The notes under the pieces are model-generated. The model was not told where the DNA came from and did no database searches. It saw nothing but the letters and a program-made list of their open reading frames with translations. The translations under genes and the position numbers were made by a program. Source: Spiractinospora alimapuensis (GTDB lineage: Bacteria > Actinomycetota > Actinomycetes > Streptosporangiales > Streptosporangiaceae). Taken from it: DNA of 64,000 nt. This document shows, piece after piece, positions 1 to 64,000 of this stretch; the first letter of the stretch is position 1, and the number at the start of each line of letters is the position of its first letter. The stretch covers positions 1,240,001-1,304,000 of the forward strand of contig NZ_CP072467.1 in the NCBI RefSeq assembly GCF_018437505.1. The letters are read 5' to 3'.

Positions 1-839
1 CGGACGTGGGCGAGGCCCGGCTCGCGGAGTAGGGCGTGGAGGTCGAAGAAGACGCGGGCCGCTCGGCTGCCGGCCCACGCCTCAGGGAGGACCTCGGGGG
101 GCAGGCCGGGATCGAGGAACGGCATGCGACGCCAGGCGTCGACGGCTCTGAGGTGGCTGGCGAAGGCGGCGCCCATGGTGCCCGCGGCGCCGGAGCGGCG
201 CCAGGCGCTCAGTTCGGGCTCGTGGTCGGCGAGGAAGGACTCGTACATCCGCTGGAGGGCCGGCAGGTCCCACCAGCGGGCGACGGCCTCGGTGAGGTCG
301 CTGAAACCGAGGTGGGTGGCGCGGAACAGCTCGACGTACTCCGACATCCCGAGGTCCCGGATGGCCGCGCGCGCCTCCGGCTCCAGGTGCGCGGGGGCGA
401 GCCACACGCCCGCCGTCGTCGTCCCGAACCCGAGCCACGCCAATTGGGATCGCAGCACGTGCCGCTTGTTGCGCTGGGACTCCGGCACGGAGAACACCAC
501 GAGCACCCAGCCCTCGGACAGGGCGCCCACCGTGTGGTGGAAGATGCGGCGGTCGCCCTCGGTCAGGATGCGCAGACCGGCCTCGGAGAGGCGGTAGCCG
601 GCGACGCCACCGATGCGCTCGGCCGCCAGGAGGCCGCGTCGCTTGAGCCGGGAGACGGCGGAACGCACCGCGGGGGGCTCCACGTCCAGCTCGCCCATGA
701 GGGCGATCAGGTCCGCGACCGACACCCACCCGCCAATGTCCCGCCCGTAGGAGCCGAAGAACGAGACGATCAGTGACCGCGGCCGACGGGTCGGGCGTTC
801 GACCTCACCCGGGTTCTCCGGTTCCACATTGAGCGTCAC
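1..839 (-). CDS. PaaX-family transcriptional regulator (C-terminus cut by window edge)
   Basis: Reading from a GTG at 839 gives about 279 residues with no stop before the window edge. PaaX proteins are usually 270-310 residues, so only a short tail is missing. An N-terminal winged helix-turn-helix is visible (residues about 40-90, including AVRSAVSRLKRRGLL and GYRLSEAG), followed by the alpha/beta body typical of the family. PaaX-type proteins repress aromatic catabolic operons and respond to aryl-CoA thioesters. This gene is divergent from the acyl-CoA dehydrogenase/aryl-CoA ligase cluster, and the shared 169-base gap holds a promoter overlapped by an inverted repeat. It is therefore the probable local regulator of that cluster; the ligand is unknown. 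Confidence 0.85.
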   Translation of the reverse strand, partial: MTLNVEPENPGEVERPTRRPRSLIVSFFGSYGRDIGGWVSVADLIALMGELDVEPPAVRSAVSRLKRRGLLAAERIGGVAGYRLSEAGLRILTEGDRRIFHHTVGALSEGWVLVVFSVPESQRNKRHVLRSQLAWLGFGTTTAGVWLAPAHLEPEARAAIRDLGMSEYVELFRATHLGFSDLTEAVARWWDLPALQRMYESFLADHEPELSAWRRSGAAGTMGAAFASHLRAVDAWRRMPFLDPGLPPEVLPEAWAGSRAARVFFDLHALLREPGLAHV

Positions 840-922
840 ACGAGCACGATATCCGGTCACTCCCCGCCACGCTCCCGCATCCTCCGTTCCGGGACGACGC
901 CAGAGATCCAAATCGCGCTCTA

Positions 923-950
923 TTGACGACCGTCATGGATTCTGTATATT
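923..950 (+). promoter_or_regulatory. Sigma-70-like promoter with overlapping inverted repeat
   Basis: TTGACG at 923-928 and TATATT at 945-950 are separated by 16 bases, a close match to a vegetative promoter firing toward the acyl-CoA dehydrogenase gene. The inverted repeat TGACG-AC-CGTCA (924-935) lies across the -35 box, where a repressor would block RNA polymerase. The divergent PaaX-type protein is the obvious candidate binder, by inference from position. Confidence 0.6.
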
Positions 951-1008
951 GCGATGTGGGGCGGATCACTCCCGCCACACGTCGATCCGACGAGAGCCGA
1001 GGTCCGGC

Positions 1009-2139
1009 ATGCAGCTTCCGACCGTCGACGAGGACTTCGCGCGGTGGGCCGAGGAGACGGCCGCATCCCTCTTCGCACCCCCCGGCCCCGGGGACGACTC
1101 CGGCCGGGTGGACCGGGACCTCGTTCGGCGTCTCGGTGACGCCGGCCTCCTCCCCGCCCTCTTCCCGGGGGTCGGCTCCGGCGCGCTCGACCAGGAGGCG
1201 CCCGCGCGACACATCTGCGCGATGCGTGAGGAGCTCGCCCGCCGCGACACCCACGCCGAGACCGCCCTGGCCCTCCAGGGGCTCGGCACCTACCCCCTGG
1301 TCCAGTCGGGGACCCCGGCACAACGCGCGGCCTGGATCCCCCGGGTCGCCGCCGGTGACGCGGTCGCCGCCTTCGCGTTGAGCGAGCCCGACGCCGGCTC
1401 CGACGCCGCCGCCCTCGCCCTTCGGGCCGAGGCCGACGGTGCGGGCTGGCGGCTCTCGGGCGAGAAGACGTGGATCTCCAACGCACCCGACGCGGACTTC
1501 TACACCGTGTTCGCCCGGACGACACCCGACCGTGGGGCCCGGGGCGTCACGGCGTTCCTCGTGCCCGGCGACCGGCCGGGGCTGCGTGGGGAGCCGCTGG
1601 ACATGCTCTCCCCCCACGCCTTGGGCCACCTCACCTTCGACGGCGTCGTCGTCACCGAGGAGGACGTCGTGGGCGAGGTGGACCGTGGCTTCCGGGTCGC
1701 CATGCGCACCCTTGACCTGTTCCGCCCCAGCGTGGGCGCGTTCGCGGTCGGTATGGCGCGCGCCGCTCTGGACGCCGCGCGGACCCACACCGCTCAGCGC
1801 TCCGCCTTCGGTGGCACGCTGAGCGACCTGCAAACCGTCCGCCACACCCTCGCCGAGATGGCCACCCGCATCGAAGCGGCCCGCCTTCTCGTCTACTCGG
1901 CGGCCGCCGAGTACGACGTGTCCGGCCCGTTGGTCACCCGGAACGCCGCCATGGCGAAACTGTTCGCCACCGAAACGGCGCAGTACGTCGTGGACGCCGC
2001 CATGCAGATGCACGGCGCACGTGCGCTGCGGCGCGGTCACCTGCTGGAACACCTGTACCGCGAAGTCCGCGCCCCCCGCGTCTACGAGGGGGCCACCGAG
2101 GTGCAACGCGAGATCATCGCCCGCCAGCTCCTCTCCTGA
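1009..2139 (+). CDS. Acyl-CoA dehydrogenase family protein
   Basis: The protein has 376 residues, the usual size for a flavin acyl-CoA dehydrogenase, which inserts an alpha-beta double bond into an acyl-CoA. The family signature FALSEPDAGSDAAAL is near residue 124. The C-terminal motif YEGATEVQREIIARQLL carries the glutamate typical of the active-site base region. The ATG at 1009 lies about 60 bases after a good promoter. It is the first gene of a co-oriented cluster with an aryl-CoA ligase and a monooxygenase/reductase fusion. In the known 2-aminobenzoate-CoA clusters of Azoarcus evansii an acyl-CoA dehydrogenase accompanies those two enzymes, so a ring-derived CoA ester is the likely substrate. 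That assignment is inference. Confidence 0.85.
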   Translation: MQLPTVDEDFARWAEETAASLFAPPGPGDDSGRVDRDLVRRLGDAGLLPALFPGVGSGALDQEAPARHICAMREELARRDTHAETALALQGLGTYPLVQSGTPAQRAAWIPRVAAGDAVAAFALSEPDAGSDAAALALRAEADGAGWRLSGEKTWISNAPDADFYTVFARTTPDRGARGVTAFLVPGDRPGLRGEPLDMLSPHALGHLTFDGVVVTEEDVVGEVDRGFRVAMRTLDLFRPSVGAFAVGMARAALDAARTHTAQRSAFGGTLSDLQTVRHTLAEMATRIEAARLLVYSAAAEYDVSGPLVTRNAAMAKLFATETAQYVVDAAMQMHGARALRRGHLLEHLYREVRAPRVYEGATEVQREIIARQLLS

Positions 2140-2167
2140 TCCGTTCGCTCGGCCGAGGAGGTCACCC

Positions 2168-3805
2168 ATGCCTCATCTCCACCCCACCAGCCATGTCGAC
2201 ACCTTCACCCGCGACAACCTCCCCCCTGACCCCCAGTGGCCCGAGCTACTCTTCGACCATCCCGACCTGCGGTATCCCGACCAGATGAACTGCGTCGAGG
2301 AGCTCCTCGACGGCACCATCGAACGGCACGGCGCCGACCGGCCCTGTCTCCTCAGCCCGGACGGCTCCTGGACCTACGGTGAGCTCGCCGAGCGGGTGAA
2401 CCGGATCGCGCACGTCCTGGTCGACGAGTTGGGGGTGCGGCCGGGCAATCGGGTCCTCCTGCGTGGTCCGAACTCCCCGTGGTTGGCGGCGTGCTGGTTG
2501 GCGGTGCTGCGGGTGGGCGCGGTCGTCGTCACGGTGGTCCCGGTGCTGCGTTCCGGGGAGCTGGTGACGATCCTGCGCGCGGCCGAGGTCTCCCACGCGA
2601 TCTGTGAGGAACGTTTCCGCGCCGACCTGGACGAGGCCATCGACGAGATCGCCCAGGATCCCTCCGGCCGCTCGGTCTCCGTCCTGCCCTACGGTGGCGA
2701 CTCGCCCTACGACCTCTCCCGCCGCGCCGAACGCCACGACACCGTCTTTCCGGCGGTCCGCGTCTCGGCGGACGACGCCTGCATGATCGCCTACACCTCT
2801 GGGACCACCGGTGTCCCGAAAGGGTGTGTGCACTTCCACCGCGACGTGCTCGCGGTCGCCGACACCTTCTCCCAGCACGTCCTGCGCCCCCAGCCCAGCG
2901 ACGTGTTCGCGGGCAGCCCGCCGTTCGCGTTCACGTTCGGGCTGGGTGGGCTGTTGATCTTCCCGATGCGGGCCGGCGCGTCGACCCTGCTGCTGGAGAA
3001 GGCCGGCCCCAAAGAGCTTTTGCGGGGCGTCCACGAGCGCGGCGTCAGCGTGCTCTTCACCGCGCCGACCGCCTACCGGGCGATGCTCGCGGACCTCGCC
3101 GACCACGACCTCGCGTCCCTGCGCCGATGCGTCTCCGCCGGGGAGCACCTACCGGCGGCGACGTGGGAGGCGTGGCGGGAGGCCACGGGGATCCGTATCA
3201 TCGACGGCATCGGCGCGACCGAGATGCTGCACATCTTCATCTCGGCGGCCGACGACGACATCCGGCCCGGAGCGACGGGACGTCCGGTTCCCGGATTCGT
3301 GGCCGCCGTCCTGGACGCCGACGGCAACCCCGTACCCGACGGAGAACCCGGTCTGCTCGCGGTCCGGGGCCCGGTCGGCTGCCGCTACCTCGCCGACCCG
3401 CGCCAGGAGCGCTACGTCCGCCACGGCTGGAACTACACCGGCGACACCTATGTCCGCGACTCCGACGGCTACCTGTGGTACCAGTCGCGCAGCGACGACA
3501 TGATCATCTCCGCTGGCTACAACATCGCGCCGGCCGAGGTGGAGGAGGCCCTGCTGACCGCTCCCGAGGTGGCGGAGACGGCGGTGGTGGGCGTGCCCGA
3601 CGAGCGGCGCGGCGCCGTGGTGGCGGCCTTCGTCGTCCCGGCCGCGGGCACCGACGCCGGGCCCGACCTCGCCGAGAAGCTGAGGGACCACGTCAAGGCG
3701 CGCATCACGCCCTACAAGGCGCCGCGCGTCGTGGAGTTCGTGTCGGAGCTGCCCCGCACCGTCACGGGCAAGCTCCAGCGGTTCAAACTCCGGAACACCG
3801 AGTAG
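2168..3805 (+). CDS. Aryl-CoA ligase (2-aminobenzoate/benzoate-CoA ligase type)
   Basis: A 545-residue member of the ANL (AMP-forming) superfamily that activates a carboxylate to its CoA thioester through an acyl-adenylate. The ATP-binding loop YTSGTTGVPKG begins at residue 209. GATEMLHIF, the YTGDTYVRDSDGYLWYQSR hinge region, GYNIAPAEVEEAL and the C-terminal PRTVTGKLQRFKLR with the catalytic lysine all follow in order. GAGGAGG stands 7 bases before the ATG and supports the start. The GATEMLHIF variant and the downstream monooxygenase/reductase favour an aromatic acid such as 2-aminobenzoate. Salicylate or benzoate cannot be excluded from sequence alone. Confidence 0.87.
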   Translation: MPHLHPTSHVDTFTRDNLPPDPQWPELLFDHPDLRYPDQMNCVEELLDGTIERHGADRPCLLSPDGSWTYGELAERVNRIAHVLVDELGVRPGNRVLLRGPNSPWLAACWLAVLRVGAVVVTVVPVLRSGELVTILRAAEVSHAICEERFRADLDEAIDEIAQDPSGRSVSVLPYGGDSPYDLSRRAERHDTVFPAVRVSADDACMIAYTSGTTGVPKGCVHFHRDVLAVADTFSQHVLRPQPSDVFAGSPPFAFTFGLGGLLIFPMRAGASTLLLEKAGPKELLRGVHERGVSVLFTAPTAYRAMLADLADHDLASLRRCVSAGEHLPAATWEAWREATGIRIIDGIGATEMLHIFISAADDDIRPGATGRPVPGFVAAVLDADGNPVPDGEPGLLAVRGPVGCRYLADPRQERYVRHGWNYTGDTYVRDSDGYLWYQSRSDDMIISAGYNIAPAEVEEALLTAPEVAETAVVGVPDERRGAVVAAFVVPAAGTDAGPDLAEKLRDHVKARITPYKAPRVVEFVSELPRTVTGKLQRFKLRNTE

Positions 3806-3861
3806 GGCCTCGGCATCCCGCACTCCACGCACACCGAACGACTGAAGGGCAGTGTGAGTCC

Positions 3862-6285
3862 ATGCGCATCGCGTGTATCGGGGGCGGTCCCGGCGGACTG
3901 TACTTCGCGGCGCTGATCAAGCAGCTCGACGCGTCCCACGAGGTCACCGTCTACGAACGCAACGCCCCAGAGGACACCTTCGGCTTCGGTGTGGTGCTCT
4001 CCGACGAGACGCTCGGCGGCATCGAACACGCGGACCCCCACGTCTACCAGGAGCTCTCGGCGCGGTTCGCGCAGTGGGACGACATCGACATCCACTATCG
4101 CGGCACGCTGACCACCTCCGGTGGGCACGGCTTCGCGGCGATCGACCGACGTCGTCTGTTGCAGATCCTGCGGCGACGCTGTGAGGAGCTGGGGGTTCGG
4201 CTCTGGACACGTACCGAGGCGCCGCCGGTGGAGGACCTCGCCCGGGGGAACGACCTGGTGGTCGCCGCCGACGGGATCAACAGCCACACCCGCGCCACCT
4301 ACGCCGAGGACTTCGGCACCACGTTGGACCAGCGGCACAACACCTTCATGTGGCTGGGCACCGACCGCGTGTTCGACGCCTTCAACTTCCACATCCTGCA
4401 CACCCCGCACGGCGTGATGCAGCTCCACAGCTACCCCTACTCCGACACCGCGAGCACCTTCATCGTGGAGATGCACGCCGAGGTGTGGCGCCGCGCCGGG
4501 TTCGCGGATCTCACGGCCGGCCGCGCGTTCCCGCCAGGAGTGAGCGACGTCGCCAGCATCGCGCGGTGCGAGGAGCTGTTCTCCGACGTCCTGGAGGGCC
4601 ACCGGCTCCTGCCCAACAACTCCAAGTGGCAGAACTTCGTCACGGTACGCAACGAGTCGTGGTCGAGGGGCAACGTGGTGCTGCTCGGCGACGCCGCCCA
4701 CACCGCGCACTTCTCCATCGGTTCGGGGACCAAGCTGGCGATGGAGGACGCGCTGGCCCTCGCCGCCTGTCTGCACGAGCGGCCGGACGTCCCCCGGGCC
4801 CTGGCCGCCTACGAGGAGGAGCGGCGGCCCGTGGTCGCCAGCACACAGCGCGCGGCGCAGGCCAGCCTGGAGTGGTTCGAGGAGATCGCGCGCCACGCCG
4901 AACAGGACCCCCCGCAGTTCGCGTTCAACCTCCTCACCCGGAGCCGACGAGTCACCTACGACAACCTGCGCCTGCGCGACCCGGAGTTCGTCGCCACCGT
5001 GGACGACTGGTTCGCCGACCAGGTCGGGGACGGCCCCTCCCCGACGGTCGTATCGGCCTCGCCCACCCCCGACGCCCCGGACCGGCGTCCCCCGATGTTC
5101 CACCCCTTCCGGCTTCGGGAGCTCGAGCTACGCAACCGCGTCGTCGTCTCGGCCATGGACATGTACTCCAGCCAGGACGGGGAGCCCAACGACTTCCACC
5201 TGGTCCACCTGGGCAGCAAGGCCATGGGTGGCGCCGGCCTGGTCATGACGGAGATGGTGTGCGTCTCCCCCACCGGACGAATCACCCCCGGCTGCACCGG
5301 GCTGTACCGACCCGAGCACGAGACGGGATGGCGCCGCGTCACCGACTTCGTGCACGACAACTCCGGCGCGCGGATCGGGGTACAACTGGGCCACTCCGGC
5401 CGGAAGGGCTCCACCAGACTCATGTGGGAGGGCATCGACCTCCCGCTCGACGAGGGGAACTGGCCCGTCGTGGCGCCCTCCGCCCTGCCCTACCGACACG
5501 GCACCAACCAGGTTCCCGCCGAACTCGACCACGACGGCATGCGGCGGATCCGCGAGGAGTTCGTCGCCGCCGCCCGACGCGCCGACGCCGCGGGCTTCGA
5601 CCTCCTGGAGTTGCACTGCGCGCACGGCTACCTGCTGTCCAGCTTCCTCTCTCCCGTCACCAACCAACGCAGCGACGCCTACGGCGGGTCGCTCGACGCC
5701 CGGCTGCGCTACCCGCTGGAGGTCTTCGCGGCGGTACGCGAGGTGTGGCCGGACCACAAGCCGATGAGCGTCCGCATCTCGGCCACCGACTGGGTCCCCG
5801 AGGGGACGACCGGCGAGGACGCCGTCTCCATCGCCCGGGCGTTCGTGTCGGCCGGGGCCGACGTCATCGACGTCTCGACCGGCCAGGTCACCCCGGACGA
5901 GAAGCCCGCCTTCGGCCGCAGCTACCAGGTTCCGTTCGCCGAACGCATCCGCTCGGAGATCGGGGTTCCCACCATCGCGGTGGGTGCGATCTCCTCCTAC
6001 GACGACGTGAACTCCACCCTGCTCTCGGGGCGGGCCGACCTGTGCGCGCTGGGCCGGCCCCACCTCTACGACCCGCACTGGACCCTGCACGCCGCCGCTG
6101 AGCAGGAGTACTCCGGTCCGGGCGTGGAGTGGCCGGCCCCGTTCCGCGCGGGGAGTCGACGCCCCCAGACCGGCCGCACCGACGGGCCCCGACCTCGACT
6201 GGAACCGTTGCGCAGCCCCGAGGCCGGGGCCACGGCCCATCGACGGTGGCTCCCCGCCCGACCCCCCGTGAGCGCGCCCCGATAG
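3862..6285 (+). CDS. Bifunctional FAD monooxygenase / old-yellow-enzyme reductase (2-aminobenzoyl-CoA or salicylyl-CoA type)
   Basis: An 807-residue natural fusion. Residues 1 to about 395 form a class A flavin hydroxylase: the FAD dinucleotide motif GGGPGGLYFA is at the N-terminus and GDAAH is near residue 275. Residues 412 to about 780 form an old-yellow-enzyme/2,4-dienoyl-CoA reductase-type TIM barrel, starting FHPFRLRELELRNRVV and containing HCAHGYLLSSFLSPVTN near 585. This architecture matches 2-aminobenzoyl-CoA monooxygenase/reductase, which hydroxylates and then reduces the ring of anthraniloyl-CoA; related proteins are annotated as salicylyl-CoA 5-hydroxylase fusions. The start ATG is 57 bases after the ligase stop. 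Substrate choice rests on genomic context only. Confidence 0.88.
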   Translation: MRIACIGGGPGGLYFAALIKQLDASHEVTVYERNAPEDTFGFGVVLSDETLGGIEHADPHVYQELSARFAQWDDIDIHYRGTLTTSGGHGFAAIDRRRLLQILRRRCEELGVRLWTRTEAPPVEDLARGNDLVVAADGINSHTRATYAEDFGTTLDQRHNTFMWLGTDRVFDAFNFHILHTPHGVMQLHSYPYSDTASTFIVEMHAEVWRRAGFADLTAGRAFPPGVSDVASIARCEELFSDVLEGHRLLPNNSKWQNFVTVRNESWSRGNVVLLGDAAHTAHFSIGSGTKLAMEDALALAACLHERPDVPRALAAYEEERRPVVASTQRAAQASLEWFEEIARHAEQDPPQFAFNLLTRSRRVTYDNLRLRDPEFVATVDDWFADQVGDGPSPTVVSASPTPDAPDRRPPMFHPFRLRELELRNRVVVSAMDMYSSQDGEPNDFHLVHLGSKAMGGAGLVMTEMVCVSPTGRITPGCTGLYRPEHETGWRRVTDFVHDNSGARIGVQLGHSGRKGSTRLMWEGIDLPLDEGNWPVVAPSALPYRHGTNQVPAELDHDGMRRIREEFVAAARRADAAGFDLLELHCAHGYLLSSFLSPVTNQRSDAYGGSLDARLRYPLEVFAAVREVWPDHKPMSVRISATDWVPEGTTGEDAVSIARAFVSAGADVIDVSTGQVTPDEKPAFGRSYQVPFAERIRSEIGVPTIAVGAISSYDDVNSTLLSGRADLCALGRPHLYDPHWTLHAAAEQEYSGPGVEWPAPFRAGSRRPQTGRTDGPRPRLEPLRSPEAGATAHRRWLPARPPVSAPR

Positions 6286-6337
6286 TGTCGTCGACCCCTG
6301 CGGGGCGACAGCGCGGACCTGACCAAGGAGGACCCTG

Positions 6338-7066
6338 GTGCACCGATATCGCTACGGGCAACACCCGAGTCAGTTCGCCGACCTGTGGCTCCCGGACGCC
6401 CCAGACACCGTGCCCGCCCCCGTCGCGGTGCTCCTCCACGGTGGATGGTGGCGGGACCTGCACGACCTCACGCTGATGGACCCGCTCGCCCGTGACCTCA
6501 CCGCGGCGGGCTGGGCCGTGTGGAACGTGGAGTACCGACGCACCGGAGCCGACGGTGGGGGCTGGCCCCAGACGGTCGAGGACGTCGCGGCGGCGCTGCG
6601 GCTGCTGGCGACGACGGCCGCGGCGGACACGGAACGACTGGACGCGGGCAGGGTCGCGGCCGTGGGTCACTCCGCCGGCGGCCACCTCGCCCTGCTGACC
6701 GCAGCCGCGTCACCGGTCACACGGGTGGTCGCCCTGGCGCCGGTGACCGACCTGGCGCGCAGCGACCGCGAGGGCCTCGGGGAGGGGGCCGTCGCCGCGT
6801 TCCTCGGCGCGTCGCCCGGCGAGGACGCGCCGCGTGACGGCTCGCCCGTCGCACGACCGGAGACCGGGTTCTCCCAGCTCGTGGTGCACGGTGACGCCGA
6901 CCAACGCGTACCGGTGGACCAGAGCCGTGACTACGTGGTGGCCGCTCGCGCCGCCGGAGCCCCGGTGACCTACGAGGAAGTGCCCGGAGCCGACCACTTC
7001 GCGGTCATCGACCCCGACCACCCGGCCTGGCGCACCGCGCGCGCCTGGCTGCTCGGTTCGGGCTGA
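6338..7066 (+). CDS. Alpha/beta hydrolase, kynurenine-formamidase-like
   Basis: A 242-residue alpha/beta hydrolase. The oxyanion-hole motif HGGWW (residues about 32-36) matches the HGGxW signature of eukaryotic-type arylformamidases (kynurenine formamidases). The nucleophile elbow is GHSAGG, the acid lies in VVHGDADQRVP and the histidine in GADHFAVID, so the triad looks complete. AAGGAGGA lies six bases before the GTG start. Formylkynurenine hydrolysis leads to kynurenine and then anthranilate, which would feed the aminobenzoyl-CoA enzymes encoded just upstream. No kynureninase or tryptophan dioxygenase is in the window, so this link is inference; hydrolysis of another amide or a CoA ester remains possible. 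Confidence 0.7.
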   Translation: MHRYRYGQHPSQFADLWLPDAPDTVPAPVAVLLHGGWWRDLHDLTLMDPLARDLTAAGWAVWNVEYRRTGADGGGWPQTVEDVAAALRLLATTAAADTERLDAGRVAAVGHSAGGHLALLTAAASPVTRVVALAPVTDLARSDREGLGEGAVAAFLGASPGEDAPRDGSPVARPETGFSQLVVHGDADQRVPVDQSRDYVVAARAAGAPVTYEEVPGADHFAVIDPDHPAWRTARAWLLGSG

Positions 7067-7175
7067 GTCCGTTTCCGCTCCACCCGTCGTCCTCAACGTG
7101 TGTCAGCCCCGCTGACCCTGGCCGTCGCGGCCCACCCTCCCCCCACCGCAGTCCCCCGAGAAAGGCAGACCTTCC

Positions 7176-8543
7176 GTGGCCAACAAGTCCGCAGGCGACA
7201 CGGGATCACCACCCGTCCAACGCCACAGCCGGTTCATCGTGGTCGCGATCTGCGCGTTCGCGATCATCCTCGACGGCTACGACCTCGCCGTCTACGGCGC
7301 CGTCGTCCCGAGCATCCTGGCCGACCCCGACCCGAGCTGGAACATCGACGAGTCCACCGCCGGAACTCTGGGCTCCACCGCCCTGGTGGGCATGCTGCTG
7401 GGCGCGCTCCTCGTCGGCACGATCACCGACCTGCTCGGGCGGCGCCGGATCATCATGATCTGTGTCGCGTGGTTCTCCGTGGGCATGGCGCTGACCGCGT
7501 TCGCCCCCACACCGGAGGTCTTCGGCACGCTACGGTTCCTCACCGGGCTGGGCCTGGGCGGTGTCATCCCGACAGCGATCGCGTTGACCATGGAGTACGC
7601 CGAACCGCACCGACGCAACATGACGAACGCGTTCATGTTCTCCGGGTACGCGGTCGGCGGCATGATCGCGGCCCCGCTGGCGATCCCGATCCTGGCGAAC
7701 TTCCACTGGACCACGATGTTCTGGATCGGGTCCCTGCCCGCCCTCGTGCTGATCCCGCTGGCCTACTTCAAACTGCCCGAGTCGCCCAACTACCTGCGGG
7801 CGCGCGGACGTGAGGACGAGGCGCAGGCCGTCGCGGCCCGGTACGGCGTCACCCTCGAGGCACCGACCGAGCGGGCCCCCAAGGGCCCGGGCGGGTCGCG
7901 CGGCGCGATGGACAACGTGCGGGCCATCATGGGGCGCGGCTTCCTCGGCGGCACGCTGCTGTTCTGGCTCGCCAACGGAATGGGGCTGCTGTTGGTCTAC
8001 GGCCTGAACACGTGGCTGGCCAACATCATGCTCTCGGCCGGGTTCCCCCTGGCGTCGTCACTGTCGTTCCTGATGGTGCTCAACATCGGCGCCATCCTCG
8101 GCGCCCCGAGCGGCGGAGCGCTCGCCGACCGCCTGGGCTCCAAGCCGGTCGTCACCACGATGTTCCTCCTCGCGGCGACCAGCATCCTCATCATGAGTCT
8201 GGAACCACCCATGGTGGTCCTCTACCTGTGTGTGGCGATCGCCGGCGCCTGCAGCATCGGCACCACGATCCTGGTCAACTCCTTCACCGGCAACTTCTAC
8301 CCCGCCGAGATGCGCGCCACCGGACTGGGCTGGGCGCTGGCCATCGGGCGTATCGGCGCCATCATCGGCCCGATCTACGGTGGCCTGGTCATGGCCTCCG
8401 GTATGGGTGTCGAGGTCAACTTCTACGCCTTCGTGATCCCCGCCGTCATCGGGGCTCTCGCCTGCGTCCTGGTTCCCCCCTCGCGGGCCAACCTCCCCGT
8501 CGGCACGGCCAACGGATCCGCGACGGACAAGGCCTCCGCGTAG
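7176..8543 (+). CDS. MFS aromatic acid:proton symporter (AAHS family)
   Basis: A 455-residue, 12-segment major facilitator. The DGYDLAVYG motif in the first membrane helix is diagnostic of aromatic-acid/H+ symporters such as PcaK and BenK, where the aspartate is required for transport. The loop motif between helices 2 and 3 reads GTITDLLGRRR. GAGAAAGG precedes the GTG start. It ends the catabolic cluster, separated by about 110 bases, and is followed by a strong bidirectional terminator. The likely role is import of the aromatic acid degraded by the preceding enzymes. Confidence 0.88.
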   Translation: MANKSAGDTGSPPVQRHSRFIVVAICAFAIILDGYDLAVYGAVVPSILADPDPSWNIDESTAGTLGSTALVGMLLGALLVGTITDLLGRRRIIMICVAWFSVGMALTAFAPTPEVFGTLRFLTGLGLGGVIPTAIALTMEYAEPHRRNMTNAFMFSGYAVGGMIAAPLAIPILANFHWTTMFWIGSLPALVLIPLAYFKLPESPNYLRARGREDEAQAVAARYGVTLEAPTERAPKGPGGSRGAMDNVRAIMGRGFLGGTLLFWLANGMGLLLVYGLNTWLANIMLSAGFPLASSLSFLMVLNIGAILGAPSGGALADRLGSKPVVTTMFLLAATSILIMSLEPPMVVLYLCVAIAGACSIGTTILVNSFTGNFYPAEMRATGLGWALAIGRIGAIIGPIYGGLVMASGMGVEVNFYAFVIPAVIGALACVLVPPSRANLPVGTANGSATDKASA

Positions 8544-8553
8544 GAACCCGCGT

Positions 8554-8595
8554 CCGAGGCCTCGCTGGGTTCACGTGATCCCCGCGAGGCCTCGG
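8554..8595. terminator. Bidirectional terminator hairpin
   Basis: CCGAGGCCTCGC (8554-8565) and GCGAGGCCTCGG (8584-8595) are perfect 12-base inverted arms around an 18-base loop. The hairpin sits between the convergent MFS importer and the small gene on the other strand. There is no clear T-tract on either side, which is common in high-GC actinobacterial terminators. Confidence 0.65.
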
Positions 8596-8610
8596 AGGAT
8601 GGGGACGGAC

Positions 8611-8952
8611 TCAGGCCGCGGCGGTCTCCGCAGTATCCGCGGTCAGCGGGCGCTTGGGGTCGACGTGCGGCCGATCTCCGGTGGCGCCACCCGCGGCCTG
8701 TAGGGCCGTACGTACGGTGTCGAGGAACATCACCGTGGCGTCGGGCCGCGTCTCGGCATCCACGACCAGAGTGACACTCAACGTGTGCGCGGTGAGACCG
8801 GCCGGCGCGTCGGGATCGTGGATCCCCCCGTTGATCTCTTCGAGGACGAGGAGTTCGTCCATCACCCGGTTGGTGAACTCGTCGAACGCTTCGACCATGT
8901 CGCAGCCGCTGGCGGTGGCGAAGCTCACGGCCACCGCCAGTCGGTACTTCAC
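8611..8952 (-). CDS. Conserved hypothetical protein, 113 residues
   Basis: A small soluble protein beginning MKYRLAVAVSFATASG, read from a GTG with a clear GGGAGGATTGAC Shine-Dalgarno region. It has alternating strand-forming segments (LAVAVSF, LSVTLVVDA) and one acidic helix (DELLVLEEINGG), suggesting a compact alpha/beta fold. No motif assigns a function. It is transcribed toward the end of the aromatic cluster and divergently from glnE. Confidence 0.6.
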   Translation of the reverse strand: MKYRLAVAVSFATASGCDMVEAFDEFTNRVMDELLVLEEINGGIHDPDAPAGLTAHTLSVTLVVDAETRPDATVMFLDTVRTALQAAGGATGDRPHVDPKRPLTADTAETAAA

Positions 8953-9127
8953 GTCAATCCTCCCAGCACGCGCCCCGATCTGAGACGACCGTCGTCAGGT
9001 TCAACGACCTCGCCGGACGATGCCCACTTCCGGCCAGCGACGCGGACTCGCACGCGCGTCACGGACGCCAGCTCCGCTCCTCAACGGCTGCCCCGGCCCT
9101 CCCCCGCCCACGCTGTACGGTTGGAGC

Positions 9128-12101
9128 GTGAGCGCGCGGGACATCTCTCAGGCGGGACCGGGGACTCTGGCACGGCGGGGGTTCACCAACGCGCGGCGCG
9201 CCGTGGAGTTGATCGACGAGGCCGGTCTGCGTTCCCACGCCGCGATCGTCGAGTCGCTGGGCGGATCCGCGGATCCCGACCTCGCCCTGTTCGGCCTCAT
9301 CCGGATCCTGGAGAGCACCCCGGAGCCGGAGGAGCTGCTCGCGCAGCTCGACCAGGACCAGGACCTGCGCTTCCGCCTCGCCACGGTGTTGGGCGCCAGC
9401 GCGCTCGGCGACCACCTGGCCCGCCATCCACGGGACTGGGAACTCCTCCAGGGGCCGTTGGAGGCCCCCACCCCCGCCGCCGCCCGGGCGCTGCTCCTGG
9501 GCGTGCTCGACACGGCACCGGTCGATCCCGCGCACGCGCTACGGCTGGCCTACCGGCGAGCGGTGCTGCGACTCGCGGCACGTGACCTGACCGGGGCCGC
9601 GGGGATGGAGGAGGTGGGCGCCGAACTCGCCGACCTGGCGGGAGCCCTGCTCGAGGGGGCGCTCATCCTGGCCCGCGAGCAGAACCCCGAGGCCGCGGCG
9701 CGGTGTCGGATCGCGGTGATCGGCATGGGCAAGTGCGGCGGACGCGAGCTGAACTACGTGAGCGACGTCGACGTGGTGTTCGTCGCCGAACCGGTCGAGG
9801 GCACCGACGAACACCGGGCGCTGCGCGCGGCGACCCGCCTCGCCACCGAGACCCTGGCCCTCCCCTCCGCCACCGACGCCGAGGGAACCCTGTTGGCAGG
9901 TGGACGCGGGGCTGCGCCCCGAGGGTCGCAACGGCCCGCTGGTACGTACCCTGGCCAGTCACCGCGCCTACTACGAGCGGTGGGCGAAGACGTGGGAGTT
10001 CCAGGCCCTGCTGAAGGCTCGCCCGCTCGCGGGAGACCCCGAGTTGGGGGCCCGCTACGTCTCCGCGTTGGCTCCCATGGTGTGGGAGGCCGCGGGCCGT
10101 GAGGGGTTCGTCGAGGACGTGCAGGCGATGCGACGTCGGGTGGAGGCCCATGTCCCGGCGGATCAGGCCGAACGGGAACTCAAGCTCGGCCGCGGTGGGC
10201 TGCGCGACATCGAGTTCGCGGTCCAACTCCTGCAGCTGGTCCACGGGCGCACCGACGAGGCGTTGCGTTCCCCGAACACTATCTCCGCTCTCGAGGCGCT
10301 GTCCGCGGGGGGCTACGTCGGCCGGGCCGACGCCGCGAGCCTCGTCGACGCCTACCGCCTGTTCCGGCACGTCGAACACCTGCTCCAGCTCCACCACCTG
10401 CGGCGCACACACCTCCTGCCCGACCCCACCGCCCCCGACGGCCCCCGGGACCTACGACGGATCGGCCGGGCCCTGGGCGACTCCATCGCACCCGGCGACG
10501 ACTTCGCCGCCATGTGGCGACGCCGCACCGCGGAAGTGCGCCGCCTGCACGAGAAGCTGTTCTACCGCCCACTGTTGCAGGCGGTCGCCCGGCTCCCCGG
10601 CGAGGAGGCGCGGCTCACCCCGGAACAGGCGGGAACCCGACTACAGGCGCTGGGCTTCACCGATCCGGCGGGCGCGCTGCGGCACCTGCAGGCACTCACG
10701 CAGGGGGTGACCCGACGCGCAGCCATCCAACGCACCCTGATGCCCGTCATGCTGGGCTACTTCGCCGACGCCCCGGACCCCGACGCGGCGCTGCTGGGCT
10801 TCCGTCAGGTCAGCGAGGCCCTGGGCACCACGCCCTGGTACCTGCGGCTGCTGCGCGACGACGTGCGAGTGGCGGAGCGTATGGCGCGGCTGCTGGGCAC
10901 CAGCCGGTACGCGACCGACCTCCTCCTCCGGGCGCCGACCGCGGTCGCCATCCTCAGTGACAACACCGACCTGCGGGCTCGCCCGGCCGCGGAACTGCGG
11001 AGCGAGGCCGACGCCGTCCTGCGCCGCCACGGGGCGGCGGAGCAGGCGGTCACGGCCGTTCGGGGACTACGGCGGCGCGAACTCCTGCGCACCGCGGCGG
11101 CCGACCTGCTCGGGGTCGCCGACGTGGAGGAGGTGGGCTCCGCGCTGACCTCCATCTCCTGTGTCACCATCGACGCCGCCCTGCGTGCCGCCGTCACCGA
11201 GATCGCCCAAGGGCTGGGACGCGACCCGTCCACCCGGTTGACGGTGATCGCGATGGGACGGTTCGGGGGCGGCGAACTCAGCTACGCCAGCGACGCGGAC
11301 GTGATGTACGTCCACTCTCCCCTGCCCGACGTGTCGGCGGCCGAGGCAGCGGGCGACGCCGAACGGATCGTGCGGCGGCTGCGTCAACTCCTGGAGATGC
11401 CGTCGGCGGATCCCCCGCTACCCCTGGACGTCGACCTGCGCCCCGAGGGACGCAGTGGGCCCGTGGTTCGCAGCCTGGAGTCCTACGCCCGCTACTACGA
11501 ACGCTGGGCGGCGACCTGGGAGAGCCAGGCGCTGCTGCGTGCCCGGCCCATCGCGGGCGACACCGAGCTGGGCCGGGAGTTCACCGCGCTCATCGACCCC
11601 ATCCGCTACCCGGCGGCCGGACTGTCGGCGGAGCAGCTTCTGGAGATCCGGCGTCTCAAGGCACGGATGGAGAGCGAACGGCTCCCGCGCGGCGCCGACC
11701 CCGCGTTGCACACCAAGCTCGGCCGTGGCGGTCTCTCCGACGTCGAGTGGGTGGTCCAGCTCCAGCAACTGCGCCACGGGCACGAGATCCCCGCGCTGCG
11801 GACCACCAGCACGCTGCCCGCCCTCCGCGCCGCGGTCGAGGCCGAGCTCGTCGACCCCGAGGACGCCGAGACCCTCGCCTCCGCGTGGCGCACGGCGTCG
11901 TCCATCCGCGGAGCCATCACGCTGGTCCGGGGGCGCGGCAGCGACTCCATCCCCTCCAGCACCCCGGAGCGCGTCGCCGTGGCGGAGGTCCTCGGATACC
12001 ACCAGGACGACACCTCCCCCGGCGAGCAGATGGCCGAGGACTACCGGCGGATCACCCGCAGGGCCCGCGCCGTCATGGAGCGCCTCTTCTACGACGAATA
12101 G
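9128..12101 (+). pseudogene. glnE: Glutamine synthetase adenylyltransferase/deadenylase, frameshifted
   Basis: GlnE attaches and removes AMP on glutamine synthetase to set nitrogen assimilation. Both nucleotidyltransferase halves are present: GKCGGRELNYVSDVDV near residue 200 (deadenylylation half) and GRFGGGELSYASDADV in the second half (adenylylation). The frame breaks at 9893-9894, where CTG-TTGG-CAG carries one extra T. Removing it restores L-W-Q-V-D-A-G-L-R-P-E-G-R and one frame of 990 codons, exactly family size. As written, translation leaves frame after codon 255; a GTG at 9900 could in principle restart the rest. The proposed start has TACGGT six bases upstream and looks leaderless. 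The break may be a sequencing error because the rest is intact. Confidence 0.9.
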
Positions 12102-12131
12102 GGCGCGGGTCCCCTCGTCGGGGCCCGCGCC
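12102..12131. terminator. Terminator hairpin between glnE and the gre-like gene
   Basis: GGCGCGGG-T-CCCC at 12102-12114 can pair with GGGG-CCCGCGCC at 12120-12131, giving 12 base pairs with one bulged T and a short loop. It starts right after the glnE stop codon and lies between convergent genes, so it can serve both. Confidence 0.6.
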
Positions 12132-12149
12132 GTCGTCCGTCGCCCGGGG

Positions 12150-12602
12150 TCAGGCGGCGTCCACGCCGTAGGGGTGGGCGCCGACCAGGGTCACCCGGAT
12201 GGTACGACCGTTGGGGGCGGTGTAGGAGCGCTCCTCGCCGGGCTTCGCCCCGATGAGGGCCTGACCGATCGGTGACTCGGGCGAGTACACGGGCAGCTCC
12301 TCGTCGGATGCGCCGTCACGGAGGCTGAGGAGGAACGTCTCGGGCTCGTCATCGCCTTCGTAGCGCACGGTGACCGTCATGCCGGGCTCGACGATTCCGT
12401 CGTCCGGTGGGGTCTCCCCCACGACGGCCTCGCTGAGGATCTCCTGGATACGGGTGATGCGCGCCTGCCGGGCGTCTTCGCTGGGGGGAAGCGCGAACTC
12501 CTGCTCCGCGCCAGTGTCGCCCTGTCCCTCAAGCACGGCCAGTTCCCGCGTCAGCCGAGCGTGCGCGCTCGGAGTCAGCCAGGTACGGCTGGGTTGGGAC
12601 AT
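12150..12602 (-). CDS. greA: GreA/GreB-family transcription elongation factor with shortened coiled coil
   Basis: A 150-residue protein. The C-terminal FKBP-like domain (about 70-150) includes PGMTVTVRYEGDD, SPESPIGQALIGAKPGEE and RTIRVTLVG, characteristic of Gre factors that bind RNA polymerase at its secondary channel. AAGGAGAACG precedes the ATG at 12602. The N-terminal coiled coil is about 10 residues shorter than in standard GreA and lacks the usual GDLxENAEY tip, whose acidic residues activate transcript cleavage; here that part reads GQGDTGAEQEFALPPSEDAR. It may therefore be a Gre-like modulator and not the cleavage factor. The symbol greA marks the family only. A TACTAT -10 candidate lies about 20 bases upstream of the start. 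Confidence 0.78.
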   Translation of the reverse strand: MSQPSRTWLTPSAHARLTRELAVLEGQGDTGAEQEFALPPSEDARQARITRIQEILSEAVVGETPPDDGIVEPGMTVTVRYEGDDEPETFLLSLRDGASDEELPVYSPESPIGQALIGAKPGEERSYTAPNGRTIRVTLVGAHPYGVDAA

Positions 12603-12640
12603 CGTTCTCCTTCGGGTGGATAGTAACGAAGCGGACCCTC

Positions 12641-12671
12641 CCGCTCTCCACCAGGAAGTGGTGGCGAGCGG
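12641..12671. promoter_or_regulatory. Stem-loop upstream of the gre-like gene
   Basis: CCGCTC-T-CCACCA (12641-12653) pairs with TGGTGG-C-GAGCGG (12659-12671) around a five-base loop, with one T/C mismatch. It lies 38 bases upstream of the gre-like start, just beyond its probable -10 box. A role in initiation or a longer leader is possible; no T-tract follows on either strand. Confidence 0.35.
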
Positions 12672-12957
12672 AAACGTCCGCGGAGGTTCGAGTGTCGGGA
12701 CCAGCGCGCCGGATGGAGTCAAACGGGCGTGTGCCGGTTCCGGGGTGTGCTGGTGAGGATGAGGGGTGGCGTAACGGCGACGCGGCTCGCGCCCCTCACG
12801 CTCGGCATGGAACGGGCGGCGTCCGCGGTCCTTCCCTGCCACGGACAGCCACGAGACCGGCCCCACGGGCTCGTCACACGCGCACCACGCACCAGCCGCC
12901 TCCGTACGCCAGCTCCCCACCCGGCTTGCAGTATCCCTGGTGGGAACATCGCGGGCA
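12672..12957. other. Intergenic stretch with no recognised gene
   Basis: Together with its flanks this is a 433-base gap between the divergent gre-like and PucR genes. Apart from the stem-loop at 12641-12671 and the paired inverted repeats at 12958-13005, I see no coding frame with a credible start or codon bias, and no RNA gene. Confidence 0.5.
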
Positions 12958-13005
12958 TTGTCCTTGGCAGACAAAGTACGGCTATGGTTTGTGCACTGGA
13001 GACAA
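12958..13005. promoter_or_regulatory. Two TTGT-N9-ACAA inverted repeats before the PucR-family gene
   Basis: TTGT-N9-ACAA occurs at 12958-12974 and again at 12989-13005. The first extends to TTGTC-N7-GACAA and the second to GTTTGT-N9-ACAAAC. Their centres are 31 bases apart, about three helical turns, so two dimers would bind on the same face of the DNA. The downstream copy ends 30 bases before the PucR start codon. Autoregulation by that protein is the simplest reading. Confidence 0.55.
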
Positions 13006-13035
13006 ACACCTGGTTCGCGGTGGCGAGGAGTCAAC

Positions 13036-14619
13036 GTGGTCATCCTGGACAGGCTCACCAACATCCTGGGCACCTACGGGGTACGCGCGGTCGGGGCGCG
13101 GCACGGGGCGGGGGCCATGGTGCGGGGCGTGTCGATCCACGACCCCGCCGCACCGGCGCCGGAGCAGGGGGACGTGTTCCTCGCCGTCGGGGTGGAGTCG
13201 ATCGAGGAGAGTCTCCGCCTGGGGCGGCGGGCGGAGGCGATCGCGGTGGTGACCCGTGGCGCCGCCGAGGACCTGCCCGACGCGGGCCACGCCCGCGCCG
13301 CCGAACTCGGGCTCACCCTGCTCCACGTCGACCCGTCGGTGTCGTGGAGCCAGGCCGCCGGTGTGGTGTACGGACTCGTCTTCGAAGGGGGCGAGACCGA
13401 ATCCGGACGCGGCCCCAGCGACCTTCCCGCGTTGGCCGACGCCGTCGCCGACTCGGTGGGGAGCCCGGTCACCATCGAGGACCCGCGGTTCCGTGTTCTC
13501 GCCTACTCGGCTCAGCCCCCGACGACCGACCGCGCGCGGCTGGACACGATCCTGCGCCGCCGCGTCTCCGACGACCTCCGTACCCACCTGGACCGCACGG
13601 GAGTGACGGCCCACCTCTCGGCCTCCGACGAGCCGCTGTTCGTTCCCGGCTCCGCTGACCTCGGGCTGACGCCCCGGACCACGATCGCCGTACGGGTGGG
13701 TGTGGAGTTCCTGGGCTCACTGTGGGTGGCCGCCGACCGGCCCCTGGACGAGGCGCGTCGCCGACTTCTCGTCGAGGGCGCCCACTCCGTCGCGCTGCAC
13801 CTGCTCCGCACACGGGTGAGCGCGGACCTGGAGCGTCACGTCGAGTCCGACCTCGTGGGGCGGCTGCTCGAAGGCGGAATCGACCCGACCGAGGCCGTGG
13901 GTCGCCTGGGCATGGCCGCGGAGAGCTACCGGATCATCGGTATCCAGGCCCACACCCCCGCGGAACGCCACGCCGCGCTGCTGATGACGTTCGAGCGGGT
14001 GACGACGGGCTTCGGGTGGTCCCGCCCGGGCCGCAGCACGCTCTTCGGCAGTACCGTATACACGGCGCTGCCCTGCGGCGCCGATCCGACGCCCGCCCGC
14101 GAGTGGGCCGAGGAGATCGCCCGCGGCCTGCCGGAGCACGTGGTGGTTCACGTCGGCATCGGCGGCCCCGCCGACCCGGCCCGCCTCGCCGCGAGCCGCC
14201 GGGAGGCCGACGAGAGCCTCGCCCTACGTGCCACGCAGGGCGACGACGCGCCCGCCGTCATCTACGACGAGTCCTGGCACGAGGTCCTGGTGCACCGGCT
14301 CCGCATGGCCTCCGCCTCCGGCCGCCGCCCCCAGGACGGCCCGGTGATGGGCCCCGTCACCGACCTGGCGCGCCACGACACCAAACACGGCACCCGCTAC
14401 GTCCCGACCCTGCGCGCCTGGCTCCACGCCCAGGGCGATCCCACCCTCGCCGCCGAATCCCTCGGCGTCCACCCCAACACCATCCGCTACCGACTCCGCC
14501 GCATGGCCGAAACCACCAACCTGACCCTGGACAATCCGCGAATGCGCCTCGCCCTGTCCATCGCCCTCGCCGTCCACGACGACGGCGACGACAGCAACGG
14601 ACTCCTCGGCCCCACCTAG
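13036..14619 (+). CDS. PucR-family transcriptional regulator
   Basis: A 527-residue protein with an N-terminal PucR-type sensing domain (about 1-140), a middle GAF-like or GGDEF-like region and a C-terminal helix-turn-helix of the PucR/CdaR type. The last reads LRAWLHAQGDPTLAAESLGVHPNTIRYRLRRM across about residues 455-490. GAGGAG five bases before the GTG decides the start. The family activates genes for purine, amino-acid or polyamine use; some members control alanine dehydrogenase, but ald lies 41 kb away here. No obvious target gene is adjacent. Two matching inverted repeats upstream suggest autoregulation. Confidence 0.85.
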   Translation: MVILDRLTNILGTYGVRAVGARHGAGAMVRGVSIHDPAAPAPEQGDVFLAVGVESIEESLRLGRRAEAIAVVTRGAAEDLPDAGHARAAELGLTLLHVDPSVSWSQAAGVVYGLVFEGGETESGRGPSDLPALADAVADSVGSPVTIEDPRFRVLAYSAQPPTTDRARLDTILRRRVSDDLRTHLDRTGVTAHLSASDEPLFVPGSADLGLTPRTTIAVRVGVEFLGSLWVAADRPLDEARRRLLVEGAHSVALHLLRTRVSADLERHVESDLVGRLLEGGIDPTEAVGRLGMAAESYRIIGIQAHTPAERHAALLMTFERVTTGFGWSRPGRSTLFGSTVYTALPCGADPTPAREWAEEIARGLPEHVVVHVGIGGPADPARLAASRREADESLALRATQGDDAPAVIYDESWHEVLVHRLRMASASGRRPQDGPVMGPVTDLARHDTKHGTRYVPTLRAWLHAQGDPTLAAESLGVHPNTIRYRLRRMAETTNLTLDNPRMRLALSIALAVHDDGDDSNGLLGPT

Positions 14620-14636
14620 GACGGTTGGGGCGGCGT

Positions 14637-15056
14637 TCACTCGTCCCACGGGTTGATCAGCTCGATCCCAGTCTCGGTGAAGTCTTTCGTGTTCCGCGTA
14701 GCGCAGGTGGCGCTGTTGCTCCGGCACATCGCGGCGATCTGCGCGTCGGCCATGCTGATCGGGATGCCCGCCCTTTCGCGCGCCACGACGATCTCCGCGT
14801 AGTGTCCAGCCGCGTCGTCGTCGAAGACCAGTATCGCTCGGGTTTCCCGGTAGGGCTGAAGCGCAGCCTCGATCCGCATCTGAAGCGCCGATCTGCGCTT
14901 ACCCTCTGGGAGACGGCCAACACCAGCCCGAAGCTCAGCCAGCGTGACGGCGGTGACGGCAACCTCCCCGGTGAGGGACCCCAGCCACGTGACGACTCGC
15001 TCGTCGGGGTTCGGTCGGAAGATCTCGGAGATGACGTTCGTGTCCAGGACAATCAT
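14637..15056 (-). CDS. VapC-type PIN-domain ribonuclease toxin
   Basis: A 139-residue PIN protein. The acidic metal-binding residues fall in the expected places: D5 in VLDTNVISEIF, the glutamate in TLAELRAG, the aspartate in SMADAQIAA and the last acid region in NTKDF. VapC toxins cut tRNA or rRNA and stop growth when free of antitoxin. Its ATG overlaps the antitoxin stop as ATGA (15053-15056), so the two are translationally coupled in the usual antitoxin-first order. The TTxxTGIxxINPWD-like C-terminus resembles FitB/VapC proteins. Confidence 0.87.
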   Translation of the reverse strand: MIVLDTNVISEIFRPNPDERVVTWLGSLTGEVAVTAVTLAELRAGVGRLPEGKRRSALQMRIEAALQPYRETRAILVFDDDAAGHYAEIVVARERAGIPISMADAQIAAMCRSNSATCATRNTKDFTETGIELINPWDE

Positions 15057-15286
15057 CCGAAGTCCACCACCCGCGCGGCATCGGTGCGCACGGGAACCGG
15101 GAGATCGTCGACTCCGCCAACGTCCATCACGGCCCTCATGAGGGCAATGCCAATGTTCGGCCGTCCAGCCGCCCTCGTGAGGATCTCACGAACCTCGGCT
15201 TCCATGGAGTGCCCGTGCTCCTTCGCCTGGATCGCGATCTGCTTTTTCACTGACTCGTCGAGCCCTCGAACGACTATGGACGCCAT
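15053..15286 (-). CDS. FitA/VapB-type ribbon-helix-helix antitoxin
   Basis: A 77-residue protein beginning MASIVVRGLDESVKKQI, with the FitA-like continuation EHGHSMEAEVREILTRA. The N-terminal ribbon-helix-helix half binds DNA as a dimer, and the C-terminal tail normally wraps the PIN toxin encoded next. GGAGG lies just before the ATG at 15286. A perfect 18-base palindrome begins 19 bases upstream of the start and is the expected operator for autoregulation by the toxin-antitoxin complex. Confidence 0.85.
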   Translation of the reverse strand: MASIVVRGLDESVKKQIAIQAKEHGHSMEAEVREILTRAAGRPNIGIALMRAVMDVGGVDDLPVPVRTDAARVVDFG

Positions 15287-15304
15287 ATCCTCCACCCCCA
15301 GTTC

Positions 15305-15322
15305 GCTATCATAGATGATAGC
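15305..15322. promoter_or_regulatory. Palindromic operator of the fitA/vapC-type module
   Basis: GCTATCAT-AG-ATGATAGC is a perfect inverted repeat with eight-base arms in an AT-rich island of otherwise GC-rich DNA. On the minus strand it contains TATGAT, a plausible -10 box for the antitoxin gene, so complex binding would mask the promoter. Confidence 0.65.
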
Positions 15323-15341
15323 ATTCGCCGCAAGAGCAAGG

Positions 15342-16016
15342 TCACCACGGATCCCACCGACCCGCTGGGTTCTCCCGCGTGGGAAGGGTGTCGATGAACG
15401 GGAGGAGCTCCTGTCTGGCGACGGTGTGGACGCGGCGTAGTTCGTCGACGGGGTCGTGATGGTCATCGACACGGAGGTCCAGGTAGGGGTAGGGCAGCCC
15501 GGTGTCGAGGCGAAGGGCGGCGCTCTGTCTGCCCCGGTGGTCGCCGCCCGCGGCCTGGCCGGCCTCGAGGGCGCGGAGGAGCCGTTCGTGCAGGGGTTCT
15601 CCCCGGTTGGCCTCGAACCGCTCGGCCATGTCGGTGAGGACTCGTTCCCCCACCAGCATGTTGCCCGCCACCGCGTAGCCCTCCCCGGTCCGGTGCCCGC
15701 TCCACGGGTGGGTGCCGTCCCCGGTGTGCGCCGCTCCGTGGCCGTGCCGGTCGACCAGGGCCACCTGCCGCAGGTCACTGGCCGGATCGGTCGCGAGCAG
15801 TTGACCGAGTGCCCGCTCGGCTGGGGTTGAGGCGAGGAGCTCGATGCCGTCGACGCCGAGCAGCGGGTTGATCAGCGCCTGGGTCGCGATCGCCCCATGG
15901 CCGACGCGGGCGAAGACCGACAGCGCGCCGATGGCGGGCATCGCGCTGCTCACCGCCACCCCGCAGACGGACTGGTCGACGTCGTACGCCACGATCGAGA
16001 ACGTTCCCGCCAGCAT
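15342..16016 (-). CDS. DUF1028 family protein
   Basis: A 224-residue protein with the DUF1028 pattern: TFSIVAYDVDQSVCGVAVSS at the N-terminus, an internal AIATQALINPLLG and GEGYAVAGNMLVGE. The family has an Ntn-hydrolase-like fold; the conserved N-terminal threonine after MLAG would fit, but no biochemical role is established. The ATG at 16016 is chosen because GGGGGG precedes it and the family begins here; an ATG at 16052 would add 12 unrelated residues. It lies just upstream of the toxin-antitoxin module and divergent from a small Tudor-like gene. Confidence 0.8.
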   Translation of the reverse strand: MLAGTFSIVAYDVDQSVCGVAVSSAMPAIGALSVFARVGHGAIATQALINPLLGVDGIELLASTPAERALGQLLATDPASDLRQVALVDRHGHGAAHTGDGTHPWSGHRTGEGYAVAGNMLVGERVLTDMAERFEANRGEPLHERLLRALEAGQAAGGDHRGRQSAALRLDTGLPYPYLDLRVDDHHDPVDELRRVHTVARQELLPFIDTLPTRENPAGRWDPW

Positions 16017-16108
16017 GTGCCCCCCTGACTCCGGGCCCCACCATAGGCGCACCCGGAGGCGGCCGGCGCCGGCACGTAGCCTGGAGGTAAGCGCGCACTG
16101 GAGGAGTC

Positions 16109-16330
16109 ATGACGACGCACCGTTTCGCCGTCGGTGACCACGTGAGTTGGAACTCCGAAGCGGGCCGGGTGGCCGGCACGATCACGAAGGTCCACACCGA
16201 CGACTTCAGCTTCAAGGGCTACGTCCACCACGCGTCGGCGGACAACCCGCAATACGAGATCCAGAGCGACCGCACCGACCACGTCGCGGCCCACCGGGGC
16301 ACCGCGCTCACCCGCGTCGGTGACGACTAG
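16109..16330 (+). CDS. DUF2945 / hypervirulence-associated TUDOR-domain protein
   Basis: A 73-residue protein with the pattern FAVGDHVSWNSEAGRVAGTI and DNPQYEIQSDRTDHVAAHRG, matching the small DUF2945 (HVA1 TUDOR) family of single beta-barrel domains found in bacteria and fungi. GGAGGAG stands four bases before the ATG. The gene is followed eight bases later by the DUF488 gene and is probably cotranscribed with it. The biochemical function is unknown. Confidence 0.8.
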   Translation: MTTHRFAVGDHVSWNSEAGRVAGTITKVHTDDFSFKGYVHHASADNPQYEIQSDRTDHVAAHRGTALTRVGDD

Positions 16331-16338
16331 CGACTTCC

Positions 16339-16887
16339 ATGGCCCCGTCATTCGTCACGATCGGCCACTCCGATCGTGACCTCGACGTCCTCGCCCGCCT
16401 GCTCGACGAGGCGGGCGTCGACCTGGTGGTGGACGTCCGCAAGCTCCGTGGTTCCCGCCGGTACCCGCGGTTCAACGAGGACGTCCTGTCCCACGCGCTC
16501 CCCGCCGCCGGGATCGGCTACCGCCCGGCCCCGGACCTGGGGGGACGCCGCCCCAGGTCCACGGACATACCCGAGGACACCAACGCGCTCTGGCGCAACC
16601 AGAGCTTCCACAACTACGCCGACTACGCCCTCTCCCCACCCTTCCGCGCCGCCCTGGCCGAGCTACGCCAGGAGGCGGAGACACGACGCGTCGCCGTCAT
16701 GTGCTCCGAGGCGGTCTGGTGGCGCTGCCACCGCCGCATCATCGCCGACCACCTCCTCGCCCACGGCGACGACGTCCACCACATCCTCGGCCCGGGCCAC
16801 ACCCCCTCAGCGAGCCTCACCCCGGGGGCGGTCGTGCACCCCGACCAGAGCGTCACCTATCCCGCCGCGGCGCCCAACCGCCAATAG
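16339..16887 (+). CDS. DUF488 domain-containing protein
   Basis: A 182-residue DUF488 protein. Family marks are TIGHSDRDLDVL at the start, VVDVRKLRGSRRYPRFN, and near residue 120 MCSEAVWWRCHRRIIADHL, with the cysteine and histidines that are conserved and presumably functional. DUF488 proteins are widespread and often sit in stress or DNA-metabolism neighbourhoods; the enzymatic role is not settled. Only eight bases separate it from the DUF2945 gene. Confidence 0.85.
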   Translation: MAPSFVTIGHSDRDLDVLARLLDEAGVDLVVDVRKLRGSRRYPRFNEDVLSHALPAAGIGYRPAPDLGGRRPRSTDIPEDTNALWRNQSFHNYADYALSPPFRAALAELRQEAETRRVAVMCSEAVWWRCHRRIIADHLLAHGDDVHHILGPGHTPSASLTPGAVVHPDQSVTYPAAAPNRQ

Positions 16888-16934
16888 CTCTGGGCCTGCG
16901 GGGTCGGCACCGCACAAGGAGCAGATTCTACGGG

Positions 16935-16944
16935 ATTACGTAAT
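16935..16944. promoter_or_regulatory. Palindrome ATTACGTAAT before the ArsR-type gene
   Basis: ATTACGTAAT is a perfect ten-base palindrome, followed by a third half-site GTAAT at 16949-16953. Both lie within 30 bases of the ArsR-type start codon in a short AT-rich patch. This is where an ArsR-family repressor would bind its own promoter. Confidence 0.45.
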
Positions 16945-16962
16945 TCTTGTAATGTGGTGGTC

Positions 16963-17484
16963 ATGAGCCACGACGATCGGCCGGCGCCCGGTGAATCTTC
17001 CCTCGACCGACGCATGGCCGCCTTGGAGCGGCGGGTCGAGGCGTTGGAAGGTCGCGCGTCCACCACCGCTGCCGAGCACGACGAGCCGCTCTGGGTTCTC
17101 GACGGCGTGCGGGCCCGCGCTGAGGCCCCGGGAGCGGTCGTGTTGGCGGGCGCGGTCACGGTGCCGGACGGGCGGGCCGCCCACTACCAGGTGAACGGAT
17201 CGACGTCGGAGCTCCTCGGCTCCGACTTCGCCGACCGGGTCGAGGCCCTGTCGGCGCTGGCTCATCCGGTCCGGCTGCGGATCCTGCAGCGGCTGCTCAC
17301 CGACGCGTCCACCGTGCAGGATCTGGCCGACAACGGGGACTTCGGGACCAGCGGGCAGATCTATCACCACCTGCGTCAGCTCGTTTCCGCGGGGTGGCTG
17401 CAGGCACAGGGGCGTGGCCGCTACGAGGTACCGGTGGCCCGCGTCGTGCCGCTGTTGACGGTCTTCTTGGCGGTGGACGGATGA
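16963..17484 (+). CDS. ArsR-type winged-helix transcriptional regulator
   Basis: A 173-residue protein. Residues 1-30 include a short coiled coil (RRMAALERRVEALEGR). The C-terminal half holds an ArsR winged helix: VEALSALAHPVRLRILQRLL, then FGTSGQIYHHLRQLVSAGWL as recognition helix and wing entry. No cysteine metal site is present, so a metal signal is unlikely. Its TGA overlaps the ATG of the next gene as ATGA (17481-17484), coupling it to a membrane-anchored M23 peptidase. Alternative GTG codons at 16954 and 16957 would add only three residues. Confidence 0.83.
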   Translation: MSHDDRPAPGESSLDRRMAALERRVEALEGRASTTAAEHDEPLWVLDGVRARAEAPGAVVLAGAVTVPDGRAAHYQVNGSTSELLGSDFADRVEALSALAHPVRLRILQRLLTDASTVQDLADNGDFGTSGQIYHHLRQLVSAGWLQAQGRGRYEVPVARVVPLLTVFLAVDG

Positions 17485-18341
17485 GGCGCCAGATCGCGCG
17501 GTTCCGGCCGTTGTGGTTCGCGGCGATCCCCGTACTGATCGCCCTCAACGAGACCATGTTGGCCGTGGGTGGGACCGCCGCTCCGGGGTGGCTCGTGTTC
17601 GGCCTGGCGGCCGTGCTGGTTGTCCTCATCTTCGTCCGGCCTCCCGTGGTTCACCGCGAGCCCGTGGAGGTCGCGGCCCCTGTCAACGGTCGGTGGGTCA
17701 GCCTGAACAGCCCCGGCTCGAAGGTGCCGAGCCACGGGACGCGCGCCTACGGCCAGAGCCACGCCGTGGACATCCTCCACCCATCCGACGCCGACTCCCC
17801 GCCGATGGCGCGCCGGGGCCTGCTGCCCAACCGTCCGGAGGACTACTCCTGTTTCGGGGAGCCCGTGCTCGCGGTCGCCCCCGGGGTGGTGACCCGCGCC
17901 ACCGACTGGCAACGTGACCACCGGGCCCGCAACACCTGGCCCGCGGCGATCTTCATGCTGGTCCTCGAGGGGCTCCTGCGATCCTTCGGCGGTTTCCCCC
18001 TCATCGCCGGCAACCACGTGGTCATCACGCACGACGACGGCACGGCGAGCGTCTACGCGCACCTCAAACACCGGTCCGTTCTGGTCACACCCGGACAGCG
18101 CGTCACCGAGCGCCAGCACATCGCCCACGTGGGCAACACGGGAAACTCCTCGGAACCCCACCTCCACGTCCAGCTCGCCGACCGGCCCGAACCGGGGGCC
18201 AGCGTCGGACTGCCGATGCTCTGGCGCGGCCTGGAGGTCGAGGCCGCGCCGGACCCGCGACTCGCGCCGTACACCAAACCGCCCGCCGCGACGGCGATCG
18301 CCGGGTTTCCCGCGAACGCCCGGGTCTTTCGCTGCACGTGA
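17481..18341 (+). CDS. Membrane-anchored M23 family metallopeptidase
   Basis: A 286-residue protein with two membrane segments (about 9-27 and 33-51) and an extracytoplasmic M23/LytM domain. The zinc site is intact: the histidine and aspartate of SHAVDILHP and the HLHVQL motif near residue 230. M23 enzymes cut peptide bridges in peptidoglycan. A hydrophobic insert (AAIFMLVLEGLL) between the two halves of the site is unusual. It is translationally coupled to the preceding ArsR-type regulator, which suggests a cell-wall or envelope signal controls it; that is inference. Confidence 0.85.
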   Translation: MRRQIARFRPLWFAAIPVLIALNETMLAVGGTAAPGWLVFGLAAVLVVLIFVRPPVVHREPVEVAAPVNGRWVSLNSPGSKVPSHGTRAYGQSHAVDILHPSDADSPPMARRGLLPNRPEDYSCFGEPVLAVAPGVVTRATDWQRDHRARNTWPAAIFMLVLEGLLRSFGGFPLIAGNHVVITHDDGTASVYAHLKHRSVLVTPGQRVTERQHIAHVGNTGNSSEPHLHVQLADRPEPGASVGLPMLWRGLEVEAAPDPRLAPYTKPPAATAIAGFPANARVFRCT

Positions 18342-18403
18342 TCCGCCGCCGCAGTTCCTGTCAGGGGCACTGCGGGTGGGGGCGGGGCCGGATGTGGGGC
18401 CCG

Positions 18404-18470
18404 TAGAATGGCCGGCATGTCTGGTGCTTCCGCCGCGGCCGCCGCCGCTGTGACGAGGACGCTCCGCTAG
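18404..18470 (+). CDS. Leader peptide (17 residues) of an attenuator, with its own -10 box
   Basis: An ATG at 18417 opens the short frame MSGASAAAAAAVTRTLR, ending with TAG at 18468-18470. TAGAAT at 18404-18409, included in this span, is seven bases before the ATG, so the transcript should begin at the start codon itself. The last codons lie in the 5' arm of a hairpin (18459-18481), and an intrinsic terminator follows about 60 bases later, before an MFS exporter gene. This is the layout of ribosome-controlled attenuation. No homologue search was possible; the peptide is too short for proof by itself. Confidence 0.6.
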
Positions 18471-18512
18471 CGGCGGAGCGTTCCTAGGTCTTCTCTCTTC
18501 GTACGTTCCGCC
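18457..18512 (+). promoter_or_regulatory. Mutually exclusive leader RNA stems
   Basis: ACGCTCCGC (18459-18467, last codons of the leader peptide) pairs perfectly with GCGGAGCGT (18473-18481). The same 3' arm, 18472-18481, can instead pair with 18503-18512 (ACGTTCCGCC) over ten base pairs including one G-U. A ribosome stalled near the end of the leader peptide would block the first pairing and favour the second. A further pairing, CGTTCCG (18504-18510) with CGGAACG (18523-18529), competes with this and borders the terminator. Confidence 0.5.
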
Positions 18513-18527
18513 GCTCGAGGGTCGGAA

Positions 18528-18565
18528 CGGTGCCACACGTCCGTGTGGCACCGTGTTCTTTCTTG
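18528..18565 (+). terminator. Intrinsic terminator before the MFS exporter gene
   Basis: CGGTGCCACACG (18528-18539) and CGTGTGGCACCG (18542-18553) form a nearly loopless perfect stem, really 11 pairs around GTCC, followed by the T-rich TGTTCTTTCTT. This is the best intrinsic terminator in the window, and it stands only 30 bases before the exporter start codon. It would stop most transcripts unless relieved. Confidence 0.8.
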
Positions 18566-18582
18566 AGCAACGGAGCTTCTCT

Positions 18583-19977
18583 GTGTTTCCACGCACCTCT
18601 ACGGTCATGCGGTCTGACCGCACGTCGGCAGCACGTTCCTGGACGGTACTGAGCTGTCTGGCCGTGTTGCAGTTCTTCATCGCGGTCGACGTGACCGTGG
18701 TGAATATCGCCCTTCCGTCCATCGGCGCCGAGTTGGGCGCCGGTCCCCGCGAGTTGACCTGGGTGGTCGTCGCCTACACCATCGCCGGCGGCGGGCTGCT
18801 CATGCTCGGCGGCCGACTGGGCGACGTCTTCGGGCGACGCCGGGTACTCCTCGTCGGCACTGCCGTGTTCGGTGGGGCGTCGCTGTTGGCCGGTGTCGCC
18901 AACTCGTTCGCCGTGCTGGTGGTGACTCGACTGCTCCAGGGGGTCGGTGAGGCGCTGGCGCTTCCCGCGGCGATGGCCACCATCGTGCTGCTGTTTCCCG
19001 AAGGGCCCCGCCGGTCGCGCGCGTTGAGCGTGTGGGCGGCGATCGCCAGCTGCGGCCTGGTGCTTGGCTTCGTCCTGTCGGGGGTCATCACCGAGTTCCT
19101 GGGGTGGCGCTGGATCTTCCTCATTGCCGTCCCGTTCGTGGTGTTCGTCCTCGTGACCACGGTGATCCTCATCCCCGCCGATCGGTCTCGGGAACGGGCC
19201 CCGCTCGACGTGCTCGGCTCCCTCCTGCTGACCTGCGCCCCACTGCTGTTCGCGTTCGGTGTGGTGGAGGCTGGGGGCGATGGAGGAACGCCGTCCTGGG
19301 TGCCGGCAGTCGCTCTCGTGGGTGCGCTGGTAGCGGGCTTGTTGTTCTTCGCGGTCGAACGCCGGGCCACCAACCCGTTGATTCCGCTCGCGTTCTTCCG
19401 GAACCGTTCCCGCGTGCTCGCCAACCTCGCGACGGCGCTGCTGAGTGCGACACTGTCCACGTCGTTCCTGCTGTTCACCTTCCAGTTGCAGGACCGGCTC
19501 GGACTGTCCCCGCTCCAGGCCGGACTCATGCTGCTCCCCCTGGCGGTGAGTCTGGTGCTCGCCGTGACGGTGGTGCCCCGGCTCCTTGGCTCGTGGGGAG
19601 CACGCGGGTGCGCCCTGGTCGGGATCGGGTTCGCCGCCCTGGGCATGGTGGTGATCGGGGCCGCCGCACACCTGGGCGCGCCCGCGCCGATGCTGATTCC
19701 GGCGATGGTTCTGATCGCGGCGGGGATGGGCTTCGGCATCGTCGGCCTGCAGTACGCCGCGGTCACGGGCGTCACCGACGAGGACGCTGGGGTCGCCTCG
19801 GGAGTGCAGCGCGCCGCCGACCAGCTCGGGGGCGCGACGGGCGTCACCGTCTACGTCGGCGTCGGTTTCACACCGAGCGTTCTCGGCTCGTCGCCGTACC
19901 TGCTGAGCTGTGGCCTGGCACTGGTGGGCCTGCTCGGCGCCGCAGCCGTCGCGGGCCGCATCCGGATCGGGCGGTAG
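18583..19977 (+). CDS. DHA2-family MFS drug exporter
   Basis: A 464-residue protein with 14 predicted membrane segments, the EmrB/QacA layout. Motif D1 reads AVDVTVVNIALPSIG in helix 1, motif A GGRLGDVFGRRR follows helix 2, and motif C-like glycines occur in helix 5. The GTG at 18583 is chosen because GGAG lies seven bases upstream; an ATG at 18607 has no such site, and earlier codons fall inside the terminator. The leader region points to induction by a translation-affecting signal, so a ribosome-targeting compound is a sensible but untested substrate. Confidence 0.87.
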   Translation: MFPRTSTVMRSDRTSAARSWTVLSCLAVLQFFIAVDVTVVNIALPSIGAELGAGPRELTWVVVAYTIAGGGLLMLGGRLGDVFGRRRVLLVGTAVFGGASLLAGVANSFAVLVVTRLLQGVGEALALPAAMATIVLLFPEGPRRSRALSVWAAIASCGLVLGFVLSGVITEFLGWRWIFLIAVPFVVFVLVTTVILIPADRSRERAPLDVLGSLLLTCAPLLFAFGVVEAGGDGGTPSWVPAVALVGALVAGLLFFAVERRATNPLIPLAFFRNRSRVLANLATALLSATLSTSFLLFTFQLQDRLGLSPLQAGLMLLPLAVSLVLAVTVVPRLLGSWGARGCALVGIGFAALGMVVIGAAAHLGAPAPMLIPAMVLIAAGMGFGIVGLQYAAVTGVTDEDAGVASGVQRAADQLGGATGVTVYVGVGFTPSVLGSSPYLLSCGLALVGLLGAAAVAGRIRIGR

Positions 19978-20493
19978 TTCGGTGTCGCGCACGTAGAAGT
20001 CGACGTTGCCGAAGTCCCAGGTGACCTGGATGACCTCGTCCCCGGGGAACTGGTCGTGCTCCTCGTGGACCTGCGCGGTCCCGGAGTACGAGGGGGTGTC
20101 GTCCTCGTCCGGGTGGATGTCGACGCAGTCCATGGAGAACTCGACGGGGTCGGTGTCGGGGTCGAAGTCGCCCGTACAGACCTTGGAGGAGCCGCCCTCC
20201 GTCTCGCCGGGATCACCCAGCAGGGAGACCTCGTCCCCCGATTCGAACCGGAACCACAGAACGGCGTGGCTGTCCGACGTTTCGTGGTCCAGGTGCCACG
20301 AGCCGAGGACGTCGGGGTCGTCGTCCAGGTCAGGCAGGTCCGTCTCGTCCTTGGACTCGGTGTCCGGCGCCGCCGCGGCCTCAGCTTCGGTATCCGCGTC
20401 GGCGTCGAGGTCCTCGCCGGGAGCACACCCCCCGGCGAGGAGGACGCTCGTGGTGGCGATGGTGAACACGGTCAGGGTGTTTCGCGTCAGCAC
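19978..20493 (-). CDS. Putative acidic secreted lipoprotein (3' end unresolved)
   Basis: From a GTG at 20493 the protein begins MLTRNTLTVFTIATTSVLLAGGC, a signal peptide with a loose lipobox, followed by an Asp/Glu-rich linker (DLDADADTEAEAAAAPDTES) and a domain containing LGSWHLDHETSDSHAVLWFR and VTWDFGNVDFYVRDTELP. The frame has no stop near the convergent MFS gene; it stays open on the opposite strand down to 18484. The lipoprotein-like sequence ends about where I place the boundary, so the stop has probably been lost or a frameshift lies here. The true C-terminus is uncertain and no function is recognised. Confidence 0.5.
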
Positions 20494-20638
20494 GCTGGGG
20501 GCCCGCAATCCTGGTCGACGACAGCCGTCCCCCATCGTGCGGGACGCGGCACCGGACCGCACTCACACAGGGGCAGACTGGCCCCCTGCGGCCACCCGGG
20601 ACACACACCGCACACGCGGGGGTCGTGCTCCGTGAGGA

Positions 20639-21172
20639 TCAGTAGGCGAGGTGGAACCACACGCTGCGGAGGTAGGGGCGGCCGTTGTCGCCCCAGGAGT
20701 CGGCGAGCGTGTCGACGAGCATGAGTCCCCGACCGGAGACAGCGAGGGGATCCTCCCCCGCGTTGGGCGGGACCTCGAGGGAGAAGTAGACGTCCCGTGT
20801 CCACCGCTCCGTGCCCCGCAGGGTTCCGCTGTCGGTGCAGGTCAGCGTGATACCGCTCTTGGAACGGTCCGCCCTCAGGGTGAAGTAGCCGCCCGGGTCC
20901 CCGGAGAGTGTGTGCTGGATGGCGTTGTTCGCGAGCTCACTGCCGAGCAGGGTGAACGTGTAGCGGTAGTCGGGGTCACGGTGGGCCGCGCAGGTGTTTA
21001 GAAACGCGCGGACCAGCGGCATCATCGCGGACAGACCGCAGAACTCGAACCGGCGCTTGCGGTAGATCGGGCCGTCGGGGTCACCGTTGAAGTAGTGCGC
21101 GCTCCCGGACGGGATGAACCGGTTGAGCGGGACGGTGACGGTGGGCAGCGGGGCGACAGGGGTCAAAGGCAT
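20639..21172 (-). CDS. ATP-binding anti-sigma-factor-like protein (HATPase_c)
   Basis: A 177-residue GHKL-ATPase protein of the RsbW/SpoIIAB-like type. The N-box region is ELANNAIQHT, the G1 region TCTDSG, and GRGLMLVDTLADSWG forms the G2 lid region. GAGGAG nine bases upstream supports the ATG at 21172. Proteins like this are repeatedly found next to XRE/DUF397 pairs in actinomycetes, the WhiJ/AbaA-type developmental loci, and here it is divergent from exactly such a pair. Its partner may be an anti-anti-sigma factor or the XRE protein; neither is shown by sequence. Confidence 0.8.
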   Translation of the reverse strand: MPLTPVAPLPTVTVPLNRFIPSGSAHYFNGDPDGPIYRKRRFEFCGLSAMMPLVRAFLNTCAAHRDPDYRYTFTLLGSELANNAIQHTLSGDPGGYFTLRADRSKSGITLTCTDSGTLRGTERWTRDVYFSLEVPPNAGEDPLAVSGRGLMLVDTLADSWGDNGRPYLRSVWFHLAY

Positions 21173-21330
21173 GCGGACACACTCCTCGGGCATGCGTGAA
21201 CGAACGGGGTGGAACCCGCACCCGCACCACTTCCACGGTTTCCCGGACACATCAGCGGGAGCGGAACTACCGTGACCCGCAACAGGGTCTGGGGGTGAAG
21301 TGGATCACGGTCTCACCACCGAGAGTAAAT

Positions 21331-21372
21331 AGTGGAATCCACTTCTGTCAATCATTCACAGTGGATTCCACT
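21331..21372. promoter_or_regulatory. Paired operators between divergent WhiJ-like genes
   Basis: AGTGGA-A-TCCACT (21331-21343) and AGTGGA-T-TCCACT (21360-21372) are near-identical perfect inverted repeats with centres 29 bases apart. On the minus strand the first lies in the 16-base spacer between TTGACA (21350-21345) and TTTACT, a promoter for the ATPase gene. The second covers the expected -35 zone for TAGGAT (21386-21391), the -10 box of the XRE gene. One regulator could thus close both promoters. Confidence 0.65.
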
Positions 21373-21397
21373 GCTTTTCTAGCGATAGGATCCCCTC

Positions 21398-22252
21398 GTG
21401 TCCGCTCCCTACAGCCCAAGCATCCGCAGACGACGCCTGTCCGCCGAGCTGAGGAAACTCCGCTCCCAGTCTGAGCTGACCCTGCAGGAGGCCAGCAAAC
21501 AGGCCGGGATCGGAAAATCGAACCTGAGCAAGATCGAACAGGCCGAGTCCAAGACTGTGCCGACCAAGACGCTCGACATGCTGCTGGACACCTACAAGGT
21601 CACCGATACACAGACACGCGCGGCACTACACCAACTGGCCAAGGACGCCAAGGTCCGCGGTTGGTGGGCTCAATACAAGGACCTCATGCCGGAGATGCTC
21701 GCGGACTTTGAGGTTGAGGCGTGCGCATTCCGCACATTCCAGGCCCAGGTCGTGCCAGGCCTACTGCAAACGCCTGACTACGCCGGCGCGATCTTTCGCG
21801 CCAACAAGGTCCGTGAAGACTCCGAGATCGAACGCCGTATCGACGCACGTCTCAAGCGGCAAGATGTGTTGAACCAGGTGCATCCACCAACCTATGAAGC
21901 GGTGATCGAGGAGGGAGCGCTACGGCGGGTGGTCGGCTCGGCAGCGATCATGCACGAACAGTTGCTCCACCTCGACCACATGGCCGTCCGCCACAATGTC
22001 GACCTCTACGTGCTCCCCTTCAACGCGGGCGCCCATCCAGCGACCGAAGGCAGTTTCGTACTCTTGGACTTCCCCGACCCACGGGATTCCACTATCGCCT
22101 ATTTTGAGACCCCGGTGAGTAGCCTGTACCTGGAAGAGGACGAACAGATCCGGCGCTGCAACACCATGTTCGGCAGCACACAGGCGTGTTCGCTCAACCC
22201 TGTCCAGTCGCTGGCGCTGATCCGCCACATCTGCAGCGAGCTAGAAGAGTGA
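21398..22252 (+). CDS. XRE-family regulator with DUF5753 (WhiJ-like)
   Basis: A 284-residue protein: an N-terminal helix-turn-helix (residues about 16-65, LRSQSELTLQEASKQAGIGK and SNLSKIEQAESKTVP) and a DUF5753 C-terminal domain (from about 90, with RTFQAQVVPGLLQTPDYA). TAGGAT lies six bases before the GTG, so the mRNA is probably leaderless. S. coelicolor WhiJ and paralogues have this architecture and work with DUF397 partners to control development. Paired operators upstream overlap its promoter, consistent with autoregulation. Confidence 0.88.
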   Translation: MSAPYSPSIRRRRLSAELRKLRSQSELTLQEASKQAGIGKSNLSKIEQAESKTVPTKTLDMLLDTYKVTDTQTRAALHQLAKDAKVRGWWAQYKDLMPEMLADFEVEACAFRTFQAQVVPGLLQTPDYAGAIFRANKVREDSEIERRIDARLKRQDVLNQVHPPTYEAVIEEGALRRVVGSAAIMHEQLLHLDHMAVRHNVDLYVLPFNAGAHPATEGSFVLLDFPDPRDSTIAYFETPVSSLYLEEDEQIRRCNTMFGSTQACSLNPVQSLALIRHICSELEE

Positions 22253-22257
22253 TACCC

Positions 22258-22443
22258 ATGCCCAACGCTTTGACATGGCGCAAGAGCACCCATAGTGGAG
22301 TAAATGGCGATTGTGTTGAGGTTGCCGAGCTCCCCACCGGCACGGCTGTCCGGGACTCGAAGCACCCCGATCGTGGCCACCTCGACTTCCCCGCCGCCGA
22401 GTGGACCGCGTTCCTCACCGCCGCAGAGCGCGGCGAGCTCTAG
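22258..22443 (+). CDS. DUF397 small protein
   Basis: A 61-residue protein with the DUF397 pattern: LTWRKSTHSGVNGDCVEVAE, VRDSKHPDRGHLDFP and EWTAFLTAAERGEL. DUF397 proteins are encoded next to WhiJ-like XRE regulators across actinomycetes and are thought to act as their partners or antagonists. It starts five bases after the XRE stop codon, so the two are cotranscribed. Its stop directly abuts the stop of the convergent membrane-protein gene. Confidence 0.88.
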   Translation: MPNALTWRKSTHSGVNGDCVEVAELPTGTAVRDSKHPDRGHLDFPAAEWTAFLTAAERGEL

Positions 22444-23043
22444 TCACCCGCCACGGCGTGCGTTGGCCATCCGGCGAACCACGCCGTGGATCTCGTTCGC
22501 GGCCCCGCAGATCACTCCGGCGAGCCCCAGGATCATGCCGGCGTACCCCGCCACCGAGTACTCCGCGTACTCGCCCGCGTCGATCTTGAGGGCCAGCAGC
22601 AAGAACAGGATGCCGCAGATGACGGCGATCCCCGACGGAACGGCCGGCGTGCCCGGTCGGAACACCCCGATCCCGAGCAGCACCGCCAGTACACCCATGA
22701 ACAGGATCGAGACCGTCCCGATGGCGAACCCATTGGCAGCGAGCTCCCACAGCATCGCGTAGGTGACCGACATGTCGTCGGACTCGTACTCGTAGAACGG
22801 CACGAACAGGAACAGCGGAACCAGGAGCAGCATCGGCGCGTAGATGAGGCTGTACCCCAGTAACGCCTGCCGGGTCTCCACGACGTTCAGCCGGCGCTCC
22901 AGATCCGCAGACGAAGCAACAGGTCCCGGAGCGCCAGACATCGGAGGGTGCGGAGGGTGTGGCCCCGGTGGGGGCGGTTGACTGTTCGGCCCCGACTGCC
23001 CCTGGGCCCCGTGTCCCTGTGCCCACTGTGGTTGTGCCTGCAT
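22444..23043 (-). CDS. Four-helix membrane protein with proline-rich N-terminus
   Basis: A 199-residue protein. The first 45 residues are Gln/Gly/Pro-rich and cytoplasmic-looking; four hydrophobic segments follow (YAPMLLLVPLFLFVPF, a helix around GFAIGTVSILFMGVLAVLLG, AVICGILFLLLALK, and AGMILGLAGVICG). AGGAGG about six bases before the ATG at 23043 fixes the start. No family is recognised. It is convergent with, and touches, the DUF397 gene. Confidence 0.7.
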   Translation of the reverse strand: MQAQPQWAQGHGAQGQSGPNSQPPPPGPHPPHPPMSGAPGPVASSADLERRLNVVETRQALLGYSLIYAPMLLLVPLFLFVPFYEYESDDMSVTYAMLWELAANGFAIGTVSILFMGVLAVLLGIGVFRPGTPAVPSGIAVICGILFLLLALKIDAGEYAEYSVAGYAGMILGLAGVICGAANEIHGVVRRMANARRGG

Positions 23044-23112
23044 CCCTGACCTCCTGTTAGGCCGATCCGTATGCATCCATAGACGCGACACCCGACACTG
23101 CGGTTCCCCCGA

Positions 23113-23757
23113 TCACCACCGGTGATCCGCGATGATCACTTCACTACCCAGGGGAACGAACCCCACCGCCAGGAAGGCCCGGAGCGAACGCGCGTTACCG
23201 GGCGACACCGCGGCGAAGACCTCCTCTCCCTCCGGAACGAGCCGCAGCGCGTCCCGCAGTAGCGACCGCCCATGACCGGCGCCCGCATTGCCGGCGGTCT
23301 CGATCGACATCTCCCGCCGGCCCGCCAACCCCGCGGCGATGGTCACCAGGCCCCGCTCGTCAGCGAAGACCCGTACGTCACGCCGCAGTGCAGTGGCGTG
23401 TCGCACCCGGGGGTGCTCCAGCAGGTCGACTCTCTCGGCCAGCGGACAGGTGGCGTTCCCGGGATCACGATCACCGCTCCCCCTCGCGACCATGGTCACG
23501 TCGATCTGTCCGACGGTTCCGCGCTCCCCGGCGATGCGGCGCAGCACACGCGGATGCAAGGCCGCCCCATACCCGTCAAGCTTCGGGTCCCCCAGATCGG
23601 ATGCCGCCCACCGAGTCGCGATCACCGCGTGGCCGGTGAACGACACGACGGCCTGGTGCCCGTCCGCGAGCGGGGGAACCACCACGGCCCGCCCGTCGAC
23701 CGGCGGAAAGACCCCGGCCGCCGCGTCCACGAACATCGCCAACAGGGGGTGATCCAT
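23113..23757 (-). CDS. GNAT-family N-acetyltransferase
   Basis: A 214-residue protein whose C-terminal half has the GNAT acetyl-CoA loop (NAGAGHGRSLLRDAL) and the final strand-helix NARSLRAFLAVGFVPLGSE. The N-terminal half is poorly conserved. The ATG at 23757 has GAGGTG upstream. A GTG at 23811 would overlap the methyltransferase stop as GTGA and add 18 residues, so coupling from that start is also possible. It is the third gene of a minus-strand run with two methyltransferases. The substrate is unknown. Confidence 0.7.
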   Translation of the reverse strand: MDHPLLAMFVDAAAGVFPPVDGRAVVVPPLADGHQAVVSFTGHAVIATRWAASDLGDPKLDGYGAALHPRVLRRIAGERGTVGQIDVTMVARGSGDRDPGNATCPLAERVDLLEHPRVRHATALRRDVRVFADERGLVTIAAGLAGRREMSIETAGNAGAGHGRSLLRDALRLVPEGEEVFAAVSPGNARSLRAFLAVGFVPLGSEVIIADHRW

Positions 23758-23807
23758 CGTCACCTCGTACCACCGCAGATGGTCGTTGAAGGTCCCGCCG
23801 CCGCGCC

Positions 23808-24695
23808 TCACGCCTTGCGCAGCAGCCCTCCGAACTCGTAGCCGCGCTTCGTGCCGCGGCTGGCGGCGCCGAGGAACTGGGTGAGGGCTGTGTCGACCTC
23901 GGGGAGAGGGGGCTGGTCGGGGTCGGGGCGCCAGTCGGCGACGGGGACCAGGCCGGGGTCGAGGAGTTCGAAGTCCTCAAGCCACGACTGGAACTCCTCG
24001 GGGGTTCGGGTGCGCCAGGGCATCCCACCCGCGGTGATGTGCCGGGTGATCTCGTCGGCGGTCGCCTGGTCGTCGGCGACCACGTGGGTGACGGCCAGGT
24101 AGCTCCCGGGGGCGGCGTGTGCCATCGGCGCCAGGATGGCCTCCCGCGCCTGGTCGTCGTCGGGCACGCAGTGCGCCGTGGCGAGCATCAGGACCCCGAC
24201 CGGGCGGGTGAAGTCGATGAGCTCGCGGGTCTCGGGGGCGTCCAGCACCCCCCGCGGGTCGGTGACGTCGGCCTGGATGACCGTGGTGCTCGCGTCGTCG
24301 TTCAGCAGTGCACGGCCGTGGGCCGTGACGATGGGGTCGTTGTCCACGTAGACGACACGGGCGTCCGGCTGGAAGGCCTGGGCGACCTGGTGGACGTTGC
24401 TGTCGGTCGGCAGACCCGACCCCAGGTCCAGGAACTGGGTAATACCGACGTCCCGCGCCAGGTGGCGAACCACGCGGTACAGGAACCGCCGGTTGTCCCG
24501 CGCGTCGTCCAGGGTCTCGGGGAAGGCGTCGAGGAAGCCGAGGGCCATCTCCCGGTCGACCTGGAAGTTGTCCTTGCTCCCCAGCATCCAGCCGTAGACC
24601 CGCGCCGAGGTCGGCCGGTCGGTGGGGATCTCCGGCGGGTAGGCCGCGCCGTCCTCGGTGGCGAGGTGTTTCATGAACTGGTTCGGGTTGGTCAT
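23808..24695 (-). CDS. SAM-dependent methyltransferase, DUF574 type (copy 1)
   Basis: A 295-residue protein of the actinomycete-specific SAM-binding group (DUF574/Methyltransf_19). The AdoMet motif is FLDLGSGLPTDSNVH with the downstream acid in VVYVDNDPIV. A conserved N-terminal RPTSARVYGWMLGSKDNF and C-terminal YEFGGLLRK complete the family. GGAG stands before the ATG at 24695. A close paralogue lies 47 bases upstream. Actinomycetes often carry dozens of these near XRE/DUF397 loci; natural substrates are not known. Confidence 0.87.
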   Translation of the reverse strand: MTNPNQFMKHLATEDGAAYPPEIPTDRPTSARVYGWMLGSKDNFQVDREMALGFLDAFPETLDDARDNRRFLYRVVRHLARDVGITQFLDLGSGLPTDSNVHQVAQAFQPDARVVYVDNDPIVTAHGRALLNDDASTTVIQADVTDPRGVLDAPETRELIDFTRPVGVLMLATAHCVPDDDQAREAILAPMAHAAPGSYLAVTHVVADDQATADEITRHITAGGMPWRTRTPEEFQSWLEDFELLDPGLVPVADWRPDPDQPPLPEVDTALTQFLGAASRGTKRGYEFGGLLRKA

Positions 24696-24742
24696 CGAGA
24701 GGCTCCAGGGGGCACGGTGAGGGGGCGGGTCCACAGGCGGGG

Positions 24743-25633
24743 TTATGGTTTGCGAAGCACTCCCCCGAACTCGAAGCCCTGCTTCGCGGTGTGGCGGGTC
24801 ACGCCCAGGTAGGGCCGTAGTGGCTCGGCCACGTCCGGCAGGGAAGGTTGGTTCGGGTCCGGTCGCCAGTCGTTGATGTCCACCAGGCCCGGCTCCACCA
24901 CGGTGAGGTCTCCCAGCCACGAGCGCACACGCTCGGGCGTGCGCGTCCGCCAAGGCATGCCCAGGTTATTCATGTACTCGGTGGCGGCCTCCGCGGTGGC
25001 TTCCCCCTCGACGACCACGTGGGAGATGGCGAGATGGCTCCCCGCGACCACGCGCCACATGGGGGCGAGGATCGCGTGTCGGGCGTCCTCATCGTCGGGG
25101 ATGCAGTGCGGGATGGAGAACATCAGCACGCCCACCGGCCGATCGAAGTCCAACAGCGCCTGGGTCTCGGGCGCGTCCAGGACGGAGTCGGGGTCCGTCA
25201 TGTCGGCCTGGATCACGGTGGTGTTGGCGTCCTCGTCCAACAACGCGCGGCCGTGCGCCAGCACGATGGGATCGTTGTCCACGTAGACGACGCGGGCGTC
25301 CGGCTGGAAGGCCTGGGCGACCTGGTGAACATTGCTGTCGGTCGGCAGACCGGAGCCCAGGTCCAGGAACTGCGTGATGCCGACGTCGCGAGCGAGATAG
25401 CGCACCGCGCGGTACAGGAACCGCCGGTTGGCCCGTGCCTCGTCGACCGCCTCGGGAAAGGACTCCAGCAGGGTCAGGATCAGGTCCCGGTCGACCTGGA
25501 AGTTGTCCTTGCCCCCCAACAACCAGCCATAGGTCCGCGCAGGAGTCGGCCGGTCGGTGAGGATCTCCGGCGGGAACGCGGCGGCGCCGTCGGTACCGGC
25601 GACACCCTTCATGAAACCGGTCGGGTCACTCAC
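24743..25633 (-). CDS. SAM-dependent methyltransferase, DUF574 type (copy 2)
   Basis: A 296-residue tandem paralogue of the preceding gene, read from a GTG with AGGAG seven bases upstream. It shares an almost unchanged block around DLGSGLPTDSNVHQVAQAF and the following strand, while the C-terminal substrate-facing half differs (for example SIPHCIPDDEDARH against the ATAHCVPDDDQARE of copy 1). This pattern fits duplication with selection or gene conversion on the cofactor site and divergence elsewhere. Substrate unknown. Confidence 0.87.
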   Translation of the reverse strand: MSDPTGFMKGVAGTDGAAAFPPEILTDRPTPARTYGWLLGGKDNFQVDRDLILTLLESFPEAVDEARANRRFLYRAVRYLARDVGITQFLDLGSGLPTDSNVHQVAQAFQPDARVVYVDNDPIVLAHGRALLDEDANTTVIQADMTDPDSVLDAPETQALLDFDRPVGVLMFSIPHCIPDDEDARHAILAPMWRVVAGSHLAISHVVVEGEATAEAATEYMNNLGMPWRTRTPERVRSWLGDLTVVEPGLVDINDWRPDPNQPSLPDVAEPLRPYLGVTRHTAKQGFEFGGVLRKP

Positions 25634-25789
25634 GGGGGGACTCCTGGGGACGAGCGGGCACACGGGGATGCCGTCGGCGGGCCACCGCCGCGACTTTCCG
25701 GGCAGAATGCCACATCTCTCCGCGACGCGGGAGACCCGATTGAGGGGTGTCCGCGTCACCACACCCCCCACCGCGTCGGCCGACCGGGC

Positions 25790-26710
25790 TCAGCACCCCT
25801 CCGAGGCGCCGGCGATGTGGACGAGACGCGTCGCGGGGTCGCTGAGGCGGGTGCCGCGTTGCCACACGGCGGTCAGGAGACGGCGCATGTCGACCCCGTC
25901 CACCGCGATCTCCCGGAACCTGCCGTCGTTGAGCTCGTTGGCCACGGCCAACACGCTCAGGACCGCGGGCGCGCTGTCCCCGGCGACGGCCACCTTGACC
26001 GCCGCGTTGGAGGAGAGCTCCAACGCCGGGGTGGCGGGACCGTGCCCCGTGGCCAGGGCAAGCGCCTGTTCCAGGGTTGTCCTGGTCCCCGAACCGGGTT
26101 CCCGCATGACCAGCGGAGTCTGGGCGAGCTCTGTCGCGGGCACCGGTCTGTGGCGGCGCGACCACGGATGGCGGGGCGTGGTGACCACCGCCAGTCGGTC
26201 CGTCCCGACGCGGGTCGAGGCCAGGTCGCGCGGCACGTCCTTGGACTCCACGAAGCCGAGGTCCACGGCGGAGCGGCGCAGGAGATCCGCGACCGTCTCG
26301 GAGTTCACGACGCGCAGTTCGACCTCGGTGTCGGAGGCGCTGGCGCGAAAGGCCACCAACCACTGCGGCACCAGGTACTCCGCGATCGTCATGCTCGCCG
26401 CGACCCGGAGCCACGCGGTTCGCCGCTCCCGCAGCGCGGCCACCCCGACCATCAGCTCCTCGGCGGTGTCCACCACGCCCGCGGCCCACCCCGCCACGCT
26501 GTGTCCCTGCGGAGTGAGCCGCGACCCCGACGTGTCCCGGAGGAGCAGCGGAAGCCCGAGTTCCCGCTCCAGGGTGTCCAGGCGGCGGCTCGCGGACGCC
26601 TGTGTGAGACCCAGCGCGTGGGCGGCCCGGCCGATGCTGCCGTGCTCCTCGACCAGAAGCAGCAGTCGCAGGCTCGCGATGTCCGGCCACTGGAGCCGCG
26701 GAGTGGTCAT
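25790..26710 (-). CDS. LysR-family transcriptional regulator
   Basis: A 306-residue LTTR. The N-terminal helix-turn-helix is SIGRAAHALGLTQASASRRL followed by LERELGLPLLLRDTSGSRLT; the rest is the periplasmic-binding-like effector domain (residues about 95-300). It is divergent from a YeiH-type exporter gene, the pairing known in enterobacteria as YeiE-YeiH. A perfect 23-base inverted repeat covers its start codon and should be its binding site. Confidence 0.88.
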   Translation of the reverse strand: MTTPRLQWPDIASLRLLLLVEEHGSIGRAAHALGLTQASASRRLDTLERELGLPLLLRDTSGSRLTPQGHSVAGWAAGVVDTAEELMVGVAALRERRTAWLRVAASMTIAEYLVPQWLVAFRASASDTEVELRVVNSETVADLLRRSAVDLGFVESKDVPRDLASTRVGTDRLAVVTTPRHPWSRRHRPVPATELAQTPLVMREPGSGTRTTLEQALALATGHGPATPALELSSNAAVKVAVAGDSAPAVLSVLAVANELNDGRFREIAVDGVDMRRLLTAVWQRGTRLSDPATRLVHIAGASEGC

Positions 26711-26727
26711 ACGTCCACCGTATGACC
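26705..26727. promoter_or_regulatory. Perfect inverted repeat over the lysR start
   Basis: GGTCATACG (26705-26713) and CGTATGACC (26719-26727) are perfect nine-base arms around TCCAC. The repeat includes the ATG of the LysR gene and ends 20 bases before the GTG of the divergent exporter. Binding here could repress the regulator and control the exporter together. Confidence 0.6.
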
Positions 26728-26747
26728 TTGCCCGAAACTGACCCCTA

Positions 26748-27818
26748 GTGGCCCGCCAGACCCAAGATCACCATGGGCTCATGCCCGAAAACCGACAAAC
26801 CGCCGGACCCGTCGCGCCGGAACCGGAGCTCCCGCGCTTCCAGCCGCTTCGGACGCTGCTGCCGGGCGTGGCGCTGACAGCGCTCGGCACAGGCGCCGCG
26901 TTCGGGGCGCACCTGGTCCTGCCGGCCGTCAGCGCCCTCATGGCCGCCCTGGTGCTGGGCGCGGTGGTCGCCAACACCGGGCTGCTGCGGCCGAGCGCAC
27001 AGCCGGGGGTGCGTGCGACCTCCAAGACTCCGCTGCGGGCGGGGATCGTGCTGTTGGGACTGCAGCTCGCCGTGGCCGACGTGCTGGCGCTGGGACTCCC
27101 CGTCCTGGGCGTCATCGTGGTGACGGTCTTCTGCACGTTCTTCGGCACCGTGGTCCTCGCGCGATGGCTCGGGCTCGGCACCGAACGCGGAGTGCTGGTC
27201 GCCGCCGGAACCGCCATCTGTGGCGCCTCGGCGGTGGCCGCCATGCGCGGCGTGGTCGACTCCGAGGAAGAGGACGTGATGACCGCCGTGGCACTGGTGA
27301 CCCTCTTCGGCACCGTCACGGTGTTCGCCCTGCCCGTCCTGCACGGCGGTGGGGCCATGGACGACGCCGGGTTCGGCATGTGGGCCGGTGCCAGCGTCCA
27401 CGAGGTGGGCCAGGTGGTGGCGGCCGCGGGTGCGGTCGGTTCGACGGCGCTCGCGTCCGCCGTCGTCGTCAAGCTGACCCGGGTCCTCCTGCTCGCCCCG
27501 ATGATCGTCGGTGTCGGCCTGTGGCGGCGAACCCGCACCCGGACCACCGCCGGCCCCCGGCCCCCGATCGTTCCCCTGTTCGTGGTGGGCTTCCTCGGCG
27601 CGGTCGCCCTGGGGTCCCTCGACGTCCTGCCCGCACCAGTCCTCGACGCGGCGGCCCTCGCCCAGACGATCCTCCTCAGCGCCGGCCTCTTCGCCCTGGG
27701 GACAGCGGTGCGGATCGTCCCGCTCGTGCGTACCGGCGGCAGAAGCATCGTCCTGGGCGCCGGAGCGACCCTGATCGTCACCACCGTGGCGGGAGTGGGG
27801 ATCGTGCTGGTGACCTGA
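26748..27818 (+). CDS. YeiH-family putative anion (sulfate) exporter
   Basis: A 356-residue membrane protein of the YeiH/UPF0324 family with about 10 segments. Typical stretches are AGIVLLGLQLAVADVLALG, VAAGTAICGASAVAA and WAGASVHEVGQVVAAAG, the last with the conserved histidine/glutamate. The family is annotated as putative sulfate or sulfonate exporter on weak evidence. It is divergent from a LysR regulator, as in enterobacterial yeiE-yeiH. The GTG at 26748 gives the longest protein; an ATG at 26781 is an alternative start without a better ribosome site. Confidence 0.83.
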   Translation: MARQTQDHHGLMPENRQTAGPVAPEPELPRFQPLRTLLPGVALTALGTGAAFGAHLVLPAVSALMAALVLGAVVANTGLLRPSAQPGVRATSKTPLRAGIVLLGLQLAVADVLALGLPVLGVIVVTVFCTFFGTVVLARWLGLGTERGVLVAAGTAICGASAVAAMRGVVDSEEEDVMTAVALVTLFGTVTVFALPVLHGGGAMDDAGFGMWAGASVHEVGQVVAAAGAVGSTALASAVVVKLTRVLLLAPMIVGVGLWRRTRTRTTAGPRPPIVPLFVVGFLGAVALGSLDVLPAPVLDAAALAQTILLSAGLFALGTAVRIVPLVRTGGRSIVLGAGATLIVTTVAGVGIVLVT

Positions 27819-27823
27819 GGGGG

Positions 27824-28237
27824 TTACGGCCCACTGAGCCACTGAACGGGTTGACCAGTGACCGCGGCAACACACTCGAAGTCCCGATCGCCGTGCAACA
27901 GCGTGGTTCCGGTGAGTTCGGCGGTGGCGGCGAGGAGCAGGTCCACCGCGCCGGCGGAACGATGCTGGCCCCGGCTCGTCAGCTCCTCCTGAACCTTCGC
28001 GGCGCGCCCATAGACCCCGTCGGGGATGAACACGGACGGAAACAGCTGGTTGAGGCGTCGCGTCTTGTCTATATGGTCCTCGCGGGAACGAGCGCTGTAA
28101 AGGAATTCAAGTTCAGTAACCGGACAGATGCCTACCAGTCCGGCTGTCACCGGCCCCTCCCACTCATGCACGATCTCCGGTCGCGTGAGGAGTCGGACGA
28201 GCGCGCTGATGTCGACGAGGTAATGGGTGACGTTCAC
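27824..28237 (-). CDS. VapC-type PIN-domain ribonuclease toxin (second module)
   Basis: A 137-residue PIN protein. D9 in YLVDISALVRLL, the glutamate in PVTELEFLYSAR, the aspartate in AVDLLLAATA and D in HGDRDFECVA make up the metal site. This arrangement with ELEFLYSAR and DRDFE is typical of actinobacterial VapC of the Mycobacterium type. The ATG overlaps the antitoxin stop by four bases (ATGA, 28234-28237). Confidence 0.87.
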   Translation of the reverse strand: MNVTHYLVDISALVRLLTRPEIVHEWEGPVTAGLVGICPVTELEFLYSARSREDHIDKTRRLNQLFPSVFIPDGVYGRAAKVQEELTSRGQHRSAGAVDLLLAATAELTGTTLLHGDRDFECVAAVTGQPVQWLSGP

Positions 28238-28443
28238 GGTCGGTAGTTACGCTTGTCCTTGAGGACTTCGAAATCGCCTCGATCCCCCATCGCCAGCAGC
28301 TCCGCGAAGGCCTTCGCCTTGGCGATACGTTCTCCCACGTCCTTCAGTGCGGCGTTGACCGTGTCCTGCTTGGTCGCGGTTCCCAGCACTTCCGCACCCT
28401 TGGCCAGAGCTTGGTCGTCGATGTCGATGAGCATCTTCGTCAC
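28234..28443 (-). CDS. VapB-type antitoxin (second module)
   Basis: A 69-residue protein starting MTKMLIDIDDQALAKGAEVL, then TKQDTVNAALKDVGERI, the standard VapB ribbon-helix-helix. Its C-terminus GDFEVLKDKRNYRP should bind the PIN toxin. The GTG at 28443 is preferred because GGGAGG lies six bases upstream; the internal ATG at 28434 lacks a site. Upstream AT-rich repeats at 28461-28490 are the likely operator. Confidence 0.84.
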   Translation of the reverse strand: MTKMLIDIDDQALAKGAEVLGTATKQDTVNAALKDVGERIAKAKAFAELLAMGDRGDFEVLKDKRNYRP

Positions 28444-28460
28444 GACCCACCTCCCACATG

Positions 28461-28490
28461 CGTATATACAGATGCCATGTTCCGTATATA
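28461..28490. promoter_or_regulatory. Repeated CGTATATA boxes of the second vapBC module
   Basis: CGTATATA occurs at 28461-28468 and 28483-28490, 22 bases apart, and GTATATAC at 28462-28469 is palindromic. They lie 18-47 bases upstream of the antitoxin start in the only strongly AT-rich patch nearby. Spacing of two helical turns suits cooperative binding by a VapBC complex and supplies TATA-type -10 sequences. Confidence 0.5.
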
Positions 28491-28571
28491 TGAGTGACTG
28501 GCGCCGCGGGGGCCCGTGGCCGCACCGGGGTCGAACCGTGATGTACGACCCCGGGGGTGTGGCCGGTGGGG

Positions 28572-28904
28572 TCACCAGAACACGGCGACGGCGACGTTCA
28601 CGACCGCGAGGGCGCCGGCGGTGTTGGCCAGGGCGGTCTTGGGGTTGCGGACGTTGAGGATCGCGACGACGAGGACGGCGACGGCCACGGCCGCCTTGAC
28701 CGTGATCTTGATGTGGTTGACGTCGCCATCGCCCATCTCCAGCATGCCGACCAGCAGCAGACCGGACACGAGCTGCAGGATCGAGCTGTGCAGGATCGCC
28801 TTGGGACCCTTGGTGCTGGCGGAGAGCTGCATCAACCACCCGGCGATGATCCCCGCCATGCCCAGTAGGTGGAGGAAGAGAAAGACGTTCTTGAGGATTT
28901 CCAT
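28572..28904 (-). CDS. Small four-helix membrane protein
   Basis: A 110-residue protein with four hydrophobic segments: FLFLHLLGMAGIIAGWLMQL, SILQLVSGLLLVGMLEM, VKAAVAVAVLVVAILNV and AGALAVVNVAVAVFW. A histidine in helix 1 and a short charged loop with GDGDVNHIK are the only polar marks. Similar uncharacterised integral membrane proteins occur in many actinomycetes. No function is recognised. Confidence 0.7.
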   Translation of the reverse strand: MEILKNVFLFLHLLGMAGIIAGWLMQLSASTKGPKAILHSSILQLVSGLLLVGMLEMGDGDVNHIKITVKAAVAVAVLVVAILNVRNPKTALANTAGALAVVNVAVAVFW

Positions 28905-28974
28905 GCCTGCAAACTACTACAGAGCGTAGAAGACGCAGGACCGGGGGCGTCGACGCGTATCGGATCCGCCCCGC

Positions 28975-29499
28975 TCAGGCACCGCGAAACGCGTGCAGTT
29001 GCTCGACGGACAGGGAGTATATTCCGGCCGCCCGGTCCAGGGCGTCGTCCACGATCTCCCGCCGGTCCGCCACACACAACCCCCGCGCGAAGGCCAGGGC
29101 CCGCCCCAGGTCGACGCGCGCGTGCGGCAGCCGCACCTCCACCCAACCCCGACGCATGAACTCCACCGTGCGCGGCCACATCATCCAGCTCGGCATACGA
29201 ACCAGGTCCTGCAGGCTCATCCGCTCCCCGTCCAGGGGGCGCCGCGCCAGGGTGTCGACGACCACGGTGTGACGCACGCACGCGTCGAACAGCTCGGTGA
29301 CCATCCCGCCGTCGGTGAACTCCGCCGCGCATCCCGCGATGTAGGCCACGACCTCACTGCGGCACATCCGGCACTTGTCCATGGAGATGGACAGGCAGCG
29401 ACGCACCGCGAGGGAGTCCGGCTCGACGGGGCCCGCCGGGTCCTGCGCCTCGTGCGCCTGCCCGTACGGGCAGCGAATCGCCAGTGGATGGGTGGCCAT
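28975..29499 (-). CDS. Hypothetical protein with cysteine pairs
   Basis: A 174-residue protein from an ATG with GGGGAG upstream. It has CPYGQAH near the N-terminus and SMDKCRMCRSEV around residues 39-50, so three cysteines could form a metal site, but the spacing matches no family I know. The C-terminal half is helical. It lies between a small membrane protein and nadE on the same strand. Function unknown. Confidence 0.6.
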   Translation of the reverse strand: MATHPLAIRCPYGQAHEAQDPAGPVEPDSLAVRRCLSISMDKCRMCRSEVVAYIAGCAAEFTDGGMVTELFDACVRHTVVVDTLARRPLDGERMSLQDLVRMPSWMMWPRTVEFMRRGWVEVRLPHARVDLGRALAFARGLCVADRREIVDDALDRAAGIYSLSVEQLHAFRGA

Positions 29500-29615
29500 G
29501 ACTCCCCGCTTCTCCCGCGCGGGGCCTGGGCACTGTCCGGATATGCCGCCCTCGCGCACAGGCTCATCGTAGCGGAGCGACCGCACACTGTCCGAGGTTC
29601 AAGATCACGCGCTGG

Positions 29616-31367
29616 TCAGGTCCAACGGCTGGTGATGGGCAGTCGACGGTCCCGTCCGAAATTGCGCGCGCTGACCTTCGGGCCCGGTGGGTACTGGCGG
29701 CGCTTGTACTCGGCGCGGTCCACCATGCGGATCACCCGATCCACCAGTGTGGGGTCGTGTCCGACGTCCACCAGCTCGGCGCGGCCCAGGTCGGTGCCGA
29801 TGTAGTCGTCCAGCAGGGCGTCGAGCACCTCGTAGGGAGGCAGGGAGTCGGAGTCCAACTGTCCGGGGGCGAGTTCCGCGCTGGGCGGCTTGGCGACGGA
29901 GTTCTCCGGGATGGGTGGGGTCTCCCCGCGCCGCACCGCCATCGCGTTGCGCCACCGCGCCAGGTCCCACACGGCGGTCTTCCACACGTCCTTCAGTGGA
30001 GCGAACCCGCCCGCCGAGTCGCCGTAGAGCGTGGAGTAGCCGGCGGCCAACTCGCTCTTGTTGCCGGTGGTGAGCACCAGATGCCCCTCACCGTTGGACA
30101 GCGTCATGAGCAACTGCCCACGCACCCGCGCCTGCAGGTTCTCCGCCGCGAGCCCCGTGGGATGGACCGCGTTCTCGAAGGCGTCCACCATGGGGCCGAC
30201 CGGCACGGTCCGCCCGTGGATGCCCTGCCGTTTGACCAGGTCCTCGGCGTCACTCACCGAGTGGGTGGAGGAATGGCGGCTGGGCATGAGCACGCCGTGG
30301 ACGCGCTCGGGGCCCACGGCGTCGGTGGCGATGGCGGCGGTGAGCGCGGAGTCGATTCCGCCGGACAGGCCCAGGATCACCGACGGGAACCCGTTCTTAC
30401 GCACGTAGTCGCGGGTGCCCGTCACCAGCGCCTCGTACAGCTCCTCGAGGTCCTCCAGGGCGTCGTGGCGCTGTGGGCCCAGCGGGTCCCGGGCGGGGGT
30501 CGCCGTGACGTCGAGGGCGTGGGAGCGGATGGTCAGGCCGGACCGTTCGTCGCGGTACTCCGTGCCCTCGCGGCGCTCGGCGCCGGACGGAAGGGTGAGG
30601 TCGGCGAGCAGAAGGTGCTCGGTGAACTGCGGGGCGCGGGCGAGCAGCTCGCCGTCGGCGTCCACCACGAGGGAGTCACCGTCGAACACCAGCTCGTCCT
30701 GGCCGCCGACCATGTTCACGTAGGCCAGGGCCGCTCCCGACTCCCGGGCACGCCTTCGGCACAGCTCGAGGCGAACGTCGTCCTTCGCACGCTCGAACGG
30801 GGAACCGTTCAGGACGACGAGGAGACCCGCCCCGGCCGTGTTCGCCGCGGCGACGGGGCCGCCCTCCTGCCAGATGTCCTCGCAGATCGCGAACGCGACG
30901 TCGACTCCCAGCAGGGAGACGACGGGGAGGACGTCGCCGGGAACGAAGTACCGGTACTCGTCGAACACCCCGTAGTTGGGCAGGTGGTGCTTGGCGGACA
31001 CCACCCGGACCCGGCCCTCGTGCAGGACCCCCAGCGCGTTGCGCGGCGCCCCGGCGGGTTCACCGAGCCGTGTCCGCTCGTCACCGCGCCGGTCCAGGAA
31101 GCCCACCGCGACGGGGAGACGCCCCAGGCCCTCCTCGGCGAGTCGCTCGGCGAGCCGCTCCACGGCGGCCAGGGAGGCGGCCACGAAGGAGCGACGCAGC
31201 GCGAGGTCCTCGACCGGGTAGCCCGGGAGCGTCATCTCCGGGAACGCCACGAGGTCCGCACCCCGGCGGTCGGCCTGCCGGGCGTACTCGACCACCTGGT
31301 CGGCGTTGCCGTCGAAGTCTCCGACGCCCGGGTTAGTCTGGGCGAGCGCGATTCGCAGTTGAGGCAC
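29616..31367 (-). CDS. nadE: Glutamine-dependent NAD+ synthetase
   Basis: A 583-residue two-domain enzyme making NAD from nicotinate adenine dinucleotide with ATP and ammonia from glutamine. The N-terminal nitrilase-fold amidase has its triad at E44 (FPEMTLPGYP), K126 (SAKHHLPNYG) and C162 (FAICEDIW). The C-terminal synthetase has the pyrophosphatase loop LGLSGGIDSAL near residue 333 and GNKSELAAGYSTLYGD. No Shine-Dalgarno precedes the GTG, but TAGGCT lies seven bases upstream on the minus strand, indicating a leaderless mRNA. It is divergent from glnA2. Confidence 0.93.
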   Translation of the reverse strand: MPQLRIALAQTNPGVGDFDGNADQVVEYARQADRRGADLVAFPEMTLPGYPVEDLALRRSFVAASLAAVERLAERLAEEGLGRLPVAVGFLDRRGDERTRLGEPAGAPRNALGVLHEGRVRVVSAKHHLPNYGVFDEYRYFVPGDVLPVVSLLGVDVAFAICEDIWQEGGPVAAANTAGAGLLVVLNGSPFERAKDDVRLELCRRRARESGAALAYVNMVGGQDELVFDGDSLVVDADGELLARAPQFTEHLLLADLTLPSGAERREGTEYRDERSGLTIRSHALDVTATPARDPLGPQRHDALEDLEELYEALVTGTRDYVRKNGFPSVILGLSGGIDSALTAAIATDAVGPERVHGVLMPSRHSSTHSVSDAEDLVKRQGIHGRTVPVGPMVDAFENAVHPTGLAAENLQARVRGQLLMTLSNGEGHLVLTTGNKSELAAGYSTLYGDSAGGFAPLKDVWKTAVWDLARWRNAMAVRRGETPPIPENSVAKPPSAELAPGQLDSDSLPPYEVLDALLDDYIGTDLGRAELVDVGHDPTLVDRVIRMVDRAEYKRRQYPPGPKVSARNFGRDRRLPITSRWT

Positions 31368-31510
31368 GAGCCCAAGCCTAGAGGGTGGCCCCGCGCGGCC
31401 ACGCGCCGACCACTCCGACGGGACGTCGTTAACGCGCCAGAAACCCTGACCAGGCACACTGGGGGTGAGAGCGGCGAGCGAGCCGCGCGGACGACGACGA
31501 AGGAGGACCG

Positions 31511-32872
31511 GTGGATCGACAGCAGGAGTTCGTGCTCCGAACGTTGGAGGAGCGCGAGATCCGGTTCGTACGTCTGTGGTTCACCGACGTTCTCGGCTAC
31601 CTGAAGTCGGTCGCCGTCGCCCCCGCCGAACTCGAGAACGCGTTCAGTGAGGGGATCGGCTTCGACGGCTCCGCCATCGAGGGCTTCGCGCGGGTGCACG
31701 AGTCCGACATGTTGGTGCAACCGGACCCCGCCACGTTCCAGGTGCTGCCCTGGCGCAACGAGCCGCACGGGACCGCCCGCATGTACTGCGACGTGTTGTT
31801 GCCGGACGGCTCGCCGAGCTACGCCGATCCCCGCCACGTGCTCAAGCGTCAACTCAGCCGGGCGTCCGACGCGGGGTTCACGTTCTACACGCACCCCGAG
31901 ATCGAGTTCTACGTGTTGAAGCGCAAGCCGGACCCCGGTGAGCTGCCCGAGCCCAACGACGAGGGCGGCTACTTCGACCACACGCCGCACTCCAGCGCCT
32001 ACAACTTCCGACGCAACGCCATCATGATGCTGGAGGACATGAGCATCTCGGTGGAGTTCAGCCACCACGAGGGCGGCCCCGGCCAGCAGGAGATCGACCT
32101 GCGCTACGCCGACGCCCTCACCACCGCCGACAACATCATGACGTTCCGCCATGTCATGAAGGAGGTGGCGCTGGAACAGGGCGTCTACGCCACGTTCATG
32201 CCCAAGCCCTTCGGACAGTTCCCGGGGTCGGGCATGCACACCCACCTGTCCCTGTTCGAAGGCGACCGCAACGCGTTCCACGAGCCGGGAGCGACCTTCC
32301 AGTTGTCGACGATCGGCCGGGGGTTCATCGCGGGCCTCCTCACCCACGCGGCGGAGATCACCGCGGTGTGCAACCAGTGGGTGAACTCCTACAAGCGCCT
32401 GTGGGCCAACGCCGCCGCGTCCGCGGGTGCGGGCGGCGAGGCACCGGCCTACGTCTGCTGGGGCCACAACAACCGGTCCGCGCTGGTCCGCGTGCCGATG
32501 TACAAGCCCGGCAAGCCCAACTCGGCGCGGATCGAGTACCGCGCGTTGGACTCGGCGTGCAACCCCTACCTCGCCTACGCGGTGATCCTGGCCGCCGGGC
32601 TCAAGGGGATCGAGGAAGGCTACACCCTGCCGCCCGAGGCCGAGGACGACGTGTGGGGCCTCACCCCCGCCGAACGACGCGCGCTGGGCATCAAGCCACT
32701 CCCCCAGAGCCTGGACGAGGCGATCCGCACCATGGAAGAGAGCGAACTCGTCGCCGAGACCCTCGGCGAGCACGTGTTCGACTACTTCCTGCGCAACAAG
32801 CGCGCGGAGTGGGAGGAGTACCGCAGCCAGGTCACTCCCTTCGAGCTGCAGCGCAACCTCCCCACGCTGTGA
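31511..32872 (+). CDS. glnA2: Glutamine synthetase-like protein (GlnA2 type)
   Basis: A 453-residue member of the glutamine synthetase I family: an N-terminal beta-grasp domain, DGSAIEGFARVHESDM, the catalytic PEIEFYVL and EFSHHEGGPGQQEI stretches, GSGMHTHLSLF and RIEYRALDSACNPYLA. AAGGAGGA precedes the GTG. The adenylylation tyrosine of classical GlnA (NLYDLP-like) is replaced: this region reads EDDVWGLTPAE, with W382 at the tyrosine position, so GlnE should not control it. In S. coelicolor GlnA2 was described as a gamma-glutamylpolyamine synthetase, so glutamine synthesis is not assured. The nearby nadE and glnE match the usual actinobacterial neighbourhood. Confidence 0.88.
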   Translation: MDRQQEFVLRTLEEREIRFVRLWFTDVLGYLKSVAVAPAELENAFSEGIGFDGSAIEGFARVHESDMLVQPDPATFQVLPWRNEPHGTARMYCDVLLPDGSPSYADPRHVLKRQLSRASDAGFTFYTHPEIEFYVLKRKPDPGELPEPNDEGGYFDHTPHSSAYNFRRNAIMMLEDMSISVEFSHHEGGPGQQEIDLRYADALTTADNIMTFRHVMKEVALEQGVYATFMPKPFGQFPGSGMHTHLSLFEGDRNAFHEPGATFQLSTIGRGFIAGLLTHAAEITAVCNQWVNSYKRLWANAAASAGAGGEAPAYVCWGHNNRSALVRVPMYKPGKPNSARIEYRALDSACNPYLAYAVILAAGLKGIEEGYTLPPEAEDDVWGLTPAERRALGIKPLPQSLDEAIRTMEESELVAETLGEHVFDYFLRNKRAEWEEYRSQVTPFELQRNLPTL

Positions 32873-33010
32873 CCCCCTCCCACCCATCCCCCCGTCAGGT
32901 TTTCTCCACACCGAACCGGTGGGGGTGCACATCGGCCTGCCCGAGGTGCCGACGCCACCCAGGCACGCGTGGGGTAGTTTGAGGGCCCCTCACAGGCTTG
33001 GAGACCCCGA

Positions 33011-33688
33011 ATGGGCGGCGACGCGGGACCGACCGCGCTGGTGGTCTACGACCTCGACGGCGTCGTGACCCGGAAGGACACCTTCACCGCCTTGGTCGTC
33101 CTCCGTCTGCGCACCTCACCGGCGCGGTTCCTGCGCGCGTTGCCCGGGATCGTCGCGATGGTGCTCGGCCGAGGACCGGAGACACGGAAGCGCGCCGTCC
33201 ACCGGATCACGGAGGTCGCCCTCTCCGGGCTCTCCGAGGACGACTACTCCGCTCTCGCCCGGACGGTCGGCGCACGTCTCGGTGGGGACGCGTCGTGGAT
33301 CCGTCGCGAGATCGTGGAACGGATGCGACGCCAGCACGCCGCCAACACCCGGATCGTCGTCGCCACCGCGACCGAACAGCGGCTGGCGGAGTCCCTGCTG
33401 CTCCAGGCTCAGGCACCCTACGACACCATCTCGGCGTCCCAGCTGGCGGCGACGCCCACGGGTCTGCGCGTCGCCGACCACCGCATCGGCGCCCGCAAGG
33501 TGGAGGCGTTGCGGGAAAACGCCGTTCCCGTCGCCGAGGCGGAGTTCGTCACCGACTCGGTGACCGACCTTCCCACCGCCAAACGGGCGGCGCGGGTCAC
33601 CCTGGTGGGGGCGACACGGCGCACCCTCGAGCGCTACCTGAGCGAGGGCCTCGCGGTGCGGGTGCACTCCACCGGGCTCGTCGACTGA
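33011..33688 (+). CDS. HAD-superfamily phosphatase (HAD-IB type)
   Basis: A 225-residue HAD protein. Motif I is YDLDGVVT near the N-terminus, motif II RIVVATATEQ about residue 115, and motif IV TDSVTDLPTAKRA about residue 180. The helical cap between motifs I and II resembles subclass IB, which includes SerB-like and lysophospholipid-linked phosphatases. GGAG lies eight bases before the ATG. The substrate cannot be told from sequence; a HAD-IB gene near glnA2 is common in actinomycetes. Confidence 0.75.
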   Translation: MGGDAGPTALVVYDLDGVVTRKDTFTALVVLRLRTSPARFLRALPGIVAMVLGRGPETRKRAVHRITEVALSGLSEDDYSALARTVGARLGGDASWIRREIVERMRRQHAANTRIVVATATEQRLAESLLLQAQAPYDTISASQLAATPTGLRVADHRIGARKVEALRENAVPVAEAEFVTDSVTDLPTAKRAARVTLVGATRRTLERYLSEGLAVRVHSTGLVD

Positions 33689-33706
33689 GTGGGTTGGAAG
33701 CGGTTC

Positions 33707-34549
33707 CTAGTCGCCAACGGTGCAGGTGCCAAGAACGGTCGTCACCGACTCTCCGCCGACCCAGATCTGGCCGGAGGCGTCGGTGTCGATTCGGACCCGG
33801 CCTCTACGGCCAAGCACGGTGCCCTGGCTGGAGGTGTAGGAGGGGGGCAGCACGCCGTCCTTGGTCAGCCACTGCGCGAGACCCGCGTTGAGCGACCCGG
33901 TGACCGGGTCCTCGGGCACCCCGGCGTCGGGAGCGAACCCCCGGACCTCGACCGCGCAGTCGCCGCCCTCAGGGTAGGACCCGACGACCCCGATCTTGAG
34001 ATCGTCGAAGGCCGCGAAGTCGGGGGTCAGCCCCAGTACGGCGTCGGCGTCGCGGAGCAACACCGCGACCCACCCGGGACCGTTGTCGATCCACTGGGCG
34101 GCCACCACGTCGGGCCGCGTGATCCGCAGTGCCCGCAGGATCCGGTCCACGTCGGGGTCCGCGACGGGGCCCGACCGATGCAGCGGTGGAGCCGCGAAGG
34201 CCAGACTCCCACCCGCGTCCCGGCGCAGGGAGACCAGGCCCACTCCGCACTCCTGCACGATGTTCTCGCCGCGTGACGTGCCCCCGGCCTCCAGCCACGC
34301 GTGGGCGCTGCCCAGGGTGGGGTGGCCGGCGAAGGGAAGTTCCCCTCCGGGAGTGAAGATCCGCAGCCGGTAGTCCGCTTCGGGGTGGGTGGGCGAGAGC
34401 AGGAAGGTGGTCTCCGACAGATTGGTCCACCGCGCGAAGGCCGCCATCGTCGCGTCGCTCAGCCCGTCGGCGTCGTGCACCACGGCGACTGGGTTGCCCA
34501 GCAACGGCTCGGAACTGAACACGTCGACCTGACGGAACGGGGTCTGCAT
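33707..34549 (-). CDS. PhzF-family isomerase-like protein
   Basis: A 280-residue protein with the two-lobed PhzF/diaminopimelate-epimerase fold. Key marks are FRQVDVFSSEPLLGNPVAVV, the catalytic-type glutamate in NLSETTFLL, PFAGHPTLGSAHAW and EDPVTGSLNAGLAQWL. TAGCAT sits six bases before the ATG, suggesting a leaderless transcript. PhzF itself isomerises a phenazine precursor, but no other phenazine gene is present, so this is one of the many stand-alone family members of unknown substrate. Confidence 0.85.
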   Translation of the reverse strand: MQTPFRQVDVFSSEPLLGNPVAVVHDADGLSDATMAAFARWTNLSETTFLLSPTHPEADYRLRIFTPGGELPFAGHPTLGSAHAWLEAGGTSRGENIVQECGVGLVSLRRDAGGSLAFAAPPLHRSGPVADPDVDRILRALRITRPDVVAAQWIDNGPGWVAVLLRDADAVLGLTPDFAAFDDLKIGVVGSYPEGGDCAVEVRGFAPDAGVPEDPVTGSLNAGLAQWLTKDGVLPPSYTSSQGTVLGRRGRVRIDTDASGQIWVGGESVTTVLGTCTVGD

Positions 34550-34755
34550 GGCCCCGATGCTAGCCGAACCCCCAACACCCGGCCAGAGCCCGGCGGACGT
34601 TACGCGACCCCATCACCGGCCCCCTTCAGGCGCGGGCTCGCCCTCCGGCGCTGTCGAGGTGTTGTGTCCTGTGTGGCTGGTGACGTGGGGTGGGTGGGCC
34701 GGCAGGCGGTGTGGAGGCAGCCGGAGCCGATCACGGGGTGGCGCTCTCGCGGGCG

Positions 34756-35304
34756 GCGGTGCTCGTGCGCCTGTTCGCTGTGTCTTGGCTCGTCCGTGGA
34801 CGCGGTGGCCGCAGGTGGGGATGGTGCCGGGTTTCTCGCTGCCGGCGTGGATCAGCTCGCCGGGGTGGTGGCGTTCGTCGCGGCGCTCCGCGCGGGTGGT
34901 GGCCCGGTCCAGGTGGGACAGGCGGGCGCACCGGTGGCGGGCCGGGATCCGGTGGACGGTGGAGGCGTGCGTGCCTAGGTGTCCGGCGATACGGGCCGGT
35001 CCGCACTGGTTGAGGTGGCGGAGTTCGATGACGCGGCGCTCGCGTCGGGTGGGGGCGCGGCGTGGCGAGTGCCGCGGGCGGTTGGAGGCAGCGGCCATGC
35101 CTGCCTGGCCCGCTCGGCGATAGCGCCTACCCGGCGCTGGGCGGTGGTCGGGCTGACCTGGAGGCGCTCGGCGACACGGCGCGGAGGCCAACGGTCCTCG
35201 ACCGCACAGCGGGCCAACGCCAGACGGCCGGCGCACGCGAGATTGGCGTAGGTGTGGGTAGCGTGGGGTAACGAGGGCCTTCCGGCTGGTCGGACGTGAG
35301 ACAT
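34756..35304 (-). pseudogene. IS481-family transposase remnant
   Basis: From an ATG at 35304 the frame reads MSHVRPAGRP...LALARCAVEDRWPPRRVAERLQVS, the N-terminal helix-turn-helix of IS481 transposases. The match moves to another frame near 35100 and continues as RRVIELRHLNQCGPARIAGH and HPGELIHAGSEKPGTIP, the second helix-turn-helix and the start of the DDE domain. Sequence likeness ends around 34756, well before a full DDE triad. The element is thus truncated and frameshifted. I found no terminal inverted repeats, and the 3' side may extend a little further. Confidence 0.7.
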
Positions 35305-35515
35305 CCGCACCAATCCGTAGGCCCTCCCCTATTGCCGCACCTTGTAGCCGGCACCAACCTGAATGGGCAGTACACCTGGCTTCTCGCGGTTCGGGTGGCT
35401 TGCCGGGGTCCACAGGGTGGAGCCGTGCGCGGGCCGGCGGTCCGGTTCCGGGCGGGTGGGCCACCCCAGCCCAGGCTCCCGTGGGCGCAATGCCCCGGCG
35501 GCCAACCAGCCGTGT

Positions 35516-35926
35516 CTACCGCGGGGTGACCAGACAGAACCCGTTGCGCTCCGGGTCGCGCATCACCTGGAAGGAGCCCTGATCGTCGGTGACGGTCCCA
35601 CCGACGCGACGCGCGCCGAGAGCCTCGGCCTCCTTGATGGCGGTGGCCAGGTCCGCGACCCGAACATCGGCGTGGACGCGGACGCGTCCGTTCCGTGGGC
35701 GTGGATCGGGCTGGAATGACAGCCGTCCCATTCCCGGGATGTCGCGAACGACGGCCCATCCGTCGGCGCGGTTCACGGGTTCCCCGCCCACGATGGCGGC
35801 CCAGAACCGGGCGAGGGTCGGCGGGTCGGCGGCGTTGATGACCCACTGCTCCACCACACCCAGCGGAGGGCGGGAAAGGTCGGGGGCGGGTTCTGGCACG
35901 GTCAAGGGCCTCGCGGGGTTGGTCAC
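35516..35926 (-). CDS. VOC (glyoxalase-like) family protein
   Basis: A 136-residue protein of the vicinal-oxygen-chelate fold: [45 protein letters not shown] and the ending [18 protein letters not shown]. This glyoxalase-like subtype is common in actinomycetes and mostly uncharacterised. Its GTG overlaps the stop of the large LuxR regulator gene as GTGA (35923-35926), so its translation is tied to that regulator. It may make or bind the regulator's signal, but that is speculation. Confidence 0.78.
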
Positions 35927-38898
35927 GATGTCGGTTGCGGGGTGCCCAGGTCCAGCTCGGCGGCTTTGGCGGCCGCGGCGCTGCGGTTGGGGACGTCGAG
36001 CTTGGCCAGCAGGTTGGACACGTGCACGCTGACCGTCTTCGGAGCGATGAACAGGCTCTCCCCGATCTCCCGGTTCGTGCGGCCCTCCGCCAGCAGACGC
36101 AGCACCTCGATCTCCCGGGGGGTCAGGCCCGCCGGGTTCGCGTGGGGGACGGACGGTTCGTCGCGCAGCGACAGGCCGAGTCTGGCGCACACCTCGGTCA
36201 GCCGCAGTCGCCACCGTCCCAGCTCGTACTTGTCCAGGAAGCTGAGGACCTCCGGCACGTGGCCCTGGGCCGCGGCGAGGTCACCCATCTCGGCCGTGGC
36301 CTCCAGCCGGTAGATGAGCTGCTGCGCGGCCCACGTCGGCCGCCCGGAAATGTGGCACAGGTCGAGCGCCGACTCCGCGTGGCGCAGGGTAAGCGCGGGG
36401 TCCTCGCTCAACGCCGCCTGGGTCGTCGCGGCCATGGCCTCCGCCGCCGGCCCCCGCACAGGGATGCTCTCCGCCAGGTCCAACAGTCGGATCCGGAACG
36501 CCGCCCAGTCCTCCGGTCCGACGGACTCCCGCTCCCGCACCGCCACGTGCCACAGGTCGGAACCGAGTTCGATGATGTCCCACGTGTGGATGATGTCGCG
36601 CTCAGCACCCGCCACCGGGCCCTCCAGCAGCGACTCGAGCTTGGCCCGGGCCTCGGTCAGTCGCCCCTCCGCCTGTAGCAACACCGACTCGACCGTGGAG
36701 TTCTGGGCGATGTAGATCGGCATCGCGGTGTCCAGCGGCAGGTCCCGCGCGCTCGTCGCCAGGTGCTGGCGGGCCTCCGCGAGGTTCCCGCGCTCCCAGG
36801 CGATCAACGCGCGCAGCGCCCCCAACGTCCCCCGCCACCGGGCGGAACGCACCGTCCGCCGCGCCTGCGCGGCGTAGTGTTCCGCTTCGGCCGTCCGACC
36901 CATGTCCCGCAGGCACGAGATGACGTCGAGCATCGGCGACCCGTCGAGGTTGACCTCCCGGGCGCGGTGCACGGCCGCCCACGCCTCGTCCAGCCCCTGC
37001 TGCATCCGGTTGTTCATGCGCAGCACCACCGAGGTGGCATGCGCGACGCGCAGTTCGGTGACCGGGCGCTCCTCCGCGACCGCGAGGTCCCGCGCCCGGC
37101 GCAGCATCTCCAGGCCCACGTCGCACTCGCCCAGGTCGATCCCGTGGTACCGCCCGAGCGCGGTGAGCACGCGCGCCTCAGTACGCTTGTCCCCCGACTC
37201 CCGTGCCAGGCCCAGGGCCTCCTCGGCGACCCGCCGCGCGTCGTCGAACTCCCGACGGTGGATGAGGTCCTCGGCCAGGGTCGCCGTGAGCATGGGACGG
37301 CTCGGGCTGCCGCAGGGCAGGATACGCAGGGCCGCGCGGAGGTCATCGGTGGCGCGATCCTCGCCGTTCTCCTTGTAGGCGTGGCCGCGCTGGTGCAGTA
37401 GGTGGGCGATGCTGCTGGCGTCCAGTTCGGGAATCTGGTCGGCTTGGAGTTCGTCCAGGATGCCGCCGGTGAGCTCGTCGAGCCCCTGACTGGCGAACGC
37501 TATCCCGCGTGCCGGGTCCCCACTGTTGGTGGCGGCCCCGGCGGCGGCTTTCAGGACGTAGGAGCGCGGGTTACCGATGCGCTCGACCGCGTCGGGAACC
37601 TGCGGCCACAGTTCGAGTACCCGTTCCAGCATCGACAACTGTTCCGGATAGGCGTGGGCGTTCCACGCGGCCTTCGCGGCCTGCCATGACGCCGTCAGCG
37701 CCGCGGGCAGGTCGTGAGCGGCGTAGCGATGGCGGGCGATCCGCGCCGGAAGCCGGTTGGGCGGAAGCTGGCCCGCCCCCTGCTCCAGCGCGTCGGCGCA
37801 GGCCTGGTGCAGGCGAACACGTTCGCCGGGCAACAGCATGTCGCAGACGGCCTCGGACAGCAGGGCGTGGCGGAACACGAACATGGTGCCCTCCACGCGG
37901 AGGATGTTCGCGTCGATCGCGGAACGCAGCGCGGAGTCGAGGGCGTCCGGGGGAACGGGTGCGATCGCGGCGAGCAGCTCGTGGCTGGCGCGTTCCCCGG
38001 CGACCGACGCGGCGTTGACCACCGCGCGGGCCTGGCCGTCGAGCGCGTCGACCGGGCCGAGCAGCAGATCGCGGGCCGTCTCGGGGAGGTCGCCGACCTG
38101 GCAGTCGCCCTGTTCCACGAGGGACTCGACGAAGAGGGGGTTTCCGCCGCTGCGCCGGTACACCTCGTCGAGGGCGGACGGGTCGAGCGCCTGGCCGCGG
38201 ATCGCCTTGGCCTGCTCCGCGACCTCTTCCTTGTTCAGGGGCTCCAGGTCGATCAGGGAGACCTCGGGCAGGCGGGAGAGCTCGGGGAGGAGTCGGCGCA
38301 TGGGATGCCGGCGGTGGAGGTCGTCGGAGCGACAGCTCACCAGCAGGTGCACGCGGGCGGAGCCCAGGTTGTGGATCAGGAAGACGAGGAGGTCGCGGGT
38401 GGAATGGTCGGCCCAGTGCGCGTCCTCGATGATGACGGCGAGCCCGTCTGGCTCGGCGGCCTGCTCCAGCAAGGTCAGTACCTCTTCGAACAGGCGGGCG
38501 CGGCCGTCGCGGGACTCGTCACGCACGGCACCGAGTTCGGGGATGAGTCGCGGGAGCTCCACGACGCCCTCCAGCACCTCCGGCTGGGAGACGCGCACCG
38601 CGCGCACCAACTGGCGCAGCGCGGCGACGAACGGAGCGAACGGGAGTCCCTCGACCCCGAGGGCCAGACACCCTCCGGCGATGACGCGACCCACCCGACT
38701 CGCCTCGGTGTACTCCGAGAGCACGCGCGTCTTGCCGACACCGGCGTCACCGACCAGGAGCGCCGCGGTGGAGGTCCCGGACCGGGCGCGTTCCGCGCCC
38801 TGCAGGAGGTCGGTGAGCTCCGCGGTGCGACCAACGAAGCGCGTCCCGGAATTGCTGACCCTGACCATACCTTCCAGAATGTCAGGTGGCGTGGACAC
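35923..38898 (-). CDS. LuxR-family LAL regulator with AAA-type ATPase domain
   Basis: A 991-residue large ATP-binding LuxR regulator. The Walker A loop [14 protein letters not shown] is near residue 47 and Walker B in [12 protein letters not shown] near 150. A long helical repeat (TPR-like) region spans about 380-900. The C-terminal LuxR helix-turn-helix reads [20 protein letters not shown] then [20 protein letters not shown]. LALs integrate metabolic or signal-molecule cues. The GTG start is tentative; an ATG at 38868 would remove 10 residues. It is coupled to a VOC protein. Confidence 0.9.
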
Positions 38899-38910
38899 GG
38901 GAAACCCGAT

Positions 38911-39246
38911 TTATCGGACGCAGGCGAACTCGGTGACCTCGACCGAGGATGGTTCCGTCGCTTCCTGAAGTGCGGAGGTGTCTGGATCCACGGCGGACAC
39001 GGCATGCTCGGCGTGGTCGGAACGCGGCGTCGTGACCTCCGTCTCGCCGCTGACCGCCACGGTGCCCTCCTCGGCTCGCGCCGCCGCCGCGCGCGCCTGA
39101 CGGCGGCTCCTCCTGGTTCCGGGCGTCGCCTCGGGTTCCTCGTCGTTTCGCCGGCGGACCAGACGCCCCAGCCGCCACCGTGCGGCCCTTTCACGCGCCT
39201 CCTGTTGATACTGGGTGTCCAGTGCGCGTACGAAATCCGGATGCAT
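38911..39246 (-). CDS. Small charged hypothetical protein
   Basis: A 111-residue protein beginning MHPDFVRALDTQYQQEARERAARWRLGRL in segments typical of short actinomycete proteins with an amphipathic basic N-terminal helix, then an Arg/Ala-rich stretch and a Glu/Ser/Thr-rich tail. There is no signal peptide or membrane segment. It lies 12 bases upstream of the LAL regulator on the same strand and may be cotranscribed. Function unknown. Confidence 0.55.
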   Translation of the reverse strand: MHPDFVRALDTQYQQEARERAARWRLGRLVRRRNDEEPEATPGTRRSRRQARAAAARAEEGTVAVSGETEVTTPRSDHAEHAVSAVDPDTSALQEATEPSSVEVTEFACVR

Positions 39247-39460
39247 CGCGTATCCCCTCTCCCCGGCCGACTCTCCTGCGACCGGCCCGATTCCTACACT
39301 CGGGCTAAGGAGGGGGCCGGCGAATCGGGACGATGCCCTAGATTCGCCGCCTACTCAGGGGTCTTAGATGGCGCAGGTCACACAGACGCACCTGCCCTCG
39401 GCCGAAGACGGGGGGTCGGGCCTAAGGCGGTCCCTCCCGAGACCCCCGTGCCGGTCAGGC
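39247..39460. other. Intergenic stretch with no recognised gene
   Basis: This is the first part of a 341-base gap between the small charged protein and the TetR gene. It contains short G-runs and a CTAAGGAGGGGG sequence but no convincing reading frame. The rest of the gap holds the dispersed repeat at 39461-39529. Confidence 0.4.
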
Positions 39461-39529
39461 CCTGTGGACGCCCACCAGCGATCCCGGCCAGCGAAGGCTA
39501 AGCTGTGCTGAAGGGGGGACCCCGCGCCC
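39461..39529. repeat. Dispersed intergenic repeat, copy A
   Basis: This 69-base stretch closely matches 47244-47311 with a one-base gap. Both start CCTGTGGACGC and end GCTA(A/G)GCTGT(G/A)CTGAAGGG, one further base, then GACCCCGCGCCC. The middle is less similar. It lies between two minus-strand genes. It contains TAAGCT, a -10-like box on the plus strand, so it may be a small RNA gene or the edge of a mobile repeat; neither is shown. Confidence 0.6.
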
Positions 39530-39587
39530 ACGGACATTCGCTCCCGTCCGCGGCCTCCGGGTTCGCCCCGCATGGCCCGCGGGGCGC

Positions 39588-40181
39588 TCAGTCGGTGCTG
39601 ACGCCCGCCAGCATGGTGTCGACGAGCCGTTGGGCGCGTTGGTGTGGCGTGAGTGTGGTGCCGACCCGGCGGTACATGTGGACGCCGCCGAAGAGGAGCA
39701 TGAACGCGACGTCGAGGTCGATGTCGGAGCGGAGTTCCCCGTTGTCCACCCCGCGCCGCAGGACCTCCGCCACCGTGTCGGTGCGGGGCGCGAAGACGTG
39801 CTGTCTGACCCGCTCGGCGATGTCGGGATGCGCCCCGCCCATCATGAGCAGGTCCACCGCGTGCTCCAGTGGGTTGTCCAGTTCGGAGCAGATGACGGTG
39901 ATGAGGATCGTGAGGTCCTCCCGGACCGATCCGGTGTCGACGGCGGGCAGCGGTTGGCGGAGCCGGGCCACCGCGTCGGTGTAGAGCTCCACTTTGCCCG
40001 GCCACCGTCGGTAGATCGTGGCCTTGCTGACGCCGGCGCGTTGCGCGATCGCGCCCACCGACACCGCGGTGACCGTCATGTGTTCGCCGAGGAGCTCGAG
40101 CGCCGCCCGCAGGATGGCGTCGTCGGCCTCTTGGCTACGCGGCCGGCCTGGTTGGCGAGACGGCGTCGTCGGTGTGGGCAT
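39588..40181 (-). CDS. TetR-family transcriptional regulator
   Basis: A 197-residue TetR protein. The N-terminal helix-turn-helix is SVGAIAQRAGVSKATIYRRW in residues about 42-61, with a TetR_C ligand-binding domain beyond. It lies 15 bases downstream of a DHA2-type exporter gene on the same strand and is probably its repressor, read from the same message. The imperfect palindrome in the exporter promoter (41818-41832) is the likely binding site. Confidence 0.87.
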   Translation of the reverse strand: MPTPTTPSRQPGRPRSQEADDAILRAALELLGEHMTVTAVSVGAIAQRAGVSKATIYRRWPGKVELYTDAVARLRQPLPAVDTGSVREDLTILITVICSELDNPLEHAVDLLMMGGAHPDIAERVRQHVFAPRTDTVAEVLRRGVDNGELRSDIDLDVAFMLLFGGVHMYRRVGTTLTPHQRAQRLVDTMLAGVSTD

Positions 40182-40196
40182 GGGCGGCCACCACTA

Positions 40197-41771
40197 TCAT
40201 TCGTCTTCCGTACGCGCGGAGCCTGGCGGACCGGAACGCCCGGGCATCCAGATGGCCACGGTCACCGCACCAGCCAGGGCGATCAGTGCGGAGCACAACG
40301 CTACCGTGTGCATCCCCGAAAGGAAGGCCTGCTTCGCGGGATCGAGCACCGCCTGGTAGGTCGCCTCCCCCACCGTACGGGCCGCGGCGAGGGTCTCCTC
40401 GATCGACGCCTCGCCGTCGCGCACGGCCTCGGGAAGGTCGTCCAGGGTGGGAGTGAGGCTGCGGCGGTACATGAAGGACAGCAGGGTTCCCAACACCGCC
40501 ACCCCGAGGGAGACGGCCACCTGCCGCGCCGTGTTCTGCAGGGCGGAGGCGGATCCGGCCTGCTCAGGCGGGACGACGCTCATGATCGAGTTGGTCGCGG
40601 GCACCATGACGGTGGCCATGGCCGACCCTTGGAGCAGGAAGACGAGCCCCACCAGGACGAGGGGGGTGTCGGTGCCGAACTGCGTGTAGGCCGCCAGCGC
40701 CGCCGACACCCCGATCAGTCCCACCGAGCAGACGCGTCGGGCTCCCCATCGGGCGACCAGCGCCGGGCTGAGTGGGGAGAAGACGAGTTGCCCCACCGCG
40801 ATCGGGATGATGAGGAGGCCGGCGTGGAACGGGGTCAGGCCGCGCACGCTCTGCAGGTAGAAGGTGCCAAAGAAGAACACGCCGGCGAGGGCGAAGAACA
40901 CAAGCATGATCGCGGCGACCGCCACGCTCAGCCGAGGGTCGCGGAACAGGCGCACGTTCAGCGCCGGTTCCCGGGCGTGCGCCTCCCACCAGACGAAGGC
41001 CGCCAGGATCGCGAATCCGCCCACGGTGGCGCTGATGGTGTCCCAGCCGAGGAAGCTACCGCGGTCGCCGGCGGCGATGATTCCGTACAGCAGGAGCAGC
41101 AACCCCACGATGGACAGGAGCACACCCACCGGGTCGAGGCTGCGCGCACCCTCGTTGCGGGACTCCGGGACCAGCCACGCCATCAGGGCCAGCGCCAGCA
41201 CCACGATGGGCACGTTGATCAGGAAGATCGATCCCCACCAGAAGTGCACCAGCATGAGGCCGCCGAGTGTCGGGCCGATGCACAGGCCGACCCCGACCGC
41301 GGCGGCCCAGATCCCGATCGCCCGGCCCCGTTCGTGTCGGGGGAACACGTTGGTGATGATGGCGAGGGTCTGCGGCATGACGGCGGCGCCAGCCAGCCCC
41401 TTCAACGCCCGGGTGAGGATGAGCTGCTCCGGGGTGACGGAGTAGGCGGAGAGCACCGAGAAGACGCCGAACGCCACGAGGCCCCAGGCCAGGACGCGGC
41501 GCCGGCCGAACCGGTCCCCGACCACACCGAAGGTGATGAGCAGCCCGGCGAAGAGGAGGGTGTAGGAGTTGATGGACCACGCCAGCTCGCTCTGGGTGGC
41601 GCCCAGGCCCTCCTGTGGGTCGGCGAGCACGCGCAGCGCGACGTTGAGGATGGTGTTCTCCAGCACCACCACCGTGACGGCGATCCCCACAACGGCGAGC
41701 ACCGCCCACCTGCGGGGATGCCCCGGATCCTCGTGGCTGGAGGCACGCGCCTCCATCTGGTCCGTCACCAC
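40197..41771 (-). CDS. DHA2-family MFS drug exporter
   Basis: A 524-residue 14-segment transporter with motif A GDRFGRRRVLAWG, helix 1 VVLENTILNVALRVL and motif C-like AAAVGVGLCIGPTLGG. The start is uncertain: the GTG at 41771 has a GGGGGT sequence before it and lies about 35 bases after the predicted transcript start; a GTG at 41801 would almost touch the promoter. The TetR gene follows in the same direction. The substrate is unknown; multidrug efflux is the family norm. Confidence 0.85.
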   Translation of the reverse strand: MVTDQMEARASSHEDPGHPRRWAVLAVVGIAVTVVVLENTILNVALRVLADPQEGLGATQSELAWSINSYTLLFAGLLITFGVVGDRFGRRRVLAWGLVAFGVFSVLSAYSVTPEQLILTRALKGLAGAAVMPQTLAIITNVFPRHERGRAIGIWAAAVGVGLCIGPTLGGLMLVHFWWGSIFLINVPIVVLALALMAWLVPESRNEGARSLDPVGVLLSIVGLLLLLYGIIAAGDRGSFLGWDTISATVGGFAILAAFVWWEAHAREPALNVRLFRDPRLSVAVAAIMLVFFALAGVFFFGTFYLQSVRGLTPFHAGLLIIPIAVGQLVFSPLSPALVARWGARRVCSVGLIGVSAALAAYTQFGTDTPLVLVGLVFLLQGSAMATVMVPATNSIMSVVPPEQAGSASALQNTARQVAVSLGVAVLGTLLSFMYRRSLTPTLDDLPEAVRDGEASIEETLAAARTVGEATYQAVLDPAKQAFLSGMHTVALCSALIALAGAVTVAIWMPGRSGPPGSARTEDE

Positions 41772-41817
41772 ACCCCCGTAGCGTCCGCCCCGTGAACTCA
41801 CTCTGAGCCATTTAAAT

Positions 41818-41832
41818 ACGGAACGGTCTCGT
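41818..41832 (-). promoter_or_regulatory. Probable TetR operator and promoter of the exporter operon
   Basis: The 15-base imperfect palindrome ACGGAACGGTCTCGT lies between TTGCGA (-35-like) and TATTTA (-10-like) on the minus strand, about 16 bases apart. The -10 box overlaps its lower end. A TetR dimer bound here would exclude RNA polymerase from the exporter-TetR operon. Confidence 0.45.
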
Positions 41833-41959
41833 TTCGCAACGTGGTTTCCGGGATTATTTGGCGACCTGTCCCCGTTTGTCGTGCATGGCGGGTCGTACCA
41901 TGAGGCGACACACCAGTCCGGGGACGCCGAAGGGCGCCACGAGACATCGGAGGAATACC

Positions 41960-42787
41960 ATGGCTGCCACAGCCCTGTACGGCGGCATCACCGGCCGCCG
42001 CGTGACCATCCGCGACATCGCCGCCGCCAAGCGCGAGGGCCAGCGTTGGCCCATGCTCACCGCCTACGACGCGATGACAGCCCGGGTCTTCGACGAGGCC
42101 GGGATTCCCGTCCTGCTGGTGGGAGACTCCGCCGCCAACGTCGTCTACGGCTACGAGTCCACAGTGCGGGTGAGCGTGGAGGAGCTCCTGCCCCTCGCCG
42201 CCGCGGTGGTGCGTGGCAGCTCGCGCGCCCTCGTCGTCGCTGACCTCCCCTTCGGCTCCTACCAGGCCTCACCGGCGCAGGCCCTGGAGACGGCGACGCG
42301 ATTCATGCGAGAGGCCGGCGCCCACGCGATCAAGCTCGAGGGAGGGGCGGCGGTCGCACCCCAGGTCGAGGCGCTGGTGAGCGCCGGAATCCCGGTGATG
42401 GGGCACGTGGGTCTCACTCCGCAGTCCGTGCACGGCCTCGGGGGCTACCGAGTGCAAGGCCGAGGCGAGGACGCCGCCCAGCTCCTCACCGACGCCAAGA
42501 CCCTCCAGGAGGCGGGCGCCTTCTCCGTGGTGATGGAGTGTGTCCCCACCGACCTCGCCACCCGGGTCACCGAGCAACTCACCATTCCCACCATCGGCAT
42601 CGGCGCCGGCGACGGCACCGACGCCCAGGTCCTCGTCTGGCAGGACATGGCCGGGCTCACCCCGTCCACGGCGAAGTTCGTCAAGTCCTTCGCCGACCTC
42701 GGCGACGTACTCAGCCGCGCCGCCCGCGAGTACGCCGACGAGGTCGTCGCCGGCACCTTCCCCGACGAGGCCCACTCCTTCGCCTAG
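41960..42787 (+). CDS. panB: 3-methyl-2-oxobutanoate hydroxymethyltransferase
   Basis: A 275-residue enzyme that makes ketopantoate from alpha-ketoisovalerate and methylene-tetrahydrofolate, the first step of pantothenate synthesis. Family motifs are [37 protein letters not shown] with the Mg-binding aspartate, the [10 protein letters not shown] metal site, [26 protein letters not shown] and [24 protein letters not shown] six bases before the ATG fixes the start. A large palindrome follows the gene. panC and panD are not in the window. Confidence 0.95.
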
Positions 42788-42806
42788 GGAGCCACGCCGA
42801 AGGCCC

Positions 42807-42844
42807 GCTGATCCCTGGTGGGGGTACCCCCACCAGGGATCAGC
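42807..42844. terminator. 38-base perfect palindrome after panB
   Basis: The arms GCTGATCCCTGGTGGGGGT (42807-42825) and its exact complement (42826-42844) meet with no spacer. As RNA this gives a very stable hairpin about 20 bases after the panB stop, with no T-tract. Termination is the simplest function. The perfection over 19 bases is unusual and suggests either selection or recent origin. Confidence 0.65.
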
Positions 42845-43010
42845 CATGTGTGCCGCCGGTCGACCGGCCCGCACGCCTTGGGCACGTCGCGTTTGGGGCG
42901 GTCCCGATGCCAGGTTGAGGTCTTCCGACGAACGAGCCATTACTCGGACATATATTCGTTTTATCGCGGAATTCCTGCGAGTCCGTGATTCACCCTCTAG
43001 TGTTCACCTC

Positions 43011-43916
43011 ATGCCAGAATCCCCGCATGAGGCGCTTCACCAGATCTTCCGGGAAGACACCTCACTCATCTGCCGCGTCCTCCAACAGTTCGCGGATGCC
43101 GACATCGACGACCCCACGTCAGTCACGGTGCTGAACGTGGACCTGACCGAGTTCAAACCATTGGTCCGGTTCACCGACACCGCGTTGATGTGTGAATGGG
43201 GCGACGACAAGCACATCTTCATCGTCGAATCCCAGACCGAACAGGAAGGCGAGAAACGCGCGGCATGGCCCTACTACGTGGCCTACCTCCACAACAAATA
43301 CAACTGCCCAGTGACATTGGTCGTCCTGTGCTCCGATCAGGCCGTCGCCCGATGGGCCAAGCGCCCCATCGTCATCGGACTGAGCCAGCATCCGTCCATG
43401 GTCGTCACGGCCCTCGCCTTCGGCCCGAAGGACATCGCGCCCATCGCGGATCCCGACGAGGCGAGCAAGCACATCCAACTCGCGGTGTTCTCAACGCTCA
43501 TCCACCGGAAAGACACACCAACCGTTTCCGAGCAACTCGACGCCCTCGCCGAGGCCTTGGCTACCATCGACACCAAGAGCGCGACGCACCTCGCGCACTT
43601 CACGGGCGCGGGACTCGGCCCCACCATGGCCCGACAGATCTGGAGTGATCTCATGAACGCCGGCACCCACCAGTACCAGTCCGACTTCACCGCCCAATGG
43701 GAAGCCAAGGGCGAAGCCCGAGGCGAGGCCCGGGGCGAGGCCAAGGGACGGGCCAAGGGCGAGGCGCAGGCGCTGTTGCGCATCCTCGACCGCCGCGACA
43801 TCCCCGTGGACGAAACATCCCGCACACGCATCCTCGCCTGCGACGACCTCGAACAACTCGGCCACTGGATCGACCGCGCCCTCACCGCGACCAGCATCGA
43901 CGAACTCTTCACCTGA
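43011..43916 (+). CDS. Rpn-like PD-(D/E)XK nuclease family protein
   Basis: A 301-residue member of a family frequent in actinomycetes, related to Rpn/recombination-promoting nucleases. It begins MPESPHEALHQIFREDTSLI; the nuclease core shows LNVDLTEFKPL and FIVESQTEQEGEKRAAWPYY, where the E-S-Q after a strand is the PD-(D/E)XK active-site type. Residues about 228-247 are short KGEARGEARG-like repeats, common in these proteins. TAGTGT lies seven bases before the ATG, suggesting a leaderless transcript from a locally AT-rich promoter. The biological role is unclear. Confidence 0.78.
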   Translation: MPESPHEALHQIFREDTSLICRVLQQFADADIDDPTSVTVLNVDLTEFKPLVRFTDTALMCEWGDDKHIFIVESQTEQEGEKRAAWPYYVAYLHNKYNCPVTLVVLCSDQAVARWAKRPIVIGLSQHPSMVVTALAFGPKDIAPIADPDEASKHIQLAVFSTLIHRKDTPTVSEQLDALAEALATIDTKSATHLAHFTGAGLGPTMARQIWSDLMNAGTHQYQSDFTAQWEAKGEARGEARGEAKGRAKGEAQALLRILDRRDIPVDETSRTRILACDDLEQLGHWIDRALTATSIDELFT

Positions 43917-43978
43917 ACCTCTCCGAGGCAGTACTTCGTTCGTCAGCCCGCCTGGTCGGTGCGCCCGGAGCCTCCCGT

Positions 43979-43997
43979 TACTAGTTACTCGCTAGTA
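43979..43997. promoter_or_regulatory. Inverted repeat before the LLM oxidoreductase gene
   Basis: TACTAG-N7-CTAGTA is a perfect six-base-arm repeat ending 37 bases before the start codon of the F420-dependent oxidoreductase. It lies in a TA-rich patch that could also carry the promoter. No regulator gene is adjacent, so any binder acts in trans. Confidence 0.4.
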
Positions 43998-44034
43998 GGA
44001 TCTGTGTTCCAGTGATCCGACAGGGAGGCTCTCC

Positions 44035-45072
44035 GTGCGCATCGCCATGCCCTTGCAGTACTCAGGAGATCTACGATCCGCCGCCCAACAGGTCGCCGAG
44101 TTGGAGAAGGTGGGGCTGGACACGGCGTGGGTTGCCGAGGCCTATGGCTTCGACGGACCGACCTCGCTGGGCTATCTGGCGGCCAGGACCGAGCGGGTGC
44201 GGTTGGGTGCGGGGATCCTGCCGGTCTACTCCCGGACGCCGACGCTGATCGCGCAGACCGCGGCCGGGCTGGACCAACTCTCCGACGGACGGGCCGTACT
44301 CGGCCTCGGAGCGAGCGGGCCGCAGGTGATCGAGGGGTGGCACGGCGTCCCCTATCGGCGCCCCCTGGCACGGACCCGGGAGACCGTCGACATCTGCCGC
44401 CGCGTCTGGGCACGCGAGGAGCGGCTTACCTACGACGGTTCCGTGTTCACCCTCCCGCTGCCGGCGGCGCAGGGCACCGGACTCGGCAAGCCACTGAAGA
44501 TCATCAACCATCCGGTCCGTCCCCGGGTTCCGATCTATCTCGCCGCGCTCGGACACAAGAACGTCGCCATGACGGCGGAGATCGCCGAGGGCTGGTTGCC
44601 GTTTCTCTTCCTCCCGGAGAAGGCCGACGAGGTGTGGGGCGATGCCCTCGCCGAGGGTTTCGCCAAGCGTCCCGCGGAGCTGGGGCCGCTGGAGATCTCG
44701 GCGGGAGGCATGCTCGCGGTCGGCGAGGGAGAGGAGACACGACAGCTTCTCGACCTGGCTCGCCCCATGGTCGCGCTGTACGTGGGTGGCATGGGCGCCA
44801 AGGAGCGCAACTTCTACGCCGACCTCGCCGCCCGGTACGGGTACGGCGCGGAGGCGGAGCGGATCCAGGAGCTGTACCTCGCGGGGCGCAAGGAAGAGGC
44901 CGCCGCGGCCGTCCCGCACGAGCTCCTGGAGCTCACCAACCTGGTGGGTCCGGAGTCGTTCGTGCGGGAGCGCATCGAGGCGATGCGGGCGGCCGGGGTG
45001 ACGGAGCTGAGTGTGGTTCCGCTGTCCGACGACCCCGTGCGTCTTGTGGAGCGTCTGCGCGGGTGGCTGTGA
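44035..45072 (+). CDS. LLM-class F420-dependent oxidoreductase
   Basis: A 345-residue luciferase-like TIM-barrel protein. Visible marks are MRIAMPLQYSGDLRSAAQQV, LDTAWVAEAYGFDGPTSLGY, RVRLGAGILPVYSRTP and GRAVLGLGASGPQVIEGWHG, the pattern of actinobacterial F420-dependent enzymes. They use reduced F420 to reduce or hydride-transfer to diverse substrates. GGGAGG stands before the GTG. The F420:NADPH oxidoreductase NpdG is encoded 0.8 kb away, so cofactor recycling is at hand. The substrate is unknown. Confidence 0.85.
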   Translation: MRIAMPLQYSGDLRSAAQQVAELEKVGLDTAWVAEAYGFDGPTSLGYLAARTERVRLGAGILPVYSRTPTLIAQTAAGLDQLSDGRAVLGLGASGPQVIEGWHGVPYRRPLARTRETVDICRRVWAREERLTYDGSVFTLPLPAAQGTGLGKPLKIINHPVRPRVPIYLAALGHKNVAMTAEIAEGWLPFLFLPEKADEVWGDALAEGFAKRPAELGPLEISAGGMLAVGEGEETRQLLDLARPMVALYVGGMGAKERNFYADLAARYGYGAEAERIQELYLAGRKEEAAAAVPHELLELTNLVGPESFVRERIEAMRAAGVTELSVVPLSDDPVRLVERLRGWL

Positions 45073-45075
45073 CAC

Positions 45076-45861
45076 TTACCCTCCCGGCGGTAGGAGGGTG
45101 GTGAGCTGCCTGGCCAGCGCGGCGCGTGCCTCGACGAGCGCCGGCCCGTACCAGGTCAGGTGCCGTCCTTCGAGCAAGGCGGCCGGCAGACGAGGGAAGG
45201 ATTCCGGGCCGTCGTCGGCGGTGAACGCGTAGGGCTCGTCGGGGAGGACCACCAGGTCGGCCGGCACGGAGTTGAGCTCCGGAAGCGGCACCTTGGGGTA
45301 GCGGTCCTCGTGCGTGGCGTAAATGTTGCCGACGCCCATGCGGCGCAGCAGGTCACCGCCGAAGGTGTCGCGGCCGATCACCATCCACGGGCGGCGCCAG
45401 ATGGGGATGACGGCCCAACGTTCGGGTGGCGGCGGTTCTCCCAGGAGGTCGCCCCACACGTCGTGAACGGTGTCCAGCCAGTCGGGGACACCCCAACCAC
45501 ACGCGGTGAACAGGCGGGCGAGGCTGGTGACGGCCTGTGGCAGTGTCCGGATATCGGTGACCCACACCGCGACGCCCGCCTCCCGCAGCCGCGACAGGTC
45601 GGTTTCCCGGTTCTCCTCGGCGTTGGCGATCACCACGTCCGGCACCAGTGCCAGAACCTTCTCGACGTCCGGGTTCTTGGTGCCACGCACCCGCGACACG
45701 TCCAACCCCGTCGGACGGCTGCACCAGTTCGTCGCACCCACGATGGCCTCGGGTTTGGTCGCCGCGACCGCCTCGGTCAGGGAGGGCACCAACGACACCA
45801 CCCGGCGTACCGGGTGGTGGAGGTCCACGGCGGCCCCCGTGTCGTCTCGAGCGGACTCCAC
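45076..45861 (-). CDS. Helical-backbone metal receptor (BtuF-like) protein without signal peptide
   Basis: A 261-residue type III solute-binding-fold protein: RRVVSLVPSLTEAVAATKPE, KNPDVEKVLALVPDVVIANAEEN and DTFGGDLLRRMGVGNIY. BtuF-type proteins bind cobalamin or haem in ABC uptake, but this one has no signal peptide or lipobox and no permease beside it, so it may work in the cytoplasm or be a relic. Its GTG follows the npdG stop directly (TGAGTG), so the two form an operon. Confidence 0.78.
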   Translation of the reverse strand: MESARDDTGAAVDLHHPVRRVVSLVPSLTEAVAATKPEAIVGATNWCSRPTGLDVSRVRGTKNPDVEKVLALVPDVVIANAEENRETDLSRLREAGVAVWVTDIRTLPQAVTSLARLFTACGWGVPDWLDTVHDVWGDLLGEPPPPERWAVIPIWRRPWMVIGRDTFGGDLLRRMGVGNIYATHEDRYPKVPLPELNSVPADLVVLPDEPYAFTADDGPESFPRLPAALLEGRHLTWYGPALVEARAALARQLTTLLPPGG

Positions 45862-46548
45862 TCATACCCCCGTGATGCGCAGACCCGCGTGGGTCTTGTA
45901 GCGCCGGTTCACGGCGATGAGGTTGGCGGTCAGTGCCTCCACCTGCCCGGCGTTGCGCAGTCGGCCTCCGTACAGTCCGCGCACGCCCGGAATCCGGTCC
46001 GCCAACGCGCGCACGACGTCCGTGGCGTCGCGGTCCTCGCCCAGGACGAGGACGTCCAGCTCCACCGACTCGATCTCCGGATCCAAGAGGAGCACGGCCG
46101 ACACGTGGTGGAACGCGGCGACCACCCGACTGTCGGGGAGCACGACGGCGGCCTGCTCCGCGGCGCTCCCCTCGGGCACCTCAAGGGGGTAAGGGCCGCG
46201 CTGGTCGAACCCGAGCGGGTTCACGCAGTCGACGACGATCTTTCCGGACAGCGGGCCGGCGAGAGACTCCAGGAGCTCGCGGTGCCCCTCCCATGGCACG
46301 GCGACGATGACGACGTCGGCGTTCGCGACGGCCGAGGCGTTGTCCGTTCCCGTCAGTGAGGGCCCGGCGTCGAGGTCTGCCGCCGCCTGCTCCGCGCGCT
46401 CGGCGCGACGCGATCCGATGGTGACCCGCTGCCCGGCCAGGGCGAGACGCCGCGCCAGACCCCTCCCCTGGTCTCCGGTGCCGCCCAGGATGGCGACGTG
46501 GAGGTTGGTGATGTCCGGCGTGGCGTAGGGACTGCGTTTCTGCGTCAT
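45862..46548 (-). CDS. npdG: NADPH-dependent F420 reductase
   Basis: A 228-residue Rossmann protein: LHVAILGGTGDQGRGLARRL for the nucleotide loop, GSRRAERAEQAA, where the S-R-R after strand 2 prefers NADPH, and VNPLGFDQRGPY. It interconverts F420 and NADPH and supplies reduced F420. The ATG at 46548 has AGGAT upstream. The neighbouring F420-dependent oxidoreductase gene is a plausible user. The downstream metal-receptor gene begins immediately after its stop. Confidence 0.87.
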   Translation of the reverse strand: MTQKRSPYATPDITNLHVAILGGTGDQGRGLARRLALAGQRVTIGSRRAERAEQAAADLDAGPSLTGTDNASAVANADVVIVAVPWEGHRELLESLAGPLSGKIVVDCVNPLGFDQRGPYPLEVPEGSAAEQAAVVLPDSRVVAAFHHVSAVLLLDPEIESVELDVLVLGEDRDATDVVRALADRIPGVRGLYGGRLRNAGQVEALTANLIAVNRRYKTHAGLRITGV

Positions 46549-46629
46549 AACCGCATCCTGCCAGCCCGAGGCACGAACGATTGCGCCGAACCCACCCCCC
46601 GGGCGCGCGGGATGCGGCACCATGGGTGC

Positions 46630-47220
46630 GTGGACGCCGCACACGTCGCGATGCTGCGCGAGATTCTGCAATCGACGGGCTGGCTGGAGCGGGCCGACGA
46701 CTTCGGTCGGGCGCTGCGCCGGACCCGTAGCCCGGGCGGTCTGCTGTTGGTGGGCACGCCCGACGAGGAACCGTGGCATCTCGCCGCCCATCTGGCGGAC
46801 GAGAGCCGCTACTCCGGGCTCCCCCAACTCGACCCCACCCTGGTGCGGTGGAATCCGCCCCTCGACGCACCGGCGCACCTGCGTACCGGCACCGACCGGT
46901 TGAACGAGGTACACCGCGGCGAGACCCTTTTCGTGGTGAACCCCGACGAGGAGGCGCCAGTTCCCCTGCTGGAGCGGGTCGACGACGCGCGCAGGAGCGG
47001 GGCGACCGTCCTGGCCCTGGACCGCGGGGACAGGGAACTCGGCCAGCTCGCCCACGACGCCATCAGCCTCGACGAGGCGACCGCCCCCCTCCATCTGGAC
47101 GGTCTCCAACACCTGGTGAGCGCCGCCGCGGGCGACGCGCGCCAGGCCCCACAACGAGGCTGGAAGGAACGGATCTCCCGCTTCCTGGACGTCGTGAGCG
47201 GCCCCCGCTTCGAGGACTAG
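46630..47220 (+). CDS. Conserved hypothetical protein, 196 residues
   Basis: An uncharacterised soluble protein starting MDAAHVAMLREILQSTGWLE, with SPGGLLLVGTPDEEPWHLAAHLA about residue 35 and LDRGDRELGQLAHDAISLDE about residue 140. The GTG at 46630 is a best guess; no ribosome site is clear, and CACCAT lies six bases upstream in a leaderless-like position. Similar proteins beside map-type loci in actinomycetes are plausible but I cannot name a family. Confidence 0.6.
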   Translation: MDAAHVAMLREILQSTGWLERADDFGRALRRTRSPGGLLLVGTPDEEPWHLAAHLADESRYSGLPQLDPTLVRWNPPLDAPAHLRTGTDRLNEVHRGETLFVVNPDEEAPVPLLERVDDARRSGATVLALDRGDRELGQLAHDAISLDEATAPLHLDGLQHLVSAAAGDARQAPQRGWKERISRFLDVVSGPRFED

Positions 47221-47243
47221 ACCGCCCACGCGGTCGTAGGTGG

Positions 47244-47311
47244 CCTGTGGACGCTCACCGACCGCCCACGACGAGAAAAGCTAGGCTGTACTGAAGGGCG
47301 ACCCCGCGCCC
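47244..47311. repeat. Dispersed intergenic repeat, copy B
   Basis: The second copy of the repeat described at 39461-39529. It carries TAGGCT, the same box that precedes nadE, and is followed by a small hairpin GACCCC-N11-GGGGTC (47300-47322). It lies between convergent genes, where an ordinary promoter for either would be pointless. A short RNA ending at that hairpin is possible. Confidence 0.6.
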
Positions 47312-47340
47312 GCACAGGGGTCCCAGCGATGCGTCGGGGG

Positions 47341-47541
47341 TTACTGGTCGTCCTTTTCGCGTTCTTCCCATTCCTCGTTCCGGGCGGCGGCGCGTTGGAG
47401 GGCGGTGGCGGCTTCGGCCTCGGTCTCGAAGGGGCCGAGCCGGACGCGGTCGGGGCAGCCGGGGCCGAACTCGACCGTGTTGTGGCGCAGGCAGTACCAC
47501 CACTTCCGGTCGCTTCCCGGGTTCAGGGAGGACTCACCCAT
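47341..47541 (-). CDS. Small conserved protein next to map
   Basis: A 66-residue protein starting MGESSLNPGSDRKWWYCLRH, then NTVEFGPGCPDRVRLGPFET and EAEAATALQRAAARNEEWEE. The pattern of a WYC-H-x-C-like stretch followed by RLGPF-T-EAEA-AL resembles SPOR-like or small zinc-site proteins found beside methionine aminopeptidase genes in actinomycetes. AAGGAG lies eight bases before the ATG at 47541. Function unknown. Confidence 0.75.
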   Translation of the reverse strand: MGESSLNPGSDRKWWYCLRHNTVEFGPGCPDRVRLGPFETEAEAATALQRAAARNEEWEEREKDDQ

Positions 47542-47656
47542 GGCACGCTCCTTGTCGCTCGGTCGCTCGCCCCGTCTCCTGTCATTGTCGCATCGGGGGG
47601 GGCGAGAACCCCGGTAGCGCAGGATCACGGGATGCGACGAACTACACTCGTGTGCC

Positions 47657-48508
47657 ATGACGACACCGCTGGTCCCAGGTCGGCTCTCCCCACCACGTTC
47701 GGTTCCGGCGCGGATTCCGCGCCCGGAGTACGTCGGCAAGAAGCATCCGATCGAGGGTGTGTTGGGTGATGTCCAGACCCCGGAGACCATCGAGGCGATG
47801 CGGGTGGCCGGCCGGGTCGCGGCCCAGGCGCTGCGGGCCGTCGGTGAGGCTGTCGCCCCCGGGGTGACCACCGACGAGCTGGACCGGGTCGGGCACGACT
47901 TCCTCGTCGCCCACGACGCCTATCCGAGCCCCCTCGGCTACAAGGGCTTCCCCAAGTCGGTCTGCACCTCCATCAACGAGGTCATCTGCCACGGGATCCC
48001 CGACGACACTCCGCTGCGGGACGGCGACATCGTGAACGTCGACGTGACCGCGTTCCTCGGTGGTGTCCACGGCGACACCAACGCCACGTTCCTCGTGGGC
48101 GAGGTGGACGAGGAGTCGCGACTGCTGGTCGAGCGCACCGAGGAGGCCCTGAACCGGGCGATCAAGGCGTGCCGTCCGGGGCGACAGGTCAACGTCATCG
48201 GGCGCGTCATCGAGTCCTACGCCAAGCGGTTCGGCTACGGCGTGGTCCAGAGCTTCACCGGACACGGCGTCGGCCCGGAGTTCCACTCGGGGCTGGTCAT
48301 CCCACACTATGACGACCCCATGGCGACCGCCGTGATGGAGCCGGGCATGACCTTCACCATCGAGCCCATGATCACCCTGGGCACGATCGACTTCGACCTG
48401 TGGGACGACGGGTGGACCGCCGTCACCAAGGACCACCGGCGCACGGCGCAGTTCGAACACACGTTGGTCATCACCGACACCGGCGCGGAGACCCTGACGC
48501 TCCCGTGA
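47657..48508 (+). CDS. map: Type I methionine aminopeptidase
   Basis: A 283-residue metalloprotease removing the initiator methionine from new proteins. Metal ligands are seen in [20 protein letters not shown] (both aspartates), the histidine of [14 protein letters not shown] and the glutamate of [10 protein letters not shown]. An N-terminal extension of about 40 residues with a PxxP-like stretch marks the actinobacterial MapB-type. TACACT eight bases before the ATG suggests a leaderless mRNA. The stop overlaps the next start as GTGA. Confidence 0.94.
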
Positions 48509-49446
48509 GTGCCCCGGTCGAGGGTCTGGTGCGCCCCCACCGGCTACGGGCCGGGGACCGGGTGGCGGTGGTCGCGCCGTCCGGCCCCGTGGTGGCGGAG
48601 CGGTTGGCGGCGGGGCGGGAGATCCTGGAGTCGTGGGGGCTGCGGGTCGAGGTCGCCCCGCACGTGCTCGACACCCACCCCCGCCTGGGTTACCTGGCCG
48701 GTAGCGATCACGACCGTGCCGCGGACCTGCAGCGCGCCTGGTTGGACCCCTCCATCTCGGCCGTCCTGTGCGCCCGCGGCGGCTACGGGGCCCAGCGGAT
48801 GATCGACCTGTTGGACTGGCCCGCCATGCGCGGGGTACCCCCCAAGGTCTTCGCCGGTTTCAGCGACATCACCGCTTTGCACGAGGCGTTCGCCGAGGAA
48901 CTCGGTATCGTCACGCTGCACGCGCCCATGGTGGCCTCGTCCGCCTTCATCGAGGACGGGGTCACCGCGGACGGGCTGCGCCGCGCCCTGTTCGAACCGG
49001 AGCGCGCCACCGTGCTGAGCGCCCCCAGCGCGCGACCGGTCGCCTCCGGCCGCGCCATCGGCGTGACGATCGGCGGCTGTCTGGCGCTGCTGGCGGACGG
49101 GCGCGGCGCCGCGTCGACCCGACCCTCCGCCGCCGGCACGCTCCTCATGTTGGAGGACGTCGGTGAGGAGACCTACCAGTTGGACCGGATGCTGACCTCG
49201 CTGTCGCGTTCGGGCTGGTTGGCGGGCGTCGCGGGGATCGCGTTGGGTTCGTGGCACGAGTGCACGCCCGACCTGGAGGCGGTTCGGCTGGTGATGGAGG
49301 ACCGGCTGGGTGACCTCGGAGTCCCGGTGCTGTGGGAGTTGGGCTTCGGGCACGGGCCACGTTCCCTCACCGTGCCGTTGGGTCTCCCGGCCGAGCTGGA
49401 CGCCGACGCCGGGACCGTGACATACGCCATGCCGCCACTCGTCTGA
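48505..49446 (+). CDS. LD-carboxypeptidase (peptidase S66)
   Basis: A 313-residue S66-family peptidase. The nucleophile region is [20 protein letters not shown], with [13 protein letters not shown], the [12 protein letters not shown] loop and [17 protein letters not shown] following, as in LdcA and MccF proteins. They cut the L-D bond of murein tetrapeptides or detoxify peptide antibiotics such as microcin C. Its GTG overlaps the map stop by four bases, indicating translational coupling. No signal peptide is present, so action is cytoplasmic. Confidence 0.87.
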
Positions 49447-49650
49447 CCTAGATCTGGCCGGCGTCCCCCCACACAGCGAACGGATCCGTGGGCTCCGGGT
49501 GACGAAAAATGTGGCATAGTGCGACAGATCCTGGAACGGGTTGAACCGCGCGGTGCGTCATAGTCGCTGCGCTTCCCCCATCCCGCGCCCCGCAGGCGTG
49601 ACGGATACGCACAATTCCAACCGGACACCATCACAACGCACGGAGCTGCA

Positions 49651-50127
49651 ATGAACACGCCCCCTATCCCCCGAGTCGCGCGCAGGGTCGCCCTGGCCAC
49701 CGCGGCGGGCACCACGGCACTCGCTCTCTCCGGCTGTGGCATCATCCAGGAGCTCGCCGGTGGCGGCGGGGACGACGTCTTCGATCTGCAGGTGGGGGAC
49801 TGTCTCGCTGACACGATCGGGACCGAGGTCTCCTCAGTCGAGACGCTTGACTGCAACGAGCCGCACTACTACGAGGTCTACTCGTCGATCATCATGGAGG
49901 ACGGCGCGTTCCCCGGTGACTCCGCGGTTTCCACCACGGCGGAGGACGAGTGCGTCGCCGACTTCGAGAGCTTCATCGGCGTGGAGTACGCCTACTCGGA
50001 GATCTGGATGGAGAGCCTCCGTCCGACACAGGAGACCTGGGACAACATGGACGACCGTGAGATCCTGTGCATGGTCTACGACCCCGACGGCGACACGATC
50101 GGGACGCTGGCCAACGCCAACCGTTAG
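49651..50127 (+). CDS. Septum-formation-domain lipoprotein
   Basis: A 158-residue lipoprotein: basic N-terminus, hydrophobic stretch ALATAAGTTALA and lipobox LSGC at residues 27-30. The mature part has FDLQVGDCLADTI, VETLDCNEPHYYEVY, DECVADFESFIG and ILCMVYDP, the cysteine-rich pattern of the actinobacterial septum-formation family. GGAG lies seven bases before the ATG. The precise role is unknown; the family is named after weak links to septation. Confidence 0.78.
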   Translation: MNTPPIPRVARRVALATAAGTTALALSGCGIIQELAGGGGDDVFDLQVGDCLADTIGTEVSSVETLDCNEPHYYEVYSSIIMEDGAFPGDSAVSTTAEDECVADFESFIGVEYAYSEIWMESLRPTQETWDNMDDREILCMVYDPDGDTIGTLANANR

Positions 50128-50134
50128 GCAATCC

Positions 50135-50161
50135 CGGGCGGGGCTCTCGTGTCCCCGCCCG
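50135..50161 (+). terminator. Terminator hairpin after the lipoprotein gene
   Basis: CGGGCGGGG (50135-50143) and CCCCGCCCG (50153-50161) are perfect nine-base arms around a nine-base loop, starting eight bases after the lipoprotein stop. There is no T-tract. Confidence 0.65.
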
Positions 50162-50225
50162 TCCTCCCCGTAATCCACCCCCTCGCCCCCCGCCGGCCTG
50201 ACCGTGAAAGAGCGACGTTTCCGCG

Positions 50226-50942
50226 ATGATGGGTCACACGCACGCGCTCAGCGGCGCCGCCGGTTGGATGGCACTCGTCCCGGTGCTGGACGGCCAGGAG
50301 TTCCTCGGGGCGACCTTCTCGCTCGGGCCGGGCGAGATCGTCGCGGGGGCGTTGGTGTGTGCGGGGGCCGCGCTGCTGCCCGACATCGACCACCACAACT
50401 CCACGGTCACGCAGACCTACGGGTTCGTGACCAAGTTGATCAGCCGGGTCACCAACTGGGTCTTCGGTGGACACCGCAACGGGACCCACTCTCTGTTCTT
50501 CGCCGTGCTCATGGGGGCCGGCGCGCACGCGCTCGGGGTGTACAGCCCGCTGGCGGCCCAGTTCCTGGTGTTCCTGCTGATCGGTCTGGCCCTGCGGGGT
50601 CTCGGTCTCGGCGTGCCAAAGAACCAGGTCGCCTCGGAGATCATCAACGCGTTGATCACCGGGGGGATCGTCCTCGCCCTGTTCGTCTCCGGTGTGGACT
50701 ACGGCTGGTTGGGTGTCGTCGTCGCGTTGGGGTGTCTGCTCCACTTCGTCGGGGACATGCTGACCCACATGGGGTGCCCACTGTTCTGGCCGGTGAGCAC
50801 GACCCGGGTGGGGCAGAGCTTCGGGTTCACCACCAACGGCAAAGTGGAGCGTCTGCTCGTGACGCCGGTGCTCACCATCGCCGTGGTGCTCTACTCCATC
50901 TACCTGTTTCCGTGGCCCCAGCTCCTGGACGACGTGGTCTGA
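50226..50942 (+). CDS. Metal-dependent membrane hydrolase (YdjM/DUF457 type)
   Basis: A 238-residue protein with several hydrophobic segments and the family's metal-site motifs: MGHTHALSGAAGW at the start, LLPDIDHHNST, GGHRNGTHSLFFA and HFVGDMLTHMGCPLFWP. YdjM-like proteins are membrane-bound putative metal-dependent hydrolases; some are induced by LexA/SOS, but no LexA-like box is obvious here. Two adjacent ATGs (50226, 50229) could start it. Confidence 0.83.
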   Translation: MMGHTHALSGAAGWMALVPVLDGQEFLGATFSLGPGEIVAGALVCAGAALLPDIDHHNSTVTQTYGFVTKLISRVTNWVFGGHRNGTHSLFFAVLMGAGAHALGVYSPLAAQFLVFLLIGLALRGLGLGVPKNQVASEIINALITGGIVLALFVSGVDYGWLGVVVALGCLLHFVGDMLTHMGCPLFWPVSTTRVGQSFGFTTNGKVERLLVTPVLTIAVVLYSIYLFPWPQLLDDVV

Positions 50943-51000
50943 CCGACGGCGTCCGTCGTGCCTGCGCCCGTCGTCCGACGCTCCCCAGTAGGGTCGCCTC

Positions 51001-51663
51001 ATGACGCGCACCAATCTCGGTCTGACCCCCGCACTGCAGGACTACGTCGAACAGCACTCCACCTCACCCGACGCGTTGTTGGTGGACCTCGCCGAGGAGA
51101 CGCGTCGCCGGTTCCCCCAGCACCAGAGCATGCAGATCGGGGCCGACCAGGGCACGTTGATGACGATGCTCGCCCGGATGGTGTTGGCGCGAAACGCCGT
51201 GGAGGTGGGGACCTTCACGGGGTACTCGTCGATCTGCACCGCGCGCGGTCTCACCGCCGACGGGCGTCTTCTGGCCTGCGACGTCAACGAGGAGTGGACC
51301 GGCCTCGCCCGCGAGTACTGGCGGCGGGCCGAGCTCACCGACCAGATCGAGCTGCGGCTCGCCCCGGCGCTGGAGACCCTGCGCGCGCTCCCGCCCGACC
51401 CTGTGATCGACTTCTCCTTCATCGACGCAGACAAGCAGGGCTACGTGGACTACTGGGAGGAACTCGTGCCCCGGACCCGTCCCGGCGGGCTGCTCCTGGC
51501 CGACAACACCCTGTCCTACGGTCGCGTGGTCGATGACGCGGAGGCCTCGTCGCAGGTCCAGGGCATTCGCGACTTCAACGCCCGCGCGGTCCGCGACGAT
51601 CGGGTGGAGCTGGTGCTGCTGCCCGTCGGCGACGGGCTGACCCTCGCGCGGCGCCTGGGCTGA
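51001..51663 (+). CDS. O-methyltransferase (class I, catechol type)
   Basis: A 220-residue SAM-dependent O-methyltransferase of the CCoAOMT/COMT-like family. Motifs: AVEVGTFTGYSSICTARGL for the SAM loop, LLACDVNEEWTGLA, the metal-binding FSFIDADKQGYVDYW and LLLADNTLSYGRVVD. TAGGGT six bases before the ATG indicates a leaderless mRNA. These enzymes methylate catechol hydroxyls; the native substrate is unknown. Confidence 0.88.
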   Translation: MTRTNLGLTPALQDYVEQHSTSPDALLVDLAEETRRRFPQHQSMQIGADQGTLMTMLARMVLARNAVEVGTFTGYSSICTARGLTADGRLLACDVNEEWTGLAREYWRRAELTDQIELRLAPALETLRALPPDPVIDFSFIDADKQGYVDYWEELVPRTRPGGLLLADNTLSYGRVVDDAEASSQVQGIRDFNARAVRDDRVELVLLPVGDGLTLARRLG

Positions 51664-51740
51664 CGCCCCCGCGGCGTCACGCCGTGGCCCCACACGCGAC
51701 CCCGGGTCGACCCCCCACGCGGCGATGGCACAATAGCGGG

Positions 51741-52154
51741 GTGAGTGTGCTGGTCATAGTTCTGGGTCTTGCCGTTGTCGGTGCCGTCATGGCGGCCGCG
51801 CTCCTCGGCGGGACATTGCTCCGCGCCGGGGAGCGCGGGAAGGTCATGCGTGTGGGCCGGGTCGTGGCGACCCTCGCCCTCGTCGTCGGCGTGCCGACGA
51901 CCGCGGCCGTCGCGGTGCTGCGCTCGGCCCCTGACCCACTGTTCCTGCAGGTCTACGGGGCCGCGCTGCTGGTCGTCGTGGCTATCCTCGGCGTGAACGT
52001 GGCGCTCCCGACCGTGGCCGCACGGCGTTCCGGTGGCAAGAGCGCGACCACGGTCCCGCTGTCTCCCGCCGCGCTGAGTGTGGGTCTGCTGTGCGGGGCG
52101 TTGGTCGCGCTCCTGTGCTCAGGTGTCGCCGTCGCCGTGGTTCCCGTCGCCTGA
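51741..52154 (+). CDS. Small membrane protein of unknown function
   Basis: A 137-residue protein with four hydrophobic segments (VLVIVLGLAVVGAVMAAALL, VVATLALVVGVPTTAAVAVL, YGAALLVVVAILGVNVALP, ALSVGLLCGALVALLCSGVA) and short basic loops. CACAAT six bases before the GTG fits a leaderless start. Its end overlaps the convergent CopD-CtaG gene by 36 bases. No family recognised. Confidence 0.62.
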   Translation: MSVLVIVLGLAVVGAVMAAALLGGTLLRAGERGKVMRVGRVVATLALVVGVPTTAAVAVLRSAPDPLFLQVYGAALLVVVAILGVNVALPTVAARRSGGKSATTVPLSPAALSVGLLCGALVALLCSGVAVAVVPVA

Positions 52155-54323
52155 TCCTCCGGCCGCACCGGACTCGGCGACGGGTTCCCTGCTGGAGCTG
52201 TCCGCCGCGGGGGTTGGAGCCTGCCCGCGTGCCCGCCGGTCCAGGCGGGCGAGGTAGTCGTTGTAGGCGTCCAGGTCGGCGTCGTCGGAACCGCCGCGGC
52301 GGCTGTGGCGTTGGCGCCGGCGTTCGACGCGTTCGTCGTCACGGATCCACTGGTAGAGCACGGCGAACAGACACAGCACCGTGGGGATCTCGCCCATCGC
52401 CCACGCGATGCCGCCGCCGGTCTGCTGATCCTCCAGGACCGCCTCCGAGTAGCTCACGCCCTCGCTGAGCAGCCACGGCACTTCGAACGCCCCGTACCAC
52501 TGCATGGCGATCGGTTCGCCGATGCTCATGATCCCGATGCCGAAGAATGCGTGCAGACCCATCGTGAGCAGGAGCAGGAGCACCCGCAGCGGGTGGGGCA
52601 TGGATCGCGGCAGGGGGTCGACGCCGATGAGGATCCAGTAGAAGAGGTAGCCCACGATGATGAAGTGCAGGCTCATGAACATGTGCCCGGCCATGCTGAG
52701 CATGAGGGTGCCGAACAGTGGGGTGAAGTACAGCGCGTAGGTGCTGACCACGAACAGTGGGACGACGACGCCCGGGTGGGTCATGAAGTGGGCGAGCTTG
52801 CTGTTGAGCAGCAGGGTCAGCCACTCGCGAGGGCCGCGGTCGCCCCGGATCTTGGCGGGGTGCAACGCCCGGAGCGCGAGCGTCGCGGGACCACCGAGGA
52901 CGAGGAGGATCGGCGTCAGCATGGACAGCACCATGTGCTGCATCATGTGCACGCTGAACAGGACCATCGCGTAGGTGCCCACGCCGGTCAGCTTGACGGC
53001 CACGATGCTGAGCAAGCCGAGGAACCACGCGGCGGTGCGCCCCCAGGACCAGTGGTCGCCGCGGCGCCGCAGCCGTACGACGGCCGCCGCGTAGAGGCCG
53101 CCGAGGACCAGTACGAGCAGGAAGTAGAAGAGGTCCGGGCGCCACAGCGTCAGCAGGGTCTCCGCTGACATGGGCGGTGGCATCTCGAAGCCGAGGAGTT
53201 CCCGGGCCGGGTCGTAGGGGAGGTCGTACTCCGGAGGGCTGGTCCGACTCAACGCCACCGAGATGCCGAGGACCGTACCCATCAGGATGATCTCGCCGCC
53301 GGCGAGTCGCGCGAAGGCGCGGCGACCGCCCTCGGCGAGGCGGGGCAGCACCGACGAACGGTGCAGCCAGCCCAGGTAACCGAGAACACCGAAAAGCACG
53401 ATCTTGACGATGATCAGGTGGACGTAGGGGGAGTTGAGGAGCTCCACCAGGACGGCCTGGTTGACGAAGCCGTCCGAGGCGGCGAAGAGGTCCCCGAGTG
53501 TGGGCAGGTTCGCGATGGTGGTCGCCACCCCACTGACCCCGACGCCGATGTAGGCCCACAGGGCGATCGCGCTGAACCGGTTGGCGGCGATCGGCCCCGT
53601 CTTCCTGTCCCACTGGGTGGCGTGCCAGCAGAGTGCGGCGAGGCCGCCGATCCAGACGGTGATCGCGACGACGTGCAGCGCGACGCCGGTGATGGCCATC
53701 TCGTGGTTCGGTGAGGAGGCGGAGTGGCCGGTGAGGGGTGGCGGCAGCAGGCCGACCACGGACAGCGCCACCAGGCCGAGGGCTCCGCCTGGCGACTCCA
53801 CCGTTCGTGCCAACAGGGCCACCGCGGTCGCGACCAGCACCACGACCATGAGCGCGATGCCCTGGCTCGTCGATCCGGCGTAGCTGGTGAGCTGGTCACC
53901 GATCACCTCGGAGGGGGGCAGACCGAGGACGTCGGAGAGCTGGAAGACGAGCGTGGCGCCGCCGGCGACGGCCCAGACGATCGCGCACCAGGACGCCGCC
54001 CGGACGTAGCCCACGGCCCGAGGGGACAGGGCACCCTTGTTCAGGGGCAGCATGACGACGGCGAGGAGCAGCAGCCCGAGGGTGAGCGCGGCGGCGATGT
54101 TCAGCGCCGTCTTGGTCACCGGCAGGCCCCAGCGGGTGAGCATTCCCGCGTCGGGGAGCCCCGGGACCAGTGGCGCGGTGGCGACTCCCCCGGCGAAGAG
54201 GGCACCGATCAGCCCCGCCAGGCAGGCCACGCCGGCGGCGACGGCCACGACCACGCCGCGACGTCGGGGCCCCGTCGGACGTTCCTCGGTCTGGGAACCG
54301 TCGGAGGTGCTGAGGGAAGCCAC
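52119..54323 (-). CDS. CopD-CtaG (caa3_CtaG) fusion membrane protein
   Basis: A 734-residue polytopic protein. The N-terminal half (to about 370) is CopD-like with paired histidines in LPPPLTGHSASSPNHEMAI and HVVAITVWIGGLAALCWH. The C-terminal half (about 390-680) is a CtaG/caa3 assembly domain with FSVHMMQHMVLSMLTP and SLHFIIVGYLFYWILIGVDP. CopD handles copper import or resistance; caa3_CtaG helps deliver copper to cytochrome oxidase. The charged C-terminal tail is cytoplasmic. GGAGAG precedes the GTG. The fusion is known in actinomycetes; csoR lies 5.5 kb away, not adjacent. Confidence 0.88.
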   Translation of the reverse strand: MASLSTSDGSQTEERPTGPRRRGVVVAVAAGVACLAGLIGALFAGGVATAPLVPGLPDAGMLTRWGLPVTKTALNIAAALTLGLLLLAVVMLPLNKGALSPRAVGYVRAASWCAIVWAVAGGATLVFQLSDVLGLPPSEVIGDQLTSYAGSTSQGIALMVVVLVATAVALLARTVESPGGALGLVALSVVGLLPPPLTGHSASSPNHEMAITGVALHVVAITVWIGGLAALCWHATQWDRKTGPIAANRFSAIALWAYIGVGVSGVATTIANLPTLGDLFAASDGFVNQAVLVELLNSPYVHLIIVKIVLFGVLGYLGWLHRSSVLPRLAEGGRRAFARLAGGEIILMGTVLGISVALSRTSPPEYDLPYDPARELLGFEMPPPMSAETLLTLWRPDLFYFLLVLVLGGLYAAAVVRLRRRGDHWSWGRTAAWFLGLLSIVAVKLTGVGTYAMVLFSVHMMQHMVLSMLTPILLVLGGPATLALRALHPAKIRGDRGPREWLTLLLNSKLAHFMTHPGVVVPLFVVSTYALYFTPLFGTLMLSMAGHMFMSLHFIIVGYLFYWILIGVDPLPRSMPHPLRVLLLLLTMGLHAFFGIGIMSIGEPIAMQWYGAFEVPWLLSEGVSYSEAVLEDQQTGGGIAWAMGEIPTVLCLFAVLYQWIRDDERVERRRQRHSRRGGSDDADLDAYNDYLARLDRRARGQAPTPAADSSSREPVAESGAAGGSGDGNHGDGDT

Positions 54324-54594
54324 GAACTCTCCACTGAGTTGGGAAACGGATCATCGTCCACGTTGGTCGACCCGCCGAGGAGCCCACACGGCCAGGTCGG
54401 GCCGGATGTCCAGCACGGATCGCCACAGCGACGCGAGGTTCGGCCCCAGCCTAACCAACTACTACAACGTGTCGGATCCGGCTCCCGGACCAGAGGCGGC
54501 CCGTCGTCTGGCGCGTCGGGTCGCCGGCCGCCACAGTAGAGGGGTCCAAGGCCGCGTCAACGAGGACGTGGCCCCTCTCACAAGGAGGAACACA

Positions 54595-55716
54595 GTGCGT
54601 GTTGGCGTACCCAAGGAAGTGAAGAACCACGAGTACAGGGTCGCGACAACTCCGGCTGGAGTGCATGAGCTCGTCCGTGACGGCCACGAGGTCGTGGTCC
54701 AGGAGGGCGCCGGTGCGGGCTCCTCGATTCCCGACACGGAGTACGTGTCGGCGGGCGCTCGGGTCGTGCCGGACGCCGCGACGGTCTGGGAGTCCAGCGA
54801 TCTGGTGTGGAAGGTGAAGGAGCCGGTCGCCTCCGAGTTCGCGCTCATGCGCGAAGGTCAGCTCCTCTTCACCTACCTGCACCTCGCGGCCTCGAAGGAG
54901 TGCACCCAGGCGCTGCTGGAGCACAAGGTCACCGCTGTCGCCTACGAGACGGTGCAGACCGCGGACGGCGGACTGCCGTTGCTCGCCCCCATGTCGGAGA
55001 TCGCCGGCCGGCTCGCGCCACAGGCGGGGGCACAGACGCTGCTCAGTGTGGACGGCGGGCGGGGTGTCCTGATGGGGGGTGTCCCCGGAGTTCGCCCGGC
55101 CCAGGTCACGATCCTGGGAGCGGGTGTGGCGGGCCTGAACGCGGCGCGCGTGGCCCTCGGAATGGGCGCCGAGGTCACCCTCCTGGACGTGAGCACGCCG
55201 AAGCTGCGTCACGCCGACGAGCTGTTCCAGGGCCGCGTACGTACTCTGGCCTCCAACACCTACTCGGTGGAGAGCACCGTCCTGGAGTCCGATCTGGTGA
55301 TCGGCGCGGTCCTGCTGCCCGGCGCGAAGGCCCCGACCTTGGTCTCCAACGAACTGGTCTCGCGGATGCGCCCCGGGTCGGTACTGGTCGACATCGCCGT
55401 CGACCAGGGTGGCTGCTTCGCGGACACTCGCCCCACCACTTACGACGCCCCCTCCTATCCCGTGCGCGGATCGTTGTTCTACTGCGTGGCCAACATGCCC
55501 GGAGCCGTCCCGCACACCTCGACCCACGCCCTCACCAAGGACACGTTGCCCTTCGCCCACGCCCTCGCCGACCGCGGGTGGCGCCACGCGATGGCCGAGG
55601 ACCCCCGGCTCGCCCGCGGACTGAACACCCACGCGGGTGTCGTGACCAACACCGCCGTGGCCGAGGCACACGGCCTGCCCGCCATGTCCGTCGCCGAGGC
55701 CCTCACCGAGGGCTGA
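54595..55716 (+). CDS. ald: Alanine dehydrogenase
   Basis: A 373-residue NAD-dependent enzyme interconverting alanine with pyruvate plus ammonia. Signatures: MRVGVPKEVKNHEYRVATTP with the substrate-binding arginine, LVWKVKEP with the lysine, LFTYLHLAAS with the histidine, TILGAGVAGLNAARVALG for NAD binding and VDIAVDQGGCFADTRPTT. AAGGAGG about seven bases before the GTG decides the start. In mycobacteria ald is induced by its own activator during starvation; no regulator is adjacent here. Confidence 0.94.
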   Translation: MRVGVPKEVKNHEYRVATTPAGVHELVRDGHEVVVQEGAGAGSSIPDTEYVSAGARVVPDAATVWESSDLVWKVKEPVASEFALMREGQLLFTYLHLAASKECTQALLEHKVTAVAYETVQTADGGLPLLAPMSEIAGRLAPQAGAQTLLSVDGGRGVLMGGVPGVRPAQVTILGAGVAGLNAARVALGMGAEVTLLDVSTPKLRHADELFQGRVRTLASNTYSVESTVLESDLVIGAVLLPGAKAPTLVSNELVSRMRPGSVLVDIAVDQGGCFADTRPTTYDAPSYPVRGSLFYCVANMPGAVPHTSTHALTKDTLPFAHALADRGWRHAMAEDPRLARGLNTHAGVVTNTAVAEAHGLPAMSVAEALTEG

Positions 55717-56510
55717 CACCGACACACCGAACGTGGGCCCCGACCGACTGGTGGGGAGGAGGTGACGGGTCCCCTCGCGCCCGCTGGTCGTCTATCCGCG
55801 CACCGCTACTGACCAGGTGACCCACACGACGACGCGCCCAGCCCCCACACCCGCCCCCGTGTTGGAGATGACCGAATCGGCCTCAGGCACTCACCCCGCT
55901 CCCCCCGCCAGCGCGAGTCGACCAACGACCCCACCGCGTCCCCCGACGAAGCCCCAGCGCACCCCCACCTTCCGACCCCGAGGGCGCCGCGTCCCGGCGA
56001 GGCGGCCCGTGGGCCTTCCCGTCCCTCGCCGAGGGCCGACACCCACACCGAACGTGGGCCCCCACCCCCGGCGCCCCCGCGGTGTACGTGAGCGAATCGG
56101 CCTCGGGACTCACCCCGCTCCCCCGGCCACCGCGTCCACCGACGAAGTCCCAGCGGACCTCCTACGGTTGCCTCCCGCCACCACCGCCTGGCGAGGTGGC
56201 CCGTCAACCTTCCTTCTTGGTCGTCACTGCGACGCACCGGGGCCGGGTGCTGGCTGTCCCGTGTGGACACCGGGACGCGGTGGACCCACGCGGGGCCGCG
56301 CGCACCTCACCACCGCCAGGAGCACGAGCCCCATCGAGGGGTCGCCACTCCCGACGCCCTGTCCGAGGGGTCGGCCGGTCGTGGGCTGGCACGCGACGAA
56401 CGCTCCAGCCCGGCGCCCCGCGCGGAGGGAAATACTGCTGGGTAGGAGGTAACGTCTAATAGCGAAGGATCTTGGTCGCGCACCGCACTCCCGGAGTTGG
56501 AGGCCTGCCC
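55717..56510. repeat. Gene-free stretch with degenerate tandem repeat
   Basis: This 794-base gap after ald has no credible coding frame. It contains two diverged copies of a unit. CCGAACGTGGGCCCC occurs near 55727 and again near 56048, GAATCGGCCTC followed by ACTCACCCCGCTCCCC near 55876 and 56094, and CCGACGAAG(C/T)CCCAGCG follows each time. The copies differ in length by about 100 bases. The text before the second CCGAACGTGGG resembles the end of ald (CTCACCGAGGGCTGACACC against CTCGCCGAGGGCCGACACC), so the unit includes a piece of the ald 3' end. It looks like decayed duplicated DNA. Confidence 0.55.
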
Positions 56511-57620
56511 GTGGCACGCACAGAGTCCCAAGGGACGCTCACGCGCCTCGCGGCGGTCCAGGTGAGCCGCGTCCGCGTCCCGGACTCCGCGCGGCAGCGG
56601 CAGGACCACATCCTGGTGCGAGTCGAGGACGATCTGGGGCGGACGGGCTGGGGCGAGGTCCCGCGGGCGAGTGGCGCGGAGGGTGACGAGCTCTGGGACC
56701 ACCTGGTGGGGCGGTTCGTTCCAACGCTGCTGAGTCACTCCTGGCAGCGCCCCACCGAGGTGCCCGACCTGTTCCGTCCACTGCCGTTCGTGCCCGCGGT
56801 CCAGGGCGCGTTGGACAGCGCCTGCTGGGACCTGTGGGCGCGCCGCAGGGGAACCCCGCTGGCACACGCCCTGGGCGGCACCCGCACCGCCATCACCGCC
56901 GGGGTCACGGTCCGCCAGTTCGCCAGCCCCGAGGCGACGGTGAGCGAGGTCAACCGGCAGGTCGGCGCGGGGATCCGTCGGGTCCGGCTGGACGTGGCGC
57001 CCGGTCGGGACGTCGACGTCGTGCGGGCCGTACGCACGGCCTACCCGTTCCTGGCGCTCCAGGTGCACTGCGGTGGCCGCTACCAGGGGGCCGAACACCT
57101 GGAGAGCCTACGCGTCCTGGACACCTTCGACCTGCTGGCGATCGAGGACCCCTACGGAACCGATCTGGCCGCCCACGCGGAGCTGCGCCGCGAGCTGCGC
57201 ACACCGCTCGCGCTGGGGGCCGCCATCGACTCCCTGGAGGCGTTGGAGGCGGCGGTGCGAGCGGAGGCGGCCAACGCCGTCAACCTGTCCATCTCCCGGG
57301 TGGGTGGGTTGACGCCGGCCCGCCGCATCCACGACCGTGCGCGCGACGCCAGTTGGGACGTGTGGTGCGGGTCCGACGACGAGACGGGTCTCGGCCGATC
57401 GATGACCGTCGCTCTCGCCTCCCTCCCAGGGGTGACCCTGCCGAGCGACATGCCCGGCGCCGGCACTCGCCGCTCCCCCGCCCTCACGCTGGTGGAGCCC
57501 GCGGTGCGGGTCCACGACGGTGTCGTGGGCGTACCGTTGACGCGTCCGGGCTCGGGGCACGAGATCGACCTGGACGCGCTGCGTCGCATGACCGTCACCC
57601 AGACGACGCTGCGCGCCTGA
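56511..57620 (+). CDS. Enolase-superfamily protein, OSBS/NAAAR-like, with lost catalytic residues
   Basis: A 369-residue protein with the full two-domain fold of o-succinylbenzoate synthase/N-acylamino acid racemase: an N-terminal capping domain, then a barrel from about 125. GGAGG seven bases before the GTG supports the start. Aligned by eye to the family, the K-x-K lysines become R159 and D161, the first metal aspartate H186, and the third metal ligand G236. The lysine after strand six becomes S260. Only E212 of IEDP remains, though RVGGLTPARRIHD and ETGLGR around the site are kept. It is probably a pseudoenzyme or has a new chemistry. No menaquinone gene is near. Confidence 0.8.
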   Translation: MARTESQGTLTRLAAVQVSRVRVPDSARQRQDHILVRVEDDLGRTGWGEVPRASGAEGDELWDHLVGRFVPTLLSHSWQRPTEVPDLFRPLPFVPAVQGALDSACWDLWARRRGTPLAHALGGTRTAITAGVTVRQFASPEATVSEVNRQVGAGIRRVRLDVAPGRDVDVVRAVRTAYPFLALQVHCGGRYQGAEHLESLRVLDTFDLLAIEDPYGTDLAAHAELRRELRTPLALGAAIDSLEALEAAVRAEAANAVNLSISRVGGLTPARRIHDRARDASWDVWCGSDDETGLGRSMTVALASLPGVTLPSDMPGAGTRRSPALTLVEPAVRVHDGVVGVPLTRPGSGHEIDLDALRRMTVTQTTLRA

Positions 57621-57709
57621 GTACTCCCCCGTTGGGCGTACGCTCTTGCCCGACCGCCGGAATTGCCCGATGATCTAGGCGGACGCCGCAGGCCGGGGAG
57701 AGTGCCGTA

Positions 57710-58132
57710 TTGACGCTGTATGAGGTGCAGGCTCGCAAGTGGGAGAACGGCTGGGAGCTCCGTGTCGACGGGGCGGGACAGACGTGGTCCCCGTCGCTGG
57801 ACGACGCCGAGGCTCGGGTGCGTGAGCACATCCAGTCCGCGGGAGCGTCGAAGGGCGCTGTGCACGTCACGCTGGTGCCGCGCGTGGACGACGACACCGA
57901 CCGTCTCGCCCTGGAGGCGCGACGGGCCGTCGCCGCCGCCGACGAGGCCACTCGGGACGCGGTGAGCAAGACGCGTGACGCCGTGCAGGGGATGAGCGCG
58001 GCCGGGCTGCCGCCCAACGACATCGCCCGGATCCTGGAGATCTCGCCCGGCCGGTTGGCGGAGCTGACCGCGGAGAGCGCGCCGGACGGCCGGGACGAAC
58101 CCCGGTTGCCGCAGCGTCGCCGGCGGCAGTGA
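57710..58132 (+). CDS. HicB-like small protein with helical C-terminus
   Basis: A 140-residue protein. The first 60 residues, starting MTLYEVQARKWENGWELRVD with a DDAEARVREHI helix, resemble the partial RNase-H-like HicB antitoxin fold. The second half has ARRAVAAADEATRDAVSKTR and then AGLPPNDIARILEISPGRLA, a probable helix-turn-helix. No HicA toxin gene lies beside it. GGGGAGAG precedes the TTG start. It may be a stand-alone regulator; confidence in the fold is moderate. Confidence 0.6.
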   Translation: MTLYEVQARKWENGWELRVDGAGQTWSPSLDDAEARVREHIQSAGASKGAVHVTLVPRVDDDTDRLALEARRAVAAADEATRDAVSKTRDAVQGMSAAGLPPNDIARILEISPGRLAELTAESAPDGRDEPRLPQRRRRQ

Positions 58133-58250
58133 CCCAGAAGGTACGCCGGGGGAGAACGGCGCCGGCGCCGGTGGTGATTCGGAGCGGGTTCGCGACGCCG
58201 GCACGATAAGACCTGGTCGGCGGGCATCTGGCTGATAGCTTGCCCCTCAG

Positions 58251-58270
58251 GGCGGGACGGTTGTCCCGCC
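58251..58270 (+). promoter_or_regulatory. Leader hairpin upstream of sodA
   Basis: GGCGGGAC-GGTT-GTCCCGCC is a perfect eight-base-pair stem with a four-base loop, ending 43 bases before the sodA start. No T-run follows, so a stabilising or regulatory 5' structure is likelier than termination. Confidence 0.45.
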
Positions 58271-58313
58271 GGGAACTCTTGTGCTCTCGATGCCTAGATC
58301 GGACGGTACGAAC

Positions 58314-58925
58314 ATGTCCGCGTACTCGCTCCCGGACCTGCCGTATGACTACAGTGCGCTGGAGCCGCACATCTCCGGCGAGATCATGGAGCTGCACCAC
58401 GACAAGCACCACGCGACCTACGTCAAGGGTGCCAACGACGCACTGGACCAGCTCGCGGAGGCCCGGGCCAACAACAGCCTGGGCTACGTGAACCAACTGG
58501 AGAAGAACCTGGCGTTCAACCTCGCCGGGCACGTGAACCACACGGTGTTCTGGCCGAACATGTCGCCGGACGGCGGGGGCCGGCCCGGCGGCGAGCTGGC
58601 GGCGGCGATCGAGGAGTTCTTCGGCTCCTTCGAGGCGTTCCAGGCCCAGTTCGCGGCCGTCGCCACAGGGATCCAGGGATCGGGGTGGTCGATCCTGGCC
58701 TGGGACACGTTGGGGCAGCGGCTCAACATCCACCAGCTCTACGACCACCAGGGCAACCTGCCGGCGGGGCTCTACCCCCTGCTGCTGCTGGACATGTGGG
58801 AGCACGCCTTCTACCTGCAGTACCGCAACGTCAAGGCCGACTACGTCAAGGCGTGGTGGAACGTCGTCAACTGGGCGGACGTACAGCGCCGCTTCCAGGA
58901 CGCGCGCGGGGTACAGCTTCGCTGA
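58314..58925 (+). CDS. sodA: Superoxide dismutase, Mn/Fe type
   Basis: A 203-residue dismutase destroying superoxide. The four metal ligands are visible: H28 in [12 protein letters not shown]76 in GHVNHTVFW, and the aspartate and histidine of [28 protein letters not shown] carries the active-site region usual in tetrameric actinobacterial Mn/Fe enzymes. Mn versus Fe cannot be settled by reading. The ATG at 58314 starts [19 protein letters not shown], the family N-terminus; a GTG at 58281 would add 11 residues. A strong hairpin follows the stop. Confidence 0.94.
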
Positions 58926-58943
58926 CGCCGCGGGTGCGAGTCG

Positions 58944-58969
58944 CGCCCAGCGCCCTGGGGCGCTGGGCG
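58944..58969. terminator. Terminator between sodA and the HAD gene
   Basis: CGCCCAGCGCC (58944-58954) and GGCGCTGGGCG (58959-58969) are perfect 11-base arms around CTGG. The hairpin lies 19 bases after the sodA stop and between convergent genes, so it can serve both strands. Confidence 0.75.
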
Positions 58970-59035
58970 AGCCCCTCCCCTTGTCCGCCGACGCGCGGCG
59001 GGGCCGGTGAGAGAATCCGGGCCGCGTAGGACCAC

Positions 59036-59728
59036 CTAGCTCGGCGCCCGGTCGCCGACGAGGGCCACGGCCTCCTGGATGGAGTCGACCACGGGGAACC
59101 CGGTCCGTCGCAGACGTTCCCGGTCCATCAGGCCCGTCGTGACGAGCACCGCCTGTGCGCCGGCCTCGGCCGCCGCCCGCGCGTCGTCGTCGATGTCGCC
59201 GATCAGTACCGCGGTCTTCGGGTCCACCTCCTGCCCGCGCAGGTGATGGATCAGGTGCTCGGCCTTGGAGTCGCGCTCGGTGTCGAACCTGCGCCCGTCC
59301 ACCCGCGTGAAATAGGACCGCAGCTCCCACTCCTCGATCATCGCCCGCACGTGGTCGTGGCCCGCCATGGACAGCAGGGACTGCGTCCACCCCTCGGACT
59401 GCCACCCCCGGAGCACGTGCGGCGCACCGTCGGTGAGGCCGCAGGACGCCAGGTGCTTGATGTAGTGGGTGTGGTAGATGTCGTTGACCGTCTCCCATTT
59501 GTGGGGGGAGAGGCTGGTGCCCAGAAGCTCCTCGTAGCAGTCGATCAGGGGGCGGCGGAACATACCTCGCCAGTGGTCGAGGGTGACCCGCTCGACTCCG
59601 AACGCGGCGCAGACCTCGTTCAGCGCGGCGAGGTTGGCGTCGTTGTCGGCGAGGAGCGTGCCGTTCCAGTCCCAGATAATGTGTCGTGTCGCCGTGCGAT
59701 CACTCGACGTAGTCGCGAAGTCATCCAC
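59036..59728 (-). CDS. HAD-superfamily hydrolase (phosphoglycolate-phosphatase-like)
   Basis: A 230-residue HAD protein. Motif I IIWDWNGTLLADN has the nucleophile plus acid-base aspartates (D-x-N variant), motif II lies in SLLSMAGHDH, motif III is the lysine of RDSKAEHLIHHL, and motif IV GDIDDDARAAAEAG. The alpha-helical cap between motifs I and II is the subclass IA type. The DWNGT variant, with asparagine after tryptophan, is common in actinomycetes. The GTG at 59728 is tentative; an ATG at 59788 adds 20 residues. Substrate unknown. Confidence 0.8.
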   Translation of the reverse strand: MDDFATTSSDRTATRHIIWDWNGTLLADNDANLAALNEVCAAFGVERVTLDHWRGMFRRPLIDCYEELLGTSLSPHKWETVNDIYHTHYIKHLASCGLTDGAPHVLRGWQSEGWTQSLLSMAGHDHVRAMIEEWELRSYFTRVDGRRFDTERDSKAEHLIHHLRGQEVDPKTAVLIGDIDDDARAAAEAGAQAVLVTTGLMDRERLRRTGFPVVDSIQEAVALVGDRAPS

Positions 59729-59791
59729 GGACAGTAGCCTACGCGTCCGCAGTGGGCGAACTATCAGACGGCACGTCAAATCGGACACAAA

Positions 59792-59811
59792 ATACCCGGG
59801 TGGGGTATAGT
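59792..59811 (+). promoter_or_regulatory. CsoR box with -10 element
   Basis: ATACCC-GGGTG-GGGTAT (59792-59808) matches the GC-centred palindrome bound by CsoR repressors, and TATAGT at 59806-59811 overlaps its end as the -10 box. It lies 39 bases before the csoR start, so copper-sensitive autoregulation is expected. The divergent HAD gene could be affected too. Confidence 0.75.
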
Positions 59812-59849
59812 GAGCGGGACGACGATATCCAACGGGGCGGGAGTCGACG

Positions 59850-60134
59850 ATGACGACCTACGGCTACCACGACAACAAGCAGCGCCACCTCAACCGGCTC
59901 CGCCGAATCGAGGGCCAGGTGCGCGGCCTCCAGCGCATGGTCGAGGAGGACTCCTACTGCATCGACATCCTTACGCAGACCTCAGCGGTGAACAAGGCCC
60001 TACGCGCCGTCGCCCTGGAGCTCTTGGACGAACACCTGCGTCACTGTGTGTCCGACGCTCTGGCCAGCGGCAATGACGCGGAGGGCAAGGTACAGGAAGC
60101 CAGCGACGCCATCGCTCGGCTGGTGCGCTCCTGA
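59850..60134 (+). CDS. csoR: CsoR-family copper-sensing repressor
   Basis: A 94-residue all-helical protein. The copper site is complete: C37 (DSYCIDIL), H62 and C66 (DEHLRHCV), the C-H-C trio of true CsoR; RRIEGQVRGLQRM binds DNA. Cu(I) releases it from the box upstream. No copper ATPase or chaperone gene follows directly; the CopD-CtaG gene lies 5.5 kb away on the other strand. GGGAG precedes the ATG at 59850. Confidence 0.93.
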   Translation: MTTYGYHDNKQRHLNRLRRIEGQVRGLQRMVEEDSYCIDILTQTSAVNKALRAVALELLDEHLRHCVSDALASGNDAEGKVQEASDAIARLVRS

Positions 60135-60246
60135 CCACCTTGGGCCACACCGCCATGGAACCTCACCCCGAGATCCACCTATGACCCGATCATAGCGCTA
60201 CGCGCACCCCCGGGCTGGTTTGTGCGGCTGGGTTAGATTGCTGTGC

Positions 60247-60870
60247 GTGAACGACCAGCGTACAGAGCTACCCAACCGCCGGGCGGCCGCTCTGGAGCGG
60301 TCACTCAGAGTGCCCGTCCTTGTCGCCGCGATCCTCTCGGTCCCCGCAGTACTGTGTGCCCAGTTGGCCACGGGCACCGTGGCCTACGCCGGCTCGGTGG
60401 TCAACCTCGTGTCCGGGCTGGTGCTGTGGGCCGAGTGGATCCTGCTGATCCTGCTGGCCGAGAACAAGCGGGCCTGGCTGCGTGACCACGCGTGGGCGGG
60501 CGGCGTCGCGCTGGCGACCGTGCCGTCGGTGGCGCTGCTGCTGGGGCCGGTGCAGATCCTGCGGGTGGTGCTCGCGGTGATGGCGCTACCCATCACCCGC
60601 CTCACCCGGATCACCGAAGCCGGGACCGTGATCCCACGTCGGATGGGCCTCTCCGGGGCCTGGCGCGCCACCATCGTGACCGCCGCGATCGCCGTGACGG
60701 CCGTCGTGGCCGTCCTCCTTCTTACCGACCCGCACTCCGACAGCCGCGTCCTGTGGCGGATGATCATCGATGGGTGGGACCCGTGGCGGCTGCTGCTGAG
60801 CGCGGCCCTCATCACCGGTGCTGGCGCTGCCCTGACGGGGTACTACTGGCGTCGCTCGCGAACCCCCTGA
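60247..60870 (+). CDS. Integral membrane protein of unknown function
   Basis: A 207-residue protein with five or six hydrophobic segments. The stretch LVLWAEWILLILLAENKRAWL and VQILRVVLAVMALPITRLTRI recalls the S1-S4 part of voltage-gated channels, including spaced arginines, but no pore domain follows, and the resemblance may be superficial. TAGATT lies seven bases before the GTG, a typical leaderless promoter. The end overlaps the convergent NDH-2 gene by 59 bases. Confidence 0.65.
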   Translation: MNDQRTELPNRRAAALERSLRVPVLVAAILSVPAVLCAQLATGTVAYAGSVVNLVSGLVLWAEWILLILLAENKRAWLRDHAWAGGVALATVPSVALLLGPVQILRVVLAVMALPITRLTRITEAGTVIPRRMGLSGAWRATIVTAAIAVTAVVAVLLLTDPHSDSRVLWRMIIDGWDPWRLLLSAALITGAGAALTGYYWRRSRTP

Positions 60871-62218
60871 GCGGCGCGGTGGCCGCCTCCTGACGCACCT
60901 GCTCCGCGGTGAGGTACTGGTCGCGGGCGTCGTCGTCGGCGAAGGAGTCCACCGAGTTCAGCGCGAACCCGAGCCGCGACACCTCGCCCCCCAGCAGGTA
61001 GCGGATCGCCCAGTTGGCCGCGACCCGGGCACGTGCCGGGCCGGAGGGCAGCGAGATGAGGTGCTGGGCGCGTGTCACGGCCAAGCCAGGCAGACCGCTC
61101 AGCTCGAACCCGAACGGGCGCGCCACCGCGTCCTTCCCACTGAGGTCGACGACGAGGCCGAGGTCGCGGTGGTGGAAGTCGGTGAGGGGCTCCCCACGCA
61201 GCGAGGCGATCACGTTGTCGGCGGCGACGGGTCCCTGACGGGTGGCGACCTGCGCGGTGGGCGGGCACGCCGCGTGGTCCTCGTGCGCCGAAAGGTCGGG
61301 AACCGCGGCACTGTCGCCGATCGCGAGGATCTCGGGGTGTCCCGGCACCGAGAGGTCCGCGCGGACCTTCAATTTGCCGCGGTCGGTGGGCAGGCCGGTC
61401 GCCTCCATGAGCGGGCTGGGGGCGACGCCCGCGGTCCAGATGAGGGTGCGGCAGGGCAGGGTCCGGCCGTCGGTGAGTGTGACCTCGCGTTCGGTGATGT
61501 TGCTGACGCTCACGCCGAGCTCGACGTTCACCCCCCGCTTGCGCAGGACGGCCATCGCCCGGTTTCCCAGATCCTCGCCGAGTTCGGGCAGCAGTCGGGG
61601 CGCGATGTCGATGAGGTGCCAGTCGATGTTCGGGGCGATATCGGGATAGCGTCGCGCCGCCTCGGAGCACAGCAGTGCCATGGTGGCGGCCGTCTCCACC
61701 CCCGAGTACCCGCCGCCGACGACGATGAAGCGGCACCGCTCCTCTCGTTCGCGCGGGTCGTGGGAGGCGTCGGAGAGTTCCAGTTGGGCGAGCGCGTGGT
61801 CGCGCAGGTACACCGCCTCGGCGAGGTTCTTGTTCCCGTGGCCATAGGCGGTGAGCCCGGGGATGTCCAACGCGCGGGTCATACTGCCCGGGGCGAGCAC
61901 CAGCCGGTCGTAGCCGACGGCGGTGGTCTCTCCGGCGATCGTCCGTACGAGCACCATCTGCGACGCGGCGTCCACGCCGACGGCCTTGCCGGGCACGATT
62001 CGGGTGCGGGACAGGCGCCGATACAGCGACACCGCGATGGACTGCGGGGTCACCAGCCCGGACGCCACCTGCGGCAGCAGCGGCTGGTACAGCATGTAGT
62101 CGTCGGGCGTGATGAGGGTGATGTCGGCCGGCGTCCGCTGGCCGAGTCGTTGTTCGAGCCGCCGCAGTGTGGTGAAGCCGGCGAACCCGCCACCCACGAC
62201 GACGATGTGTGGCCGCAC
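60812..62218 (-). CDS. Type II NADH dehydrogenase-like FAD oxidoreductase
   Basis: A 468-residue NDH-2-type enzyme passing electrons from NADH to quinone without pumping protons. Two dinucleotide motifs are seen, IVVVGGGFAGFTTLRRL at the N-terminus for FAD and FIVVGGGYSGVETAATMAL near 170 for NADH. YMLYQPLLPQVASG and LIWTAGVAPSPLM, PEILAIGDSAAVPD follow as in the family. The C-terminal part should contact the membrane. A GTG start with GGGGGT upstream is used. Its 3' end overlaps the convergent membrane gene. Confidence 0.88.
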   Translation of the reverse strand: MRPHIVVVGGGFAGFTTLRRLEQRLGQRTPADITLITPDDYMLYQPLLPQVASGLVTPQSIAVSLYRRLSRTRIVPGKAVGVDAASQMVLVRTIAGETTAVGYDRLVLAPGSMTRALDIPGLTAYGHGNKNLAEAVYLRDHALAQLELSDASHDPREREERCRFIVVGGGYSGVETAATMALLCSEAARRYPDIAPNIDWHLIDIAPRLLPELGEDLGNRAMAVLRKRGVNVELGVSVSNITEREVTLTDGRTLPCRTLIWTAGVAPSPLMEATGLPTDRGKLKVRADLSVPGHPEILAIGDSAAVPDLSAHEDHAACPPTAQVATRQGPVAADNVIASLRGEPLTDFHHRDLGLVVDLSGKDAVARPFGFELSGLPGLAVTRAQHLISLPSGPARARVAANWAIRYLLGGEVSRLGFALNSVDSFADDDARDQYLTAEQVRQEAATAPLRGFASDASSTPSGQRQHR

Positions 62219-62321
62219 GATCGCACCCCCGTATGGCCGGACGTCTTCTGTGCCAGGGGTGCCCCACCAGCCCCTGGGTAAACGTTGGCACCGGTCGCGG
62301 ACCGCGTGGCAGCGGCCGTGC

Positions 62322-62924
62322 TCAGGCCTCCCGGGCGGTGTCGGCGAGCAACGCGGCGCGGCCCATCGCGCGCAGGAGGGGCGCCATGGACTCCCGTGGC
62401 ACCTGGCCTGTGCTGTGTGGTGTGGAGTTGAGCAGACCGAACACCCCGTGCACGGCGACGCGTAGTTCCGCGGGGTTCGCCCCGGGGCGCAGCGCCGCGA
62501 GGATCGCGACCCACTGTTCGATGTAGTCGCGCTGCAACCGTCGAATCTGGTGCCGGTCGGGGTCGGGGACGTTGCGCAACTCCCGGTCGTGCACCGTGAT
62601 CAGTGCCGACTCGGCGAGGGCGAAGTCGACGTGGCCGCGCAGCAACGCGTCCAGGGCAGCGGTGGCGTCGGGGGCGTTGGCGACACGCAGGCGGGCCCCA
62701 GCGGCGAGACGTTCGCTGACGTCCAACAGCATGGCCGACAACACCGCCTCCTTGCTGGTGAAGTGCCGGTAGAGCGCGGGGCCGGTCGTCCCGACCGCCC
62801 TGCCGAGTTCCTCTATGGTCACACCATGGAATCCGTGCGCCGCGAACAATCGGGCCGCGGCCCGCAGAATTGCGATACGGCGGGATTCGGTGTGGGGGGT
62901 GGGGCTCCCCACTCTCTGCGACAT
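62322..62924 (-). CDS. TetR-family regulator, divergent from carboxylase genes
   Basis: A 200-residue TetR protein: RIAILRAAARLFAAHGFHGV and IEELGRAVGTTGPALYRHF form the DNA-binding domain, the rest a ligand-binding helical domain typical of regulators of acyl-CoA metabolism. It is divergent from a 3-methylcrotonyl-CoA carboxylase beta gene; regulators in this position usually control branched-chain amino-acid breakdown. Two palindromes fill the 94-base gap. Function by context only. Confidence 0.85.
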   Translation of the reverse strand: MSQRVGSPTPHTESRRIAILRAAARLFAAHGFHGVTIEELGRAVGTTGPALYRHFTSKEAVLSAMLLDVSERLAAGARLRVANAPDATAALDALLRGHVDFALAESALITVHDRELRNVPDPDRHQIRRLQRDYIEQWVAILAALRPGANPAELRVAVHGVFGLLNSTPHSTGQVPRESMAPLLRAMGRAALLADTAREA

Positions 62925-62964
62925 TCACGGTCCTTCCTGTGTCGCCTGGCGCCCTGGACACCGA

Positions 62965-63007
62965 TAGTAGGCGCTACTACCATCGCGATGAGTTAATGGA
63001 CATTAAC
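62965..63007. promoter_or_regulatory. Two palindromes in the TetR/carboxylase promoter region
   Basis: TAGTAG-GCG-CTACTA (62965-62979) and GTTAATG-GA-CATTAAC (62992-63007) are both perfect. The second ends 11 bases before the carboxylase start and also has the size and symmetry of a TetR operator. They differ from each other, so two regulators or one operator plus a promoter element are possible. Confidence 0.6.
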
Positions 63008-63018
63008 GAAGGGGTTAG

Positions 63019-64000
63019 ATGACCGGCTCCCCTACTCTCGGTTCCTCGGTGGATTCCACGGCGAGCGCGTTCGCGCGATACGCCGAGGAAAACCGCGCGC
63101 TGGCCGCCCAGCTTCGACAGCGGGTGACGACGCCGCGCTCGGCGGATCGGAACGCGCACGCACGAAACACACAGATCGGGGCAAACTACTCCCCCGGGAG
63201 CGTGTCGACACCCTGCTCGACCGGGGTTCACCCTTCTTGGAGCTGTCTCCGCTGGCCGGATACGGACTGTACGGAGACGACGGCCAGGACGCCCCCGGCG
63301 CCGGGATCATCACCGGTGTCGGTCGTGTCGCTGGCCGAGAGGTCATGGTGGTCGCCAACGACGCGACCGTCAAGGGGGGAAGCTACTTCCCGATGACGGT
63401 GAAGAAGCACCTGCGTGCCCAGGAGGTGGCACTGCACAACCACCTCCCGTGCGTCTATCTCGTGGACTCCGGTGGCGCCTTCCTCCCCATGCAGGACGAC
63501 GTGTTTCCCGACCGAGAGCACTTCGGACGGATCTTCTACAACCAGGCCACGATGTCGGCGCGAGGCATCCCCCAGATCGCCGCCGTCCTGGGCTCCTGCA
63601 CCGCCGGTGGCGCCTACGTGCCCGCCATGAGCGACGAGGCGGTCATCGTGCGCGAGCAGGGCACGATCTTCCTGGGCGGCCCGCCCCTGGTGAAGGCCGC
63701 GACAGGGGAGGAGGTGACGGCCGAGGAGCTCGGTGGCGGCGACCTCCACTCGCGGGTCTCCGGCGTGACCGACCACCTGGCCGACGACGACGCCCACGCG
63801 CTGGAGATCGTGCGGGACATCGCGGGCACCCTGGCACCCCCCGACGCGCCCGCCTGGGACGTCGGCTCCCCCTGCCCACCGGCGCTCGACCCCCAGGACC
63901 TGTACGGCATCGTCCCCACGGACACCCGCACGCCCTACGACGTCCGCGAGGTCATCGCCCGCGTCGTGGACGCCAGTGAGTTCACCGAGTTCAAGGCCGA
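63019..64000 (+). pseudogene. 3-Methylcrotonyl-CoA carboxylase beta subunit, frameshifted, cut by window edge
   Basis: Carboxyltransferase subunit of leucine breakdown. After [18 protein letters not shown] and RQRVTT the annotated start frame is lost. A base is missing between 63132 and 63133; adding one restores [20 protein letters not shown] and on through [36 protein letters not shown] and [19 protein letters not shown], motifs specific for the methylcrotonyl type. That frame stays open to the window edge. GAAGGGG precedes the ATG. As with glnE, a sequencing error is as likely as a true lesion. Confidence 0.85.

Follow-up and report, generated by a model that had tools for sequence, protein, structure and literature searches.

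Translational attenuators of the ErmC and cat type consist of a short leader open reading frame (ORF) before a resistance gene, with mutually exclusive helices in the transcript. Arrest of the ribosome by a drug changes the pairing and releases the Shine-Dalgarno (SD) sequence of the gene. The leader described here, found in a 64,000-nucleotide stretch of the Spiractinospora alimapuensis genome (the window), resembles them in having a leader ORF that supplies one arm of exclusive helices, and in its proposed drug arrest and SD release. It differs in that it is apparently leaderless, whereas ErmC and cat leaders are led by an SD, and in its A-V-T motif, its two apparent SD locks, its MFS exporter target, and its actinobacterial origin.

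Other antibiotic-responsive upstream ORFs (uORFs) are comparable in part. At the toiL uORF of E. coli topAI, as outlined in the cited portion of PMC12121999, antibiotic arrest likewise alters the RNA around the target ribosome-binding site. The likeness is one of description; target and phylum are different, and repression by toiL also brings about Rho-dependent termination inside topAI. The uORF attenuators of lmrC and of ARE5 ABCF genes in Streptomyces likewise respond to antibiotics and precede actinobacterial resistance genes, but the relevant sections of the two papers (PMC8546547, PMC12421871) describe a premature terminator, and the are5sc and tiaA leaders given there (MLV and MVGDDDISG) are unlike the leader peptide here. 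The leuL and trpL1 leaders of S. lividans, in the part of PMC8079986 that concerns them, are likewise leaderless leader peptides in high-GC actinobacteria, but their targets are biosynthetic, tRNA-ligase, and uptake genes, and their codons are enriched for one amino acid.

Ribosome-mediated attenuation is already known, as are leaderless leaders of amino-acid operons. New, as far as searched, are the peptide with A-V-T, the placement of a leaderless start ahead of a drug exporter, and the chain of helices. A description of the leader or its peptide was not found in the literature searched, which comprised open-licence papers, so that a subscription paper could exist. Rfam gave no match at the gathering score in the whole window or in three relatives, and at a loose threshold only MIR1437 (E 0.59).

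The leader and its exporter gene

The window covers bases 1240001–1304000 of a 5.86 Mb genome and has a G+C content of ~70%. An MFS exporter gene with a GTG start lies on its forward strand at 18583–19977, and all window features described below are on the same strand. The exporter has a Pfam MFS_1 match, and among NCBIfam models Lmr(A) (NF000031) scores best, at 454.5 bits; since this is below the curated cut-off of 850, the exporter is termed LmrA-like. Its SD is CGGAG at 18571–18575, in which GGAG is invariant in a 91-row alignment of leaders that was itself trimmed with help of the GGAG motif. Upstream lie an ArsR-like regulator gene (HTH_20, 16954–17484) and, directly before the leader, an M23 peptidase gene (17394–18341).

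The original prediction, made from the window alone, placed a TAGAAT seven bases ahead of an ATG and, from this ATG, a 17-codon frame ending V-T-R-T-L-R-stop. Both were found as described. The −10 element occupies 18404–18409, the ATG follows after seven bases at 18417, and the frame, which encodes MSGASAAAAAAVTRTLR, runs over 18417–18470 with a TAG stop at 18468–18470. In all 91 distinct leaders, TAnnnT occurs exactly 7 nt before the ATG and at no other spacing within 3–15. The start was chosen without regard to the −10 element in 37 of these leaders and by a search that used it in the other 54, in which the same conserved peptide begins at the chosen start. An SD-like GGAG, GAGG, or AGGA in range upstream of the leader start is seen in only 5/91. 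The fixed −10 spacing and the scarcity of an upstream SD among the 91 leaders support the proposal that the leader mRNA is leaderless, as judged from sequence.

Conservation of the leader and its link to the exporter

The exporter protein, used as query against GTDB genomes, yielded 121 relatives, the best 80 of which were analysed. The leader is present in 80/80 of these best 80 of 121, 32 of them being found through a peptide pattern and the other 48 through a covariance model derived from an alignment of 36 leaders, each of the 48 at E 1.5e-16 or better. This conservation raises the leader above chance. The leader frame is genuine, and the expectation that it would recur in aligned leaders of orthologous exporter genes was borne out.

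To remove the bias toward exporters, a DNA pattern of the leader only was searched in whole genomes. It matched in 10/394 genomes of the class and 26/345 of the order (the sets partly overlap), while a backwards control pattern matched in 4/394 and was not seen in the 345. The matches correspond to 32 distinct loci, window included, of which 31 encode the peptide and 30 are followed immediately by the exporter; in two of the latter (L148 and L155), the exporter match is split in two pieces. Locus L150 has a complete leader with only a C-terminal exporter remnant behind it, which marks it as a decaying copy, and L141 has neither exporter nor remnant downstream.

In the window genome, none of seven exporter paralogues carries the leader (0/7), and the covariance model run over the whole genome has a single match, the window locus. 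A covariance-model search of the phylum matched the window genome and one other of 396, a result that is no frequency estimate because only 8 candidates were scored per genome; the pattern searches replaced it. Over their first 170 bases, the leaders of two genomes of the window's family are the same as those in Nocardiopsis and Streptomonospora records (L016 = L044, L019 = L107), which places the host among the actinobacteria of this family.

Residues selected in the leader peptide

Counted from the stop, the residues A(−7), V(−6), and T(−5), which are codons A11-V12-T13 at 18447–18455 of the window, are invariant in 91/91 leaders, in which they use 4, 3, and 3 synonymous codons. The peptide pattern demanded T and one of V/I/L/A, and the DNA pattern demanded A-V-T. 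Since the 48 leaders missed by the peptide pattern were recovered by the covariance model, the patterns did not create the A-V-T invariance in the best 80 of 121. AVT is also present in the two leaders that the alignment does not include (L122 and L123). Further upstream, A(−8) is kept in 90/91 and A(−11) in 89/91. The stop is kept in 90/91, as TAG in 89 and TAA in 1. It is lost in L017, where the peptide is extended to 28 residues and the best exporter match spans residues 10–150 only.

The residues after T(−5) vary, with R, E, K, or W at −4, followed by T/A/S/M and then S/L/P/F/T/R. The last leader codon is always CGC in the 91 leaders and lies within a pairing arm, segment A. Selection on amino acids stops at T(−5), where segment A starts. 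The C-terminal arginine codons, which the original prediction had stressed, do not belong to the conserved part of the peptide.

The composition of the peptide bears on one alternative, in which an Ala-rich and often Cys-rich peptide gauges charged tRNA, like actinobacterial leucine and tryptophan leaders. The leader does encode a poly-Ala or Ala/Cys stretch, and leaderless amino-acid leaders exist in S. lividans, according to the cited part of PMC8079986. However, 24/91 leaders have A, P, or F instead of Cys at −9, and an exporter lies downstream in 80/80 of the best 80 of 121 relatives, which were selected by exporter, and in 30/32 pattern loci. A starvation sensor of this kind is very unlikely.

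The leader could also be a regulatory RNA bound by a protein or metabolite, in which the frame is incidental. A 190-nt stretch folds far better than its shuffles (z −4.62; 0/200), and the alignment contains long invariant stretches, as such an RNA might. The codons of A-V-T nevertheless change only synonymously, the stop is kept in all but one leader even where it has become TAA, and the ATG and −10 spacing are fixed, all of which make an incidental frame the least probable of the explanations weighed here.

Alternative helices and their covariation

The last leader codons had been placed in a hairpin whose 3′ arm can pair instead with a downstream segment, and this arrangement was recovered. 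Segment A (18457–18467), the end of codon 14 and codons 15–17, can pair with 18473–18483 of segment B (18469–18483), and B can otherwise pair with segment C (18501–18515). C can also pair with segment D in most relatives or with the SD region (C:F). Segments D (18527–18539) and E (18542–18554) are the 5′ and 3′ arms of the hairpin first taken for a terminator, which was traced by terminator scan and covariation. Segment F2 (18562–18568) adjoins the SD and is assigned by complementarity to E, the lock helices being without independent covariation.

Covariation was counted in the alignment and compared with shuffles. In A:B, 96.3% of cells pair and 53 cells are changed on both sides, compared to 19.3 ± 11.5 in shuffles, of which 0/500 reach 53. 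In D:E, 96.9% pair, with 20 cells changed on both sides (0/500). In B:C, 91.0% pair, and both sides have changed in 6 pairs (1/500) and in 23 cells (31/500). E:F2 pairs in 88.7% and has 25 both-side cells (0/500), with an unremarkable number of changed pairs (239/500). C:D pairs in 94.9% and is nearly invariant, with 7 both-side cells (5/500).

Because the sequences are related, the count was repeated on a quickly built exporter tree that covers all but one of the 91 rows; in this count some pairs enter under two kinds of change. Independent compensating changes outnumber opposing ones in A:B (5.5 vs 0.3), B:C (5.4 vs 1.6), and D:E (5.4 vs 0), compared to 3.4 vs 2.3 in E:F2 and 0.1 vs 0 in C:D. 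No single position is significant in the tree test of these 90 rows. Single-pair tests are too weak to decide, so sums were compared with slide controls: the totals are 19.9 vs 4.2, and the six controls give 4.1–7.7 vs 1.6–8.1, with the +3 control also leaning to compensation (6.4 vs 1.6). From the shuffle and tree counts, A:B, B:C, and D:E are supported, and E:F2 and C:D are not supported beyond complementarity. Some single leaders stand out: where L124 and L113 have VTWSSR, B has changed to match, and VTKMLR in L049 goes together with fitting changes in both B and C. Judged by covariation, A:B and B:C are mutually exclusive in the family, and the leader codons evidently form one arm.

The window copy can form 11/11 pairs of A:B and 14/15 of B:C, and B:C dominates in the folding calculation. 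C:D is pairable in at least 8/9 positions in 80/91 leaders and in only 4/9 in the window, which is an outlier and where C:F, which buries the SD, keeps 10/10 pairs. All 11 leaders with weak C:D, window included, have strong C:F (9 or 10 of 10), compared to 24/80 of those with good C:D, a count uncorrected for kinship. C:D with E:F2 and C:F may thus be two exchangeable locks on the exporter ribosome-binding site. A further helix, between segment A and the exporter SD (A:F), seemed convincing in 37 leaders and was rejected as a conserved element because a C-A mismatch breaks it in 48/91.

Folding with a ribosome on the leader

The 91 leaders were folded codon by codon with the RNA up to the leading edge of the ribosome hidden, using three footprints; the values are equilibrium values for related sequences. 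With 15 nt covered from the P site onward, the mean probability of B:C is 0.63, 0.81, and 0.79 with the P site at −7, −6, and −5, respectively. It is 0.40 at −4 and 0.32 or less at other positions. A footprint of 12 nt places the peak at −6 to −4, and one of 17 nt at −7 to −5. As a family average, the codons computed to cause the flip match the invariant A-V-T within about one codon, and this match is the main argument for a putative arrest at A-V-T.

The predicted effect on the SD is smaller. Mean SD exposure is 0.19–0.23 at the peak, 0.09–0.13 at other positions, and 0.06 without a ribosome, and it is above 0.25 in 26 to 39 of the 91 leaders at peak positions. Exposure at −5 exceeds that at −10 in 72/91 and that at −1 in 73/91. 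The mean probability of D:E is 0.63–0.66 at −6 and −5 compared to 0.46–0.47 at −9 and −10. When B:C with D:E is enforced and compared with A:B with C:D, the SD is freer in only 48/91.

The flip is not seen in the window copy because B:C predominates there even before the ribosome has moved downstream (0.66 at −10 and 0.70 at −8, with A:B at 0.02 and 0.01). At the six ribosome positions given, the window SD stays paired (exposure 0.00–0.03), and in the flipped state it is predicted to be held in a small local hairpin. D:E forms with a probability of about 1 at the same six positions, so the calculation shows no switching of D:E by the leader.

Translational or transcription attenuation

The best reading of the locus, to which we give about an even chance, is a leaderless arrest peptide whose antibiotic-induced arrest would free the exporter ribosome-binding site, i.e., translational attenuation. 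Transcription would start at or next to the A of the ATG, and the ribosome would load on the bare 5′ end. In the uninduced state, A:B pairing would leave C free to help lock the exporter ribosome-binding site, in the window by direct pairing with the SD (C:F) capped by D:E, and in most relatives by C:D together with E:F2. An antibiotic of the peptidyl-transferase or exit-tunnel type would arrest the ribosome while A-V-T occupies the catalytic centre. The arrested ribosome would cover A, B:C would pair, D:E would stay or form, and the released SD would allow the exporter to be translated. In this scheme the arrest, the drug, and the induction are proposed steps, SD release on arrest is computed as a family average, and the SD lock is the weakest part.

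The original prediction had instead seen a strong intrinsic terminator before the exporter. The D:E hairpin (18527–18554) does have 12 pairs and a T-rich tail, and ends 28 nt before the GTG at 18583. However, the U-tract is not conserved in the family: at least 5 U in 8 follow D:E in 30/91 leaders, and no U run above 2 is found in 80/91. The terminator scan by itself is no better than chance, with 2 found in 3 kb and 1.4 ± 1.1 expected. Arrest at A-V-T would favour D:E and so, if D:E were the terminator, would lower expression, which is the wrong sign for an inducible exporter. The hairpin is better seen as part of the induced fold; its reading as a terminator is set back as a conserved switch and kept as the main rival. 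Of the layout of antibiotic-responsive ribosome attenuation, the leaderless start, conserved frame, and ribosome-responsive pairing are supported by relatives, and the terminator-based form has become less likely.

That rival, ribosome-mediated transcription attenuation, would use D:E as a terminator, intrinsic or helped by a factor, and C:D as the antiterminator. Normal translation would cover A, which would allow B:C and D:E to form and halt RNA polymerase; a drug acting at initiation or at the early codons would leave A:B able to pair, C:D would form, and the polymerase would read through. The D:E hairpin is well supported by covariation and on the tree, its tail in the window is the most U-rich of the 91 (6 U in 8), and the near-complete C:D of the 80 leaders noted above would suit an antiterminator. 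In Streptomyces, attenuation by a uORF and a terminator operates at lmrC and are5sc, according to the cited parts of PMC8546547 and PMC12421871. In addition, clindamycin raises the lmrA transcript by RT-PCR in S. lincolnensis, as given in the cited part of PMC8546547, an RNA-level effect in a homologue that is likened by gene and not by leader.

On the other hand, C:D is broken in the window and lacks independent covariation in the family, the window D:E forms wherever the ribosome is placed among the six positions, and the U-tract varies as described. Transcription attenuation would also leave the invariant A-V-T without a role, since arrest there would lower expression, and F2, which lies past the proposed terminator, keeps its complementarity to E or C. 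This alternative is less likely than translational attenuation. It is nonetheless a serious rival, and the output step is the weakest link of translational attenuation, given the paired SD of the window copy, the enforced-fold result in only about half of the leaders, and the RNA-level induction of lmrA.

Copies on proteobacterial plasmids

Exporters at 60–80% identity occur in 16 records of a plasmid collection, nine of which were examined for the leader. The covariance model finds it in 7/9 plasmid stretches. In an eighth record, Salmonella pD90-4, the leader (L130, 927–1037) extends past the last base of the circular record, and the exporter is at the record start (L121). A megablast of the L119 and L122 copies against an E. 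coli genome collection gave no match.

Several plasmid copies are truncated or divergent. In E. coli pN56338-1 (L119, ~3800–3860) and Salmonella p34514-2 (L126, ~2800–2860), the leader is without its start: its first recognizable bases lie within the peptide frame, not far behind an ISVsa3 transposase gene, and are followed by the remaining 3′ leader sequence and the exporter. A 7.6 kb E. coli IncQ1 plasmid (L120, 2940–2990) retains only the last leader bases before the SD, with an exporter copy behind. Plasmids of Enterobacter (L122), Klebsiella (L127), and Brevundimonas (L123) carry a divergent leader peptide, MISLDSESAAAAAASAVTRTLR, in which A-V-T is kept. In the Enterobacter and Klebsiella records, IS26 transposase genes flank the exporter match, which in the latter is unannotated and in two pieces.

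Implications for the exporter family

Taken jointly, and tentatively, at somewhat below even odds, the data may describe a new family of nascent-chain arrest peptides with an A-V-T core, read from a bare 5′ end. Since selection on the peptide ends where selection on RNA pairing begins, one short ORF would encode both a drug-dependent arrest signal and an arm of a chain of switching helices. Across Actinomycetota, the switch would have kept to a single exporter family, and it would have moved with the exporter onto proteobacterial plasmids.

As a compact, conserved, and apparently undescribed switch, the leader is well suited to asking how leaderless initiation of the 70S type serves as the input of an antibiotic-arrest switch. 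A-V-T, being invariant, is a candidate arrest motif, and the arresting drug would point to the substrate of the whole exporter family, including the copies on plasmids of Enterobacteriaceae.

Follow-up and report, generated by a model that had tools for sequence, protein, structure and literature searches.

A lysine-free enolase-superfamily protein of Spiractinospora alimapuensis belongs to an old clade of probable pseudoenzymes in Streptosporangiales

Analysis of a 64,000-nucleotide stretch of the Spiractinospora alimapuensis genome, referred to here as the window, revealed a gene for a protein that has the fold and ancestry of the NSAR/OSBS enzymes of the enolase superfamily and has lost most of their active site. 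This protein is probably an ancient pseudoenzyme that acts as an oligomeric scaffold or regulator, following the loss of NSAR/OSBS catalysis in an ancestor. The gene and the codons of its five key positions, the latter assigned by alignment and counted from the GTG start, are located in the window as follows.

56511..57620, forward strand: pseudo-NSAR/OSBS of the enolase superfamily, 369 amino acids, GTG start; D161/H186/G236/S260 in place of K/D/D/K, E212 retained, lysine-free
56991..56993, forward strand: codon of D161, the catalytic lysine in NSAR/OSBS
57066..57068, forward strand: codon of H186, the first metal-ligand aspartate in NSAR/OSBS
57144..57146, forward strand: codon of E212, the second metal ligand and the sole one kept
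57216..57218, forward strand: codon of G236, the third metal-ligand aspartate in NSAR/OSBS
57288..57290, forward strand: codon of S260, the second catalytic lysine in NSAR/OSBS

The open reading frame runs from the GTG codon at 56511 to a stop codon at 57618-57620, and its third-position GC content (0.90) is similar to that of the neighbouring genes. The predicted product exceeds the Pfam cut-offs for both parts of the MR/MLE architecture, the N-terminal capping domain (MR_MLE_N, 25.5 bits, cut-off 22) and the modified TIM barrel (MR_MLE_C, 112.1 bits, cut-off 29.4). Among NCBIfam models the top match is TIGR01928 (o-succinylbenzoate synthase), whose cut-off of 200.65 bits is not reached by the window protein (174.8 bits) and is exceeded by an intact relative (L033, 297.2 bits). 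Among proteins of solved structure the nearest relatives are N-acylamino acid racemases (NAAAR), NSAR and OSBS, the Deinococcus NAAAR matching at E 1.7e-50. A structural model predicted with 75 sequences (mean pLDDT 94.4, pTM 0.92) resembles NAAAR structures with a TM-score of about 0.90 and Z of 47-48.6. The likeness extends over the whole length of the enzymes from Deinococcus (1r0m, 2ggj), Thermus (2zc8) and Amycolatopsis (1sja, 7s8w), with TM 0.89-0.91, Z 47.6-48.5 and 31-34% identity. The kinship to OSBS and NAAAR proposed in the original prediction was therefore recovered by family, sequence and fold searches, and the flanking motifs which it described as preserved (IEDP, RVGG and ETGLGR) were all located in the protein.

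The likeness does not extend to the active site. Alignments with the Deinococcus NAAAR place K, D, E, D and K opposite D161, H186, E212, G236 and S260, respectively, and inspection of these residues in place confirmed the assignment, reading frame, start and numbering given in the original prediction. An extra loss, beyond the five positions considered there, was found at position 159, the first lysine of the KxK motif, which is an arginine in the window protein. At the ends of the barrel strands, where three acidic metal ligands are found in enolase-superfamily enzymes, the protein has H186, E212 and G236; it is thus a member of the superfamily by fold and descent, not by active site. It also departs from the NSAR/OSBS family of TIGR01928 in three respects, namely the family cut-off, the two catalytic lysines and the length of the loop following E49. 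Not one of the 369 residues is a lysine, compared with 4-25 lysines per protein in the 55 intact homologues. There is consequently no alternative lysine able to substitute, and the possibility that the alignment had misplaced the lysines was rejected for the same reason.

Homologues were collected from related genomes. In the first sample, 24 genomes among 60 relatives matched at E ≤ 1e-60, and in a survey of the family 313 of 341 genomes matched at E ≤ 1e-35, a count that includes intact paralogues. The 240 extracted sequences were reduced to 166 rows after identical and contained ones were dropped. These comprise 66 rows of group A, 44 rows of group B, one sequence from Allonocardiopsis and 55 intact homologues. 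Group A was defined by the 68 rows of the match table at E ≤ 2.2e-100, including the window's own; the others are 54-61% identical to it (counted by hand) and come from Nocardiopsis, Thermobifida, Streptomonospora, Marinactinospora and their relatives. Group B, with about 40-48% identity, includes Actinomadura, Thermomonospora, Actinoallomurus and other genera of the family, and its size is expressed in rows rather than genomes, since the sequences were drawn from part of the matched genomes.

None of the 111 distinct degenerate Streptosporangiales sequences retains both catalytic lysines. A single lysine is present in three of them: K161 in one group A row and one group B row, and K260 in one group B row. 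In group A (65 rows) R159 and E212 are invariant, D186 is found in 54 rows, position 161 is E in 51 rows and D in three, and position 260 is D in 34 rows and R in 23. In group B (45 rows when Allonocardiopsis is counted in) T159 and D186 are invariant, E212 is found in 42 rows and R260 in 39, and residues 236-237 are shortened or altered. The D/E/D metal trio is complete in seven of 66 group A rows and 14 of 44 group B rows, and in 28 of the latter each of the three ligand positions is occupied by D, E or N. All 55 intact rows have K159, K161, D186, E212, D236 and K260, but 'intact' was defined by the five catalytic residues, so that these counts are true by definition and the independent statement comes from the phylogenetic trees. 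The complete absence of lysine from the protein is also common in the degenerate groups (33 of 66 rows in A, 20 of 44 in B). In three rows E212 is gone too, being replaced by R, A and Q in L185, L186 and L188, respectively.

Aligning orthologues had been suggested in the original prediction as a check on whether the substituted residues are themselves conserved. The loss of the lysines proved to be shared, and a lone decay of the window copy among intact orthologues was accordingly rejected; the substituting residues H186 and D161 are not conserved. H186 occurs in the window copy alone (1/65 group A rows) and D161 in 3/65, which makes the suggested new chemistry with these two residues unlikely. 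The window copy is among the more degraded: it has lost four of the five catalytic residues, an extent shared by at most eight of 66 group A rows.

Phylogenetic trees were built without the nine key columns. In the FastTree phylogeny of 166 rows the 111 degenerate sequences fall on one side of a single branch, separated from the 55 intact ones with support 99, and the same split was obtained in trees of 96 (SH-aLRT 99) and 57 (100/98.7) of these rows. The closest intact rows originate from Streptosporangiales bins and Thermomonosporaceae; the intact Streptosporangiales NSAR-type proteins on the nearest intact branches (L184, L197, L198 and L211) have K/D/E/D/K. Catalytic residues have therefore been lost across an orthologous group, on one branch, and not in one copy, as expected of a pseudoenzyme. 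A single loss of the lysines would be the best reading of these trees, separate losses being disfavoured. When group A or B was instead joined to intact neighbours, AU tests of the resulting trees gave p = 0.063, 0.048 and 0.0098, values to be read with the long branches in play. The window copy has the longest end branch, but in this genome the alanine dehydrogenase (Ald, start approximate) and CtaG are likewise the most distant, each among 45 rows. The long branch therefore reflects divergence of the whole lineage rather than of this gene specifically, and the idea that the window copy is eroding alone after the loss of a partner was rejected.

The gene does not encode the OSBS of the cell. 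A separate MenC (L008, 322 amino acids), also an OSBS of the enolase superfamily, is encoded elsewhere in the genome and, unlike the window protein, passes the cut-off of its family (440 bits against 288), being best scored by another MenC model; it adjoins a MenB-like open reading frame, named so by its appearance rather than by a family search. The window gene was thus rejected as the MenC of the cell. An intact NSAR-type paralogue was not found in the window genome, where the family search returned one match only, so there is no intact NSAR twin with which a mixed oligomer could form. Across the family, intact NSAR-type genes (E ≤ 1e-95) are uncommon, 23 of 338 genomes having them.

The genomic context of the pseudo-NSAR gene was compared in 48 named group A loci, with flanks of up to 8 kb where the contig permits. 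Three neighbouring genes in the window are relevant.

52119..54323, reverse strand: CtaG/CopD-like membrane protein, a syntenic landmark matched in 47/48 group A loci
54580..55716, forward strand: alanine dehydrogenase, upstream neighbour (TIGR00518, 528 bits; family match, start approximate)
57710..58132, forward strand: 140-amino acid open reading frame unmatched in Pfam and NCBIfam, starting 89 bp after the pseudoenzyme gene, relatives in 12/48 group A loci

The neighbours of the group A genes include alanine dehydrogenase (46 of the 48 loci), CtaG (47), a MaoC-like protein (46) and an allantoinase-like protein (48). The early-branching Allonocardiopsis has the pseudo-NSAR beside alanine dehydrogenase and the allantoinase-like gene, and CtaG and MaoC were unmatched at its locus. 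The distance between the alanine dehydrogenase and pseudo-NSAR genes varies from 124 to 2380 bp in group A loci, which does not suggest one tight operon, and the gene order, with CtaG conserved as well in 47/48 loci, indicates that the linkage in group A is mostly inherited synteny. PMC10520107 yielded no locus tag for the neighbouring gene in Thermobifida fusca.

In group B (22 named loci) the neighbours are an IMPDH-like gene (21), LytR-CpsA-Psr genes (18) and an AsnC-type regulator (19); since they differ from those of group A, no partner is common to the whole clade. The Cys loop is present in all 23 IMPDH-like proteins read, and neither the IMPDH-like nor the LytR-CpsA-Psr neighbours pointed to a function. 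In Actinomadura and relatives (e.g. L187 and L190) the pseudo-NSAR gene lies next to LytR-CpsA-Psr genes and to an IMPDH-like gene whose product has CBS domains. The nine named intact loci differ in context from the window gene, being associated with genes for a GNAT protein (9), an M20 peptidase (7) and a D-aminoacylase-like protein (6). The N-succinylamino acid route turns D- into L-amino acids, and the context of the intact loci fits this known route.

The allantoinase-like gene linked to group A lies, in the relatives, upstream of alanine dehydrogenase, between it and CtaG. Its product (L157:4861-6240) scores 247 bits against TIGR03178, below the cut-off of 357.85, and its best matches among solved structures are allantoinases. 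Neither histidine of the HxH motif is kept in any of the 46 readable copies from the 48 loci, nor is the carboxylated lysine (0/46), and the metal-binding aspartate is replaced by glycine in 48/48. As controls, HVH, K and D are present in the window genome's own allantoinase (L269) and in all 19 allantoinases sampled from genomes of the family that lie outside group A. Nine close pairs of the allantoinase-like protein gave dN/dS values of 0.178-0.451. At one locus of a Nocardiopsaceae strain (L143:4629-5838) it matches in two overlapping frames and is seemingly frameshifted. The pseudo-allantoinase is absent from the window genome, where a whole-genome search recovered the intact allantoinase, one dihydroorotase-like gene and nothing else; in the window (52119-55716) CtaG directly adjoins alanine dehydrogenase, with no pseudo-allantoinase between them. 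These comparisons indicate that two unrelated metabolic enzymes became conserved pseudoenzymes at one locus, of which the window carries a reduced form.

For group A, the simplest proposal would be regulation or scaffolding around alanine dehydrogenase. A more speculative elaboration, possible but less likely than not, is that the pseudo-NSAR and pseudo-allantoinase form a module of dead enzymes around the intact alanine dehydrogenase, a complex which would control or organise alanine/nitrogen metabolism in the Nocardiopsis lineage; the dead racemase would be older, and in the lineages of Actinomadura and of Streptosporangium type it would work with different partners.

The conservation of the old pocket was compared with that of the rest of the protein using an active-site shell of 17 positions, picked from the alignment and from known NSAR structures. 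In intact proteins the shell is the most conserved part, with a mean entropy of 0.06 versus 1.34 for 314 core positions. In group A the values are 1.36 versus 1.02 and in group B 1.23 versus 1.11, and 94% (A) and 72% (B) of random position sets are at least as conserved as the shell. Within it, R159 or T159, E212 and, in group B, D186 are kept. Part of the positions listed as gaining constraint in the dead clade may reflect a broader intact set. The segment from E49 to W62 is 17 residues long in 55/55 intact proteins, 8 in 64/66 group A rows, 7-14 in most of group B and 12 in the window protein. Only this loop after E49 was used, since the length counts of the 20s loop in group B are an alignment artefact, which was no cleaner on repetition. 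Together the comparisons indicate that the dead clade has preserved the protein body, with relaxation of the pocket.

These data bear on two explanations in which the pocket would still be in use. The first, which appears unlikely, is that the protein is a repurposed enzyme, with a lysine-free barrel chemistry performed by D186/E212 and R260, or by an R237/D260 pair in Nocardiopsis. It draws on the conservation of E212 (65/65 in A), D186 (99/110 rows of A and B), R159 (65/65 in A) and T159 (45/45 in B) and on the presence of R or D at position 260 in most rows; R260 in particular is common (23/65 in A, 39/45 in B), so that some reaction might still be carried out by another set of residues. 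However, the shell is as variable as random positions and the E49 loop has been shortened. Several pocket sets also exist within group A, including R237/D260 (35/66) and T237/R260 (14/66), and both D186 and R260 are missing from the window copy. The joint occurrence of R237 with D260 in 35 of 66 group A rows, and of T or D237 with R260 in 19, resembles a charge swap across the old pocket; this pattern is probably one event in the Nocardiopsis branch.

A second explanation, which we consider rather improbable, is that an N-acylamino acid- or alanine-related metabolite binds in the old pocket and switches the binding of a partner. Ligand binding persists in some pseudoenzymes, according to PMC10415035. 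The gene is linked to that of an amino acid enzyme, and the wide retention of D186 and E212 could be the trace of a remaining site for a ligand or metal, particularly in group B. Against such a sensor, the entropy of the pocket is not below background in either group, which weighs against a conserved ligand, and the D/E/D trio is complete in only a minority of rows, as noted above.

In the clade the protein body has remained under constraint, as the original prediction held for the fold. In close pairs analysed by a simple counting method (nine pairs for each group), dN/dS was 0.107-0.421 in group A, 0.186-0.383 in group B and 0.152-0.248 in intact proteins, the degenerate ranges overlapping the intact one. 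Purifying selection after the loss is seen in relatives of the window copy, namely the 18 close pairs of A and B, which share the loss. It is very improbable that the gene is a functionless relic heading for disappearance. The extent of residue loss and the long end branch of the window copy, together with the departure of the pseudo-allantoinase from the genome, would suit a relic, but the open frame and coding signature are retained, no internal stop occurs in any of the 68 group A match rows, close pairs are under purifying selection and the long branch is common to Ald and CtaG. That the protein is still an NSAR/OSBS working through other residues is scarcely credible: NSAR/OSBS is its closest family in family, sequence and fold searches, but it has no lysine, has lost two of three metal ligands and falls short of the family cut-off, and known NSAR/OSBS enzymes rely on a pair of lysines, as stated in PMC8142540.

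Among the roles originally suggested, a scaffold is left as the likeliest, to which a regulatory role is added here, and the chemistry through H186 and D161 is not supported. The reading favoured here, that of a non-catalytic scaffold or regulator, may be set out as follows. A racemase of NSAR/OSBS type, present in an ancestor of much of the Streptosporangiales, would have lost both catalytic lysines; the metal ligands and the substrate-capping loop would have eroded afterwards, to varying degree, while the barrel and the N-terminal domain remained constrained. The window protein would then catalyse neither N-acylamino acid racemisation nor o-succinylbenzoate synthesis, the latter being carried out by the separate MenC. 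This agrees with the prediction that racemase and synthase chemistry should be impossible, as far as the known two-lysine, metal-dependent route is concerned. Its function would lie in the protein body, which would serve as an oligomeric scaffold or regulate partner proteins, and in the Nocardiopsis-type lineage the likely partners would be alanine dehydrogenase and, where present, the pseudo-allantoinase.

Compared with the NAAAR/NSAR/OSBS enzymes of known structure, the window protein is distinguished by the lack of both catalytic lysines and of two of three metal ligands, and by its shorter E49 loop. A parallel is offered by the animal CRMPs (dihydropyrimidinase-related proteins), which have the hydantoinase/allantoinase fold, lack catalysis and work as protein-binding scaffolds. 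The pseudo-allantoinase has weak matches to DRP-1, -2 and -5, and the comparison is made as a parallel only, with no direct relation claimed. Kinases, proteases and phosphatases include well-known pseudoenzymes. No enolase-superfamily pseudoenzyme clade was found described in the open-access papers searched, and the words enolase and racemase are absent from two pseudoenzyme reviews (PMC10211241, PMC5106787), which is weak evidence of novelty.

Genes of the dead clade risk being named as racemase or OSBS from similarity alone. The clade spans many genera and provides natural replicates of an active site after the loss of catalysis, beside intact sisters. Two dead enzymes encoded beside alanine dehydrogenase provide a possible complex that can be tested directly.
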